Shown: positions 1-43,380 of the stretch, in pieces
How the letters are laid out: every line of letters starts with the position of its first letter
Numbering within the stretch: position 1 is the stretch's first letter
DNA from: Gammaproteobacteria bacterium
GTDB taxonomy: Bacteria > Pseudomonadota > Gammaproteobacteria > Ga0077536
DNA length: 43,380 nt
Direction of reading: 5' to 3'
Assembly: GCA_016209015.1 (NCBI GenBank)
Contig: JACQWY010000039.1
Location: 1-43,380 of the forward strand
The notes under the pieces: generated by a model
Databases searched by the model: none
What the model was told of the DNA's origin: nothing
The model's input: the letters and a program-made list of their open reading frames with translations, nothing else
Made by a program: the position numbers and the translations under genes

Positions 1-140
1 GCGCTCAACCGAGCGTCGCGCTTCCCGTCGCCGCCTTCTGATAGCTACACTTATCCACAGTCGCTCTCAGACGAGCGGCTTTCCATCCCTGGTCATTTTT
101 GAATGCGCACGGCTGGTCAGTTTTAAACGCGCAGCAACAC
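1..140. mobile_element. Probable terminal segment of an IS21-like insertion sequence
   Basis: Two near-identical 21-base units lie in tandem at 89-109 and 113-133. Both begin CTGGTCA, continue with a T-run and end in GCGCA. Multiple short direct repeats of this general TGGTCA-TTTT-GAA form are typical of the ends of IS21-family elements. Upstream, a reading frame stops at 41-43, which could be the last codons of an element gene (an IstB-like ATPase would be expected), but too little is present to identify it. The element itself would lie to the left of the window. The call rests on remembered IS21 end structure and no transposase gene is visible. Confidence 0.35.
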
Positions 141-153
141 GCCACGTCGGGGC

Positions 154-360
154 TCAGTAGTGCGGCGGCCGCTCGTCCGCCGCCGAGAATCCACGGCGTT
201 CGCTTTTCGCGGCGCCCAGTTCGTTGAAGATGGCGCCGAGGCGCGCCCGCAAGTCGTCGATTTCCCGCTGTTGGCGAAAGATCGCTTCGCTCAGCTCCTG
301 ATTCGCGCGTTCGAGATAAGCGAGCTTGAGCTCGAGGCGTTCGAGATCGTCGTTGGTCAT
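154..360 (-). CDS. slyX: SlyX family protein
   Basis: Short protein of 68 residues, almost entirely a predicted coiled coil with leucine/isoleucine heptads (LERLELKLAYLERANQELSE region). It ends in the PPHY tail characteristic of SlyX proteins. SlyX is a conserved small protein of unknown biochemical role, originally found beside slyD in enterobacteria. The ATG at 360 is preferred over the open frame further upstream because the protein then begins MTNDDLERL and matches the usual family length; the extra 21 residues from 423 look non-coding. It lies 76 bases downstream of the exported protein gene on the same strand and may be co-transcribed with it. Confidence 0.85.
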   Translation of the reverse strand: MTNDDLERLELKLAYLERANQELSEAIFRQQREIDDLRARLGAIFNELGAAKSERRGFSAADERPPHY

Positions 361-436
361 GTGCTCATTTTGCCGACTACACGGCACGAATTCGAGCCGG
401 GTAACGCTGCGCGACGCACCCACCGGGCCGGGGGGC

Positions 437-958
437 CTATTTTGTCAAAGCATTCAGCACGTCCCGGACGGCCGGGCTCTCGATGAGGCGCTCGATCTTG
501 TCATTGTTCTGCAGCGCCCGGACGTCACGAGATTGGATGGCCCGCATGACTTCGGGATCGCGCAAGATCGATTCAACCGCGGGATCGCCCTGCAGCGCGT
601 GAATGGATTTCAGCAACTCCGGATCGCTCAGAATTCGGCGCTGGATGTCGGACGCTTCCGCAGTCCCCGCGACATCAGCAGCCGGAGGTCCTCCTGTTGG
701 AGCAGAACTCGCGATGCTACGAATATCAGCCTCCTTCAACTCCAACACCCCCATCGCGGCAGTCTTGACGCGATAAGTGCCATTTGCAGCACTTACCACC
801 TCACCCTTAATCACACTACCGTCGGCGAGTTCTATGTAGCGGGGGGAGGGGTGTGCTTGCGGGCTGATTACGCAAAGCACGAAGAGAACCCCAAAAAATT
901 GAGCTGCAAGCTGCTTGGTCGTGATACAGCACGGGAGATGGGTGGCGTACCTAGTCAT
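437..958 (-). CDS. Exported protein with SH3-like N-terminal region and STI1-like DP-rich tail
   Basis: Protein of 173 residues. The N-terminus is a plausible signal peptide (hydrophobic LAAQFFGVLFVLCVI near residues 17-31). Next comes a small beta-rich segment (about 40-82, DGSVIKGEVVSAANGTYRV), suggestive of an SH3-like or ribosome-profile-type barrel. A low-complexity A/P/G linker follows, and then an acidic helical tail (about 105-170) with repeated DPE/DPA steps (LSDPELLKSI, GDPAVESILRDPEVMRAI). The tail resembles STI1/Hop DP-type helical modules. I recognise no named family for the whole protein. GGTGAG lies about 7 bases before the ATG at 958. Its location in the envelope is inferred from the signal peptide. 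Confidence 0.7.
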   Translation of the reverse strand: MTRYATHLPCCITTKQLAAQFFGVLFVLCVISPQAHPSPRYIELADGSVIKGEVVSAANGTYRVKTAAMGVLELKEADIRSIASSAPTGGPPAADVAGTAEASDIQRRILSDPELLKSIHALQGDPAVESILRDPEVMRAIQSRDVRALQNNDKIERLIESPAVRDVLNALTK

Positions 959-1163
959 TCGAGACTCACCATGCGACGGATGCTACTTTACTTGACTAAC
1001 AAATGGACAGGAAATTTCCTAACGCTAGATCGATTTCCATTTTCTTCGAGGAACGCCGGAATGCAGGCAAAATGACGACAATTGATAAAATGAGCCTGCC
1101 CGGCGTTAGGATTAAGAGAAGAATGCGACTTACGATGCAGAGTGGCTCGTGTGGAGGGAGCGC

Positions 1164-1191
1164 GCTGCACTTACCGAGGCGTAAGTGCAGC
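1164..1191 (-). terminator. 11-bp perfect inverted repeat after rpfF
   Basis: Arms 1164-1174 (GCTGCACTTAC) and 1181-1191 (GTAAGTGCAGC) are perfectly complementary around a 6-base loop. The hairpin lies about 20 bases past the stop of the minus-strand rpfF gene, the position expected of a transcription terminator. No T-run follows on the minus strand, so it could instead be an RNA-stabilising hairpin or a protein-binding dyad. The surrounding stretch 959-1210 has no convincing gene. Confidence 0.4.
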
Positions 1192-1210
1192 TCTTCCATT
1201 GCTAATTGGG

Positions 1211-2140
1211 TTAGACCGCAGACAGGGAAGTTGAGGGTTCCTCGAGCTGACCCGTAGAATTCTGTAAGCGAGCGGCGCGAGCGGCTTGAGCGCCAAGCAG
1301 ATAGCGCATGGCACGGACAGATTTCTGTTCAAGTGCCATTGCGCAATCAACCCAGGCCGAAACGGTTGTCGTTAAATCGTCCAGCTTCAGCCGTGTAAAT
1401 CGAGTGCGCAGCGAATCAATGAAATCCGGATTGCTTCCGGCGAGTATTTCATGAACTGCGGCGCGTCCTTTACCCTTTTCGACCAGCACATCGATGATTC
1501 CCATTTCAGCGAGCAATTCTGCCGGATAGCGGTTCGAGGAACCAATGAGTTTTCTCGCTAAGCTGGCGTCCGACCGGATAGCAAGCAATTGGAACGCTCC
1601 CATGCCTGGAAACATACCGAACAGACTCTCCGGGAATCCAAAGAATGCGCCTTTCTCAGCCACCAGCACGTGGCACGAGAGCGCTGCCTCGAATCCTCCG
1701 CCCTGCGCTTCACCGTGGACTAATGCAACCGACGTCGGTGAGTGCTGGCCACGACTAGCTGCATTTCTCCAGATCGCATGTACAGCCTCCCTTCCATAGC
1801 GAAGCAACGCTTGGTGGTCGCCGAGTTCAATACATCGAACAAAATGCGCTAAGTCGCCGCCGAGCGAAAAAACACCGGGCAGGTCTGATGTCAACACGCG
1901 ATACTTAATAAGCCCCAGAGGAAGCTGGGAAACGGCCCTACTAACGCTGTTGAATTCCTTTAGAAGCTGTTCAGTAACGCAATATGCAGCACTTGCTCGG
2001 AGCGTCACCCAAAGAGCGGACGTCGCGTCATCCAAACGCAAATCCAGAAGCTGCGTGCTTGGCCACGCTACTTGAGCCCGATTAGTATTCCGTACGGTAA
2101 CTATCGGAGCTCGAATTTGGATACTGGTGGAACGGATCAT
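1211..2140 (-). CDS. rpfF: RpfF-like DSF synthase (enoyl-CoA hydratase/crotonase fold)
   Basis: Crotonase-fold protein of 309 residues, close to the roughly 290 of Xanthomonas RpfF. RpfF enzymes take 3-hydroxyacyl-ACP, dehydrate it to a cis-2-enoyl chain and release it by thioesterase action as the diffusible signal factor (DSF). Diagnostic motifs are present: FSLGGDLAHF (91-100), HGEAQGGGFEAALS (142-155) and GFPESLFGMFPGMGAF (168-183). The two catalytic glutamates of RpfF (Glu141/Glu161 in Xanthomonas) correspond to Glu151 and Glu171 here, with the same 20-residue spacing. The ATG at 2140 is chosen because GGAGGG sits 7-8 bases upstream; the open frame continues to 2287 but lacks a site there. 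The gene is divergent from an ACP and a ketoacyl synthase and near an RpfC-like kinase, which fits a signal-synthesis role. Base composition is markedly AT-richer than that of the downstream genes. Confidence 0.9.
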   Translation of the reverse strand: MIRSTSIQIRAPIVTVRNTNRAQVAWPSTQLLDLRLDDATSALWVTLRASAAYCVTEQLLKEFNSVSRAVSQLPLGLIKYRVLTSDLPGVFSLGGDLAHFVRCIELGDHQALLRYGREAVHAIWRNAASRGQHSPTSVALVHGEAQGGGFEAALSCHVLVAEKGAFFGFPESLFGMFPGMGAFQLLAIRSDASLARKLIGSSNRYPAELLAEMGIIDVLVEKGKGRAAVHEILAGSNPDFIDSLRTRFTRLKLDDLTTTVSAWVDCAMALEQKSVRAMRYLLGAQAARAARLQNSTGQLEEPSTSLSAV

Positions 2141-2417
2141 GAAATTCCCTCCTGACCGAAGATCGCTGATGGGCATGGGGTGGAGCGACGCATCACATCT
2201 TTTTGTTGCTTCCAATCCCGAGTGACCGGTCCAATTGAAAGACTTTTGATGGACGGTACTAGGGTCAAAAACCCCGAAAATCACCAATTCGAGTTAGCCA
2301 AATGCCTGCCATAAACCTGTAAATTTAGGCCTGAAAAGCCGAGCGAGATTCGTTGCGGCGGTATGTAATGAATTGTGACTTGCGATGGAATTGGTGCGGA
2401 GTTGCGGCGCGGAACTT
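2141..2417. promoter_or_regulatory. Divergent promoter region between rpfF and the ACP gene
   Basis: This 277-base AT-rich gap separates the minus-strand rpfF from the plus-strand acp-KAS pair, so it should hold the promoters for both. An 8-base palindrome TAAATTTA lies near 2321-2328. I cannot assign -35/-10 boxes with confidence. Shared control of signal synthesis and the acyl-supply genes is inferred from the layout. Confidence 0.4.
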
Positions 2418-2669
2418 ATGAATAGGATTGAAATAGAAGATCTAGTAATAGAAGTTGTCTCGGACACCCTGAACGTCCCTCGAAGCCAAGTGTCGCCGAC
2501 AACGAGAATCCGGGAGGAATTGAAGGCTGACTCCATGGACATCGTCACACTAACAATTGCGTTGGATTCGCAATTTGGAATCGAATTTAACATGGATGAA
2601 ATTCCGGAGTCGGATGTATCGGTACAGTGGATTACCGAATTCCTTGAGAAGAAGCTCATTTGCAAATGA
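2418..2669 (+). CDS. Dedicated acyl carrier protein
   Basis: Acidic carrier protein of 83 residues. The phosphopantetheine attachment motif is ADSMDIV with Ser39 as the modified residue, followed by the typical helix-II sequence (TIALDSQFGIEFNMDEI) that partner enzymes recognise. The ATG at 2418 gives the usual ACP length; an in-frame ATG at 2385 would add 11 atypical residues, and neither has a strong ribosome-binding site. Its stop overlaps the start of the ketoacyl synthase (ATGA at 2666-2669), implying translational coupling. It is probably not the main fatty-acid AcpP, because it sits in an AT-rich signalling cassette and not beside fabD/fabG. It likely presents acyl chains to the adjacent KAS and possibly to RpfF. 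Confidence 0.9.
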   Translation: MNRIEIEDLVIEVVSDTLNVPRSQVSPTTRIREELKADSMDIVTLTIALDSQFGIEFNMDEIPESDVSVQWITEFLEKKLICK

Positions 2670-4027
2670 GCACGGTTCGTCCACGTCGTGTCGTTGTAAC
2701 CGGGATGGGAGTAGTTTCATCGATAGGAAACGATATTGAGAGCTTCTGGCACGCTTGCATGACGGGACAATCCCGGGTTGAGTCCACACCGGCTCATTGG
2801 AAACTTTTCTACGAAGCGACCAGCAAAGTCTGGTCGCCACTGACTCTTCCAGACTTCAATGCTTATGGCCTTCGCAGAGCGGATGTGCTGGTGCAAGACC
2901 CAGTGTCGCTGATTGCAATAGTAGCTGCAGAACAAGCATTGAACGCGAGCGGTGTTGATCGGGAAGAAACTGACGCGAAGGCCAGCTCATTCAAGGTTTC
3001 TTCAGTCGACCCCGATAGATTTGGGGTGTACGTCGGAACAGGGATGGGTGGAGCAAGAGCACCATTTGACAACTACGCCGTCCACATACTTCATGAGCTT
3101 GAACCGGAAATCCAAGGAATGCTAGAGCGGGATGCGGGGCAATTGCCACATGAGCTAGCGGCCTACTTGAAGTTGCATCCGAGGGTCAACCCGCTTGTTA
3201 TTTGCCAAACGATGCCGAATGCATCGAGTGCCTTGCTAGCAATTCGCTACGGGTTGCACGGGCCGAACGATACGTGCTGCTTTGCTTGTGCGTCGGGAAC
3301 GATTGCTATTGGCCGCGCATATGCGGCTGTCGCCGCCGGCGAGGCGGACATGGCGCTTGCCGGAGGAACGGAATTTTTGGGCGACTACGCCGGTTCGGTA
3401 TTCATGGGCTTTGACCGACTTCAGACGCTTGCGAAACCGCACAAGGAAATTGGGTCCGAAAATCGGCCATTTGACAAGGACCGCTCTGGGTTTCTGTTCT
3501 CAGAGGGCGGAGCTGGCATGGTCGTGGTTGAATCGCTGGACCATGCCATCCGAAGGGGTGCAAAACCGCTAGCAGAAATATGTAGCTTTGCGACATCAAT
3601 GGATGCGACGTCCCTCGTAGCGATATCAGCCGATGCGACGCGAATTGGTTTTATGCTGGACGCTCTTCTCAATAAAGCGCCGGCTAGTAGAGACGAAATT
3701 GACTACGTAAACGCCCATGGCACGGGGACCCGGGTGAATGACGAGGTCGAGGCAGGGATCATTGCTGCCAAGTTTGGCAGCAATGTGATTGTGAATAGCA
3801 CCAAATCCTTGCTCGGCCACACCATCGGAGCGAGCGGCGCCATCGAATTCATTGCCACAGCATTGAGCGTGAAGGAAGGCGCGGTACATCCGTCTTTGAA
3901 CGTCGACTCTCCGATCCCTGGCCCCTGCATTGCCCAAAAGCCCACACACCTGCCGATCCGCGCCGCGATATCAGAGAGCTTCGGATTCGGCGGGCATAAC
4001 GCGGCACTGTTACTACGACCCGTTTGA
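2666..4027 (+). CDS. FabF-like beta-ketoacyl-ACP synthase
   Basis: Thiolase-fold condensing enzyme of 453 residues. The Cys-His-His triad is intact: Cys208 in CCFACASG, His351 in NAHGTGT and His385 in LLGHTIGASG, with Lys380 and the C-terminal GFGGHN loop also present. KAS II enzymes extend acyl-ACP with malonyl-ACP. The protein is longer than the usual FabF (about 412) because of extra segments around residues 40-80 and 100-175, and it diverges from the housekeeping enzyme (MGGARAPFDNYAVH). The ATG at 2666 overlaps the ACP stop; a TTG at 2660 is the only slightly earlier alternative. With the ACP and RpfF it may build a particular DSF chain. A pigment/aryl-polyene or other specialised fatty-acid role cannot be excluded. 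Confidence 0.9.
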   Translation: MSTVRPRRVVVTGMGVVSSIGNDIESFWHACMTGQSRVESTPAHWKLFYEATSKVWSPLTLPDFNAYGLRRADVLVQDPVSLIAIVAAEQALNASGVDREETDAKASSFKVSSVDPDRFGVYVGTGMGGARAPFDNYAVHILHELEPEIQGMLERDAGQLPHELAAYLKLHPRVNPLVICQTMPNASSALLAIRYGLHGPNDTCCFACASGTIAIGRAYAAVAAGEADMALAGGTEFLGDYAGSVFMGFDRLQTLAKPHKEIGSENRPFDKDRSGFLFSEGGAGMVVVESLDHAIRRGAKPLAEICSFATSMDATSLVAISADATRIGFMLDALLNKAPASRDEIDYVNAHGTGTRVNDEVEAGIIAAKFGSNVIVNSTKSLLGHTIGASGAIEFIATALSVKEGAVHPSLNVDSPIPGPCIAQKPTHLPIRAAISESFGFGGHNAALLLRPV

Positions 4028-4114
4028 CAGATATAGCACCATCACGTATTGCGTAACATCATGAAAGGCCGAGTGGATAAGGAGATCCGGTAGTAGATTG
4101 GCCTGGCCGTCCCG

Positions 4115-4285
4115 ATGAGAAGCCAAGTCGGAACTACATCCGCCGTGTGCGTTGAAGGCGCCGAATTTGCGGTTGCTGCCGCGCGTGATTTCAGCAGTTT
4201 GCTCCGGCATCTAGAGAATTTGGGCTACTTTTGTTTGTACTGCCAATCGAATATGAAGCGCTCAAATTGTAGTGTATCGATATGA
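4115..4285 (+). CDS. Doubtful 56-codon open frame between KAS and rpfC
   Basis: The 355 bases between the KAS stop and the first ATG of rpfC hold one short open frame beginning ATG at 4115 and ending TGA at 4283-4285. Its product (MRSQVGTTSAV..., containing ARDFSSLLRHLENLGYFCL) matches no family I recognise, and no clear ribosome-binding site precedes it. It may be a small gene, the remnant of a larger one, or simply the rpfC leader. Nothing else was seen in the gap. Confidence 0.15.
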   Translation: MRSQVGTTSAVCVEGAEFAVAAARDFSSLLRHLENLGYFCLYCQSNMKRSNCSVSI

Positions 4286-4382
4286 TTGGTGTGCCGTCTC
4301 ACATAGTCATGCAGTCCGCGGTCAAGTGTGCGGCCCGATCTCCAGCAGTCAGATCGCTTTGCGCGACGTTCTCTTAGCCATC

Positions 4383-6977
4383 ATGGCGCTTCTAAATATC
4401 AAATTTGCGCTCCCGAAATCCGATGGGTTGAGCGAAGACGGGCTTGCAGACGCAAGGGCTACCGTCTCGACAGCGACAAATTCGAATGTGCCCCCGTCTG
4501 CCGAAAAGCACGAAGAGCTAGCGCAGGCGAAAGTGCGGTGCGTTCTCAATTTTGCTTTGATGTTGCTGGCATTGCTTTCGTATCAGCACAACCCTGAACT
4601 GGGCTTGCCGCGGGTATGGCTGACATTTGCATTTACCATCACGTCCGCCGTGTTCCTATACGTTTGGGCGAGACTGATTTCCAAGCCGGACACGTCGCGC
4701 GCGTCCATTGCAACTCAGCGCGTGTGCTGCATCGTATTAGATAACATCGCCATCACGTGGATACTGCACTTCGGAGGTGAGGCGCTTGCAGGAATAGTCG
4801 GCATATATCTCTGGATCACACTTGGGTACGGAATGCGCTATGGCCTGCGGTACCTGTTCGGAAATTTGGCCGTCTCCGTGGTCGGGTTTTCTATCGGCGC
4901 GTACTTCACGCCGTATTGGCGTGACCAGCCTTCGCTTTCCCTCGGTTTGGCACTTACACTGGTTATTGTACCGGCATATGCCGCGTTCTTGATAAAGCGG
5001 CTGCACCAGGCAGTTCGTGGCGCTAGGGCTGCATACGACGCTAAGAGCTCCTTCATCGCCAAAATGAGTCATGAGCTGAGGACTCCCCTTCACGGAATCA
5101 TTTCAACGACTGACTTGCTTGGTCAGACGAAGGTGTCTACCGAGCAACATGAAATGATTCGAATCATTTCCGTATCCTCCAACACGCTTCTTGATCTCAT
5201 TAACCGAATCCTTGACATCAGCAAGTTCGAGGCAGGAACGTTCATTCTGCAGAAGGAAAGAATGGACCTGCATCTTGTGCTCTGCGAGACGGTGAATATC
5301 CTCTGGCCCGAAGCCATTAGAAAGGGGCTGGACTTGCACTTTTTTACGGATATTCAAATCCCGAACTGGATATTCGGATCACCGAGACAGCTGCAAGAGG
5401 TGCTCGTAAATCTCGGCGGCAACGCGATTAAGTTCACAGACACCGGCCGCGTTTCGATCAAAGTAGTGCCGGTAAGGAAGACGCCGAATGTGCAGACGAT
5501 TCGATTTGAAATAAGCGATAACGGGCCAGGCATTTCGAAGGAAGCTATTGAGCGGATTTTTGATCCGTTTGTTCAGGGTGATAATTCAACGACGAGAAAG
5601 CATGGGGGAACTGGCTTGGGAACCGCTATCTCTCGCGAACTAACCCGATTGATGGGCGGGGATATTCAGGTCGAATCCATTCTTGGGGTGGGGAGTGTAT
5701 TCTCGGTTGAACTTCCTTTTGAAATTGCTCCAGTCCCCGAGAATGTGCACCCGATTTATAGAGGCTCAGTCGTTGCGCTTGGATACCATAGCAGTTATGC
5801 GGAATTGGGCGAGGCGTTCGGAAAATTCGGAGCGGAAGTGGTGCTGATAGACCAACTGGACGCTCTAGATACTGCTTGTTTTCGAGCTGGTAACTTAGCT
5901 GCTGTAATAATCGATGCGGATCAGTTCGGTGGAAGAATAAGGAACATCAAGCGCTCAATTGCCAAGCAGCTAGGTGGAACGCTCGTGGCCGTTATTGCCA
6001 GCGGTTGCGATAAGGCGAAGGAGGAAGCGATTGCGGCAGGATGCGCCACCTTTATAGAGAGCATTTCCAATTCGCAGGAAGTCGAGCGCGCGCTGAATAT
6101 TGCCGCAATGCTTCGAAAGGAGTATTTGCCAGAGCGTGATGGGCAACCGTCGACATCGCCTTTGAGGATATTGGTGGCCGAGGATAATCCAACGAATCAA
6201 ACAATAGCTAGGCTAACGCTTGAGGGAGCAGGGCACGATTGTCTAATCGTCGAAAATGGCCAAGCCGCTCTAGATGCACTTCAGGGCGATATTTTCGACT
6301 TGGCAATAGTGGATATGCATATGCCGATTTTCGATGGCGTCGAAGTGGCAAGAATCTACAATTTTTCGATCATTGATGCGAATCTCAGAATACCGATCAT
6401 TATGATGACGGCCGATAACCGGGCAGAAGTTATTGCCGATGCCGAACTGGCGGGGGTATGCCAATTTCTCGTCAAGCCATTGCGCCCTGCCGTGTTGTTG
6501 AACGCAATTGAGCGGGTAATGCGCGAGCGGTCGAAGGCACCGGCGATTCTCAGTTTTGTCGCACAGCCCGTGACGCCGTGGCAAGCGTCGACTGTAGAAG
6601 ACGAAGCTCTTAGCGGTGAAGGACAGCAAAGCGCTTTGATTGATCCGACGATCGTCGATGAACTGCTCGGATATATGAGCATTGATGAAAGAGGGCCATT
6701 TTTTGGCGAGTTCCTGGCCGACGCGTCCGGCTATATTGCTACGCTAGACGGGTCTATAAGCGAGGAGCAACTGGATGCGGTTCGCGGAAGTATGCACTCG
6801 CTCAGTGGAGCATCACGAACGATTGGCGCAATCGTGCTCGCGAAACTCGCCCGCCGGATTGAGTACATGAACGGTTCCGAAATTCGCTCTACAGGGCAAG
6901 CACTCCATGATGAGTTGCGTGAAACTTTAAACCGCACTTTTTCCGAAATGCGAGGGTACGCGGATATTGGGATTTAA
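4383..6977 (+). CDS. rpfC: RpfC-like hybrid sensor histidine kinase (5TM-HK-pseudoREC-REC-HPt)
   Basis: Hybrid kinase of 864 residues from the first ATG; the frame is open from a GTG at 4272, and neither start has a good ribosome-binding site. Five hydrophobic segments (about 52-205) form an input domain with the YLWITLGYGMRYG...PYW segment closely resembling Xanthomonas RpfC, the DSF receptor. A HisKA domain follows with phosphoacceptor His230 (MSHELRTPLHG), then an ATPase domain with N, G1 (DNGPGIS) and G2 (GGTGLGT) boxes. Residues about 460-580 look like a degenerate receiver. A true receiver follows with Asp644 (AIVDMHMP) and Lys698 (LVKPL), then a C-terminal HPt domain with His805 (MHSLSGASR). 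RpfC of Xanthomonas is about 726 residues, so the extra length is notable. It presumably senses the product of the adjacent rpfF. No rpfG partner lies in the window. Confidence 0.92.
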   Translation: MALLNIKFALPKSDGLSEDGLADARATVSTATNSNVPPSAEKHEELAQAKVRCVLNFALMLLALLSYQHNPELGLPRVWLTFAFTITSAVFLYVWARLISKPDTSRASIATQRVCCIVLDNIAITWILHFGGEALAGIVGIYLWITLGYGMRYGLRYLFGNLAVSVVGFSIGAYFTPYWRDQPSLSLGLALTLVIVPAYAAFLIKRLHQAVRGARAAYDAKSSFIAKMSHELRTPLHGIISTTDLLGQTKVSTEQHEMIRIISVSSNTLLDLINRILDISKFEAGTFILQKERMDLHLVLCETVNILWPEAIRKGLDLHFFTDIQIPNWIFGSPRQLQEVLVNLGGNAIKFTDTGRVSIKVVPVRKTPNVQTIRFEISDNGPGISKEAIERIFDPFVQGDNSTTRKHGGTGLGTAISRELTRLMGGDIQVESILGVGSVFSVELPFEIAPVPENVHPIYRGSVVALGYHSSYAELGEAFGKFGAEVVLIDQLDALDTACFRAGNLAAVIIDADQFGGRIRNIKRSIAKQLGGTLVAVIASGCDKAKEEAIAAGCATFIESISNSQEVERALNIAAMLRKEYLPERDGQPSTSPLRILVAEDNPTNQTIARLTLEGAGHDCLIVENGQAALDALQGDIFDLAIVDMHMPIFDGVEVARIYNFSIIDANLRIPIIMMTADNRAEVIADAELAGVCQFLVKPLRPAVLLNAIERVMRERSKAPAILSFVAQPVTPWQASTVEDEALSGEGQQSALIDPTIVDELLGYMSIDERGPFFGEFLADASGYIATLDGSISEEQLDAVRGSMHSLSGASRTIGAIVLAKLARRIEYMNGSEIRSTGQALHDELRETLNRTFSEMRGYADIGI

Positions 6978-7107
6978 TCGGTTTCCCACTTTCAGACGCC
7001 CGCTCCGGCCCCACCCTCGCGAAAGTCAACCGCTCTTACCTCTTACAAATCCCCCGACTCCCGTCCCGTATTCCGCGCCTTACCCTCAAGGCCGCCCCGC
7101 GAACCGC

Positions 7108-7123
7108 CGATACGCCCGTATCG
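7108..7123. promoter_or_regulatory. 16-base perfect dyad upstream of the HDOD gene
   Basis: CGATACG-CC-CGTATCG is a perfect inverted repeat of 7+7 bases about 60 bases before the HDOD start codon, close to a TACTATTTAT stretch that could serve as a -10 region. The size and position suit a dimeric regulator's operator. The bound protein is unknown. Confidence 0.3.
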
Positions 7124-7182
7124 TTACAGCCCGAGCGGTGGGCTACTATTTATCGGGGCTTCGGCAGTAGGAGTGAGGAAGT

Positions 7183-8076
7183 ATGCGAATCGAGGAAATA
7201 GTTTCGGGAATCAAAGAAGTAGCGCCACTGCCCAAGGCCTACATCCGAATCCAGGAGCTGGTGAACGATCCGAGCTCGTCTTTCCACGATGTCACCGAGG
7301 TCATCAGCAACGATCCTGGGCTCACGAGCCGCGTGCTGCGTATCGCGAACAGTGCCTACATGGGATTGGTCACGAAGTGCGACACGATTTCCCGGGCGGT
7401 TCAGGTGCTCGGACTCAATCAAGTTCACGATCTCGCATTGGCGAGCGCTGCGGTCGGCTCGCTCACGCGCATGGAGAGCAAGGCGCTCGACATCTATGAC
7501 TTCTGGCGGCGGAGCATCTACTGTGCGAGCGTATCGAGGCTACTTGCTCGGAAGGTGAAGCATCGGGCCGCGGACCGATTGTTCGTCGGTGGCCTCCTTC
7601 ACGACGTGGGGAGCCTGGTGCTCGCGTACAAGGACCCACTTCTCTATAGCGAGCTGCTCGCGGCCTCGAAGCGCGGCAAGATTCCACTCGCGACGATCGA
7701 GCGCGAGCAACTGGGATTCGACTACGCGGCAATTAGTGCTGAGCTGATGACGCAGTGGCAGTTGCCTGCGGATTTGCGGGAGGCGGTGCGTTGCCATACC
7801 GGTAACCTTTCGCTTGCGCCACCGGAGAACTGGCGGGATACGGCGATTATCCACGTGGGGGCCGTTGTCAGCCGCGCGGCGATGTGGCATTCGGACGATG
7901 ACGAGCCCGTTCCTGATTTCGATCCCGTTGCGACGCAGCTCGTCGATCTCTCCGACGCCTTTGTCGAGGAACTCATGATCGAAGCGGACGCCATCGTCGT
8001 CGAAGCGATGAGCTTGCTGCTGCCGGATTTGAAAGGCCGGGGGCCGGGCAAGCGCACTGAGCTTAGCGTCGCTTGA
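7183..8076 (+). CDS. HDOD domain protein
   Basis: Protein of 297 residues consisting mainly of an HDOD domain (about 10-210). The family hallmarks are the N-terminal LPKAYIRIQELVNDP, the ISNDPGLTSRVLRIANSAYMG segment, the SRAVQVLGLNQVHDLAL helix and GLLHDVGSLVL with a retained HD pair. HDOD domains are non-enzymatic relatives of HD hydrolases and usually act in signalling, often near two-component or c-di-GMP genes; the target here is unknown. A good ribosome-binding site (GAGGAA) precedes the ATG. Base composition matches the GC-rich flank and not the rpf block upstream, so it is probably core chromosome. Confidence 0.85.
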   Translation: MRIEEIVSGIKEVAPLPKAYIRIQELVNDPSSSFHDVTEVISNDPGLTSRVLRIANSAYMGLVTKCDTISRAVQVLGLNQVHDLALASAAVGSLTRMESKALDIYDFWRRSIYCASVSRLLARKVKHRAADRLFVGGLLHDVGSLVLAYKDPLLYSELLAASKRGKIPLATIEREQLGFDYAAISAELMTQWQLPADLREAVRCHTGNLSLAPPENWRDTAIIHVGAVVSRAAMWHSDDDEPVPDFDPVATQLVDLSDAFVEELMIEADAIVVEAMSLLLPDLKGRGPGKRTELSVA

Positions 8077-8083
8077 CGCCAGT

Positions 8084-9874
8084 TCAGTTCAGACGCACTT
8101 TCACGTAACTTCCCGGAGCCGGCTCTATGATGGGCAAGGTTCCCGTGCCCGGAATGCGCGCGGGGACTTTGTCGCCCGCGAATCGCTCGATGAACTCCGC
8201 CCAACGCAGCCACCAGGAGCCCTCCTGGGCTGTCGCGCGCGCGAGCCATTGCTCGCTCGTCAGGCCCACCGGCGCAGGCCCGGTGAAATGACCGTACTGC
8301 TTTGGTCCCGGCGGGTTGACGATGCCGGCGACGTGTCCCGCTTTGCCGAGCAGAAATTCCACGGGCCCCGAGAGCAACTGCGCGCCGAGATACGTCGTCT
8401 TCCATGGCGCGATGTGATCCTCGACCGTCGACACGAAGCAGGCCGGCACGTCGATCTTGCGCAGATCGATCGGCTCATCGCCGATGACGAGGCCTCCGGG
8501 TTCGCGCAGGGCATTCTGCAGATACATCTTGCGCAGATACGTGCTGTGCATCCGGGCCGGCATCCGCGTGGAGTCCGCATTCCAGAACAATAAATCGAAA
8601 GCCGCAGGATCCTTGCCGAGCAGGTAGTTGTTGATGACGAACGACCAGATGAGGTCGTTCGCACGGATCATGTTGAAGGCACTCGCCATCTCCGAACCGT
8701 CCAGGAAACCACGCTCGTTCATCTCGTCTTCGAGATGGCTCACCTGTTCCTCGTCGACAAAGACGCCAATGTCGCCGACATCGGAGAAATCGAGCAGCGA
8801 GGTGAAGAACGTCGCGGATTGCACGCGCGTGTCGCCTGTCGCGCGCAGATACGCCAGCGCAGTGCCGAGCAGAGTGCCACCGATGCAATATCCGATGCAG
8901 TTGATGTCCCGCTCGCCGGTCGCTTTCTCGATCGCGTCGAGCGCGGCGAGTGGTCCTTCGAAGACGTAGTTCTCGAAGTCCTTCTCCGCGAGCTCAGCGC
9001 CGGGATTGACCCACGACACGACGAACACCGTGTACCCGCGATCCACCGCCCATTTGATGAAGGAATTCCTGGGTTGGAGATCGAGAATGTAGAACTTGTT
9101 GATCCAGGGCGGCGTGATCAGCAACGGGCGGCGGTATACCTCGCGCGTGGCCGGCTCGAACTGGATGAGTTGCATCAGATCGTTCTGGAATACGACTGCT
9201 CCGCGCGTCGTCGCGATATTGCGGCCGAGCTCGAAGGCGGCAGTGTCGACCATCTTCACGTGCAGCGATCCGTTCTTCGGGTCGATGTCACGCAGGAAGT
9301 TCTGCAGTCCGTGGACGAGATTGCTGCCGCCGGTCTCGAGCGTCTTGCGGATTACTTCCGGGTTCGTCATCAGGAAATTGTTCGGGGCCAGCGCGTCGAC
9401 GATCTGCCGGGAATAGAACTCGAGCTTGTGCGCAGTCTTCGGATCGAGGCCCGCCTTGCCGCGGCTGACGAGCTGCATGACGGTCTCCGCGACGAGCAGA
9501 TACACCTGCTTCAGATAATCGAAGAACGGATTCTCCGTCCACTGCGGATCACGGAACCGGCGGTCGCCCTTCGGCGTCGCGAGCGCGTCCGGCGCGTCGG
9601 CGCCTGCGAAATGCCGTGCGGTTTGCTGCCAGATCCGGAGATATTCGCTCCACGCGTTCATCTGCGCTTCGAAGATCGCGGCAGGATCTCCCATGAGCTT
9701 CATCAGGAACGTCTGGAACACCGGCAATACGCCGAGCGGGTCCGGATTTACCGGGGCCGCATGTCGCTGGTTCGCGAATTCGAGCAGGGTGTGCTGGGTC
9801 TGCTGGGCGACCTGCATCACCGCCTTCGCCAGGTCGACGGGATCGAACGGAGCCTGGGATTCGTTTTCAGCCAT
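8084..9874 (-). CDS. phaC: Class I poly(3-hydroxyalkanoate) synthase
   Basis: Protein of 596 residues, the expected size of class I PhaC. It polymerises (R)-3-hydroxyacyl-CoA into polyhydroxyalkanoate granules. The N-terminal PhaC domain includes the FLMTNPEVIRKTLETGG region. It is followed by an alpha/beta-hydrolase domain with the lipase-like box GYCIGG. The catalytic triad is Cys330, Asp486 (VEDHIAPW) and His514 (KAGHVAG). The conserved PPWINKFYILDL segment (255-266) is intact. No phaA, phaB or phasin gene lies beside it, so precursor supply is encoded elsewhere. The gene is convergent with the HDOD gene, only 7 bases apart. Confidence 0.95.
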   Translation of the reverse strand: MAENESQAPFDPVDLAKAVMQVAQQTQHTLLEFANQRHAAPVNPDPLGVLPVFQTFLMKLMGDPAAIFEAQMNAWSEYLRIWQQTARHFAGADAPDALATPKGDRRFRDPQWTENPFFDYLKQVYLLVAETVMQLVSRGKAGLDPKTAHKLEFYSRQIVDALAPNNFLMTNPEVIRKTLETGGSNLVHGLQNFLRDIDPKNGSLHVKMVDTAAFELGRNIATTRGAVVFQNDLMQLIQFEPATREVYRRPLLITPPWINKFYILDLQPRNSFIKWAVDRGYTVFVVSWVNPGAELAEKDFENYVFEGPLAALDAIEKATGERDINCIGYCIGGTLLGTALAYLRATGDTRVQSATFFTSLLDFSDVGDIGVFVDEEQVSHLEDEMNERGFLDGSEMASAFNMIRANDLIWSFVINNYLLGKDPAAFDLLFWNADSTRMPARMHSTYLRKMYLQNALREPGGLVIGDEPIDLRKIDVPACFVSTVEDHIAPWKTTYLGAQLLSGPVEFLLGKAGHVAGIVNPPGPKQYGHFTGPAPVGLTSEQWLARATAQEGSWWLRWAEFIERFAGDKVPARIPGTGTLPIIEPAPGSYVKVRLN

Positions 9875-9969
9875 CGCCGCACCCCCGGCGGTGCCGCTGC
9901 GCGGTCCGCCCTTCTGGATTACGCCGTGGACGTCGGCGCCTGCCGCGCTTTCCCGGCGCTGAATTTCCG

Positions 9970-9990
9970 AGTCGGCCGCGCGGCCCGACT
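9970..9990 (-). terminator. Possible hairpin terminator after lpdA
   Basis: AGTCGG at 9970-9975 and CCGACT at 9985-9990 flank a GC-rich centre that can pair further. The hairpin starts 14 bases past the lpdA stop on the minus strand. There is no T-run, so intrinsic termination is uncertain. The rest of 9875-10003 holds no gene. Confidence 0.3.
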
Positions 9991-10003
9991 GCGTCTGAGC
10001 GGA

Positions 10004-11416
10004 TCAGCTCTTGCGCTTCTTCGGCAGGAACAGGTCCGTGATCGTCCCGGCGTAGGCTTCGGCCGCCATCGCCACGGTTTCGGACAGCGTCGGATGCGGA
10101 TGGATCGTGAGCGCGATATCTTCCGCGTCGCAGCCCATCTCGATCGCGAGCGCCGCCTCGGCAATCAGATCACCCGCGTGCGGGCCGATGATGCCGGCGC
10201 CGATGATGCGGCCGTCCTTCTGATCGAACAGCAGCTTCGTCAGACCTTCATGGCGGCCGAGCGTGAGCGAGCGGCCGCTCGCCGTCCAGGGAAACGATCC
10301 CTTCTCGTAGGCGATACCGCGATCCTTCGCCTCCGTCTCGGTGAGGCCGACCCACGCGACCTCGGGGTTCGTATAGGCGACCGAGGGGATCACGCGCGCA
10401 TCGAACCCGGCCTTGTGACCTGCAGCAACCTCCGCCGCGACCTTGCCCTCGTGCACCGCCTTGTGCGCGAGCATCGGCTGGCGCGCGATGTCGCCGATCG
10501 CGAAGATGTGCGGAACGTTCGTGCGCATCTGCTCGTCGACCGGGATGAAGCCGCGTTCGCTGACTTCGATGCCGGCCTTCTCCGCGCCGATGCGCGCGCC
10601 GTTCGGCGTGCGGCCGGCGGCGACGAGCACCTTGTCGAACAGCGCCGTGGCTGGCGCGTTCGGGCCTTCGAAGCTCACGGCGAGACCGTCGCCCCGGCCT
10701 TCGACCATGCTCACGCGGACGCCGGTGTGAATGCCCGCGAGCTGAGCCTTCAAACGCTTCTCGAGCGGCCGGACGAGATCGCGATCGACGCCTGCCATGA
10801 GGCCTTCGAGTACTTCGACGACCGTCACCTCCGTGCCGAGCGCCGAGTAGACCGTCGCCATTTCGAGACCGATGATGCCGCCGCCGATGACGAGCATGCG
10901 CTTCGGAATCTCGGCGAGCTCGAGTGCGCCGGTCGAGTCGATGACGCGCGGATCCTCGTAGGGCAGGCCGGGAATGCGCACGGGCTCGGAGCCCGCGGCG
11001 ATGATCGCCTGCTTGAATTCGATCGTCCGGGTCTGACCTCCGCCGGTGACCTGGATCGAATTCGGCGATGTGAACTCGCCGGTCCCGGCGATCACCTCGA
11101 CCTTGCGCTGCTTCGCGAGCGCGGCGAGTCCTGACGTCAGTTGTCCGACGACCTGCGCCTTCCAGGCGCGCAGCTTGTCGAGGTCGACCTGCGGCGCGCC
11201 GAACGACACACCATGCTGCTCCATCTCCTTCGCTTCGACGATCACTTCGGCGGCGTGCAGCAGCGCCTTCGAGGGGATGCAGCCGACGTTCAGACATACG
11301 CCGCCCAGCGTCTTGTCGCGCTCGACGAGCGCCACTTGGAGGCCGAGATCCGCCGCCCGGAAAGCGGCGCTGTAACCGCCCGGGCCGCTGCCCAGGACTA
11401 CCAGATCGAATTGCAT
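10004..11416 (-). CDS. lpdA: Dihydrolipoyl dehydrogenase (E3)
   Basis: FAD-dependent pyridine-nucleotide-disulfide oxidoreductase of 470 residues. It reoxidises dihydrolipoamide of 2-oxoacid dehydrogenase complexes and of the glycine cleavage H protein. Features include the FAD-binding GSGPGG at 9-14, the redox disulfide GGVCLNVGC (Cys41/Cys46), an NAD-binding VIGGGIIGLEMA and the C-terminal His-Glu dyad motif IHPHPTLSE that activates the disulfide. The ATG at 11416 is preferred, with GGTGG upstream, over a GTG at 11428. No E1 or E2 gene is adjacent, but gcvH, another E3 client, is about 2 kb away. Confidence 0.95.
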   Translation of the reverse strand: MQFDLVVLGSGPGGYSAAFRAADLGLQVALVERDKTLGGVCLNVGCIPSKALLHAAEVIVEAKEMEQHGVSFGAPQVDLDKLRAWKAQVVGQLTSGLAALAKQRKVEVIAGTGEFTSPNSIQVTGGGQTRTIEFKQAIIAAGSEPVRIPGLPYEDPRVIDSTGALELAEIPKRMLVIGGGIIGLEMATVYSALGTEVTVVEVLEGLMAGVDRDLVRPLEKRLKAQLAGIHTGVRVSMVEGRGDGLAVSFEGPNAPATALFDKVLVAAGRTPNGARIGAEKAGIEVSERGFIPVDEQMRTNVPHIFAIGDIARQPMLAHKAVHEGKVAAEVAAGHKAGFDARVIPSVAYTNPEVAWVGLTETEAKDRGIAYEKGSFPWTASGRSLTLGRHEGLTKLLFDQKDGRIIGAGIIGPHAGDLIAEAALAIEMGCDAEDIALTIHPHPTLSETVAMAAEAYAGTITDLFLPKKRKS

Positions 11417-11525
11417 GACGTTATCCACCGAATTTGAGCAGGAGTGCGGCGCGCCCCGCCGCGGCGGAGCGCCGTCAAGGATTATGCCGAAATCCAGCCG
11501 GGCGCGGAATCACGACCGGACGCCG

Positions 11526-11798
11526 TCATTCCTCGGGATTGCGCCGATACAGAATGAGGATGCTGCCGATGAGACCGACCGCCTCCGCGGCGAGTGGGCC
11601 GGCGATGGCCTCGACCGTCGCATCCTTGTCTTCGCGCAGCACGCCGCGCAGCCGGACCTTGATCAGCTCGTGCGCCGCGAGCGCTTCGTCGATGGAGGCC
11701 AGCACGGCCGGGGTGAGTCCCTTCTGACCCAGCGCCACGACGGGTTTCAGGTGATGGGCCTTGGCGCGCAGCGCCTTGCGTTCGCTCGAGTTCAGCAT
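11526..11798 (-). CDS. yhbY: YhbY family RNA-binding protein (CRM domain)
   Basis: Single-domain protein of 90 residues with the CRS1-YhbY KH-like fold: LRAKAHHLKPVVALGQKGLTPAVLASIDEALAAHELIKVRL, containing the GxxG-type loop GQKG. YhbY associates with pre-50S ribosomal particles. The ATG at 11798 has AGGAAA upstream and gives the family length; the frame is open to 11846. Its usual neighbours (rlmE, ftsH) are not here. Confidence 0.92.
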   Translation of the reverse strand: MLNSSERKALRAKAHHLKPVVALGQKGLTPAVLASIDEALAAHELIKVRLRGVLREDKDATVEAIAGPLAAEAVGLIGSILILYRRNPEE

Positions 11799-11947
11799 CA
11801 GCGTGTTTCCTGGTTGCGCGCCGCGACGTGGTGGCGCAGAGTTCATCCGGCAGCCGCTGCCGAACCGTTCCGGAGTGAGCGGAGGCCCGCGCTGCCGGGG
11901 CGTCGATCATACTGCCTCGAACTGGAATTCCGAAAAATCCTATCGGC

Positions 11948-13288
11948 ATGCTGAGCGATCTGTTTTCCAATCTCGCGAACGGATTCCGTCTCGCCGCTTT
12001 CCTGCCCGCCCGCCGCGCCCCGTTCCGCGCGACGCCGGGGCAGCTCGTGTTGCTGCTGCTCCTGCTGTGGGGGCTCGTGGCGATCGCCGACTGGATGGAC
12101 GTCGGCGCCGCGGTGAAGATCTCGCGCTGGGGTCTCGCCGCGGAGGCCGCCCACGACTATTTCTGGCTCGCCGCGATACTGCTCGTGCTCCTCGTCGATC
12201 GCCGTCCGGCCGCGTTCACGGGCGTCGCCACCGCGGTCGCCGCGGCCGAGTTCACGGTATGGATCGTCTGGATCGCGGTGTCGCGCTTGGGCCCGCATTA
12301 CTTCCCCGCGATCTTCGACGGCTACGAGGACATGATCTGGACGGGCGCGTTCGTCTGGCAGGGCCTCATTTTCCTGCGCGTCATGCTCGGCCCGCATCGC
12401 AAGCGATTGCTGCCTGCCGCGCTCCTCACCGGCATCTACGTGGGTGCGATGTATCTCCTCGTCGATCTCGTCCCCGAGCGCTCGCTCTTCGTCGCCGCGC
12501 ATCAGACGAATCGCGTGACCGTGGACGTGGAGGACACGTATTACCGGCAGTCCGGGCTCGTCGATGACGCGCTCGCCGCGCTCGCGCCGGAGCGGCCGGG
12601 CACGACCGACCTCTACTTCGTGGGCTTCGCCGGCGACGCGAACCAGGACGTGTTCCTGCACGAGGTCGACCAAGTCAGCGATCTGATGGCCGAGCGCTTC
12701 GATACGGACAGCCGTTCGATCGAGCTCGTGAACAGCGAGCAGACGCTGACCGAGCTGCCGCTCGCGAATCGCCGTAATCTCGAGCGCGTGCTCGCGGGCA
12801 TCGGCCGGCAGATGAACACGGAAGAGGACGTGCTGTTTCTCTTCATGACCTCGCACGGCACGGACAAGGCGGCGCTGACCGTCCAGTTCCCGCCGCTCGG
12901 CCTGCACGATCTCGCGGCCGCCGAGCTCCGCAAGGCGCTCGACGCCTCCGGGATCAAATGGCGGGTGCTCGTGATCTCGGCATGCTACTCGGGCAGTTTC
13001 GTGAAGACGCTCGAATCGCCGACGACGCTCGTCATCACCGCCGCGGCCGAGGATCGCGCCTCGTTCGGCTGCGGCCACGAACGCGACTGGACGTACTTCG
13101 GGGAAGCCTACTTCGACAAGGCGCTGCGCCAGACACGCTCCTTCGTCGCTGCGTTCGATGCCGCTAAAGAGTCGATCGCGCGCCGCGAGTCAGACGAGCA
13201 CAAGGATCACTCGCGCCCGCAGCTCTCCCTGGGCGGCGAGATGCGGCGCAAGCTCGGCGAGTGGGAACGGACGCGGGCCGCGCCCTGA
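11948..13288 (+). CDS. Membrane-anchored C13 family (legumain-like) cysteine peptidase
   Basis: Protein of 446 residues with several N-terminal hydrophobic segments (about 32-50, 70-84, 98-112, 130-148 and 158-173), then a soluble C-terminal domain from about 215. The catalytic dyad of peptidase family C13 is visible: His303 in FLFMTSHGT and Cys346 in VISACYSGSF, with the DLYFVGFAGD strand before it. C13 enzymes of the caspase/legumain clan usually cut after Asn or Asp, but the substrate here is unknown. With membrane segments only at the N-terminus, the peptidase domain could face either side. It is divergent from yhbY and convergent with gcvH, ending 5 bases before the gcvH stop. Confidence 0.85.
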   Translation: MLSDLFSNLANGFRLAAFLPARRAPFRATPGQLVLLLLLLWGLVAIADWMDVGAAVKISRWGLAAEAAHDYFWLAAILLVLLVDRRPAAFTGVATAVAAAEFTVWIVWIAVSRLGPHYFPAIFDGYEDMIWTGAFVWQGLIFLRVMLGPHRKRLLPAALLTGIYVGAMYLLVDLVPERSLFVAAHQTNRVTVDVEDTYYRQSGLVDDALAALAPERPGTTDLYFVGFAGDANQDVFLHEVDQVSDLMAERFDTDSRSIELVNSEQTLTELPLANRRNLERVLAGIGRQMNTEEDVLFLFMTSHGTDKAALTVQFPPLGLHDLAAAELRKALDASGIKWRVLVISACYSGSFVKTLESPTTLVITAAAEDRASFGCGHERDWTYFGEAYFDKALRQTRSFVAAFDAAKESIARRESDEHKDHSRPQLSLGGEMRRKLGEWERTRAAP

Positions 13289-13293
13289 AGGAA

Positions 13294-13677
13294 TCAGCCG
13301 AGGCCGGAGACGTAATCCTCGTAGTCGTCCGCATCCATGAGATCCTCGAGCTCCTCCTCGTCGGCGGGCTCGAGCCTGACGAGCCAGCCGTCGTCGAGGG
13401 CTGATTCGTTGACCTTCTCCGGCTGCTCGGCGAGCAGCTCGTTGACCTCGACGACGCGCCCGCCGATCGGCGACTTCACCTCGCCGGTGGTCTTCACCGA
13501 CTCGATGAGAATGCATTCCTCGCTTTGTACGAGATCCCGGCCGATCTCCGGCATCTGCACGTACACGATGTCCCCGAGCTGCTCCTGCGCGTAATCCGTG
13601 ATGCCGATGGTGGCTATGCCGTCATCGTCGATGCAGACCCAGCCGTGGTCGCGCGTGTACCTGACGTCGTTCATCAT
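13294..13677 (-). CDS. gcvH: Glycine cleavage system H protein
   Basis: Lipoyl-carrier protein of 127 residues. The lipoylated lysine is Lys62 in ESVKTTGEVKSPIGGRVVEVN, and the N-terminus RYTRDHGWV is typical of GcvH. In glycine cleavage it shuttles the aminomethyl group between the P, T and L proteins. It also takes part in lipoate transfer in some bacteria. The tail DEEELEDLMDADDYEDYV is acidic, within the family range. The start is at one of two adjacent ATGs (13677/13674) with AGGG upstream. No gcvT or gcvP is next to it, so it may act in trans or in lipoate metabolism. Confidence 0.93.
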   Translation of the reverse strand: MMNDVRYTRDHGWVCIDDDGIATIGITDYAQEQLGDIVYVQMPEIGRDLVQSEECILIESVKTTGEVKSPIGGRVVEVNELLAEQPEKVNESALDDGWLVRLEPADEEELEDLMDADDYEDYVSGLG

Positions 13678-13736
13678 CAAAACCCTTGCTCGAATAGTGC
13701 GCGGTCGCGGGCGGCGCACCGCCCGACCGCGGGAAA

Positions 13737-14150
13737 TTACAGACCGAACATCTTGCGCAGGCTTTCGAAGCCCGCGGTGTAGACGTCCTTCACCGTGTTG
13801 ACGGCATCGACCTCGACCGCGCCTTTCGGATCGAATTCGCTCGACCATTCGACGAGGGAACGGCCCTTGCCGTCGTCGCGCACGCGCAGTGTCGCGGTGT
13901 AGTTCGCGACGGGCAGCGGCCCGCTGAGGATGCTATAGCGGTAGAGGCGGTCGCCGTCTTCAATCTGCTCGAGGCGCTCGACGATCTCTCCGCCGCCGAA
14001 CAGTCTGAGCCGCCGGATCCGCCCGTTGTCCTCGAGCGCGCTGCTCTGGATCGCGGGGTGCCAGTCCGGCAGCGCGTTGAACTTGCCGATGAGCTTCCAC
14101 AGCTCGTCGGGGGATACCGGAAACTCGGCCTGCATGCTGACTTTTGCCAT
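13737..14150 (-). CDS. SRPBCC family protein (START/Bet v 1-like)
   Basis: Protein of 137 residues matching the polyketide-cyclase/dehydrase-like SRPBCC fold: PVSPDELWKLIGKFNALPDWHPAIQSSALEDNG followed by beta-strands (YRYSILSGPLPVANYTATLRV) and a long C-terminal helix (VYTAGFESLRKMFG). Such proteins bind hydrophobic ligands; the ligand is unknown. GAGGAGAG precedes the ATG at 14150, which excludes the longer open frame from 14264. Confidence 0.85.
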   Translation of the reverse strand: MAKVSMQAEFPVSPDELWKLIGKFNALPDWHPAIQSSALEDNGRIRRLRLFGGGEIVERLEQIEDGDRLYRYSILSGPLPVANYTATLRVRDDGKGRSLVEWSSEFDPKGAVEVDAVNTVKDVYTAGFESLRKMFGL

Positions 14151-14308
14151 CGAGCACTCTCCTCTGCGCTGCGGGTCTCGGACCCTGTTGTCGTGACGAA
14201 TTCTGATACTATAGGCCACATCCCATCCGTGGTCATGGTCTCCGCCGAGACGCTCGCGGCGCATGATCCGAATGCCATTCGTTCCCTTTCGCTGTGGAGT
14301 CTCGAACC

Positions 14309-14491
14309 ATGAAATCGCGCGAAATCATGCAGGTGAAAGCTGATGATCCGGTCGCCGCGTGCGACGGCGGCGGCGGCGCGCTCGGTCATCCCAAAGTCTA
14401 CCTGCGATTCGAAGGCCGCAAGTTCGTCGACTGCTATTACTGCAGCCGCCGCTTCGTCAAGCCGGATTATCAGCCCGAGGTCGCGGCCTGA
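14309..14491 (+). CDS. CHCC-type zinc-finger protein
   Basis: Protein of 60 residues with the zf-CHCC pattern: a Cys near residue 18, GHPKVYLRF with its His, then CYYC. This fold is shared with the mitochondrial complex I subunit NDUFS6 and is common as a short stand-alone protein in Proteobacteria. GGAG about 9 bases upstream supports the ATG at 14309. It ends 4 bases before yidD, suggesting one transcript. Function is unknown. Confidence 0.82.
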
Positions 14492-14495
14492 GGCG

Positions 14496-14747
14496 ATGCG
14501 TTCGCGCCTGCTCGACGCGACGCTCGGGCGGGTGCTGACGGCGCTCGTGCTCTTCTATCGCTACGCCATCTCCCCGCTGCTCCCGCCGCGCTGCCGACAT
14601 CTTCCGACCTGTTCCGAATATTGCCTCGAAGCGATCCGCACGCACGGCGCGCTGACGGGTGCCTGGCTCGGCATCCGCCGCATCCTGCGCTGTCATCCCT
14701 GGGGCACGCATGGGCACGACCCGGTGCCCGCGCCGCGCGACCGCTGA
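14496..14747 (+). CDS. yidD: Membrane protein insertion efficiency factor YidD
   Basis: Protein of 83 residues with the YidD signature: [28 protein letters not shown], then [16 protein letters not shown], including the conserved cysteines. YidD assists YidC-dependent insertion of membrane proteins and is normally encoded between rnpA and yidC. Neither is present here, so this copy is displaced from the usual cluster. The ATG at 14496 lies just after the zinc-finger gene stop, with GAGG nearby. Confidence 0.93.
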
Positions 14748-14751
14748 TTCT

Positions 14752-15273
14752 TCAATTCCGCACCTCGTCGAAGTCGTAGAGCTCGCGCTCGATGCCGCGT
14801 GCACGCAGCCAGTCCGCGAGCGCCTGCCCCGTGCCCGCGGTCCAGGGGCGCACCTCGTCGATCGCGACCCACTTGTAGTCGGCAATCTCCTCGGCCATCG
14901 GCCGCACGTCGTTCGAATGCGCGCGGAGGTGATAGATGATGAGGAGCTGGTTGCGGCGGTGGAATTCGTACATGCCGATGAAGGACTCGAGCGTCGCCTC
15001 GAGCCCGGTCTCCTCCTTCACTTCGCGCAGTATCGCCTCCTCGGGCATCTCGTCCGCCTCGAGGAAGCCGGTGACGATGCCGTACCAATGCTCGGGCCAA
15101 CCGACGTTGCGCACGAGGATGATGTGTCCGTCGTGCTCGACGATTCCGCCGACGACCGGGATCGGGTTGTTCCAGTGCACGAAGCCGCACGCGCTATCGG
15201 TGCAGGCGTCGCGCTCGCGGCCGCCGACCTCGCGACGAACGAGCGGGCGGGCGCATTGCGGGCAGAACTTCAT
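14752..15273 (-). CDS. Nudix hydrolase with N-terminal zinc ribbon
   Basis: Protein of 173 residues. A four-cysteine zinc ribbon (Cys4, Cys7, Cys24, Cys29) precedes a Nudix domain with a complete Nudix box starting at Gly69 (GFLEADE...REVKEETGL). Nudix enzymes hydrolyse nucleoside diphosphates linked to another moiety. The ribbon-plus-Nudix order is similar to the C-terminal part of NudC NADH pyrophosphatase, but the protein is shorter, and the SQPWPFPxS motif of NudC is absent. The substrate is therefore open. It is convergent with yidD. Confidence 0.88.
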   Translation of the reverse strand: MKFCPQCARPLVRREVGGRERDACTDSACGFVHWNNPIPVVGGIVEHDGHIILVRNVGWPEHWYGIVTGFLEADEMPEEAILREVKEETGLEATLESFIGMYEFHRRNQLLIIYHLRAHSNDVRPMAEEIADYKWVAIDEVRPWTAGTGQALADWLRARGIERELYDFDEVRN

Positions 15274-15521
15274 GCGGGATCCTCGGCGATGGCTGGTGCG
15301 TCATTTAAACATCCCGGGGCGCGGACGCAACCGGGGCGTGATACGGGTTCGCCACGAGCGTCTCCAGGCAGCGCGGATGGGGAGCCGCACAGCCGGCAAA
15401 TACACTCTATGCAAGTGTCCGAAATCCGCTACGCTATGCCGGCGAATACTTCATACATGGCCGCCAGCCGGGGGCCGGCGGCTTTCCAATCGGTACGGTC
15501 GTAATCAGGGGGACTGACAAG

Positions 15522-15923
15522 ATGGCCAAAGCATCTGCGGCTGATTTGAAGAAAGTGATCCAGGCCAACAACAAGGCGCTCGGCAAGGACTTCGCGGCGG
15601 GCGACATCACGGGCGTGGCCAAGCGCTACGCGAAGGGGGCGAAGCTGCTGCCGCCGGGAGTCGACGTCTGCAAGGGCAAGGCAATCGCCGGGTTCTGGCA
15701 GGGTGCGTTCGATGCCGGGGTGAAGGGCGTTACGCTGAAGGTCGTGGAAGTCGAGCAGCTCGGCACGACTGCCGTGGAGGTGGGCAACTATGCGCTCAGC
15801 CTCGCCGACGGCACGGTGTGCGACAAGGGCAAATACCTCGTCGTTTGGAAGAAGGAAGGCAAGGAGTGGAAGCTCCACCGCGACATCTTCAATACGAGTC
15901 AGGCTCCGGCGCCCGCCGCCTGA
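15522..15923 (+). CDS. NTF2-like (DUF4440/SnoaL-type) protein
   Basis: Protein of 133 residues. An N-terminal helix (SAADLKKVIQANNKALGKDFAAGD) is followed by YAKGAKLLPPGVDVCKGKAIAGFWQGAFDAG and strands ending KYLVVWKKEGKEWKLHRDIFN, the usual NTF2-like cone layout of DUF4440 proteins. Members act as small enzymes or ligand binders; the function is unknown. GGGGGACTG precedes the ATG. A strong hairpin follows the stop. Confidence 0.82.
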   Translation: MAKASAADLKKVIQANNKALGKDFAAGDITGVAKRYAKGAKLLPPGVDVCKGKAIAGFWQGAFDAGVKGVTLKVVEVEQLGTTAVEVGNYALSLADGTVCDKGKYLVVWKKEGKEWKLHRDIFNTSQAPAPAA

Positions 15924-15933
15924 ATCGATTCCA

Positions 15934-15960
15934 CGCAGCGCCCCGGTGCCGGGCGCTGCG
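15934..15960 (+). terminator. Hairpin terminator between convergent genes
   Basis: Perfect 10-base arms at 15934-15943 (CGCAGCGCCC) and 15951-15960 (GGGCGCTGCG) around a 7-base loop start 11 bases after the NTF2-like gene stop. They are followed by a pyrimidine-rich stretch (CATTTCCTCCCGCTCTTTCC). The hairpin lies between convergent genes and could serve both. Confidence 0.6.
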
Positions 15961-15991
15961 CATTTCCTCCCGCTCTTTCCCGTCCGTTCAG

Positions 15992-16687
15992 TCAGCCGCC
16001 CGATCCGTAGCGCGTCAGCGCTTTGATGTCGCCGATCTCGATCAGCGGCCCCTTCACGACTATCACGCCCGCCGCCGTCATCTCGTGCAGGATGCGTGAG
16101 AACGTCTCCGGCTTGATGGACAGGCGCGAGGCAATCACGTGCTTCGGTACTCCCAGTGCCACGGAGGTCGGGCTCACCGCGCCTTCCGGCAGTTGCGCGA
16201 GCAGGAAGTTCACGATGCGCACGGCCGCCGATTGCAGCGTGAGCGCTTCGACTTCGCCGAGCAGGCGGTGCAGACGCACGCTCATATTCGCGAGCAGCCG
16301 GAAGCAGAGGTCGACCGAGGCCCGCAGGATGGTGGTGAACGTCGCGTTGTCGAGCGCGATGACGCGCGTCGTGCCGAGTGCGCGCGCGTTCACCGGATAG
16401 CGCGGCGCGCCCATGAACATGAGCGCTTCCGCGAACGTCTGACCGGGACCGAGCAGCTCGATCACCTTCTCGTCGCCGTGCGGCGAAGCCCGCGTCAGAG
16501 CGATCTGTCCGGCGACCACCAGGAAGAAGCGCGCCGCGCTGTCACCCTGCCTGAAGAGCTGTGCGCCCTCCTGGAGGATCTCCACCGTCGCACCCGCGGT
16601 GAGTTGTTCGAGACTGTCCTGCTCCAGCCCTTCGAAGAGCGGAGCCTTGCGGATCATTTCGAGATCCACGCGTTCGAGTCGTTCCAT
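15992..16687 (-). CDS. Crp/Fnr family transcriptional regulator, Dnr-like
   Basis: Regulator of 231 residues. A cyclic-nucleotide-binding-like sensor domain (FRQGDSAARFFLVVAGQIAL, TFAEALMFMGAPRYPVNARA) is followed by a dimerisation helix and a C-terminal winged helix with recognition segment IASRLSIKPETFSRILHEM. No N-terminal cysteine cluster is present, so it is not an oxygen-sensing [4Fe-4S] FNR. The AEALMFM and PETFSRIM-like stretches resemble Dnr, a haem-dependent nitric-oxide sensor, but no denitrification gene is nearby. AAAGGG precedes the ATG. The long upstream gap contains a possible binding site. Confidence 0.88.
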   Translation of the reverse strand: MERLERVDLEMIRKAPLFEGLEQDSLEQLTAGATVEILQEGAQLFRQGDSAARFFLVVAGQIALTRASPHGDEKVIELLGPGQTFAEALMFMGAPRYPVNARALGTTRVIALDNATFTTILRASVDLCFRLLANMSVRLHRLLGEVEALTLQSAAVRIVNFLLAQLPEGAVSPTSVALGVPKHVIASRLSIKPETFSRILHEMTAAGVIVVKGPLIEIGDIKALTRYGSGG

Positions 16688-16822
16688 ATCGGGCCCTTTC
16701 TATTCGCGTCGCACCGCGTTCATCAGTGCGCGTCGGATCGTGCCGAGGCGGATCGCATTGGTATGCCATCGATTGCCGGCGACACCGCGCGCGACTCGCG
16801 ACGCGCCGATGACGCGTCGATT

Positions 16823-16836
16823 TTGATATTCGTCAC
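16823..16836. promoter_or_regulatory. Possible Fnr/Dnr-type box
   Basis: TTGAT-ATTC-GTCAC has one perfect FNR-family half site (TTGAT) and a second matching the ATCAA consensus at three of five positions. It lies about 136 bases upstream of the Crp/Fnr gene start, so autoregulation is possible. This is a motif match only. Confidence 0.25.
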
Positions 16837-16897
16837 AACGGAAATTTGCAGAACGACATTCCAATCTGTTGTCAATGCGTTCATAATCTTTCCGACG

Positions 16898-16987
16898 GTC
16901 GCCCACTTCTACGCTTAAAGGGATCGTCCGAGGCGTTGTCCGCAACACCACAGCCGAAGACATTCACGCGACGTAGAAGTGGGCGAC
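16898..16987. repeat. 90-bp element bounded by 16-bp perfect inverted repeats
   Basis: Arms 16898-16913 (GTCGCCCACTTCTACG) and 16972-16987 (CGTAGAAGTGGGCGAC) are exact reverse complements enclosing 58 bases; a TTTTT run follows the right arm. The whole gap 16688-17070 has no gene. The element could be a miniature inverted-repeat element or a long-loop terminator. Confidence 0.6.
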
Positions 16988-17070
16988 GGCTTTTTCTCCC
17001 CGCCGATTTCCTGCACGCCGCGTTTCCAATTTTTCTCCGCGACACCGCATCGCTCTGAAGAGAGCTCTAC

Positions 17071-18573
17071 TCATTTCATCGTAGGGAACTGCAGATCGAC
17101 ACCGGCACGCGTCGACGGCCAGCGCGCCGTCACCGTCTTCAAGCGGGTGTAGAAGTGGACGCCCTCGCGCCCGTAGATCGCCGTGTCGCCGAACAAGGAT
17201 CGCCGCCAGCCGCCGAAGCTGTGGAACGCCATCGGCACGGGGATCGGTACGTTGATGCCGACCATGCCGATCGCCGCACGCCGCGCGAACTCCCGTGCCG
17301 CGCCGCCGTCGCGCGTGAAGATCGCCACACCGTTCGCGTATTCGTGGGCGTTCACGAGCGCGGTCGCCGCAGCGAGCGAGGGCACGCGCACCAGGCTCAG
17401 CACCGGGCCGAAGATCTCTTCGCGGTAGATGCGCATCCCGGCCTCGACGCGATCGAAGAGCGTCGGTCCGACGAAGCAGCCCGGGCCCGCGGCGAGCGGG
17501 AGCGTGCGGCCGTCACAGACGAGCGACGCGCCTTCCGCGACGCCGCTCGCGATGCAGTCGAGCACCCGCGCGCGGTGCGCGGCGGTGACGAGGGGACCCA
17601 TTTCCGCGTCAGGCTCCGTGCCGGCGCCGACTTTGATCGCGGCGATGCGCTCGACGAGCTTCGCGACGATCGCGTCCGCGCAATCGCCGACGAGCACGCC
17701 AACCGACACCGCCATGCAGCGCTCGCCCGCCGAGCCATAGGCCGCGCTGAGCAGCGCATCCGCGGCCTGATCGAGATCCGCGTCCGGCATCACGACGAGG
17801 TGATTCTTCGCCCCGCCGAGCGCCTGTACGCGCTTGCCGCGCGCCGTGCCCTCGCGGTAGACGCGCTCGGCGACGGGTGTCGAGCCGACGAAGCTCACCG
17901 CCGCGACACGCTGATCGTGGAGCAGGGCCTCGGCGGCGATCTGATCGCCCTGCAGCACGTTCAGCACGCCGGGCGGCGCGCCCGCTTCGGCGAGGAGCCC
18001 GGCCATGAAGAGCGCTGCGGAGGGCGTCTTGTCGGAGGGCTTCAGCACGAACGTGTTGCCGCAGGCGATGGCGAGCGGAAACATCCACAGCGGAACCATC
18101 GTCGGGAAGTTGAACGGCGTAATGCCCGCGCACACGCCGAGTGGCTCGCGCACCGACCAGGTGTCGACTCCGGTGCCGACCTCGGCGCTGAACTCGCCCT
18201 TCAGCAGATCCGCGATGCCGCAGGCGAACTCGACGTTCTCGATGCCGCGCTGGAGCGAGCCTGCGGCGTCGGCGAGTACCTTGCCGTGCTCGCGGGTGAT
18301 GAGCCGCGCGATCTCGTCGCGGTGGCGCTCGAGGAGATCCTTGAAGCGGAACATGAGCCGCGCGCGCGTCAGCACCGGCGTCGCGGCCCAGGCCGGCCAC
18401 GCCGCGGCGGCGCTCGCGATCGCGGCTTTGCACTCGGCATCGCCCGCGAGCGCGACCTCGGCGGTGAGTGTGCCCGTCGCGGGATCGACGAGCGGCCCGC
18501 GCCGCGGGGACGCGCCGGGGTTCCGGGCGTTGTCGATCCAATGCGTGACGAGCGGTGGGTGCGTCGAGTTCAT
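17071..18573 (-). CDS. mmsA: CoA-acylating (methyl)malonate-semialdehyde dehydrogenase
   Basis: Aldehyde dehydrogenase of 500 residues, the usual MmsA length. It converts malonate semialdehyde or methylmalonate semialdehyde plus CoA and NAD+ to acetyl-CoA or propionyl-CoA. Visible features are the ITPFNFPTMVPLWMFPLA substrate segment, the cofactor-binding SFVGSTPVAERVY and catalytic Cys286 in GSAGERCMA. The family-typical GWRRSLFGD near the C-terminus is also present. The ATG at 18573 gives the canonical N-terminus; the frame stays open to 18966 only because of GC bias. It lies 49 bases downstream of an omega-aminotransferase on the same strand, which indicates beta-alanine catabolism. Confidence 0.95.
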   Translation of the reverse strand: MNSTHPPLVTHWIDNARNPGASPRRGPLVDPATGTLTAEVALAGDAECKAAIASAAAAWPAWAATPVLTRARLMFRFKDLLERHRDEIARLITREHGKVLADAAGSLQRGIENVEFACGIADLLKGEFSAEVGTGVDTWSVREPLGVCAGITPFNFPTMVPLWMFPLAIACGNTFVLKPSDKTPSAALFMAGLLAEAGAPPGVLNVLQGDQIAAEALLHDQRVAAVSFVGSTPVAERVYREGTARGKRVQALGGAKNHLVVMPDADLDQAADALLSAAYGSAGERCMAVSVGVLVGDCADAIVAKLVERIAAIKVGAGTEPDAEMGPLVTAAHRARVLDCIASGVAEGASLVCDGRTLPLAAGPGCFVGPTLFDRVEAGMRIYREEIFGPVLSLVRVPSLAAATALVNAHEYANGVAIFTRDGGAAREFARRAAIGMVGINVPIPVPMAFHSFGGWRRSLFGDTAIYGREGVHFYTRLKTVTARWPSTRAGVDLQFPTMK

Positions 18574-18622
18574 GGGCGGTCTTTGCTGAAAGTCGATTGG
18601 GACAGTGGCGTCGCCGCGCGCC

Positions 18623-19945
18623 TCACGGCACGTGGCGCAGCGCCTGCCGGATCGTGCCGACGAGGGCTTCGATGTCGTCCGGGCTCGCGACGAGCGGCGG
18701 GCCGATGGCAATCGTGTCGCCGGTGTAGCGCACCATCGCGCCGTGATCGAAGCACCAGTGGAAGACCTCCATGCCGCGCTTCGAAGCGGCGTCGGGACGC
18801 GGCGCGAGCTCGACCGCGGCGGCGAGCCCGAAATTGCGGACGTCGATGACGTTCGGTTCCCCGCGCAGCGCATGGATGGCCTCCTCGAGCACGGGCTCGA
18901 GCGCGCGCGAGCGTGCGAAGAGATCCTCGTCGCGATAGACGTCCAGCGCGGCGAGCCCCGCGGCACAGGCGAGCGGATGTCCCGAGTAGGTGTAACCGTG
19001 GAAGAACTCGACGAGATGCTCGGGGCCGGTCATGAACGCGTCGTAGATCCCCTTGCGTACGAGCACGCCGCCTAGCGGCACGACACCGCTCGTCACGCCT
19101 TTCGCGAACGTGATGAGGTCGGGCATCACGCCCATGCGCTCCGGCGAGAACAGCGTGCCGAGCCGGCCGAAGCCGGTGATCACTTCGTCGAATATGAGCA
19201 GGATGCCGTGGCGCGTGCAGATTTCGCGCAGCCGCTCGAGATAGCCGACCGGCGGCACGATCACGCCCGCCGAGCCCTGCATCGGCTCGACGATCACCGC
19301 GGCGATCGTCGAGGCGTCGTGCAGCGCGACGAGACGCTCGAGCTCGTCTGCGAGATGCGCGCCCCAGGCCGGCTGGCCGCGGCTGAACGCCATGTGGCGG
19401 AGATCGTGCGTGTGCGGCAGGTGGTCGACGCCCGGCAGCAGCGCGGTCGCGAAGGCCTTGCGGTTCGCGGCGAGCCCACCCACCGAGATGCCGCCGAAGC
19501 CGACGCCGTGATAGCCCTTCTCGCGGCCGATGAGCCGGCAGCGTCCGCCGTCGCCGCGCGCGCGGTGCCAGGCGAGCGCGATCTTGAGTGCGGTGTCGCA
19601 GGCTTCGGAACCCGAGTTCGTGAAGAAGACGTGATCGAAGCCGGCCGGTGCTGCCGCGGTGAGCGCGTGCGCGAGCTCGAAGGCTTTGTCGTGGCAGGTC
19701 TGGAACGGCGGCGAATAGTCGAGCACGTCGAGCTGTGCCTTCACGGCCGCGACGATGCGCGGATGATTGTGCCCGGCGGCGCTGCACCAGAGGCCCGCGA
19801 GGCCGTCGAGGATCTTGCGACCCTCGGCGGTGTAGTAGTGCATGCCTTCGGCGCGAACGACGACCCGCGGCGTCTTCTTGAACAGCCGGTTGTGGGTGAA
19901 CGGCAGCCAGAGCGCTTCGAGCTCGGGTGCGGGCGTGTCAGGCAT
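18623..19945 (-). CDS. Class III omega-aminotransferase (beta-alanine:pyruvate type)
   Basis: PLP-dependent class III aminotransferase of 440 residues. Motifs are FTNSGSEACDTALKIA (cofactor phosphate binding), Asp253 in IFDEVITGFGR (pyridine nitrogen) and Lys282 in FAKGVTSG (Schiff base). The start LWLPFTHNRLFKKTPR is characteristic of the omega-amino acid:pyruvate aminotransferases. The likely reaction is beta-alanine plus pyruvate to malonate semialdehyde plus alanine, feeding the downstream MmsA. The ATG at 19945 has GGAG upstream; a TTG at 19963 is less likely. Substrate choice within the family is inferred from the operon partner. Confidence 0.9.
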   Translation of the reverse strand: MPDTPAPELEALWLPFTHNRLFKKTPRVVVRAEGMHYYTAEGRKILDGLAGLWCSAAGHNHPRIVAAVKAQLDVLDYSPPFQTCHDKAFELAHALTAAAPAGFDHVFFTNSGSEACDTALKIALAWHRARGDGGRCRLIGREKGYHGVGFGGISVGGLAANRKAFATALLPGVDHLPHTHDLRHMAFSRGQPAWGAHLADELERLVALHDASTIAAVIVEPMQGSAGVIVPPVGYLERLREICTRHGILLIFDEVITGFGRLGTLFSPERMGVMPDLITFAKGVTSGVVPLGGVLVRKGIYDAFMTGPEHLVEFFHGYTYSGHPLACAAGLAALDVYRDEDLFARSRALEPVLEEAIHALRGEPNVIDVRNFGLAAAVELAPRPDAASKRGMEVFHWCFDHGAMVRYTGDTIAIGPPLVASPDDIEALVGTIRQALRHVP

Positions 19946-20020
19946 GGCGGTGCTCCGCGGCAATGAGGCGACAGCCGTGATACTGCCGTCAATCGCCGCG
20001 CAACGCCAGATCGGGCGAAC

Positions 20021-22633
20021 CTACTTCGAGAACACCCCGCCGACGCCGCCCGCGATCAACGCCGCGACGTCGACCATGACGATCAGCGGATTGAGCCCGG
20101 AGTGCGTGACGAGATAGCGCGGCTCCCAGCGCGGCTCGAATTTGTCCTTGAAGAGCCGCAGCCCCTGGAAGTTGTAGAAGCGCTCGCCACGGTTGTAGAT
20201 GAGGTGACCGAAGCGGTGCCACACCGGCGCGAGCGGATGGTTCTCAAGCCCGGAGAGCGGTGCCATGCCGAGCATGAAGCGCTCGTAGCCGAGCGCCTTG
20301 AAGTGCAGCAGGAGCTTCACGAACAGGAACTCCATCGTGCTGCCCGGCGCGGCCCCCGTATGACGCATGAGATCGACCGAGGCTTCGACGCTGCGCGCGG
20401 TCGTCATCAGCGTCGCGAACGCGACGGGCAGGCCCTTGCAGCGCACGAGCGCGACGTCGTTGCGGCAGACATAGTCCGGCACGAACGCGCCGAGCGAGAA
20501 GCGCTTCTCGCGCGTGTTCTTCGCACCCAGCCATTCCCGCGAGATCGCTTCCAGCAGCGGCATGTTCGCCGGCACGTCGGCGCGCGGAATGAGCTCGAAC
20601 GTGAGCCCGTCGCGCTCCGCGCGGGTATGCGACTGGCGTAGCGTCTTGCGCCGCGAGCCCTCGAGCGAGAATTCCCGCAGCGGCACGACGGCCTCGTCGC
20701 CGAGCTTGAACGGCGTGAGCCCCATGTCGATGTAGACCGGCAGCGTCGCGGCGCAGGTCTGGTAGAACGCGACGCGTCCGCCGTGCATGTCGGCGAGCTC
20801 GCGCAGGCGCCAGGCGAGCTCACTGATGACGTCGGGGGGGCCGACCGGATCGCCCATCGCGACCCAGCTCGTGCGGCGCACCGCGTAACTGACGAAGCCG
20901 TCACCGTCCTCGGCGAACAGCAGTTGCTTGTCGCCGAGCAGCGCGATGAGGCCCTCGACCTCGGGCCGTTCGCGGGCGATCGTCTCGGCACGATCCACTT
21001 CCGCCGGCGTCGGCGGCGCGAGCCGCGTGCGCGGCGGACGGAGCAGGTGCCAGAGTCCCCAGACGAAGATGCCGGCCGCGCCGGCGAGCCCCGCGCGCAT
21101 CGCCCGCGAGGCCTCGCCGTGGCGATCGAACTGCCACCACAGCGCATGCGCGTACTCGACGTGCTTGTAGGAGAAGAGAATGAGCGCATACATCCCGAGC
21201 AGCGCACCGATGACGCCGAACACCCAGCCGACGGAGAGCGTCGAATTGATGAGTGCGGTGTGGCGGTAGAAGCGCTTGCGCGTCAGGACGAGCAGCACGG
21301 CGACGAACATGAGCAGTGTCGCCTCCTCGTAGTCGACACCCTTCGTCAGCGCGGCGAAGCTGCCGAGCACGCTGAAGGCGAGCGCGATCGCCCACGCGCC
21401 GTTCAACTTGTGGCGGAGCCCGTGCGCGGTGACGAGCAGCGCGCCGCCGATTGCGCCCGCGAGGAAGTGCGAAGTCTCGACGACGAAGAGCGGTACGACC
21501 GCGTGCAGCACGCGCAGACGCCCCGGCAGACCCGGTGTCGCCGCGGACCACAGCAGCACGACGCCGCTCGTGAACGTCAGCAGGCTCATCGTGAAGGGAG
21601 TCAAAGAGGAACCGAGCCGGGCGACGCCGAGCGCGCGCGTCGCGACGCGCTCGATGCCGGGCCCGGCCTCGCGCAGCGCGATGACGAGCGTCGCGAGCAC
21701 GAACGGTACGAGGTAGTAGATGACTCGATACGCCGCGAGGGCCGCGCCGAGTCCCGCGACCGGCATGTTGTCGCGGAGCGCGACGAGCATCACCGCCTCG
21801 AAGACGCCGATGCCGCCCGGGATGTGGCTCGCGAGCCCCGCAACCGCCGCGCTCGCGTAGAGCGCGATGAAAGCGAGGAAGGGCACGTCGTTCACGGGCA
21901 GGAGCACGTAGAGCACGAGACCGGAGAACAGGATGTCGAGCGCCGAGATCGCGAGCTGCTCGAGCGCGAGCGCGCCGGAGGGCAGGCGGATCTTCCAGGG
22001 CCCGATCGCGAGCGGCTCGGTGCGATGGAAGCAGGCACCGAGCGTGATGCCGATGAGCAGGCACGCGGCGGCCGCGATCGCGCGCAGCACTTCCGGCGCG
22101 AGATGCGTGACCTGCGCGACTTCCTCGGGATGGACCAGGATCGCGAGCGCACCGACGGCGTGCACCCCGATGGCGAAGGCGAGCACGCAGAACGTGGTGA
22201 CGCGCGCGACGTCAGCGCCGTCCAGGCCTTCGTCGAGGTACATGCGGTAGCGCACCGAGCCGCCCGTGATCGCGCCGGCGCCCGCCATGTTCGCGATCGC
22301 ATAACCGCAGAACGAGGTCAGCGCGACGGCGGGATAGGGCAGACGCTTGCCGATGTAGGAGAGCGCCGAGCGGTCGTAGCCGGTCAGGAACAGGAAGCTC
22401 GCCGCGGTCGAGGCGAGCGCGAGGACGATCTGGAGCGGGTCGAGCGCGTGCAGCGACTGGCGGAGCGTCGCATAGCTGAAGTCCTGGAGCTCGGCGTGGA
22501 TCCCGGCCGCGGCGATCGCGAAGACGACGAGCGCGATCGCGGGCCCCAGCCAGGCGCGCCACTGGCTGTCGGCGCTGACGGCACGCCCGGCGGTCGCGTC
22601 TCGTTCCTCGAGGACGGGTGTCGTGGAAGGCAT
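20021..22633 (-). CDS. mprF: Bifunctional lysylphosphatidylglycerol flippase/synthetase MprF
   Basis: Protein of 870 residues, the size of MprF. The N-terminal two-thirds hold many membrane segments (flippase and scaffold), with the SHIPGGIGVFEAVML motif of the flippase domain. The C-terminal soluble domain (about 560-870) is the aminoacyl-tRNA-dependent transferase, with DPVGP, the FMLGMAPLSGLE stretch and the family ending RFYNFQGLRLFKDKFEPRWEPRYL. MprF adds lysine or alanine from charged tRNA to phosphatidylglycerol and flips the product, lowering surface charge and giving resistance to cationic peptides. The ATG at 22633 is taken as start; a GTG at 22681 with GGGGA upstream is a fair alternative. 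It is divergent from a two-component system. Confidence 0.94.
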   Translation of the reverse strand: MPSTTPVLEERDATAGRAVSADSQWRAWLGPAIALVVFAIAAAGIHAELQDFSYATLRQSLHALDPLQIVLALASTAASFLFLTGYDRSALSYIGKRLPYPAVALTSFCGYAIANMAGAGAITGGSVRYRMYLDEGLDGADVARVTTFCVLAFAIGVHAVGALAILVHPEEVAQVTHLAPEVLRAIAAAACLLIGITLGACFHRTEPLAIGPWKIRLPSGALALEQLAISALDILFSGLVLYVLLPVNDVPFLAFIALYASAAVAGLASHIPGGIGVFEAVMLVALRDNMPVAGLGAALAAYRVIYYLVPFVLATLVIALREAGPGIERVATRALGVARLGSSLTPFTMSLLTFTSGVVLLWSAATPGLPGRLRVLHAVVPLFVVETSHFLAGAIGGALLVTAHGLRHKLNGAWAIALAFSVLGSFAALTKGVDYEEATLLMFVAVLLVLTRKRFYRHTALINSTLSVGWVFGVIGALLGMYALILFSYKHVEYAHALWWQFDRHGEASRAMRAGLAGAAGIFVWGLWHLLRPPRTRLAPPTPAEVDRAETIARERPEVEGLIALLGDKQLLFAEDGDGFVSYAVRRTSWVAMGDPVGPPDVISELAWRLRELADMHGGRVAFYQTCAATLPVYIDMGLTPFKLGDEAVVPLREFSLEGSRRKTLRQSHTRAERDGLTFELIPRADVPANMPLLEAISREWLGAKNTREKRFSLGAFVPDYVCRNDVALVRCKGLPVAFATLMTTARSVEASVDLMRHTGAAPGSTMEFLFVKLLLHFKALGYERFMLGMAPLSGLENHPLAPVWHRFGHLIYNRGERFYNFQGLRLFKDKFEPRWEPRYLVTHSGLNPLIVMVDVAALIAGGVGGVFSK

Positions 22634-22830
22634 AGGCTCTCGTTCGTCTGCAGTGCCGGCCCGCCGATCCGCGGACGGCACACCGGGTTCCCCAGGACGC
22701 CACTCGACGTCCGGCCGTTAGACTGCAGCTCCCCGGCGCGGTTCATCATCGCATGGCGTGTGATCGCGCGGCGAACTTTCCACGCAGCCGGGTGCCTATA
22801 GGAAATCGTGAAAATCTCCAAGGTCCGGGT

Positions 22831-23493
22831 ATGCGGCTGCTTCTGGTGGAAGACGATCGGATGATCGGGGCGGCGCTCCGCAAGGGCCTGCAACAGGAGG
22901 GCCACACCGTCGACTGGATGACCGAGGGCACGGGCGTCGCGCCGGCGCTCGCGAGCGCCGCTTACAATCTCGTGATCCTCGATCTCGGCCTGCCCGGCAG
23001 GAGCGGACTCGAAGTGCTCGCCGAGATCAGGCGCCGCAAGGAGAGCGTCCCCGTGATCATCGTGACCGCGCGCGACGGCGTGCAGGATCGCATCGCGGGT
23101 CTCGACATGGGTGCGGACGATTACCTCGTCAAGCCCTTCGATCTCGACGAGCTCGCCGCACGCATCCGCGCCGTGATGCGGCGGCAGGCGGGGCATGCCG
23201 CGGGCCTCCTCGAGCACGGCGATCTCGCGCTCAATCCCGCGACCCACGAAGTGTTCCGCAACGGCCAGCCGGTGCCGGTCTCGGGGCGCGAGTTCGCGAT
23301 CCTCGAAGCGCTGCTCGAACGGCCGGGCGCGATCCTCTCCCGCGCGCAGCTCGAGGATCGTCTGTACGGCTGGGGCGAGGAAGTCGCGAGCAACGCCGTC
23401 GAGGTCCACATCCACAACCTGCGCCGCAAGCTCGGCGATGCCGTGATCCACACCGTGCGCGGCATGGGCTACAGCCGGCAGAAACCCGCATGA
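22831..23493 (+). CDS. OmpR/PhoB-family response regulator (QseB/PmrA-like)
   Basis: Response regulator of 220 residues: a receiver domain with the acidic pair EDD (7-9), phosphoacceptor Asp51 (VILDLGLPG) and Lys in DYLVKPFD, then a winged-helix DNA-binding domain (SGREFAILEALLERPGAILSR, VHIHNLRRKLG). The receiver sequence is typical of the QseB/PmrA/TctD branch. AAGG lies about 8 bases before the ATG. It overlaps the kinase gene by four bases (ATGA) and is divergent from mprF, so control of membrane lipid modification is plausible, as PmrAB does for lipid A. Confidence 0.93.
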   Translation: MRLLLVEDDRMIGAALRKGLQQEGHTVDWMTEGTGVAPALASAAYNLVILDLGLPGRSGLEVLAEIRRRKESVPVIIVTARDGVQDRIAGLDMGADDYLVKPFDLDELAARIRAVMRRQAGHAAGLLEHGDLALNPATHEVFRNGQPVPVSGREFAILEALLERPGAILSRAQLEDRLYGWGEEVASNAVEVHIHNLRRKLGDAVIHTVRGMGYSRQKPA

Positions 23494-24797
23494 CGTCCTT
23501 GCGCTCGCGTCTGCTGCTCATGCTGATGTCCGCGGCGCTCGTCACCACGCTGACCGCGACCGGCGTGACGTATTACTGGGCGCGCAGCGAAATCGACCAG
23601 CTCTTCGACTACCAGCTCCGCCAGCAGGCGCTGGCGCTGCGCGACAAGGCGTTCCTGCTCGGCGGCGTGGACGAGGCCGAACCCGATCCGGAACAGGACG
23701 TCGTGATCCAGGTCTGGGACTGGCGCGGCGCGCGGGCCTACGTCTCGCACCAGGCGCGCGAGTTGCCGCGCACGGCCGAGCTCGGTTTCACGACCGTGCG
23801 CACGCGCGGCGAGGACTGGCGCGTCTACTCCGTCGCACTCGGCCCGCAGGTCGTCGAGGTCGGCCAGCCCTTGAGCCTGCGCCGCAAGATGGCGACGAAC
23901 GCAGCGCTGCGCATCCTCCTGCCGACGCTCGCCGTGCTGCCGCTGCTCGCCCTGCTCATCTGGTGGCTCGTCGGGCGCGTGCTCTCGCCGCTCGATCGCC
24001 TCGCGCATGCGATCGGCGGCCGCGATGCGAATGCACTCGATCCGATCGCGACCGGCGGTCTGCCCGAGGAAGCGCGGCCGATGATCGCCGCCTTGAACGG
24101 CTTGATGCAGCGGCTCGGCCAGGTGCTCGTCGAGCGTCAGCGCTTCACGGCCGATGCCGCGCACGAACTGCGCACGCCGCTCACGGCGCTGCGCCTGCAG
24201 ACCCAGCTCCTCGAGCGCGCGGCGACGGACGAGGATCGCGCCTCGGCGATCGCCCAGTTGAAGGCCGGCATCGTGCGCGCGACGCATCTCGTCGAACGCC
24301 TGCTCGCGCTCGCGCGCGTGGAACCCGCGGACGGCACGGTCGAACCGCGCGCCCGCGTCCTCTTGAACGAGCTCGCTGCGCGCGCCGTCGCGGAGCTCGA
24401 GCCGGCGGCGGCCGACAAGGAGATCGCGCTCGCCGTGCACGCCGCGTGTCCCGTCTTCGTCGCGGGCTACGAGACCGGCCTTGCGAGCCTGGTCACGAAT
24501 CTCGTCGACAATGCCGTGCGCTACACGCCGCCGGGCGGCCGTGTCGACGTCGCGCTCGATCTCGAGGCGGATCGCGCAGTGCTCACCGTCACGGACACCG
24601 GCCCGGGTATTCCGCCCGCGGAGCGGCAGCGCGTTTTCGACCGCTTCTACCGCGTGCCCGGCAGCGGCGTGCAGGGCAGCGGTCTCGGGCTCGCGATCGT
24701 CAAACGCGTGGCCGACCTCCATCACGCGAGCGTCGCGCTCGACGCCGGCCCCGGCGGGCACGGTCTCGTGGTGCGCGTGAGCTTTCCTGTCGGCTGA
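23490..24797 (+). CDS. Sensor histidine kinase (QseC/PmrB-like)
   Basis: Kinase of 435 residues. The first membrane helix is at about 7-28, the periplasmic domain at about 30-140 (acidic in DEAEPDPEQD), and the second helix at about 142-163. A HAMP region, HisKA with His225 (ADAAHELRTPLTALRLQ) and an ATPase domain with DNAVRYTPPGG, DTGPGIPP and GSGLGLAIV follow. The architecture and the periplasmic length match QseC-type sensors. The acidic periplasmic stretch could bind cations or cationic peptides, but no EXXE motif of PmrB type was identified with certainty. Confidence 0.93.
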   Translation: MTSLRSRLLLMLMSAALVTTLTATGVTYYWARSEIDQLFDYQLRQQALALRDKAFLLGGVDEAEPDPEQDVVIQVWDWRGARAYVSHQARELPRTAELGFTTVRTRGEDWRVYSVALGPQVVEVGQPLSLRRKMATNAALRILLPTLAVLPLLALLIWWLVGRVLSPLDRLAHAIGGRDANALDPIATGGLPEEARPMIAALNGLMQRLGQVLVERQRFTADAAHELRTPLTALRLQTQLLERAATDEDRASAIAQLKAGIVRATHLVERLLALARVEPADGTVEPRARVLLNELAARAVAELEPAAADKEIALAVHAACPVFVAGYETGLASLVTNLVDNAVRYTPPGGRVDVALDLEADRAVLTVTDTGPGIPPAERQRVFDRFYRVPGSGVQGSGLGLAIVKRVADLHHASVALDAGPGGHGLVVRVSFPVG

Positions 24798-24949
24798 GCG
24801 CGGCGCGGCCTGCCTTCACAGGATGCGGTGAAAGAGCGACGGCGCTGAGTCGCGGCGGATGCAGTGACCGTTGCCCCGGCGTTCACCCGCGAATTCGAAC
24901 CGACCCCGTTTCCCTCTCCGCCGGCTGGGCAGCGGGGATTCCACAGTGT

Positions 24950-25105
24950 CGTCGTCCCGGCGAAGGCCGGGACCCAGTCAGCTCACGGCGGCACAGTAAT
25001 AGAAGCTCGGAGTGTCCCCGTGACCGGACGCGCTCTGGAAATCCTCGGAGCTCGCTCACGGTGCCGTGGATGACCGATTGGGTCCCGGCCTTCGCCGGGA
25101 CGACG
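24950..25105. repeat. 156-bp repeat with 30-bp inverted termini (family A, copy 1)
   Basis: The left end 24950-24979 (starting CGTCGTCCCGGCG, itself an imperfect palindrome) and the right end 25076-25105 are reverse complements with a single mismatch in 30 bases. Related copies lie at 42169-42198 (left end only) and 43037-43215. Such termini resemble dispersed REP or MITE-like elements. Just upstream, 24887-24907 is a relic of the right arm of repeat family B. The 632-base gap 24798-25429 otherwise contains a module-C copy (25166-25194) and the hairpin array. Confidence 0.75.
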
Positions 25106-25188
25106 CGGTGGTGGTGCGTGTGACTTGTTCACCATCCGGTGCGACCGCATGTCGTCATGATCGACGTGCCGACGCAGGAGGCTTATCG

Positions 25189-25368
25189 ATGGCCATTTTC
25201 AACATCGGTCCCGCCGGCCTTAAGGAAGCTCTGAATAAGTCCATCCTGGACTTTTCAGAGCACGGTCGGCAAGAAGCGTGGTTCTTGCCGACCTTACGTG
25301 AACAATGGCTTACGCCACTGTTCACGGCGGCACATCCCTGTGCCGCCGGAAGCTCTGATTGCGCCTAA
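25189..25368 (+). CDS. Possible small ORF (59 aa) overlapping the hairpin array
   Basis: An ATG at 25189 is preceded by AGGAGG at ideal spacing (25176-25181) and opens a frame of 59 codons beginning MAIFNIGPAGLKEALNKSIL. I recognise no family. The second half of the frame coincides with four strong hairpins, so the sequence may be conserved for structure instead of for coding. The Shine-Dalgarno-like bases belong to repeat module C, which occurs elsewhere without a start codon. Could be a translated leader peptide or a chance frame. Confidence 0.25.
   Translation: MAIFNIGPAGLKEALNKSILDFSEHGRQEAWFLPTLREQWLTPLFTAAHPCAAGSSDCA
25228..25348 (+). other. Array of four tandem hairpins upstream of degP
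   Basis: Four adjacent stem-loops occupy 121 bases almost without gaps. HP1, 25228-25243 with 25247-25261: 15 pairs, one bulged T, 3-base loop. HP2, 25264-25275 with 25282-25293: 12 perfect pairs, 6-base loop. HP3, 25297-25309 with 25314-25326: 12 pairs and one A-C mismatch, 4-base loop. HP4, 25325-25334 with 25339-25348: 10 perfect pairs, 4-base loop, sharing two bases with HP3. A direct repeat GGAAGCTCTGA(A/T)T flanks the set (25224-25236 and 25348-25360). It ends about 80 bases before the degP start. It may be a structured RNA, a leader controlling degP, or a mobile hairpin element. Confidence 0.65.
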
Positions 25369-25429
25369 CGTGCCCCCATCGCCGCTGCGCGGGTGCAGCG
25401 GCCACCGATCACAGACAGGAGCTTCGCCC

Positions 25430-26866
25430 ATGCTGAAGAAGAAACTCATCGCCGCCGCGATCGTCGCGGCGCTCGCCGGCGGCGGCGCCGGAATTCCAGT
25501 CGTGCAGGCGGTCGCGGCCGCGGAAACGGGCAGCGCCGCGAGTTATGGTCTGCCGGATTTCAGTCCGCTCGTCGAGCAGGCGGGGCCGGCGGTCGTCAGC
25601 GTGCGGGTCACCTCGCATCCGACGCACACCGCGTTCCGCGGCAACTCGCCCGGCATCGACCGCGACGATCCGCTCTACGAATTCTTCCGCCGCTTCGGTC
25701 AGCCCGGCCCGCGCGGCCACGGTGGCGAAGGTCCGACGCAGCAGGGCCAGGGTTCGGGTTTCATCGTGCGAGCCGACGGCTACATCCTGACGAATGCGCA
25801 TGTCGTGTCCGGCGCGGATGACGTGCAGGTCGACCTCGCGGACAAGCGCAGCATGAAGGCGAAGGTCGTCGGCGTCGACGAGAAGAGCGACGTCGCGGTC
25901 CTCAAAGTCGACGCGAAGAATCTGCCGACGCTGAAGATCGGCGAGTCCTCGAAGTTGAAGGTCGGCGAATGGGTGATCGCGATCGGTTCGCCGTTCGGGC
26001 TCGACCATACGGTGAGCGCCGGGGTCGTGAGCGCGAAGTCGCGCACGCTGCCCGGCGACAGCTACGTGTCATTCATCCAGACCGACGTCGCGATCAATCC
26101 CGGAAACTCGGGTGGACCGCTCATCAACCTGCGCGGCGAGGTCGTCGGTATGAACTCGCAGATTTTCAGCAACAGCGGCGGCTTCATGGGCCTTTCGTTC
26201 GCGATCCCGATCGATGTCGCGATGAACATCGAGGACCAGCTCCTCCAGCACGGCAAGGTCACGCGCGGCCGCCTCGGCGTCGCGGTGCAGAACCTGTCGT
26301 CCGAGCTCGCGCAGTCCTTCGGTCTCGATCGCGCGCAGGGCGCGCTCGTGAGCGACGTGCAGGCCGGATCGCCGGCGGCGGCGGCGGGTGTGAAGCGCGG
26401 CGACGTGATCCTCAAGGTCAACGGCCGCGACATCGACGACGCCATCCAGCTCTCGCAGCTCGTCGCCGAGACGAAGCCCGGCGCGAAAGCCGAAGTAGAA
26501 CTGCTGCGCGACGGTGATCACAAGACGCTGTCGGTCGCGATCGGGGAAGCGGAGGGCGCGAAGCTCGCCGCGAACGACGCAGGCGGCGCGCAGGCCGCGC
26601 CCGGCCGCCTCGGTGTCGTCGTCAGTCCGCTGACGAACGAACAGCGCCGCGAGCTCGACACGAACGGCGGTGTCCTCGTCGAGGAAGCCGCGGGCGCTGC
26701 GGCCGACGCCGGCATCCGCCCGGGCGACGTGATCCTCGCCGTGAACGCGCAGCCCGTTTCCGATCCGAAGGAGCTCGCCGCGCTGATCTCGAAGGCGAAG
26801 GATCACGTGGCCGTGCTCGTGCGCCGCGACGACGCGGAAGTCTACGTCCCCGTGAAGCTCGGCTGA
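25430..26866 (+). CDS. degP: DegP/MucD-like periplasmic serine endoprotease
   Basis: HtrA-family protein of 478 residues with a signal peptide (KKKLIAAAIVAALAGGGAG). The trypsin-like domain carries His124 (LTNAHVVSG), Asp154 (EKSDVAVLKV) and Ser227 (NPGNSGGPL). Two PDZ domains follow (about 268-360 and 390-475), each with a GDVIL core. HtrA proteases degrade or refold damaged envelope proteins and take part in stress-response regulation (MucD in Pseudomonas). The ATG at 25430 has AGGAG 8 bases upstream; the open frame from 25298 has no merit. A clear intrinsic terminator follows the gene. Confidence 0.94.
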   Translation: MLKKKLIAAAIVAALAGGGAGIPVVQAVAAAETGSAASYGLPDFSPLVEQAGPAVVSVRVTSHPTHTAFRGNSPGIDRDDPLYEFFRRFGQPGPRGHGGEGPTQQGQGSGFIVRADGYILTNAHVVSGADDVQVDLADKRSMKAKVVGVDEKSDVAVLKVDAKNLPTLKIGESSKLKVGEWVIAIGSPFGLDHTVSAGVVSAKSRTLPGDSYVSFIQTDVAINPGNSGGPLINLRGEVVGMNSQIFSNSGGFMGLSFAIPIDVAMNIEDQLLQHGKVTRGRLGVAVQNLSSELAQSFGLDRAQGALVSDVQAGSPAAAAGVKRGDVILKVNGRDIDDAIQLSQLVAETKPGAKAEVELLRDGDHKTLSVAIGEAEGAKLAANDAGGAQAAPGRLGVVVSPLTNEQRRELDTNGGVLVEEAAGAAADAGIRPGDVILAVNAQPVSDPKELAALISKAKDHVAVLVRRDDAEVYVPVKLG

Positions 26867-26894
26867 AGAAATCCCCTCACGCTATCGCAAACTC

Positions 26895-26920
26895 GGGCGG
26901 GATTTCCCCGCCCTTTTTTT
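26895..26920 (+). terminator. Intrinsic terminator after degP
   Basis: GGGCGGG (26895-26901) and CCCGCCC (26907-26913) form a 7-pair stem with a 5-base loop, followed directly by seven T residues. This is a textbook Rho-independent terminator, 29 bases past the degP stop. Confidence 0.92.
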
Positions 26921-26933
26921 GCGCTCGTGAGCC

Positions 26934-27149
26934 GTAGGTCCACTCCATTGATTAGCCGAAGGCGCAATCGGACGCTCCTCGGCGCACGGCGCGGACGTCT
27001 CGCAGGTGACGAAGCGGTGGGAGGGAGATGGGTCGAACGTCCGATTTGAAAGAGCGGCGGCGCCGGCGGGAAATGGGGTCAGGTTCGAATTCGCGGGGAA
27101 GCGCCCGGGTACGCGCCACCGCGTTGGCCGCGAAATCGAACCTGACCCC
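26934..27149. repeat. Composite repeat (family B, copy 1)
   Basis: Two parts recur together at 33704-33864. Part one (from 26934) begins GTAGGTCCA, contains TTGATT and then AATCGGACGCTC. Part two is an inverted repeat with 22-base arms at 27075-27096 and 27128-27149 (starting GGGGTCAGGTTCGA), one mismatch. No gene lies in 26867-27315. A module-C copy (27257-27286) and a small TGGGTT-GAA-AACCCA hairpin fill the remainder. Confidence 0.75.
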
Positions 27150-27315
27150 AATTCCCTCTACGCGTCTTTCATGATTGCGGGCGCTGCACAAACTTCATGA
27201 CCGTTGGGTTGAAAACCCATCATCGAGCAAAGAACCGCGCATGCCATGTAGAGGATGTGCCGACGCAAGCGGCGCATCGATCGCGGTCCTTATTTTGACG
27301 CCGGAGATCGCTGCG

Positions 27316-27624
27316 TCAGATCCCTGCGGTCACGCTCTTCAGCAATCCGTCGAGGTGGCAGGCTTCGGCGAGCTGCTGCATCTGATCGGGCGGGGCGCGG
27401 AAGAGGACCTTCGTGCCGCTCGCTTTCGCGGTGCGCAGCCATTCGACGAGCAGCGCGAGGCCCGCGCTGTCGGTGCGGGAGACCTGGGCGAGATCGATCT
27501 GGATCGGACCGGGACCGCGCAGGGCGGCGACGCCCTGCGGCCACACCGCGGTGACGGTGTCGAACGTGAGCGGACCGCAGACGGCGTAGCTGTCGGCGGC
27601 CCGGACTTCGAAGCGTGTCGGCAA
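27316..27624 (-). CDS. mlaB: STAS-domain protein MlaB
   Basis: STAS-domain protein of 102 residues (IQIDLAQVSRTDSAGLALLVEWLRTAKASGTKVLFRAPPDQMQQLAEACHLDGLL). The DSAG segment carries the serine typical of anti-sigma-antagonist-like STAS domains. In the Mla system MlaB binds the ATPase MlaF in the cytoplasm and supports its activity. The start is a TTG at 27624, 13 bases after the mlaC stop. It is the last gene of mlaFEDCB. Confidence 0.88.
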   Translation of the reverse strand: MPTRFEVRAADSYAVCGPLTFDTVTAVWPQGVAALRGPGPIQIDLAQVSRTDSAGLALLVEWLRTAKASGTKVLFRAPPDQMQQLAEACHLDGLLKSVTAGI

Positions 27625-27637
27625 GGACCGGGACCCG

Positions 27638-28255
27638 TTATTCGTTCTGCTTGTCGGCGCTGTGCTGCACGAGCTGCGCGATGAGCCCGTCGATACCGGC
27701 CTTGTTGATTTCGGTCGAGAAGCTCGCCCGGTAATTGATGACGAGGCTCACGCCGTTGATCGCGACGTCGTAGACCTTCCACTCGCCGTTCTGGCTGTAG
27801 ACGTCGTAGGTGATCGGGATCGGCGGGCCGCCGGCGCTCTTGATGACCTGCGTGCGCACACTGACCTCGGTCGGCGAATGCTCGCGTTCCGGGAGGAACT
27901 CGATCGTCTGGTCGCGATACTCGACGAGCGCCGTGGAATAGGTGCGGACGAGCAGCGTCTTGAACTCCTGGATGAAGCGCTGACGCTGTTCCGGTGTGGC
28001 GTCGCGCCAGTGCTTGCCGAGCACGCGCTGGGACATCTTCGCGAAGTCGAAATGCGGAAGAATCATCTCGTCGACGAGTGAGTAGAGGCGCGGACGATCC
28101 GATTTCAGCGCATCGCCTTCCTGCCGCAGCTTCACGAGCACCTGGTCGGTCGTCGCGCGCACCATCTGGACGGCACCGGAATCCGCACGCGCTCCCGTGC
28201 TGAAGGTCAGCAGGACGAGGATCGATGACAATGCAAATGTTGCGAATCTTCTCAT
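27638..28255 (-). CDS. mlaC: Periplasmic phospholipid-binding protein MlaC
   Basis: Exported protein of 205 residues with a signal peptide (FATFALSSILVLLTFSTGARA). The MlaC core follows: YSLVDEMILPHFDFAKMSQRVLGKHWRDATPEQRQRFIQEFKTLLVRTYSTALVEYRDQTIEFLP, then GEWKVYDVAINGVSLVINYRASF. MlaC ferries phospholipids between the outer-membrane and inner-membrane Mla complexes. A 198-base gap (28256-28453) without any gene separates it from mlaD. Confidence 0.95.
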   Translation of the reverse strand: MRRFATFALSSILVLLTFSTGARADSGAVQMVRATTDQVLVKLRQEGDALKSDRPRLYSLVDEMILPHFDFAKMSQRVLGKHWRDATPEQRQRFIQEFKTLLVRTYSTALVEYRDQTIEFLPEREHSPTEVSVRTQVIKSAGGPPIPITYDVYSQNGEWKVYDVAINGVSLVINYRASFSTEINKAGIDGLIAQLVQHSADKQNE

Positions 28256-28453
28256 GGGGTTTACCAGCTATGTGGGAAGTCCGAACCGCTTACCTGCCGG
28301 ATCCGGCGCGAGGAATGCGACGTCCGCCGCACACCGTCCCCGTTCTTTCTTCCCGTTGTAACCGCCGCGTCCTGCGGCTCCTTCTCAGACTATGGAATTC
28401 GGGCCCATTCCGCCATCGGCGCCGCGCGGCCCGCCACGCTTTTCGACATTCTG

Positions 28454-28963
28454 CTATGGGCTCTTCTCGCCACCGGACGAGCTTTCCGAGCCACCGGAAG
28501 AGGCCTTATTGTACAAGAACTGACCGAGCGCCTTCTCGAGCACGAGCGCTTCCTGGGTGTTCTTTATCGAAATTTCGTCGCCGTCCTTTACGTAGGTCTC
28601 CTCGCCGCCGGGCTCGAGGCCGACGTACTGCTCGCCGAGCAGGCCCGAGGTGAAGATGCTGAACGTCGTGTCGGTCGGGATCTTGTCGTACTGGCTCTCG
28701 ATCGTCATATGCACGGTCGCCTGGTATTTCTGCGAGTCGTAGCCGATGGCCTTCACGCGTCCGATGCGCACGCCGCCCATCTTGACGGGCGAACGGACCT
28801 TCAGACCGCCGATGTTCTCGAAGCGCGCCGTGATTTCGTAGCTGCTCCCGCCGTTCGAGAGCTCCGCGAGATTGCTGACCTTCATGGCGAGCATCAAGAG
28901 CGCGGCGAGGCCCAGGGCCACGAACAGGCCGACGGTGATTTCTATGCTCCGTGAGATCTTCAT
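28454..28963 (-). CDS. mlaD: MlaD, MCE-domain lipid-transport protein
   Basis: Protein of 169 residues with an N-terminal membrane anchor (EITVGLFVALGLAALLMLAMKV), then a single MCE domain (about 38-120: YEITARFENIGGLKVRSPVKMGGVRIGRV...LLGEQYVGLEPGG) and a short Ser/Gly-rich tail. MlaD forms a hexameric ring in the periplasm on the MlaFEDB transporter. GGAGAG precedes the ATG at 28963. Confidence 0.95.
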   Translation of the reverse strand: MKISRSIEITVGLFVALGLAALLMLAMKVSNLAELSNGGSSYEITARFENIGGLKVRSPVKMGGVRIGRVKAIGYDSQKYQATVHMTIESQYDKIPTDTTFSIFTSGLLGEQYVGLEPGGEETYVKDGDEISIKNTQEALVLEKALGQFLYNKASSGGSESSSGGEKSP

Positions 28964-28990
28964 GCTGTCTCTCCGCCTTGCCCAGGCGAG

Positions 28991-29773
28991 CTATTTGTTG
29001 AACATGAGCGCGGTCAGGACGAAGTCGAGTCCGAGGATCGCGAGCGAGGAGTGCACCACCGTGCGCGTCGTCGCGGCGCTCACGCCCTCGGAGGTCGGGA
29101 CCGCGTCATAGCCCTCGAAGACCGAGATCCAGCACACCACGGCGCCGAACACGAGACTCTTGACGATCACGCCGTTGAAGACGTCCTCCTTCAGCGTGAC
29201 GCTCGCCTGCATCTGCGACCAGAACGCGCCGTCGTCGACGCCGAGCATGCCGACGCCCGTGAAGAAGCCGCCGAGGATGCCGACGGCGGTGAAGATCGTG
29301 GCGAGCAGCGGCATCGCGATCACGCCGCCGAGGTAGCGCGGCGCGACGACGCGGCGCAGCGGGTCCACCGCCATCATCTCCATGCCCGCGAGCTGCTCGG
29401 TCGCTTTCATGAAGCCGATTTCCGCGGTGAGTGCCGAGCCCGCGCGCCCCGCGAAGAGCAGTGCGGCGATCACCGGGCCGAGCTCGCGCGTGAGCGATTT
29501 CGCGACGACGATGCCGAGCGATTCCGCCGCGCCGAAATCGACGAGCGTGTTGTAGCCCTGCAGCGCGAGCACCATGCCGACGAACGTGCCGGACACGACG
29601 ATGATCGACAGCGACTGTACGCCGGTGGACCAGATCTGGACGACCACGAGCCGCCACTGCACGGCGAGCTGGGGCAGCGCGGCGATGAGGCTCACGAGGA
29701 ACATGTGGCCGCGGCCGAGGCGTTCGAAGAAGCCGAGGCTCCAGCGGCCGAGATGGGCGAGGAGATCCGTCAC
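28991..29773 (-). CDS. mlaE: MlaE, permease of the phospholipid ABC transporter
   Basis: Membrane protein of 260 residues of the MlaE/YrbE family. Several hydrophobic helices are present with the family motifs LQGYNTLVDFGAAESLGIVVAKSLTRELGPVIAALLFAGRAGSALTAEIG and ATEQLAGMEMMAVDPLRRVVAPRYLGGV. It is the transmembrane part of MlaFEDB. The start is GTG at 29773, overlapping the mlaF stop by four bases (GTGA), so translation is coupled. Confidence 0.95.
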   Translation of the reverse strand: MTDLLAHLGRWSLGFFERLGRGHMFLVSLIAALPQLAVQWRLVVVQIWSTGVQSLSIIVVSGTFVGMVLALQGYNTLVDFGAAESLGIVVAKSLTRELGPVIAALLFAGRAGSALTAEIGFMKATEQLAGMEMMAVDPLRRVVAPRYLGGVIAMPLLATIFTAVGILGGFFTGVGMLGVDDGAFWSQMQASVTLKEDVFNGVIVKSLVFGAVVCWISVFEGYDAVPTSEGVSAATTRTVVHSSLAILGLDFVLTALMFNK

Positions 29774-30600
29774 GCTTCGCTCCCGGCGATGAGATCGGCC
29801 GTGAATTCTTCGGCCGGGTAGTGGAACGCGACCGGACCGTCGGGCAGTCCCTGCAGGAATTGCTTGACCATCGCCGAACCGTCGCGGGCGAGCTCGTCGG
29901 GTGTGCCGTGGCCGATGACCTTCGAGCCGGACAGCACGTACATGTAATCGGCGATCCCCGCGGTTTCCGCGACGTCGTGCGTGACGAGCACGCTGGTCAG
30001 ACCGAGCGCGTGATTCAGCTCCTTGATGAGCTCGACGAGGATGCCCATGGAAATCGGGTCCTGCCCGGAGAACGGCTCGTCGTACATGATCATCATCGGA
30101 TCGAGCGCGATCGCGCGCGCCAGCGCCACACGCCGCGCCATGCCGCCGGAGAGCTCGCGCGGATAGAGCCGGCGCGCGCCGCGCAGGCCGACGAGCTCGA
30201 GCTTCATGAGCACGATGTTGCGGATCATGGCTTCCGGCAGGTCCGTGTGCTCGCGGAGCGGGAACGCGACGTTCTCGAAGACGTCGATGTCGGTCAGGAG
30301 CGCGCCCGCCTGGAACAGCATGCCCATGCGCTTGCGCAGCGCGTAGAGACTCTTGCGATCGAGCTTGTGGACGTTCTGCCCGTCGACCGTCACGGTGCCG
30401 GCTTCCGGATAGAGCTGGGCGCCGATCATGCGCAGCAGCGTCGTCTTGCCGGTGCCGCTCGGCCCCAGGATCGCGGTGATCTTGCCGCGCGGAATGTCGA
30501 TGTCGATGCCGTCGAGGATCAGGCGATCGCCGCGGCTGAAGCGCAGGTCACGGATCGCGACGAGCGGATCGTCGCCTGGAATGTTGGCCGGAACGTTCAC
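29770..30600 (-). CDS. mlaF: MlaF, ATPase of the phospholipid ABC transporter
   Basis: ABC ATPase of 276 residues: Walker A GPSGTGKTT, signature ELSGGMARRVALARAIALDP, Walker B MIMYDEPFSGQDP, and a switch His in VTHDVAE. The ELSGGMARR form and PFSGQDPI are characteristic of MlaF/Ttg2A. The start is placed at GTG 30600, giving the family's size; the open frame continues to 30765, but the extra 55 residues look non-coding. No strong ribosome-binding site precedes either, so the start is uncertain. First gene of mlaFEDCB. Confidence 0.93.
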   Translation of the reverse strand: MNVPANIPGDDPLVAIRDLRFSRGDRLILDGIDIDIPRGKITAILGPSGTGKTTLLRMIGAQLYPEAGTVTVDGQNVHKLDRKSLYALRKRMGMLFQAGALLTDIDVFENVAFPLREHTDLPEAMIRNIVLMKLELVGLRGARRLYPRELSGGMARRVALARAIALDPMMIMYDEPFSGQDPISMGILVELIKELNHALGLTSVLVTHDVAETAGIADYMYVLSGSKVIGHGTPDELARDGSAMVKQFLQGLPDGPVAFHYPAEEFTADLIAGSEA

Positions 30601-30812
30601 ACTGAGGATTCGTGGCTCGCGCCGGACACCGCGCGCGGGCGCGGCGGACTGATACGAGGCTGTAGGTGACCTGGGTTGGGCATGGCGGCACAGGATAAGA
30701 AATTTGCCGCCGGTTGCCCAGCCTTGGCCCCGGGCATTTCCGGCGGGGATACAAACCCGCGACATGGCCCGGCGGACGTCGGACGGGCCTCACGTGGGCC
30801 CGTCCGCACCTT

Positions 30813-31685
30813 TCAGGGCGTGTCGCCGAGCGCGAGCGGCAGCGCCGGATCGAGCACCCACTCGCCCATCGAGCCGTCGTAAATCGCGATGTCGGGGTGC
30901 CCGGCCAGCGTGAGCGCCATGGCGTCCATGGTCGCCGAGATGCCGCCACCGCAGTAGACGACGACCCGCGGCTTCGCGAATGCGCCGATCGCCTCGAATT
31001 TCGGCCTGAGCTCGGCAACCGGCTTGAACGCGCCCGTCACCGGGTCGAGGAGGTCGCCGTAGAACACGTTGTGACTGTCCGGGATGTGGCCCGGGCGGCC
31101 ATAGGTATTCAGCGTGCCGTTGTAGGTCTCCGGCGACAAGGCGTTGATCGTGCACACCTCGGCATTGCCGATGGTGGCGAGCATCTCGGCCTTGTCGGCC
31201 CAGCGCCGCGGCTCGGGACGGGCGGTGAACCGGGTTGCCGGGTAACGTCGGATTTCGGCGGTCACGGGACGCCCTTCGGCGGTCCATTTCGCGAAACCGC
31301 CATCCAGCACCGCGACGTTCCGGCAGCCGACGGACCGCAACATCCACCACAGCCGGGTCGCCCACATCACCATGCCGGTCGTGTAGACGACGATCTGATG
31401 GCCGTCCCCGATCCCGTGCCGGCCCAGCGCCTCGGCGAAGCGCTCCGGCGCCGGCATCATGAAACGGACCTGGCCGCGCGTGTCCGAGAGCTCGTCGACG
31501 AGGTCGAGGAACTGCGCCCCGGGGATGTGGGACTCGGCCCATTTCGCACGGCCGCTCTCGTAGAGGTAACCGAAGCCGTTCGGATTGCGTTCGAGGTAGA
31601 TCGAGCTGTCGACGACCCGCAGATCCGGGTCCTCGAGATGGGCGGCGAGCCATTCGGTGCTGACCAGGGTATCGGACGTTGGCAT
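30813..31685 (-). CDS. Two-domain sulfurtransferase (rhodanese/3-mercaptopyruvate type)
   Basis: Protein of 290 residues with tandem rhodanese domains. The inactive N-terminal one includes ESHIPGAQFLDLVDELSD, and the C-terminal one carries the active-site loop starting at Cys245 (YCGGGISA). The loop CGGGISA is nearer the mercaptopyruvate type (CG-S/G-G) than the thiosulfate type (CRKG), so 3-mercaptopyruvate could be the donor. GAGGA lies 7 bases upstream of the ATG at 31685. It sits 212 bases upstream of mlaF on the same strand, and no functional link is evident. Confidence 0.9.
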   Translation of the reverse strand: MPTSDTLVSTEWLAAHLEDPDLRVVDSSIYLERNPNGFGYLYESGRAKWAESHIPGAQFLDLVDELSDTRGQVRFMMPAPERFAEALGRHGIGDGHQIVVYTTGMVMWATRLWWMLRSVGCRNVAVLDGGFAKWTAEGRPVTAEIRRYPATRFTARPEPRRWADKAEMLATIGNAEVCTINALSPETYNGTLNTYGRPGHIPDSHNVFYGDLLDPVTGAFKPVAELRPKFEAIGAFAKPRVVVYCGGGISATMDAMALTLAGHPDIAIYDGSMGEWVLDPALPLALGDTP

Positions 31686-31795
31686 GACGGGTCCTCGCAA
31701 TGGGTGTCCTGGGGGAAGCCGAGAAAGTACACTGTAGAGCGTCGTTCGCCCAGTCCCGGCGCGCCCGCCGCGCCCATCCGAAAGGCTCCGCATCC

Positions 31796-32560
31796 ATGAA
31801 GCTCCTCGATCAGGTCGCCCTCGTCACCGGCGCGAGCCGCGGCATCGGCAAATCGATTGCACTCGGCCTCGCCGCGGCCGGCGCGCACGTCGCCTGCGTC
31901 GCGACCCGCGAGGAGAACGCCGCGGAGGTCGCCGCCGCGGTCCGCGCGCTCGGGCGCCGTGCGCTCGCCGTCGGTTGCCGGGTCGAGGACGCGGCCCAGG
32001 TCGCGGCCGCGGTGGAACGCGTCGAGGCCGAGCTCGGCCCGGTCGATCTGCTCGTCAACAACGCCGGCATCTCGCTGCCCCAGTCGCTGCTGAAAATGAC
32101 GGAGGAGAACTGGGACCAGCACATGGACGTCAACGCGAAGTCCGTGTTCCTGTGCACCCAGGCGGTCGTGCGCAAGATGCAGGCGGCGGGCCGGCCCGGC
32201 AACATCGTGAACATCGGTTCGATTCTCGGCCGGAACGCCGTGCCCGCGACGCTCGGCTACTGCACGTCCAAGGCCGCGGTCGATCACATGACGCGCGTGC
32301 TCGCCATCGAGTGCGCGAAGTGGAACATCCGCGTGAACTGCGTCGCGCCCGGCTACATCCGCACCGAGCTCATCGACGAGCTCGTGCGCGAGGGCAAGCT
32401 CACGCTCGACGCCATCGAGAAGCGCACGCCGCAGCGGCGCATGGGCAGCGGCACCGACGTCGCGCAAGCCGTCGTCTACGTCGCGAGCGCGGACGCCGGT
32501 TTCATGACCGGCTCGGTGCTCGTGATCGACGGCGGCTGGAACGCCTACGGCTATTTCTGA
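31796..32560 (+). CDS. SDR family NAD(P)-dependent oxidoreductase
   Basis: Classical short-chain dehydrogenase of 254 residues: cofactor motif TGASRGIG (11-18), NNAG (88-91) and the catalytic Ser142, Tyr155, Lys159 (YCTSK). The C-terminal GSVLVIDGGWNAYG is also typical. The basic residue in the ATREE segment after the second strand suggests NADP(H), but this is weak evidence. The substrate is unknown. AAAGG precedes the ATG. It is divergent from the sulfurtransferase gene. Confidence 0.92.
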   Translation: MKLLDQVALVTGASRGIGKSIALGLAAAGAHVACVATREENAAEVAAAVRALGRRALAVGCRVEDAAQVAAAVERVEAELGPVDLLVNNAGISLPQSLLKMTEENWDQHMDVNAKSVFLCTQAVVRKMQAAGRPGNIVNIGSILGRNAVPATLGYCTSKAAVDHMTRVLAIECAKWNIRVNCVAPGYIRTELIDELVREGKLTLDAIEKRTPQRRMGSGTDVAQAVVYVASADAGFMTGSVLVIDGGWNAYGYF

Positions 32561-32634
32561 GTTGCGCGCATGGCCGTTGCAGAGCGCCGCCGCGATCGGC
32601 TAGCTTCCCGGGAGCCCAAGCCCGCGAGCCCGCC

Positions 32635-33393
32635 ATGACGCGCCACCGACTCCCGCTCCTCGCCCTGCTGCTCGCCCTCGGCCCGCTCGCGGCCGTCGCC
32701 GGGGCGATCCGCAAGTTCGACACCGCGCACCTCGAAGCGCTCGGCCGCGCGATCTACGACCAGGACAAGCGGGTCGCGATCGCGACCGACATGATGCTCG
32801 AGAGCTACAACCCCGAGGAGGAGGGCATCCGCGGCTGGGTCGTCGAGGGCGATCGCGACGCCATGCTCGTGCGCTTCGTGCGCGAGACCGGCGACGGCGC
32901 GGAGGCCGTGCTCGACGCGCGTTTCGACGACACGCTGCTGCCCGTCATCAGCGAGCCGAAGGACCGCGCGCTCACGGATGCCCAGCTCGCCCAGCTCGCC
33001 GCGCGCAACGTCGCGCTCGGGCACATCGCCCACCCCTGCTCGGAGCGCTACAACAGCATCGTGCTGCCGGACCCCGAGCGCGGCGGCATGCTCGTCTACG
33101 CGCTCGCGGCGACCGAGGAATCGGGCTCGGTGCTCGCCGGCGGACACTACCGGTTCACGGTCAGCGGCGACGGCCACCGCCTCGGCGGCGTCGATGCACT
33201 CTCGGACGGCTGCACGAAGCTGCCGAAGCAGCCCACGGGCAAACGCGTCGTGGTGAAATCGATCGCCGCGACCCCGCTCGAGACCCATGTCTTCCTGAAC
33301 CTTCTCCACAAGACACCGCTCTATGTCGCCACGACCGACAAGCGCCTGTGGAAGATCGAGAACGGGCGGATGAGCGTCGTCGAGGGGAAATAA
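32635..33393 (+). CDS. Exported protein of unknown function
   Basis: Protein of 252 residues with a signal peptide (RLPLLALLLALGPLAAVAGA). The mature part begins IRKFDTAHLEALGRAIYDQDKRVAIATDMML. It contains the distinctive ARNVALGHIAHPCSERYNSIVLPDPERGGMLVYALAATEE and SDGCTKLPKQ stretches, with two cysteines that could pair in the periplasm. I recognise no family. The open reading frame extends far upstream of 32635 only through GC bias overlapping the SDR gene. It begins 74 bases after the SDR stop and is followed by a small lipoprotein gene. Confidence 0.75.
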   Translation: MTRHRLPLLALLLALGPLAAVAGAIRKFDTAHLEALGRAIYDQDKRVAIATDMMLESYNPEEEGIRGWVVEGDRDAMLVRFVRETGDGAEAVLDARFDDTLLPVISEPKDRALTDAQLAQLAARNVALGHIAHPCSERYNSIVLPDPERGGMLVYALAATEESGSVLAGGHYRFTVSGDGHRLGGVDALSDGCTKLPKQPTGKRVVVKSIAATPLETHVFLNLLHKTPLYVATTDKRLWKIENGRMSVVEGK

Positions 33394-33453
33394 TGTTTGA
33401 TCTGGCGCGGCCACCCCGGTAGCGTGCCGCCACGACGTTCAGGAAGGACACTC

Positions 33454-33675
33454 ATGACACACTTGCGCACGGGGACCGCGGTCCTCATCTTCGCGACGCT
33501 CAGCGGCTGCTCGACGTTCGAGAACGGCTACGCAAAGCTCTACCAGGCGCTCGACACGCGCGCCCAGCTCACCCGCGATCCGCCGGCGAAGGCCAGCGAC
33601 ACGACGAAGAGCATGAGCTACCAGCAGTACGAGAGCGAGCGGAGGAAGCTGCTCGACGAGAAGCCCGCGCAGTGA
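33454..33675 (+). CDS. Small lipoprotein
   Basis: Protein of 73 residues with a lipoprotein signal ending in lipobox LSGC, leaving a mature chain of about 55 polar residues (STFENGYAKLYQALDTRAQL...YQQYESERRKLLDE). GGAAGGA precedes the ATG at 33454. No family was recognised; probably an envelope lipoprotein. Confidence 0.75.
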   Translation: MTHLRTGTAVLIFATLSGCSTFENGYAKLYQALDTRAQLTRDPPAKASDTTKSMSYQQYESERRKLLDEKPAQ

Positions 33676-33703
33676 CGCGCATTCGCGCGGAGGCTCCACG
33701 TTC

Positions 33704-33864
33704 GTAGGTCCATTGATTTGCGCAGCGTAATCGGACGCTCGCCGGCGCAGGCTCTTCGCTCGAATCTCCGGGAGGATGCCGGGGAATTGGGGTCAGGTTC
33801 GATTTCGCGGCCGACGCGTGCGGCCCATGCCCGGGCACTTGCCCGCGAATTCGAACCTGACCCC
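33704..33864. repeat. Composite repeat (family B, copy 2)
   Basis: Part one (from 33704) matches the stretch at 26934: GTAGGTCCA, TTGATT, AATCGGACGCTC. Part two is an inverted repeat with 22-base arms at 33789-33810 and 33843-33864, one mismatch. Its left arm equals the reverse complement of the right arm of copy 1, so the central part is inverted between copies. Confidence 0.75.
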
Positions 33865-33874
33865 ATTTCCCGCG

Positions 33875-34273
33875 CTAGCCCTTCCCTCCGCCCACCGTCT
33901 TCTCGAGCAGCCGCCGCGGATTGAAGCGCTGCGTCTCCTTGAGGTGACACGACGCGCAGCGCCGCGTCGGCCCGCTCGGCCGGCCGTCGGCCGCGACCCG
34001 CACGTGGCAGTCGCGGCACAGCGTATGGAAATCCTGCTCGATCGTGAGCGCGAGCCCGCGGTCCGCCTTGTGACAGAAATAGCACGTCGACTTGCCCGTC
34101 TCGTCCACGAAATTGTGATGGCACAGCACGCACTCGTAGGCCGCGTGATCGTGGTGGTCGAGCGCGATCGCCGAGAGCTCGCCGCTCACCACGAGCTGCT
34201 GGCGTCCGAAGAAGGCCGCGGCGGCGAGCGCGCCGCAGGCGATCACGGACAGGGCGAGCCGGCGGTGTCGCAT
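33875..34273 (-). CDS. Tetraheme c-type cytochrome
   Basis: Protein of 132 residues with an N-terminal hydrophobic anchor or signal (LALSVIACGALAAAAFF) and four CXXCH haem-c sites: CVLCH (48-52), CYFCH (64-68), CRDCH (86-90) and CASCH (106-110). Extra histidines (HHDH near 40-43) may be distal ligands. The spacing resembles small class III or NapC/CctA-like tetraheme cytochromes. The start at 34273 lies inside the end of the upstream membrane-protein gene (31-base overlap), which suggests the two form one electron-transfer unit in the periplasm. The donor and acceptor are unknown. Confidence 0.85.
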   Translation of the reverse strand: MRHRRLALSVIACGALAAAAFFGRQQLVVSGELSAIALDHHDHAAYECVLCHHNFVDETGKSTCYFCHKADRGLALTIEQDFHTLCRDCHVRVAADGRPSGPTRRCASCHLKETQRFNPRRLLEKTVGGGKG

Positions 34274-35079
34274 TCGGCGTGGGCGCGCGGTGCGGGTGTC
34301 GTCGCGGCGTAGAGCGCCGCCGCGGCGATCCACACCGCGAGCACGATCCAGACGGCGAGCGCGGCGTGATCGGGCGTGCGCTTGTGCGGGCCGTGACGGC
34401 CTTCGCGCGGCCCGGCATGGGGATGCGCGGGATGACGCCGCCGGAGCACGAGCGTCGCGACCGTCGGGGCCGCGACGAGGACCGCGAGGCCGATGAACTT
34501 GCCCGCGGAGCCGTAGTAATAGCCGCTGCCGACCAGGTGCCATCCGAGCGCGGCGACCGCGCCGGCCGAGAGGATCGCATGCCAGCGCCGCCAGCCCGCA
34601 TGCGTATAGCCGAGGCCGTGGCGATACAGCGAAGTCAGCGTCAGCACGACGACGAGGATCGCGCTCGAGATCCCGCTCAGCATGTAGACCGGCGCGGACG
34701 GGAAGAGATAGTCGAGCGTGCGCGGCTCGAGGACGATGAGCCCGATGCCGTGCACGAGGATGAGCAGGATGAGCCCGTAGGACAGCGTGCGATGCAGCTC
34801 GTGCAGATGGCGCAGGAACGCCGCGCCGCGCTGCTCCGGCACCCACCAGCGCGGGCTGACGAGCGGCAGGAGCGCGAACCCGCCGGCGCCGACCGCGCCG
34901 AGCGCCATCGCCGCGTCCCACCAGAAATCGACGCGCGGCGGGCGCGCCCAGGTCACGACGATCACGAGCGGCGCGAGCGTGTAGGCGAGCAGCACGGGCA
35001 GCCAGCCCGAGAGTGCGAGCCGGCCGGCGGGGAGGGGATCACGATCCGTTTGAGCTCGGGAGGTCGACTGCATCCGCAT
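34243..35079 (-). CDS. Ferric reductase-like/cytochrome b-like membrane protein
   Basis: Membrane protein of 278 residues with about seven hydrophobic helices. Paired histidines sit in helices (HLHELHRTLSYGLILLILVHGIGL and GWRRWHAILSAGAVAALGWHLVG), the bis-histidine pattern of ferric reductase-like or MsrQ-type haem-b proteins. A His-rich basic loop (RRRHPAHPHAGPREGRHGPHK) lies before the last helix. It probably passes electrons across the inner membrane to the overlapping tetraheme cytochrome. The ATG at 35079 is chosen; one at 35073 is nearly as good. Confidence 0.75.
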   Translation of the reverse strand: MRMQSTSRAQTDRDPLPAGRLALSGWLPVLLAYTLAPLVIVVTWARPPRVDFWWDAAMALGAVGAGGFALLPLVSPRWWVPEQRGAAFLRHLHELHRTLSYGLILLILVHGIGLIVLEPRTLDYLFPSAPVYMLSGISSAILVVVLTLTSLYRHGLGYTHAGWRRWHAILSAGAVAALGWHLVGSGYYYGSAGKFIGLAVLVAAPTVATLVLRRRHPAHPHAGPREGRHGPHKRTPDHAALAVWIVLAVWIAAAALYAATTPAPRAHAECDTAGSPCP

Positions 35080-35175
35080 TCCGGTGGGCGCGCCAGAGTG
35101 CGCCAAGGCTAACACATGCGTCGCACCGCGCCGCGCGTTTACCATAGCGCTTCCCGCCACCGCCGAGGAGCGCAC

Positions 35176-35796
35176 ATGAATTTCTCCGAACTCGCCGCGA
35201 GCCGCCACAGCGTCCGCGTCTATCAACCGGGCGTGACGATCAACGATGCGGATCTCAAACAGATCTTCGAGGACGTCGTGCAGGGCCCGAGCTCGTTCAA
35301 CCTGCAGCACTGGCAGTTCGTCGTCGTCAGGGACGAGGAACGCAAGCGCGAGCTGCGCAAGCTCTCGTTCGGCCAGGCGCAGGTCGAGGAATGCGCCGCG
35401 GCGATCCTCGTCTGCGGCCGGCTCGATGCGTATGTCGATGCGCCGCGTCTCTACCGCGACGGCACGGTCGCGGACCGCGACAAGTTCGTGCCGATGATCA
35501 AAGCCGTCTACGAAGGCCGTCCCGCACTGCAGCGCGAAGAGGCGATCCGCGCCGGCGCGCTCGCCGCGATGACGCTCATGTACGCCGCGAAGGCGCGCGG
35601 CTGGGACACCGGTCCGATGATCGGCTTCGACGCCGAGAAGGTCTCGGCGCTGCTCGGTCTCGCCGCGACGACGATTCCGGTGATGATGGTCGTGCTCGGT
35701 CGTGCACGCGACGGTAAGCAGCCGCCGCGCGGCTACCGCCGGCCGGTCAGCGAAGTCGTCAGGCTCGAGCACATGGCGGGGGGCGCGCTCGACTGA
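35176..35796 (+). CDS. Nitroreductase family protein
   Basis: FMN-dependent nitroreductase-fold protein of 206 residues. Motifs are the FMN-phosphate-binding SRHSVRVYQPG, QGPSSFNLQHWQFVVVRDEE, and GWDTGPMIGFDAEKVSALLGL. These enzymes reduce nitro, quinone or enone groups with NAD(P)H; the substrate cannot be told from sequence. GAGGAG precedes the ATG at 35176. An EthD-domain gene follows 71 bases later on the same strand. Confidence 0.9.
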   Translation: MNFSELAASRHSVRVYQPGVTINDADLKQIFEDVVQGPSSFNLQHWQFVVVRDEERKRELRKLSFGQAQVEECAAAILVCGRLDAYVDAPRLYRDGTVADRDKFVPMIKAVYEGRPALQREEAIRAGALAAMTLMYAAKARGWDTGPMIGFDAEKVSALLGLAATTIPVMMVVLGRARDGKQPPRGYRRPVSEVVRLEHMAGGALD

Positions 35797-35867
35797 GCGC
35801 GCGGGGTTTTGTCGGCAAGGTCCGCCCGCTATAGTCGGGCCCGTCAGAAAACGAAGAGGGGAGAGGC

Positions 35868-36239
35868 ATGATCAAGCTCGTCTATTGCCTGCGCAAACGC
35901 GCGGACGTCAGCGCCGGGGATTTCCATCGCTACTGGCTCGAGACGCACGGCCCGCTCGTGCGCGGATTCGCCGCGGCGATCAAGGCCCGCAAGTACATCC
36001 AGAGCCATACCATCCTGCCGGAGATGAACGCGCTGTTCGTCGAGTCGCGCGGCCTCGCCGCGCCCTACGACGGGATCACGGAAGTCTGGTGGGACGACGA
36101 GGCGGCGCTGCAGGTCGGAATGGCTTCGCCCGAGGGCCAGGAGGCGCATCGGCGTCTGAAGGAGGACGAGGCGACGTTCATCGATTTCACGGCCTCGCGC
36201 GTGTTCATGACCCGCGAGCACCTCATCTTCGATCTCTGA
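35868..36239 (+). CDS. EthD domain protein
   Basis: Protein of 123 residues with the EthD dimeric alpha-beta barrel pattern: MIKLVYCLRKRADVSAGDFHRYWLETHGPLV near the N-terminus and TEVWWDDEAALQVGM later. EthD proteins assist or catalyse oxidative degradation of ethers and other compounds. GAGGGGAGAGG lies right before the ATG. With the preceding nitroreductase it suggests a small redox/degradation unit, by position only. Confidence 0.87.
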   Translation: MIKLVYCLRKRADVSAGDFHRYWLETHGPLVRGFAAAIKARKYIQSHTILPEMNALFVESRGLAAPYDGITEVWWDDEAALQVGMASPEGQEAHRRLKEDEATFIDFTASRVFMTREHLIFDL

Positions 36240-36277
36240 ACTTCGCGCATACGACCGGACCGTCGCGGGGCATGGAC

Positions 36278-36314
36278 GTACGGCCCCGTACAGGACAGAA
36301 TACGGCCCTGCCGT
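36278..36314. promoter_or_regulatory. Two close palindromes upstream of the lactonase gene
   Basis: GTACGG-CC-CCGTAC (36278-36291) and ACGGC-CCT-GCCGT (36302-36314) share the ACGGCC core and are 10 bases apart, about 90-120 bases before the lactonase ATG. The arrangement fits a pair of operator sites, but no regulator can be named. Confidence 0.25.
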
Positions 36315-36399
36315 CGCCGCCCGGAGGCCCTCGCAGTCACGCTGCGGGGAGTGGCGTGCACGGGCGCCTCGACTACACCAGATTCAAAGGGGAGAGAGA

Positions 36400-37293
36400 A
36401 TGAAAGGTCGCAGACTTTTGATGGCCGCCCTGGCCTTCCTCGGCATGGGGGCGATCGCGAACGACGTCGCCGCCGAATCGCCCGCCGGCATGAAGATGTA
36501 CGTGTTCAGCTCGGGCCGCCTGCATCTCGGCAAGGGCCTGCTCGCGAACTTCGCGCCCATGGAGCCGAAGATCGAAATCCCCGTCGGCTTCTTCATCATC
36601 AAGCATCCGAAGGGCGTCGTCCTGTTCGACACCGGCAACAACGACAAGATCATCACGGACAAGACCTACTGGGGCCCGAACTACGACGTGCTCGAGCCGA
36701 ACATGACGCCCGATGACGCGATCGACGTCCAGCTCGGCAAGATCGGCGTGAAGCCCGACGACGTGAAGTACGTCGTCGTCAGCCACATGCACCTCGACCA
36801 CGGCGGCAACGTCGCGAAGTTCCCGAACTCGACGCTCGTCATCCAGAACGACGAAATCGAGTTCTCGATGTTCCCGGACGAGCCGTTCGCCGGTTCCTTC
36901 ATCCCGGGCGACACGTTCGCGCTGCGCTCCAAGGTCGGCACGAAGACCCCGGGTGCGGTGAAGATGGTCCGCCTCGACGGCGACATGGATCTCTTCGGCG
37001 ACGGCAGCCTGATGGTGCACAGGTCGCGCGGCCACACGAAGGGCAGCCAGATGATGATCGTCCGCCTCCCGAAGACGGGCACGGTCGTGCTGACCGGCGA
37101 CTCCGCGTACTTCCGCGAGAACGTCGAGAAGAACATCCTGCCGAACCTCGTGCTCGCGTACGACCCGGCCGGCATCGCGAAGGGCTACGAGTGGATCCGC
37201 GCCGTGGTCGCGAACGAGAACGGCCAGTTCTTCACCGCGCACGATCCGGACGCGTTCAAGGCCCTGAAGAAAGCGCCGGAATTCTACGAATAA
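36400..37293 (+). CDS. Exported metallo-beta-lactamase-fold lactonase (N-acyl homoserine lactonase type)
   Basis: Protein of 297 residues with a signal peptide (LLMAALAFLGMGAIANDVAA). The metallo-hydrolase motif is complete: His129, His131, Asp133, His134 (SHMHLDHGG), His212 (RGHTKGS), Asp234 (LTGDSAYF) and His281 (TAHDPDA). The sequence order matches the AiiA/AttM-like N-acyl homoserine lactonase family, which opens the lactone ring of AHL signals. AAAGGGGAGAGAG precedes the ATG. Cytoplasmic AiiA lacks a signal peptide, so this version probably works in the periplasm or outside. AHL as the real substrate is inferred from family only. Confidence 0.85.
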   Translation: MKGRRLLMAALAFLGMGAIANDVAAESPAGMKMYVFSSGRLHLGKGLLANFAPMEPKIEIPVGFFIIKHPKGVVLFDTGNNDKIITDKTYWGPNYDVLEPNMTPDDAIDVQLGKIGVKPDDVKYVVVSHMHLDHGGNVAKFPNSTLVIQNDEIEFSMFPDEPFAGSFIPGDTFALRSKVGTKTPGAVKMVRLDGDMDLFGDGSLMVHRSRGHTKGSQMMIVRLPKTGTVVLTGDSAYFRENVEKNILPNLVLAYDPAGIAKGYEWIRAVVANENGQFFTAHDPDAFKALKKAPEFYE

Positions 37294-37335
37294 GCGCGAC
37301 GCGGGCTTCGCGCCCGCCCGCGTGAACTCCTGCTT

Positions 37336-37362
37336 GCACCGGGGCGTCGAACGCCCCGGTGC
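37336..37362 (+). terminator. Strong hairpin after the lactonase gene
   Basis: Perfect 12-base arms (GCACCGGGGCGT at 37336-37347 and ACGCCCCGGTGC at 37351-37362) with a 3-base loop sit between the lactonase stop and the ABC operon start. No T-run follows, so termination efficiency is uncertain. Confidence 0.5.
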
Positions 37363-37386
37363 CATGTCGGGGTCCCGCCACGTCCC

Positions 37387-38313
37387 ATGCCTCCTGTAAT
37401 CCACGCCGATCGGCTCACGAAGTACTACGGGCGCCGCTGTGCCGTGAACGACGTGTCCTTCGAGGTCGCGTCCGGCGAAGTGCTCGGCCTGCTCGGGCCG
37501 AACGGCTCGGGCAAGAGCACGATCCTGCGCATGCTGACCGGCTATCTGCGCCCGAGCGCGGGCCGCGTGCGCGTCGCGGGCTTCGACGTCGCGAGCGAGG
37601 GCCTCCAAGCGCGCCGGCGCATCGGCTACGTGCCGGAGGACGTGCCGCTCTACACCCACATGCGCGTCGCGGAGTTCCTCAGCTTCATGGGCCGCCTGCA
37701 GGGGCTCGAAGGCAGAGCGCTCGAGGCCGCGATTGCGAACGCCGTCGCGAAGCTCGCGCTCGGCGGCGTGCGGGAGCTCACGATCAACAAGCTCTCGCGC
37801 GGCTTCCGGCAGCGCGTCGCGATCGCCCAGGCGCTGCTGCACGGCCCGGAGCTGCTCATCCTCGACGAACCGACGAACGGCCTCGATCCTCGGCAGATCA
37901 TCGAAGTCCGCGAGCTCATCCGCGCGCTCGCCGCCGAGCACACGATCCTCGTCACCTCGCACATCCTCTCGGAGATCGAGCGCGTCGCGACCCGCGTCGC
38001 GATCCTGCTCGACGGGCGGCTGCTGTCGGTGAATACGCTCACCCGCGGCGGTGAATCGCTGCAGGTCGCCGCGCGCGGCGATGCGGGCCTGCTCGAACGC
38101 ACGCTCGCGGCCGTACCCGGCGTGACCGCGCTCGGCACGCCCGTCGCGGGCAGTGACGGCGCCTGGCGCTGCACGGTCGTCGTCGAGCGTGGCGCGATCG
38201 CCGGGCGCATTGCCGCCGCGGTCGTCGGCGCCGGTCTCGAGCTCCTCGCGCTCGGTCCGGAGCAGGGTCGCCTCGAAGCGCTTTTCCTCGAGCTCACGGG
38301 CGGCGCGCGATGA
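37387..38313 (+). CDS. ABC transporter ATP-binding protein (GldA-like)
   Basis: ATPase of 308 residues: Walker [10 protein letters not shown], signature [16 protein letters not shown] (degenerate LSRGF for LSGGQ), Walker [14 protein letters not shown] and switch [12 protein letters not shown]-terminal domain (about 215-308) follows, as in ABC-2 exporters. It begins an operon in which every gene overlaps or nearly touches the next. The operon resembles the gldA-gldF-gldG type set of unknown substrate widespread outside gliding bacteria. Confidence 0.92.
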
Positions 38314-39011
38314 GCGTCTTCCGCGCGCTGCTCGCGAAGGAGACGAAGGCGCTGTTCGTCTCACCGATCGCCTATGCGCTCATCTCGGTCTTCCTCCTGC
38401 TGATGGGCTACCGCTTCACGGCGCTCGTCTTCATCTCGAAGACGGCCTCGCTCATCCACTCGCTCTTCCAGGCCTCGATGATGCTCGTGCTGCTGACGCC
38501 TCTCATCACCATGCGGCTCTTCGCGGAGGAACGCCGCAACGGCACGCTCGAGCTCCTCTTGTCCTCGCCGGTGCGCGAGATCGAAGTCGTCGTCGCGAAG
38601 TACCTCGCGAGCCTCGCCGTCGTCGCCGTCATGATCGCGGGCACGCTCGCCTATCCGCTCACGCTCGGCGTGTTCGGGGATCCGGACTGGGGGCCCGTCT
38701 ACAGCGGTTACGTCGGCCTCCTGCTCGAAGCCTCGGCGCTGACGGCGCTCGGGCTCATGATCTCCGCGCTGACCGCGAACCAGGTCGTCGCCGCCGTCGT
38801 CTCGCTCGGGCTCTTCCTGCTGCTCGGCATGATCGATTCGCTCGGCAATCTGCTGCCCGATCCTTACGACGCCTTTGTCGTGAACCTCTCGCTGCTCGCG
38901 CACTTCCAGCCGTTCGCTACGGGCGCGCTCTATCTCTCCGACGTCGGCTTCTTCGTGACGCTCACGCTGCTCGGGCTGCTCTTCGCGGTCCGGGCGCTGG
39001 CGCGGCGCTGA
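38310..39011 (+). CDS. ABC-2 type permease (GldF-like)
   Basis: Membrane protein of 233 residues with six hydrophobic helices and the ABC-2 permease landmarks LLAKETKALFVSPIAYALIS at the start and MRLFAEERRNGTLELLLSSPVREIEVVVAKYLA. It pairs with the upstream ATPase; the starts and stops overlap (ATGA). Substrate unknown. Confidence 0.92.
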   Translation: MSVFRALLAKETKALFVSPIAYALISVFLLLMGYRFTALVFISKTASLIHSLFQASMMLVLLTPLITMRLFAEERRNGTLELLLSSPVREIEVVVAKYLASLAVVAVMIAGTLAYPLTLGVFGDPDWGPVYSGYVGLLLEASALTALGLMISALTANQVVAAVVSLGLFLLLGMIDSLGNLLPDPYDAFVVNLSLLAHFQPFATGALYLSDVGFFVTLTLLGLLFAVRALARR

Positions 39012-40531
39012 TGGAGCACGAGAGCTTCGAGCTCGTCTCGCTCGCCTGGTTCGGCGGCTGGCTCGCCGCGCTCGGCGTGCTGTTCTGGGGAGGGCTCGAA
39101 TTGCCGCTCGGCCTGCCGGGGCGCGGCGCGCGGCACGTGCTCTATGCCGGCGCGGTGATAGTCGCGGCGCTCGTCGTCGCCGTGCTCGCGAACGTCGCGG
39201 TCTCCTTTCACGACGCGCATCTCGACCTGACGCGCGAGAAAGTCTTCACGCCGTCCGCGCCGGCGCTCGAAGTCGTCGATCGCCTGAGGACGCGGGTCTC
39301 GCTCACGTATTTCTACCAGGGCACGGATCCGAACGGGCTCCGGGCGCGCGACATCGTCGAAGTCATGGGCCGGCGCAATCCCAGGCTCGCCGTGCGGACG
39401 ATCGATCCCGATCGCAGGCCGAGCCTCGCCGAGACCGCGGGCGTGAAGGTCTACAACGCCGCGCTGCTCGAAGCGGACGGCCGGCGCGTGCTCGTGCGCA
39501 GCACGGACGAGACCGAGATCGCGATCGGCATCCAGCGCGTGCTGCGCGAGCGCGTCATCACGGTGTGCTTCATCGAGGGTCACAACGAATACCCGAGCGA
39601 GAACTACGAGTTCCACACCCATCTCGAAGGCGCGACCGGCCACAGCCACGACGACGGGAGTTCCAAGCTCGTGCAGATGAACGGCCACGGCATCGGCCGC
39701 CTGCGCCGCTCGCTCGAAGCGCTCGGCTACGACGTGAAGAAGATCCCGCCGCCGACGGCCGGCGTGCCGCGCGAATGCACGCTCGTCATCGACGCCGGTC
39801 CGCGCACGACCTACGTCCCCGCCGAGAGCGCGGCACTCCAGGCCTATCTCGCGGACGGCGGCTCCGCGCTCCTGCTCTACGATCTCGGCTTCGTGCTCGA
39901 GCCCGGCCTCGCAGCGCTGATCAAGCAGCTCGGCGTCGCGCTGCCGCAGTCCGTCGTCATCGATCCGAAGAGCCACTACGGCACGGACCCGCAGCTCGTC
40001 GCGGTCACGGGCTACGATCCGATGCCGATCACGCGCAACGTTTCCTATACGTTCTATCCCGGTGTGAGGCCGCTCGAGCTCAGCGCGCCCGCGGCCGGCG
40101 TGCAGACGGCGCCGCTCGTGAAATCGAGTGGCGACAGCGAGCTCCACGCCGTCGTCGCCGTCGAGCAGCGCGCCGTCGCGCCCGAAGCGCCCGCCGCCAC
40201 GCCCACGGCTGCCGGACCGCACGTGCTCGCCGCGGCGAGTCAGGGCACGCTGCCCGGTGCGGCGAAACCGTTCCGCGCCGTCGTCGCGGGCGATGCGGAT
40301 TTCGCGAGCAACTCGTTCTATCCCTACATGGCGAACAGCGATCTCGCGCTCGCCATGGTGCGCTGGCTCGTCCACGAGGATCAGACGACGGCGATCGCCT
40401 CGCGCATTCCCGTGCCGCCGCTCGTGCTGCTCACGCAGCCGCAGATGAAGCTCGTCTTCGGCCTGCTCGTGATCCTGCTGCCGCTCGCGACCGCGGCGAT
40501 CGGCGTGCTCGTCTGGTGGCAGCGGCGATGA
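39011..40531 (+). CDS. GldG-like ABC-associated protein with His-rich insertion
   Basis: Protein of 506 residues with N-terminal helices (about 10-30 and 45-65), a large extracytoplasmic domain and a C-terminal helix (about 480-502). The core matches the GldG-like domain (VSFHDAHLDLTREKVFTPSAPALEVVDRL, TVCFIEGHNEYPSEN, RRSLEALGYDVKKI, LVIDAGPRTTY, LADGGSALLLYD). Residues 202-227 carry five histidines (HTHLEGATGHSHDDGSS and onwards), unusual for the family and suggestive of metal binding. The start overlaps the permease stop by one base (TGATG). Confidence 0.88.
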   Translation: MEHESFELVSLAWFGGWLAALGVLFWGGLELPLGLPGRGARHVLYAGAVIVAALVVAVLANVAVSFHDAHLDLTREKVFTPSAPALEVVDRLRTRVSLTYFYQGTDPNGLRARDIVEVMGRRNPRLAVRTIDPDRRPSLAETAGVKVYNAALLEADGRRVLVRSTDETEIAIGIQRVLRERVITVCFIEGHNEYPSENYEFHTHLEGATGHSHDDGSSKLVQMNGHGIGRLRRSLEALGYDVKKIPPPTAGVPRECTLVIDAGPRTTYVPAESAALQAYLADGGSALLLYDLGFVLEPGLAALIKQLGVALPQSVVIDPKSHYGTDPQLVAVTGYDPMPITRNVSYTFYPGVRPLELSAPAAGVQTAPLVKSSGDSELHAVVAVEQRAVAPEAPAATPTAAGPHVLAAASQGTLPGAAKPFRAVVAGDADFASNSFYPYMANSDLALAMVRWLVHEDQTTAIASRIPVPPLVLLTQPQMKLVFGLLVILLPLATAAIGVLVWWQRR

Positions 40532-41067
40532 GCGCAAAGACCGCGCTGAAGACGCTCGCGGCGCTCGCCGCCGTCGGCTATCTCGCGCTCATGATCTGGA
40601 CCGGCGCGCGGCCGACCGCGGAGCTCGTGAAGTTCGAGGAGCAGGGCGTGATGGCCGAGGATCCCGCGGCGGTCACCCTGCTCGAGATCACGGCGGGTGA
40701 TCGCCACGCCACGCTCGAGCGGCGCGCCGGCGGCTGGGCGAAGGCGGGCCGCGCCGCGCCGCTGCCCGCACCGCTCGCCGCGAGCGTCGAGAAAGTCGTG
40801 AAATATCTCCACACCGCGAACCCCGTGCGCGAGCTCGGCGCCGCGGATCTCGCCGGGACGGACGCGCGCGAGCTCGGCTTCGAGCCGCCGCGCGCGACGA
40901 TCATCGTCAAGGGCGCGCAGGGCACGCTGCTCACCGCCGAGCTCGGCTCTCGCAACACGGACGGCGTGCTGCAGTACTTCCGCGTCGCGGGCCGGCCGCA
41001 GGTCTACCTCGTGTCCGGTTTCGTCGGCGAGGAATGGGAGCGCGTGCTCGCCGCCGTGCTCGAATAG
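40528..41067 (+). CDS. DUF4340-like ABC-associated protein
   Basis: Protein of 179 residues, N-terminal membrane helix (LKTLAALAAVGYLALMIWTGA), then an extracytoplasmic domain with paired motifs (VTLLEITAGDRHATLERRAGGWAKAG, ELGFEPPRATIIVKGAQGTLLTAELG). This resembles DUF4340, which often follows GldG-like proteins. It is shorter than many DUF4340 members, so it may be a single-module form. Overlaps the upstream gene by four bases. Confidence 0.72.
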   Translation: MSAKTALKTLAALAAVGYLALMIWTGARPTAELVKFEEQGVMAEDPAAVTLLEITAGDRHATLERRAGGWAKAGRAAPLPAPLAASVEKVVKYLHTANPVRELGAADLAGTDARELGFEPPRATIIVKGAQGTLLTAELGSRNTDGVLQYFRVAGRPQVYLVSGFVGEEWERVLAAVLE

Positions 41068-41069
41068 CG

Positions 41070-42122
41070 ATGTTGCGTCGCGCGCTTCGCGGTCTGCTGC
41101 TGCTCCTCCTGCCGCTGCTCGCGTCCGCCCACCAGGGCGGCACGACCGGTTACGCGCAGATCGAGGTCGACCGGAGCATGGTGCGCTACACGCTCACGCT
41201 CTCCCAGATTCCCTCGAGCCCGCTCGCGAACGCCATGCACTTCGGCGAGCCCGGCGTCGTGCCGGATTATCAGCCGCTCGTCACGGCGATCTCCGAGCAT
41301 TTGCATTTCAAGAGCGCGGGCCGGGACTGCGCGGCGGGGCCGGGGCGCCTGCTGCCGAACAACGGCGCTTCCGTGAGCGTCAGCGCGAGCGTCGATTTCG
41401 TCTGCCCCGGACCGATCGCGACGCTCGCGGTGCGCGACGATCTGTTCGACGTGACCGGCACGGATCTCCACACGCTCGCGAAAGTGAGCTCGCCCGCCGG
41501 CACGCAGCAGTTCGCGTTCGCGACGGAGACGCGTGCTGCCGAGTTCCGAATCATGGAAGCGCAAGCCTCGTCGGCGGGCGCCGCGAGCTTCCTCACGCTC
41601 GGCATAGAGCACATCCTCACCGGCTACGATCACCTGCTGTTCCTGCTCGCGCTGCTGCTGCGTGCCGAAGGCTGGGTGCAGGTGCTGAAAGTGATCACGG
41701 CTTTCACGCTCGCGCACAGCGTGACGCTCGCCCTCGCCGTGCTCGGCCTCGTCACGCTGCCGGGCGCGCTCGTCGAGGCGACGATCGCAGCCTCCATCGC
41801 CTACGTCGCCGCCGAGAACCTGCTCGCGAAGACGGCGCTCTCGCGGCGCTGGATGGTGAGCTTCACGTTCGGCCTCGTGCACGGCTTCGGCTTCTCGAGC
41901 GTGCTGCGCGAAATCGGTCTGCCGAAGGAGAACCTCGCGCTCGCGCTGTTCAACTTCAATCTCGGTGTGGAGCTCGGTCAGGCGGCGGCGGTCGCGGTCG
42001 TGCTGCCGATGCTGACCTGGGCCGCGAAGCGTGCGTGGCACGAGCGGGCGATGCGCGCGGTGTCGGCGGTGGTGTGCGCGATCGGCGTGGGCTTGTTCGT
42101 CAGCCGCATCGCTTTCTCGTAG
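41070..42122 (+). CDS. HupE/UreJ-like membrane protein
   Basis: Protein of 350 residues with a signal peptide (LLLLLLPLLASA, then HQGG) and an extracytoplasmic N-terminal domain of about 150 residues. The membrane domain matches HupE/UreJ: GIEHILTGYDHLLFLLALLL, ITAFTLAHSVTLALAV and FTFGLVHGFGFSSVLREIGLP, with several in-membrane histidines and Asp. HupE/UreJ proteins are linked to nickel or cobalt uptake, mainly by context with hydrogenase and urease, neither of which is here. The ATG at 41070 is two bases after the previous stop. Function in this operon is open. Confidence 0.85.
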   Translation: MLRRALRGLLLLLLPLLASAHQGGTTGYAQIEVDRSMVRYTLTLSQIPSSPLANAMHFGEPGVVPDYQPLVTAISEHLHFKSAGRDCAAGPGRLLPNNGASVSVSASVDFVCPGPIATLAVRDDLFDVTGTDLHTLAKVSSPAGTQQFAFATETRAAEFRIMEAQASSAGAASFLTLGIEHILTGYDHLLFLLALLLRAEGWVQVLKVITAFTLAHSVTLALAVLGLVTLPGALVEATIAASIAYVAAENLLAKTALSRRWMVSFTFGLVHGFGFSSVLREIGLPKENLALALFNFNLGVELGQAAAVAVVLPMLTWAAKRAWHERAMRAVSAVVCAIGVGLFVSRIAFS

Positions 42123-42168
42123 GCAGGGCTGAAATAGCTCTACGCATGGCGCGGGAACACCGCGGAGT

Positions 42169-42372
42169 CGTCGTCCCGGCGCAGGCCGGGACCCAGTCGT
42201 TGACCTGCGGTACGGGAAGCGAATCTCGGGATTTTCAGAGCGCATCGCTTCGTCGCAACGCCCCGCAGTTCAGCCGTGGTGTCATGGTGAGGGAAATGGG
42301 ATCAGGATCGATTTCGCCGCGGATGCGGTGATCGTTATCCAGGTGTGCCGACGAAGGAGGCGCATCGATCGC
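42169..42372. repeat. Fragments of repeat families A, B and C
   Basis: The gap 42123-42536 has no gene. It holds the left end of family A (42169-42198, one base different from copy 1) followed by the TTTTCAGAGCGCATC inner stretch. A degenerate family-B arm follows near 42298 (GGGATCAGGATCGATTTCG), then a module-C copy (42345-42372). The three families therefore occur in one nested patch, mirroring 24887-25194. Confidence 0.65.
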
Positions 42373-42536
42373 GTCCCCGGACTCGTCGATGAACCGAGGG
42401 TCTCCGGCGGACGGAAAGCAGACAGGGCGCCTCGTCGTCGAAACGCTCACAATCGATTCACGCCGGACGCTGTGCGTCGCGGGATGAATGTGTTCGGCCC
42501 GCTAATCTGGTCGCGTGAGCGGCAACGAGGTGCCCC

Positions 42537-42962
42537 ATGCCGAAGGTCTACAACTCCATCGTGGTGAATGCGCCCGTCGAGATCGTGTGGAAGCGGATTG
42601 CCGATTTCCACGACTTCTCCTGGGCGCCGTCGGTGATTACGACTTGCGAAAAGGTCGGCATCAAGGACGGCACCGCCGTCGGCGCGCAGCGCTTGCTGAA
42701 CGGAGCATTTTTCGACACCTTGATTGCCTACAGTGCGCTCGAACACCGGATCATGTATTCGATCGACGATGCACCTTCGCCAATTTCGCCGAGCGAAATT
42801 TCCGGCTACGTGGGCAATCTGCATCTGCTACCGGTTACGAGCGGCAACCGGACGTTTGCCGAATGGACCGGCACATGGGAGTCCACGGGTACGGAAGCCG
42901 TTCCGTTCATGAACGACATCTATCGCGCGTTACTCCGCGATCTCGGTCAGCAATTCGAGTAA
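42537..42962 (+). CDS. SRPBCC family protein
   Basis: Protein of 141 residues of the polyketide-cyclase/Bet v 1-like fold: VVNAPVEIVWKRIADFHDFSWAPSVITTCEKVG, a central strand set with GAQRLLNGAFFDTLIAYSALEHRIMYSID, and a C-terminal helix (FMNDIYRALLRDLGQQFE). GAGGTG precedes the ATG. It differs clearly from the SRPBCC gene at 13737, so it is not a recent duplicate. Ligand unknown. Confidence 0.85.
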   Translation: MPKVYNSIVVNAPVEIVWKRIADFHDFSWAPSVITTCEKVGIKDGTAVGAQRLLNGAFFDTLIAYSALEHRIMYSIDDAPSPISPSEISGYVGNLHLLPVTSGNRTFAEWTGTWESTGTEAVPFMNDIYRALLRDLGQQFE

Positions 42963-43036
42963 GGCGCGGCGGTGTAAAGCAAGCGGAGGTTGCCGTGAAA
43001 GTAGTACTGCCACCGGAGCCGCGGATTCCACAGAGC

Positions 43037-43300
43037 CGTCGTCCCGGCGAAGGCCGGGACCCAGTCGGTCACCCCCGTCACTGAGAGCGAACCCCGGGGA
43101 TTTCGAGAGTGTGTCCGGTCGTCGCGACAACCCGAGGTTCCACCACGGCGCCGCGGTGAGAGGACTGGGTTCCGGTCCCGGCCTCCGCCGGGAGGGTCCC
43201 TTCGCCGGGACGACGAGGCTGTGGTGCGTTCGCCTCTTTCATCACTCCGGGCGACGGCATGTCTTCATGACCGATGGGCTGACGCAGGAAGCCCAACAAT
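43037..43300. repeat. Family A repeat, expanded copy 3
   Basis: The left end 43037-43066 is identical in its first 30 bases to copy 1 at 24950. The right end (43163-43215) is interrupted: the palindromic core is partly duplicated (two runs of CCGGGA separated by GGGTCCC). Similarity to copy 1 continues past the right end (GGTGCGT, then ACGGCATGTC and TGACGCAGGA near 43280). No gene is supported in 42963-43380; an open frame from 43267 runs off the window end within this repeat. Confidence 0.7.
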
Positions 43301-43380
43301 TCGAACTCGAAGCGACGTCAAGGCGGGCCGAATCAGCGGTGTCATCGATCTTGCACGCTCGCGGTTCGTTATGCGTCGAC

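Follow-up and report, generated by a model that had tools for sequence, protein, structure and literature searches.

The closest described relatives of the locus analyzed here are the rpf loci of Xanthomonas, in which rpfF sits with rpfC, rpfG and rpfB and acyl-ACP comes from housekeeping fatty-acid synthesis; the earlier note on this DNA had put it so, and the available portion of PMC4504480 agrees. Published DSF signals, in the excerpts at hand, draw on the general fatty-acid pathway, and the determinant of their structure has been sought in substrate supply: Burkholderia RpfF acts on 3-hydroxyacyl-ACP, and the signal mix there follows substrate supply, not RpfF specificity (PMC4504480, in part). 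Extra fatty-acid-synthesis genes have been proposed or shown to feed a signal elsewhere, a feature that the present locus would share. The additional reductase FabG2 contributes to DSF production in Xanthomonas, where its deletion lowers DSF (PMC5941067, in part), and for the Ralstonia fabF3-RSp0360-fabG2-fabF2-fabB cluster the authors suggested an unidentified fatty-acid-related signal (PMC4618531, in part). FabG2 is a reductase, however, and in the excerpted accounts neither it nor the Ralstonia cluster comes with an ACP and a ketoacyl synthase (KAS) linked to rpfF/rpfC. In rhizobia, NodF and NodE provide a special ACP and a FabF-like KAS for the acyl chain of a signal (PMC4618531, PMC9048898, both in part). 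The open-access literature searched held no description of an rpfF-acp-KAS-kinase cassette.

A cassette of this composition occupies positions 1211-6977 of the window, by which we mean the whole 43,380-nucleotide stretch analyzed (contig JACQWY010000039.1 of the gammaproteobacterial assembly GCA_016209015.1). All four genes claimed in the earlier note are present: an rpfF-like gene on the minus strand and, on the plus strand, overlapping genes for an ACP and a FabF-like KAS and a gene for an RpfC-like kinase; alignment also bears out its reading of both RpfF glutamates, the ACP serine and the KAS Cys-His-His triad as intact. The rpfF-like gene, for a putative DSF synthase of crotonase fold, runs from 1211 to 2140 (309 aa from ATG 2140, behind an AGGAGGG site; a likelier start than that of the longest listed frame, 1211-2287). 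Its product scores 251.8 bits against PRK08788 (cut-off 177) and 166 bits against the NCBIfam RpfF equivalog, whose cut-off of 550 is a database threshold and not a biochemical criterion; since that cut-off is missed, we call the protein RpfF-like. By profile comparison, its nearest solved structures are RpfF proteins: the best PDB matches are RpfF 3m6m (247 bits) and 7zq7 (241), followed by 5fus (189) and 6dgn (187), with other hydratases at or below 68 bits. The catalytic glutamates, which lie in GGGFEAAL and FPESLFG and align with those of Xanthomonas RpfF 3m6m (named E141 and E161 in the accessible text of PMC9040811), are invariant in 11 of 11 aligned RpfF-like proteins, as E156 and E176 in the numbering of the aligned window fragment. 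The predicted activity is formation of a cis-2-enoic acid from 3-hydroxyacyl-ACP.

Between rpfF and acp lies an intergenic region (2141-2417) in which promoters are presumed; the two genes diverge here, and of the 16 loci having both rpfF and acp-KAS, 12 show this orientation. The acp gene (2418-2669, plus strand) encodes 83 aa with the phosphopantetheine serine in ADSMD, a residue invariant in 11 of 11 ACPs aligned. This protein exceeds the cut-off of PF00550 (34.6 against 20.8 bits) but, at 42.9, does not reach the AcpP equivalog threshold of 70.45. Its stop codon overlaps by 4 bp, as ATGA, the ATG at 2666 that starts the KAS gene (2666-4027, plus strand, 453 aa). Across 14 of 14 members of the KAS clade aligned, C208, K380, H351 and H385 are invariant and serine replaces histidine at E. 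coli FabF position 269. An AlphaFold model of the KAS (pLDDT 85.8) best matches FabF, the top Foldseek hit (TM 0.82/0.90); given its Cys-His-His triad, its lysine and this modelled fold, the protein is a beta-ketoacyl-ACP synthase of the KAS I/II fold. An insertion of about 26 residues (approximately 3092-3169), across which model confidence is low to moderate, is absent by alignment from E. coli FabF and FabB, the genome's own FabF, NodE and the second type of KAS found at locus L205 (see below).

The resemblance to housekeeping AcpP-FabF thus extends to folds, catalytic residues and the acp-fabF gene order, but the window KAS scores 299 against the FabF equivalog (cut-off 493.75), so that both proteins fall short of their housekeeping equivalogs, and it belongs to a separate clade. 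In a 44-row tree (a 54-row tree minus L004, 12 FabFs of the family and one mycobacterial row, plus four new cassette KASs; the fragmentary KAS of G035 is in no tree), the KASs of the window's type form one clade of 18 rows, with support 100/100, on a long separate stem outside housekeeping FabF. The same genome carries a canonical acpP-fabF pair elsewhere (L003), which, together with the separate clade, rules out that acp-KAS is the housekeeping pair. Searching 1223 plasmid records turned up no close KAS: all were below 60% identity, and the best listed was about 34%. On a Sinorhizobium alkalisoli plasmid, an acp-KAS pair lies near nodA, nodB and nodC.

The hybrid histidine kinase gene (4383-6977, plus strand) has a listed frame of 4272-6977, with a likelier start at ATG 4383 that gives 864 aa; the frames of relatives, which are 35-47% identical, span 832-876 aa. 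Its single chain has the RpfC domain order, a membrane domain followed by HisKA, HATPase, REC and Hpt (Pfam); the N-terminal domain is hydrophobic, with about five to six segments by simple hydropathy. Among the receiver-only PDB chains listed, its receiver scores best with that of RpfC (3m6m_D). In this kinase and in a synthase with both glutamates the locus resembles that of Xanthomonas, from which it differs in having a dedicated ACP and KAS, in a cassette without rpfG or rpfB, and in orientation: rpfF and the kinase gene are divergent here, whereas rpfF is convergent with rpfGHC in Xanthomonas (PMC4504480, in part). On the contig, which begins at window base 1, rpfF is not adjacent to rpfB; its neighbors are a SlyX-family gene, an unnamed gene and an HDOD gene. 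The HD-GYP motif was the pattern sought for rpfG in the window, the family loci and the control loci. It is absent from the open reading frames in the first 20 kb of the window and in 10 family loci; REC-HD-GYP homologues are present elsewhere in the same genome, and an RpfG-like gene lies near five cassettes outside the family (G117, G372, G823, G824 and G165).

The rpf-associated KAS clade was found in 19 genomes: 12 of 36 in the family, three more among 369 of the class and four more among 57 of the order of G117. An ACP gene adjoins the KAS in 18 of the 19, and in 16 of the 19 the contig with the KAS also carries RpfF; in the other three (G035, G165 and G813) the locus is truncated by the end of a contig. 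In G035, where the contig begins inside the KAS gene, the best match to the RpfF query is weak (3.1e-10). RpfF is found in 69 of the 369 class-sample genomes, and all six that have the KAS are among them. The class and phylum samples were scored on the best few candidates per genome, and search profiles were built from cassette members, while the queries for the tailoring enzymes were taken from cassette or type-2 loci, so that the counts lean toward such loci. Because the same genes occur together in other genera and families despite divergence to 23-51% identity with the window proteins (ACP lowest, KAS highest), the cassette is, by this comparison of sequences, more than a product of chance, and the conserved rpf linkage of acp-KAS rules out a fortuitous tie to an unrelated pathway. 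The tree, the genome search and the neighborhood comparison, which the earlier note had named as checks, all came out in its favor. Retention of the arrangement in several bacterial families suggests that the DSF-type signal of some bacteria is made from a private supply and not from the general fatty-acid pool.

The converse does not hold. Sixty control RpfF loci were read for about 6 kb on each side where the contig allows, several for less; they come from 58 of the 63 class-sample genomes with RpfF but without the clade KAS (two from G135), and one more is the second RpfF locus of G005; G007 was read apart (L048), and partial matches in G120, G188, G243 and G268 were left out. No KAS lies in the stretch read in 58 of the 60, and since 44 of these 58 have an RpfC-like kinase, the rpf system does not need a KAS. 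The term "self-contained" in the earlier note was accordingly too strong: most of the RpfF loci read lack a KAS, and, ACP and KAS aside, the cassette encodes neither a reductase nor any further enzyme of fatty-acid synthesis. The steps of ketoreduction, malonyl loading and ACP activation have to be supplied from outside; the reductase, malonyl transferase, rpfB and rpfG are not among the cassette's genes.

We think it probable that the cassette provides a private supply of 3-hydroxyacyl-ACP to RpfF, in the manner of NodFE, and so yields a distinct DSF-family signal that the kinase reads. An acyl chain would be loaded onto the private ACP and extended by the dedicated KAS through malonyl condensation to 3-ketoacyl-ACP, which a reductase encoded elsewhere (housekeeping FabG or the like) would convert to 3-hydroxyacyl-ACP. 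RpfF would then dehydrate this to the cis-2-enoyl form and split off the ACP, leaving a free cis-2-enoic acid for the RpfC-like kinase to sense; the kinase may also hold RpfF via its receiver domain, as in Xanthomonas. The private ACP and KAS would determine the chain given to RpfF and shield the bulk acyl-ACP pool from that enzyme's thioesterase activity, similarly to the way in which NodF-NodE provide a special acyl chain for Nod factors, with the differences that the window KAS is outside the group of NodE, that its partner is a DSF synthase and that the predicted signal is a free fatty acid. Of the earlier note's proposal of a carrier and condensing enzyme dedicated to DSF synthesis, the separation from the housekeeping set and the linkage to rpf stand; the supply role is what we infer. 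With a dedicated ACP and KAS tied in this way to rpfF, the substrate-supply question would become directly testable; the case would be a counterpart to NodFE in symbiosis and a lead to DSF-family molecules yet to be discovered, with rpfF beside acp-KAS as the genomic marker for finding them.

Putative tailoring genes adjoin some cassettes (a desaturase, an oxygenase fused to RpfF, a methyltransferase, radical SAM), and in L041 a gene for an MMPL-type transporter follows the KAS gene. These neighbors could belong to a metabolite pathway, in which case acp-KAS would make some other lipid or small metabolite and would be linked to rpfF and the kinase because that product is controlled by the signal or released with it. 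We consider this unlikely: in 15 cassette loci, the commonest gene families after KAS, kinase, RpfF and ACP recur in only four loci, all of one genus (one such family is a PALP enzyme), and the desaturase and oxygenase go with rpfF itself and not with acp-KAS, adjoining rpfF in L041 and L045 and fused to it in L037. It seems quite improbable, too, that acp-KAS serves as a spare elongation set of general purpose, providing more substrate but neither a special chain nor a private channel. The KAS does keep the active-site residues and fold of FabF, but the long stem of its clade, its insertion, its serine at position 269 and its place beside rpfF in every locus whose contig extends far enough all argue against such a role. 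We give very little credence to a cassette RpfF that is mainly a regulatory or thioesterase partner, with a true product other than a cis-2-enoic acid; the missed RpfF equivalog cut-off and a role of Xylella RpfF that does not need the catalytic glutamates (PMC4504480, in part) would allow it, but both glutamates are invariant.

Beyond the probable private supply, the signal may carry an unusual chain or modification, which the lipid-modifying neighbor genes of some relatives would fit. As a point against, a tailoring-type methyltransferase gene also lies near one plain RpfF (L246). It is possible, if rather doubtful, that such loci act as compact biosynthetic clusters, each for a new signal of the DSF family, with a non-standard chain from the private ACP and KAS, a cis-2 double bond and release by RpfF, decoration in some species and at least two recruitments of ACP and KAS; each lineage would then have a chemically private quorum dialect. 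The decorating enzymes would be the desaturase, oxygenase, methyltransferase or radical-SAM enzymes of some species.

Recruitment of an ACP and a KAS to rpf loci looks repeated, because a different, NodE-related KAS with an ACP adjoins rpfC in two further loci, the remaining two of the 60 controls (L205 and L207). In the KAS tree these type-2 KASs share a group with NodE and a KAS of Xanthomonas sacchari, apart from the window KAS, and the hypothesis that the two rpf-associated types have a single origin is rejected (AU p 0.0001). The best trees place the RpfFs that accompany the one KAS clade on three branches, a result that is not firm. After a first tree of 78 rows, careful ones of 36 and 33 rows left out the long-branch cassette RpfFs of L041 and L045 and many controls, the smaller also L040; a single RpfF origin for the cassettes is weakly disfavored (AU p 0.04 with 36 rows, 0.094 with 33), and the starred branches of the 33-row tree force only one change.

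The cassette has a GC content of 0.525 against 0.65 in the rest of the first 20 kb, and no long or convincing flanking repeat was found at its edges. The neighboring HDOD gene is ruled out as a cassette member, since 9 of the 12 further family loci that have an HDOD homologue show PhaC beside it, within the short flanks covered, and do so without the cassette; in the window, HDOD likewise has PhaC beside it.

The linkage of rpfF to acp and a ketoacyl synthase (KAS) gene has apparently not been described before: we found no description in the open-access literature searched, and since subscription papers and preprints lay outside that search, absence is not proven. The closest published idea found comes from PMC4618531, which suggests that an unidentified signal is the product of a cluster of fab genes in Ralstonia. 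In the window, the rpfF-like gene occupies 1211-2140 on the minus strand (ATG start, AGGAGGG ahead of it); on the plus strand lie acp (2418-2669), the KAS gene (2666-4027), whose start overlaps the acp stop as ATGA, and a hybrid kinase gene (likely start 4383, end 6977) encoding hydrophobic segments, then HisKA, HATPase, REC and Hpt domains. The cassette sits between a SlyX-family gene with a small unnamed gene and, on the other side, an HDOD gene; the window is the entire contig C7 of a 5.7-Mb genome in 65 contigs. Its GC content of 0.525, against 0.65 in the remainder of the first 20 kb (in 1-kb windows about 0.50-0.56, and mostly 0.62-0.72 downstream), suggests acquisition later than the surrounding DNA. 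The gap is small in several relatives, and no convincing flanking repeats were found at the cassette edges.

The RpfF-like protein belongs to family PRK08788 (251.8 bits against a cut-off of 177) and falls under the NCBIfam RpfF equivalog (166 against 550); the closest solved structures in a profile search are RpfF proteins, with which two glutamates align. The ACP matches PF00550, has the serine and scores under the AcpP equivalogs. Among the receiver-only chains in the PDB matches listed, RpfC's receiver is the top match to that of the kinase (93.6 bits, the next being 86.3). The KAS scores under the FabF cut-offs; its AlphaFold model (pLDDT 85.8) has FabF as best structural matches, and the Cys, two His and Lys are invariant in all 14 clade members aligned. 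All 14 of these members also carry Ser where FabF has His at position 269 (Met counted); the family's FabF-type rows keep the His in 20 of 20 cases. Ahead of the stretch that aligns with residues around 130 of E. coli FabF there is an insertion of about 26 residues, modeled with low to moderate confidence; in FabF this region would be near the acyl pocket and dimer interface.

Could the cassette's acp and KAS simply be the housekeeping pair? This is ruled out, since the genome has a canonical acpP (ADSLDTVELVMALEEEF) adjoining fabF on another contig (C11, locus L003) and the KAS falls in a separate clade. All 12 family genomes that carry the dedicated KAS hold a second KAS match at E 1e-60, dedicated proteins scoring 570-744 bits and others at most 246. 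In the careful KAS tree the 18 full-length dedicated KASs form a single group (100/100), and the seven FabFs of the family that were retained group with E. coli FabF (99/94); the program warned of a long mycobacterial row meeting the dedicated group's long stem, and the group is independent of that row. The window's genome also encodes a further, very divergent KAS on a very long branch (G000:C59:54334-55062, L004).

Across overlapping genome samples, 19 genomes in all carry the dedicated KAS clade: 12 of 36 in the family, 6 of 369 in the class (3 outside the family) and 5 of 57 in the order of G117 (4 of them additional); in the phylum sample (398 genomes), nothing matched at E 1e-100 except the genome of the window itself. 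The acp gene adjoins KAS in 18 of the 19, the exception (G035) being a contig that begins inside KAS. Sixteen have rpfF on the same contig, divergent from acp-KAS in 12; in one (G024) the kinase gene lies between them. The remaining three (G035, G165, G813) are contig breaks. In G165 rpfF starts 274 bases from one contig's end and acp 136 bases from another's, as would a split divergent pair, and the G813 contig starts 253 bases before acp. The best match in G035 to the RpfF query was only 3.1e-10, so its partner was not found. An RpfC-like kinase accompanies KAS in 16 of 19 genomes and lies on the rpfF contig in G165; the 19 kb read in G006 and the 8.4 kb read in G813 showed none. RpfF at E 1e-35 occurs in 69 of the 369 class genomes, including all six with the KAS (hypergeometric 3.6e-5, a figure that ignores relatedness, three of the six being from one family).

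Sixty RpfF loci lacking this KAS clade served as controls. Of these, 46 encode an RpfC-like kinase scoring at least 300 bits, an ACP alone adjoins rpfF in L234, and L210 has a weak ACP-like match (21 bits). Two controls from two further families, L205 (9574-12140) and L207 (9614-12143), have an ACP and a KAS of another type: acp-KAS adjoins rpfC with a divergent start, and a convergent CMAS-type methyltransferase gene comes next. These KASs group with NodE (100/100), and the AU test rejects a single group uniting them with the clade of the window (p 0.0001); two KAS lineages have thus come to adjoin rpf genes. In the best RpfF trees, the RpfFs beside the window-type KAS are spread over three branches, and in neither of two careful runs did any of the 200 bootstrap trees unite them; by the AU test a single RpfF origin is borderline (0.04 with 36 rows, 0.094 with 33). 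The window's family also has a second RpfF class (L046, L047, L048, L049, L260), with no KAS or RpfC-like kinase within the stretches read.

A review describes Burkholderia RpfF as acting on 3-hydroxyacyl-ACP, as dehydratase and then thioesterase, RpfC as a DSF sensor whose receiver domain binds RpfF, and substrate supply as setting the signal mix in the Burkholderia cepacia complex (PMC4504480); DSF production in Xanthomonas is supported by FabG2, an additional reductase (PMC5941067). Given this chemistry, the private ACP and KAS would most simply supply and define RpfF's acyl chain, with the reductase, malonyl transferase and ACP-activating enzyme necessarily coming from the general machinery. 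They could also shield the general acyl-ACP pool from the RpfF thioesterase, an activity that RpfB reportedly counteracts, to go by the title of one paper. NodF-NodE, as described in two articles (PMC4618531, PMC9048898) and with the acp-KAS gene order seen near nodA, nodB and nodC in a Sinorhizobium alkalisoli plasmid, is the working precedent for private acyl supply.

Neighboring genes fit a variable decoration of the signal by putative tailoring enzymes. A fatty-acid desaturase gene lies directly downstream of rpfF on the same strand in two genera (L041:345-1229, 4-bp overlap; L045:11019-11912, 26-base gap), and in three genomes from a single genus acp has a radical-SAM gene directly upstream (G117, G823 and G824; L169:10528-12123, L289:10825-12351, L290:10686-12212). 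The gene after rpfF in G165 (L242) is weakly CMAS-like (58 bits). In G016, RpfF carries a fused C-terminal TauD/TfdA-type 2-oxoglutarate oxygenase domain (L037:7870-9828), making a hydroxylated DSF possible. Queries with these four enzymes hit only one (L246) of the 58 controls other than L205 and L207, a comparison biased by the origin of the queries in cassette or type-2 loci.

An MMPL-type transporter gene follows KAS in L041. In G028, a genome without the KAS, a contig opens with pieces of an RpfC-like kinase split over two ORFs (L293:58-1496), upstream of the HDOD gene that the window also has; they are perhaps a cassette remnant. REC-HD-GYP homologues lie away from the cassette in the window's genome (best 41% identity) and could act as RpfG; one of them, a candidate RpfG partner (G000:C48:81877-82935, L294), adjoins another hybrid kinase.
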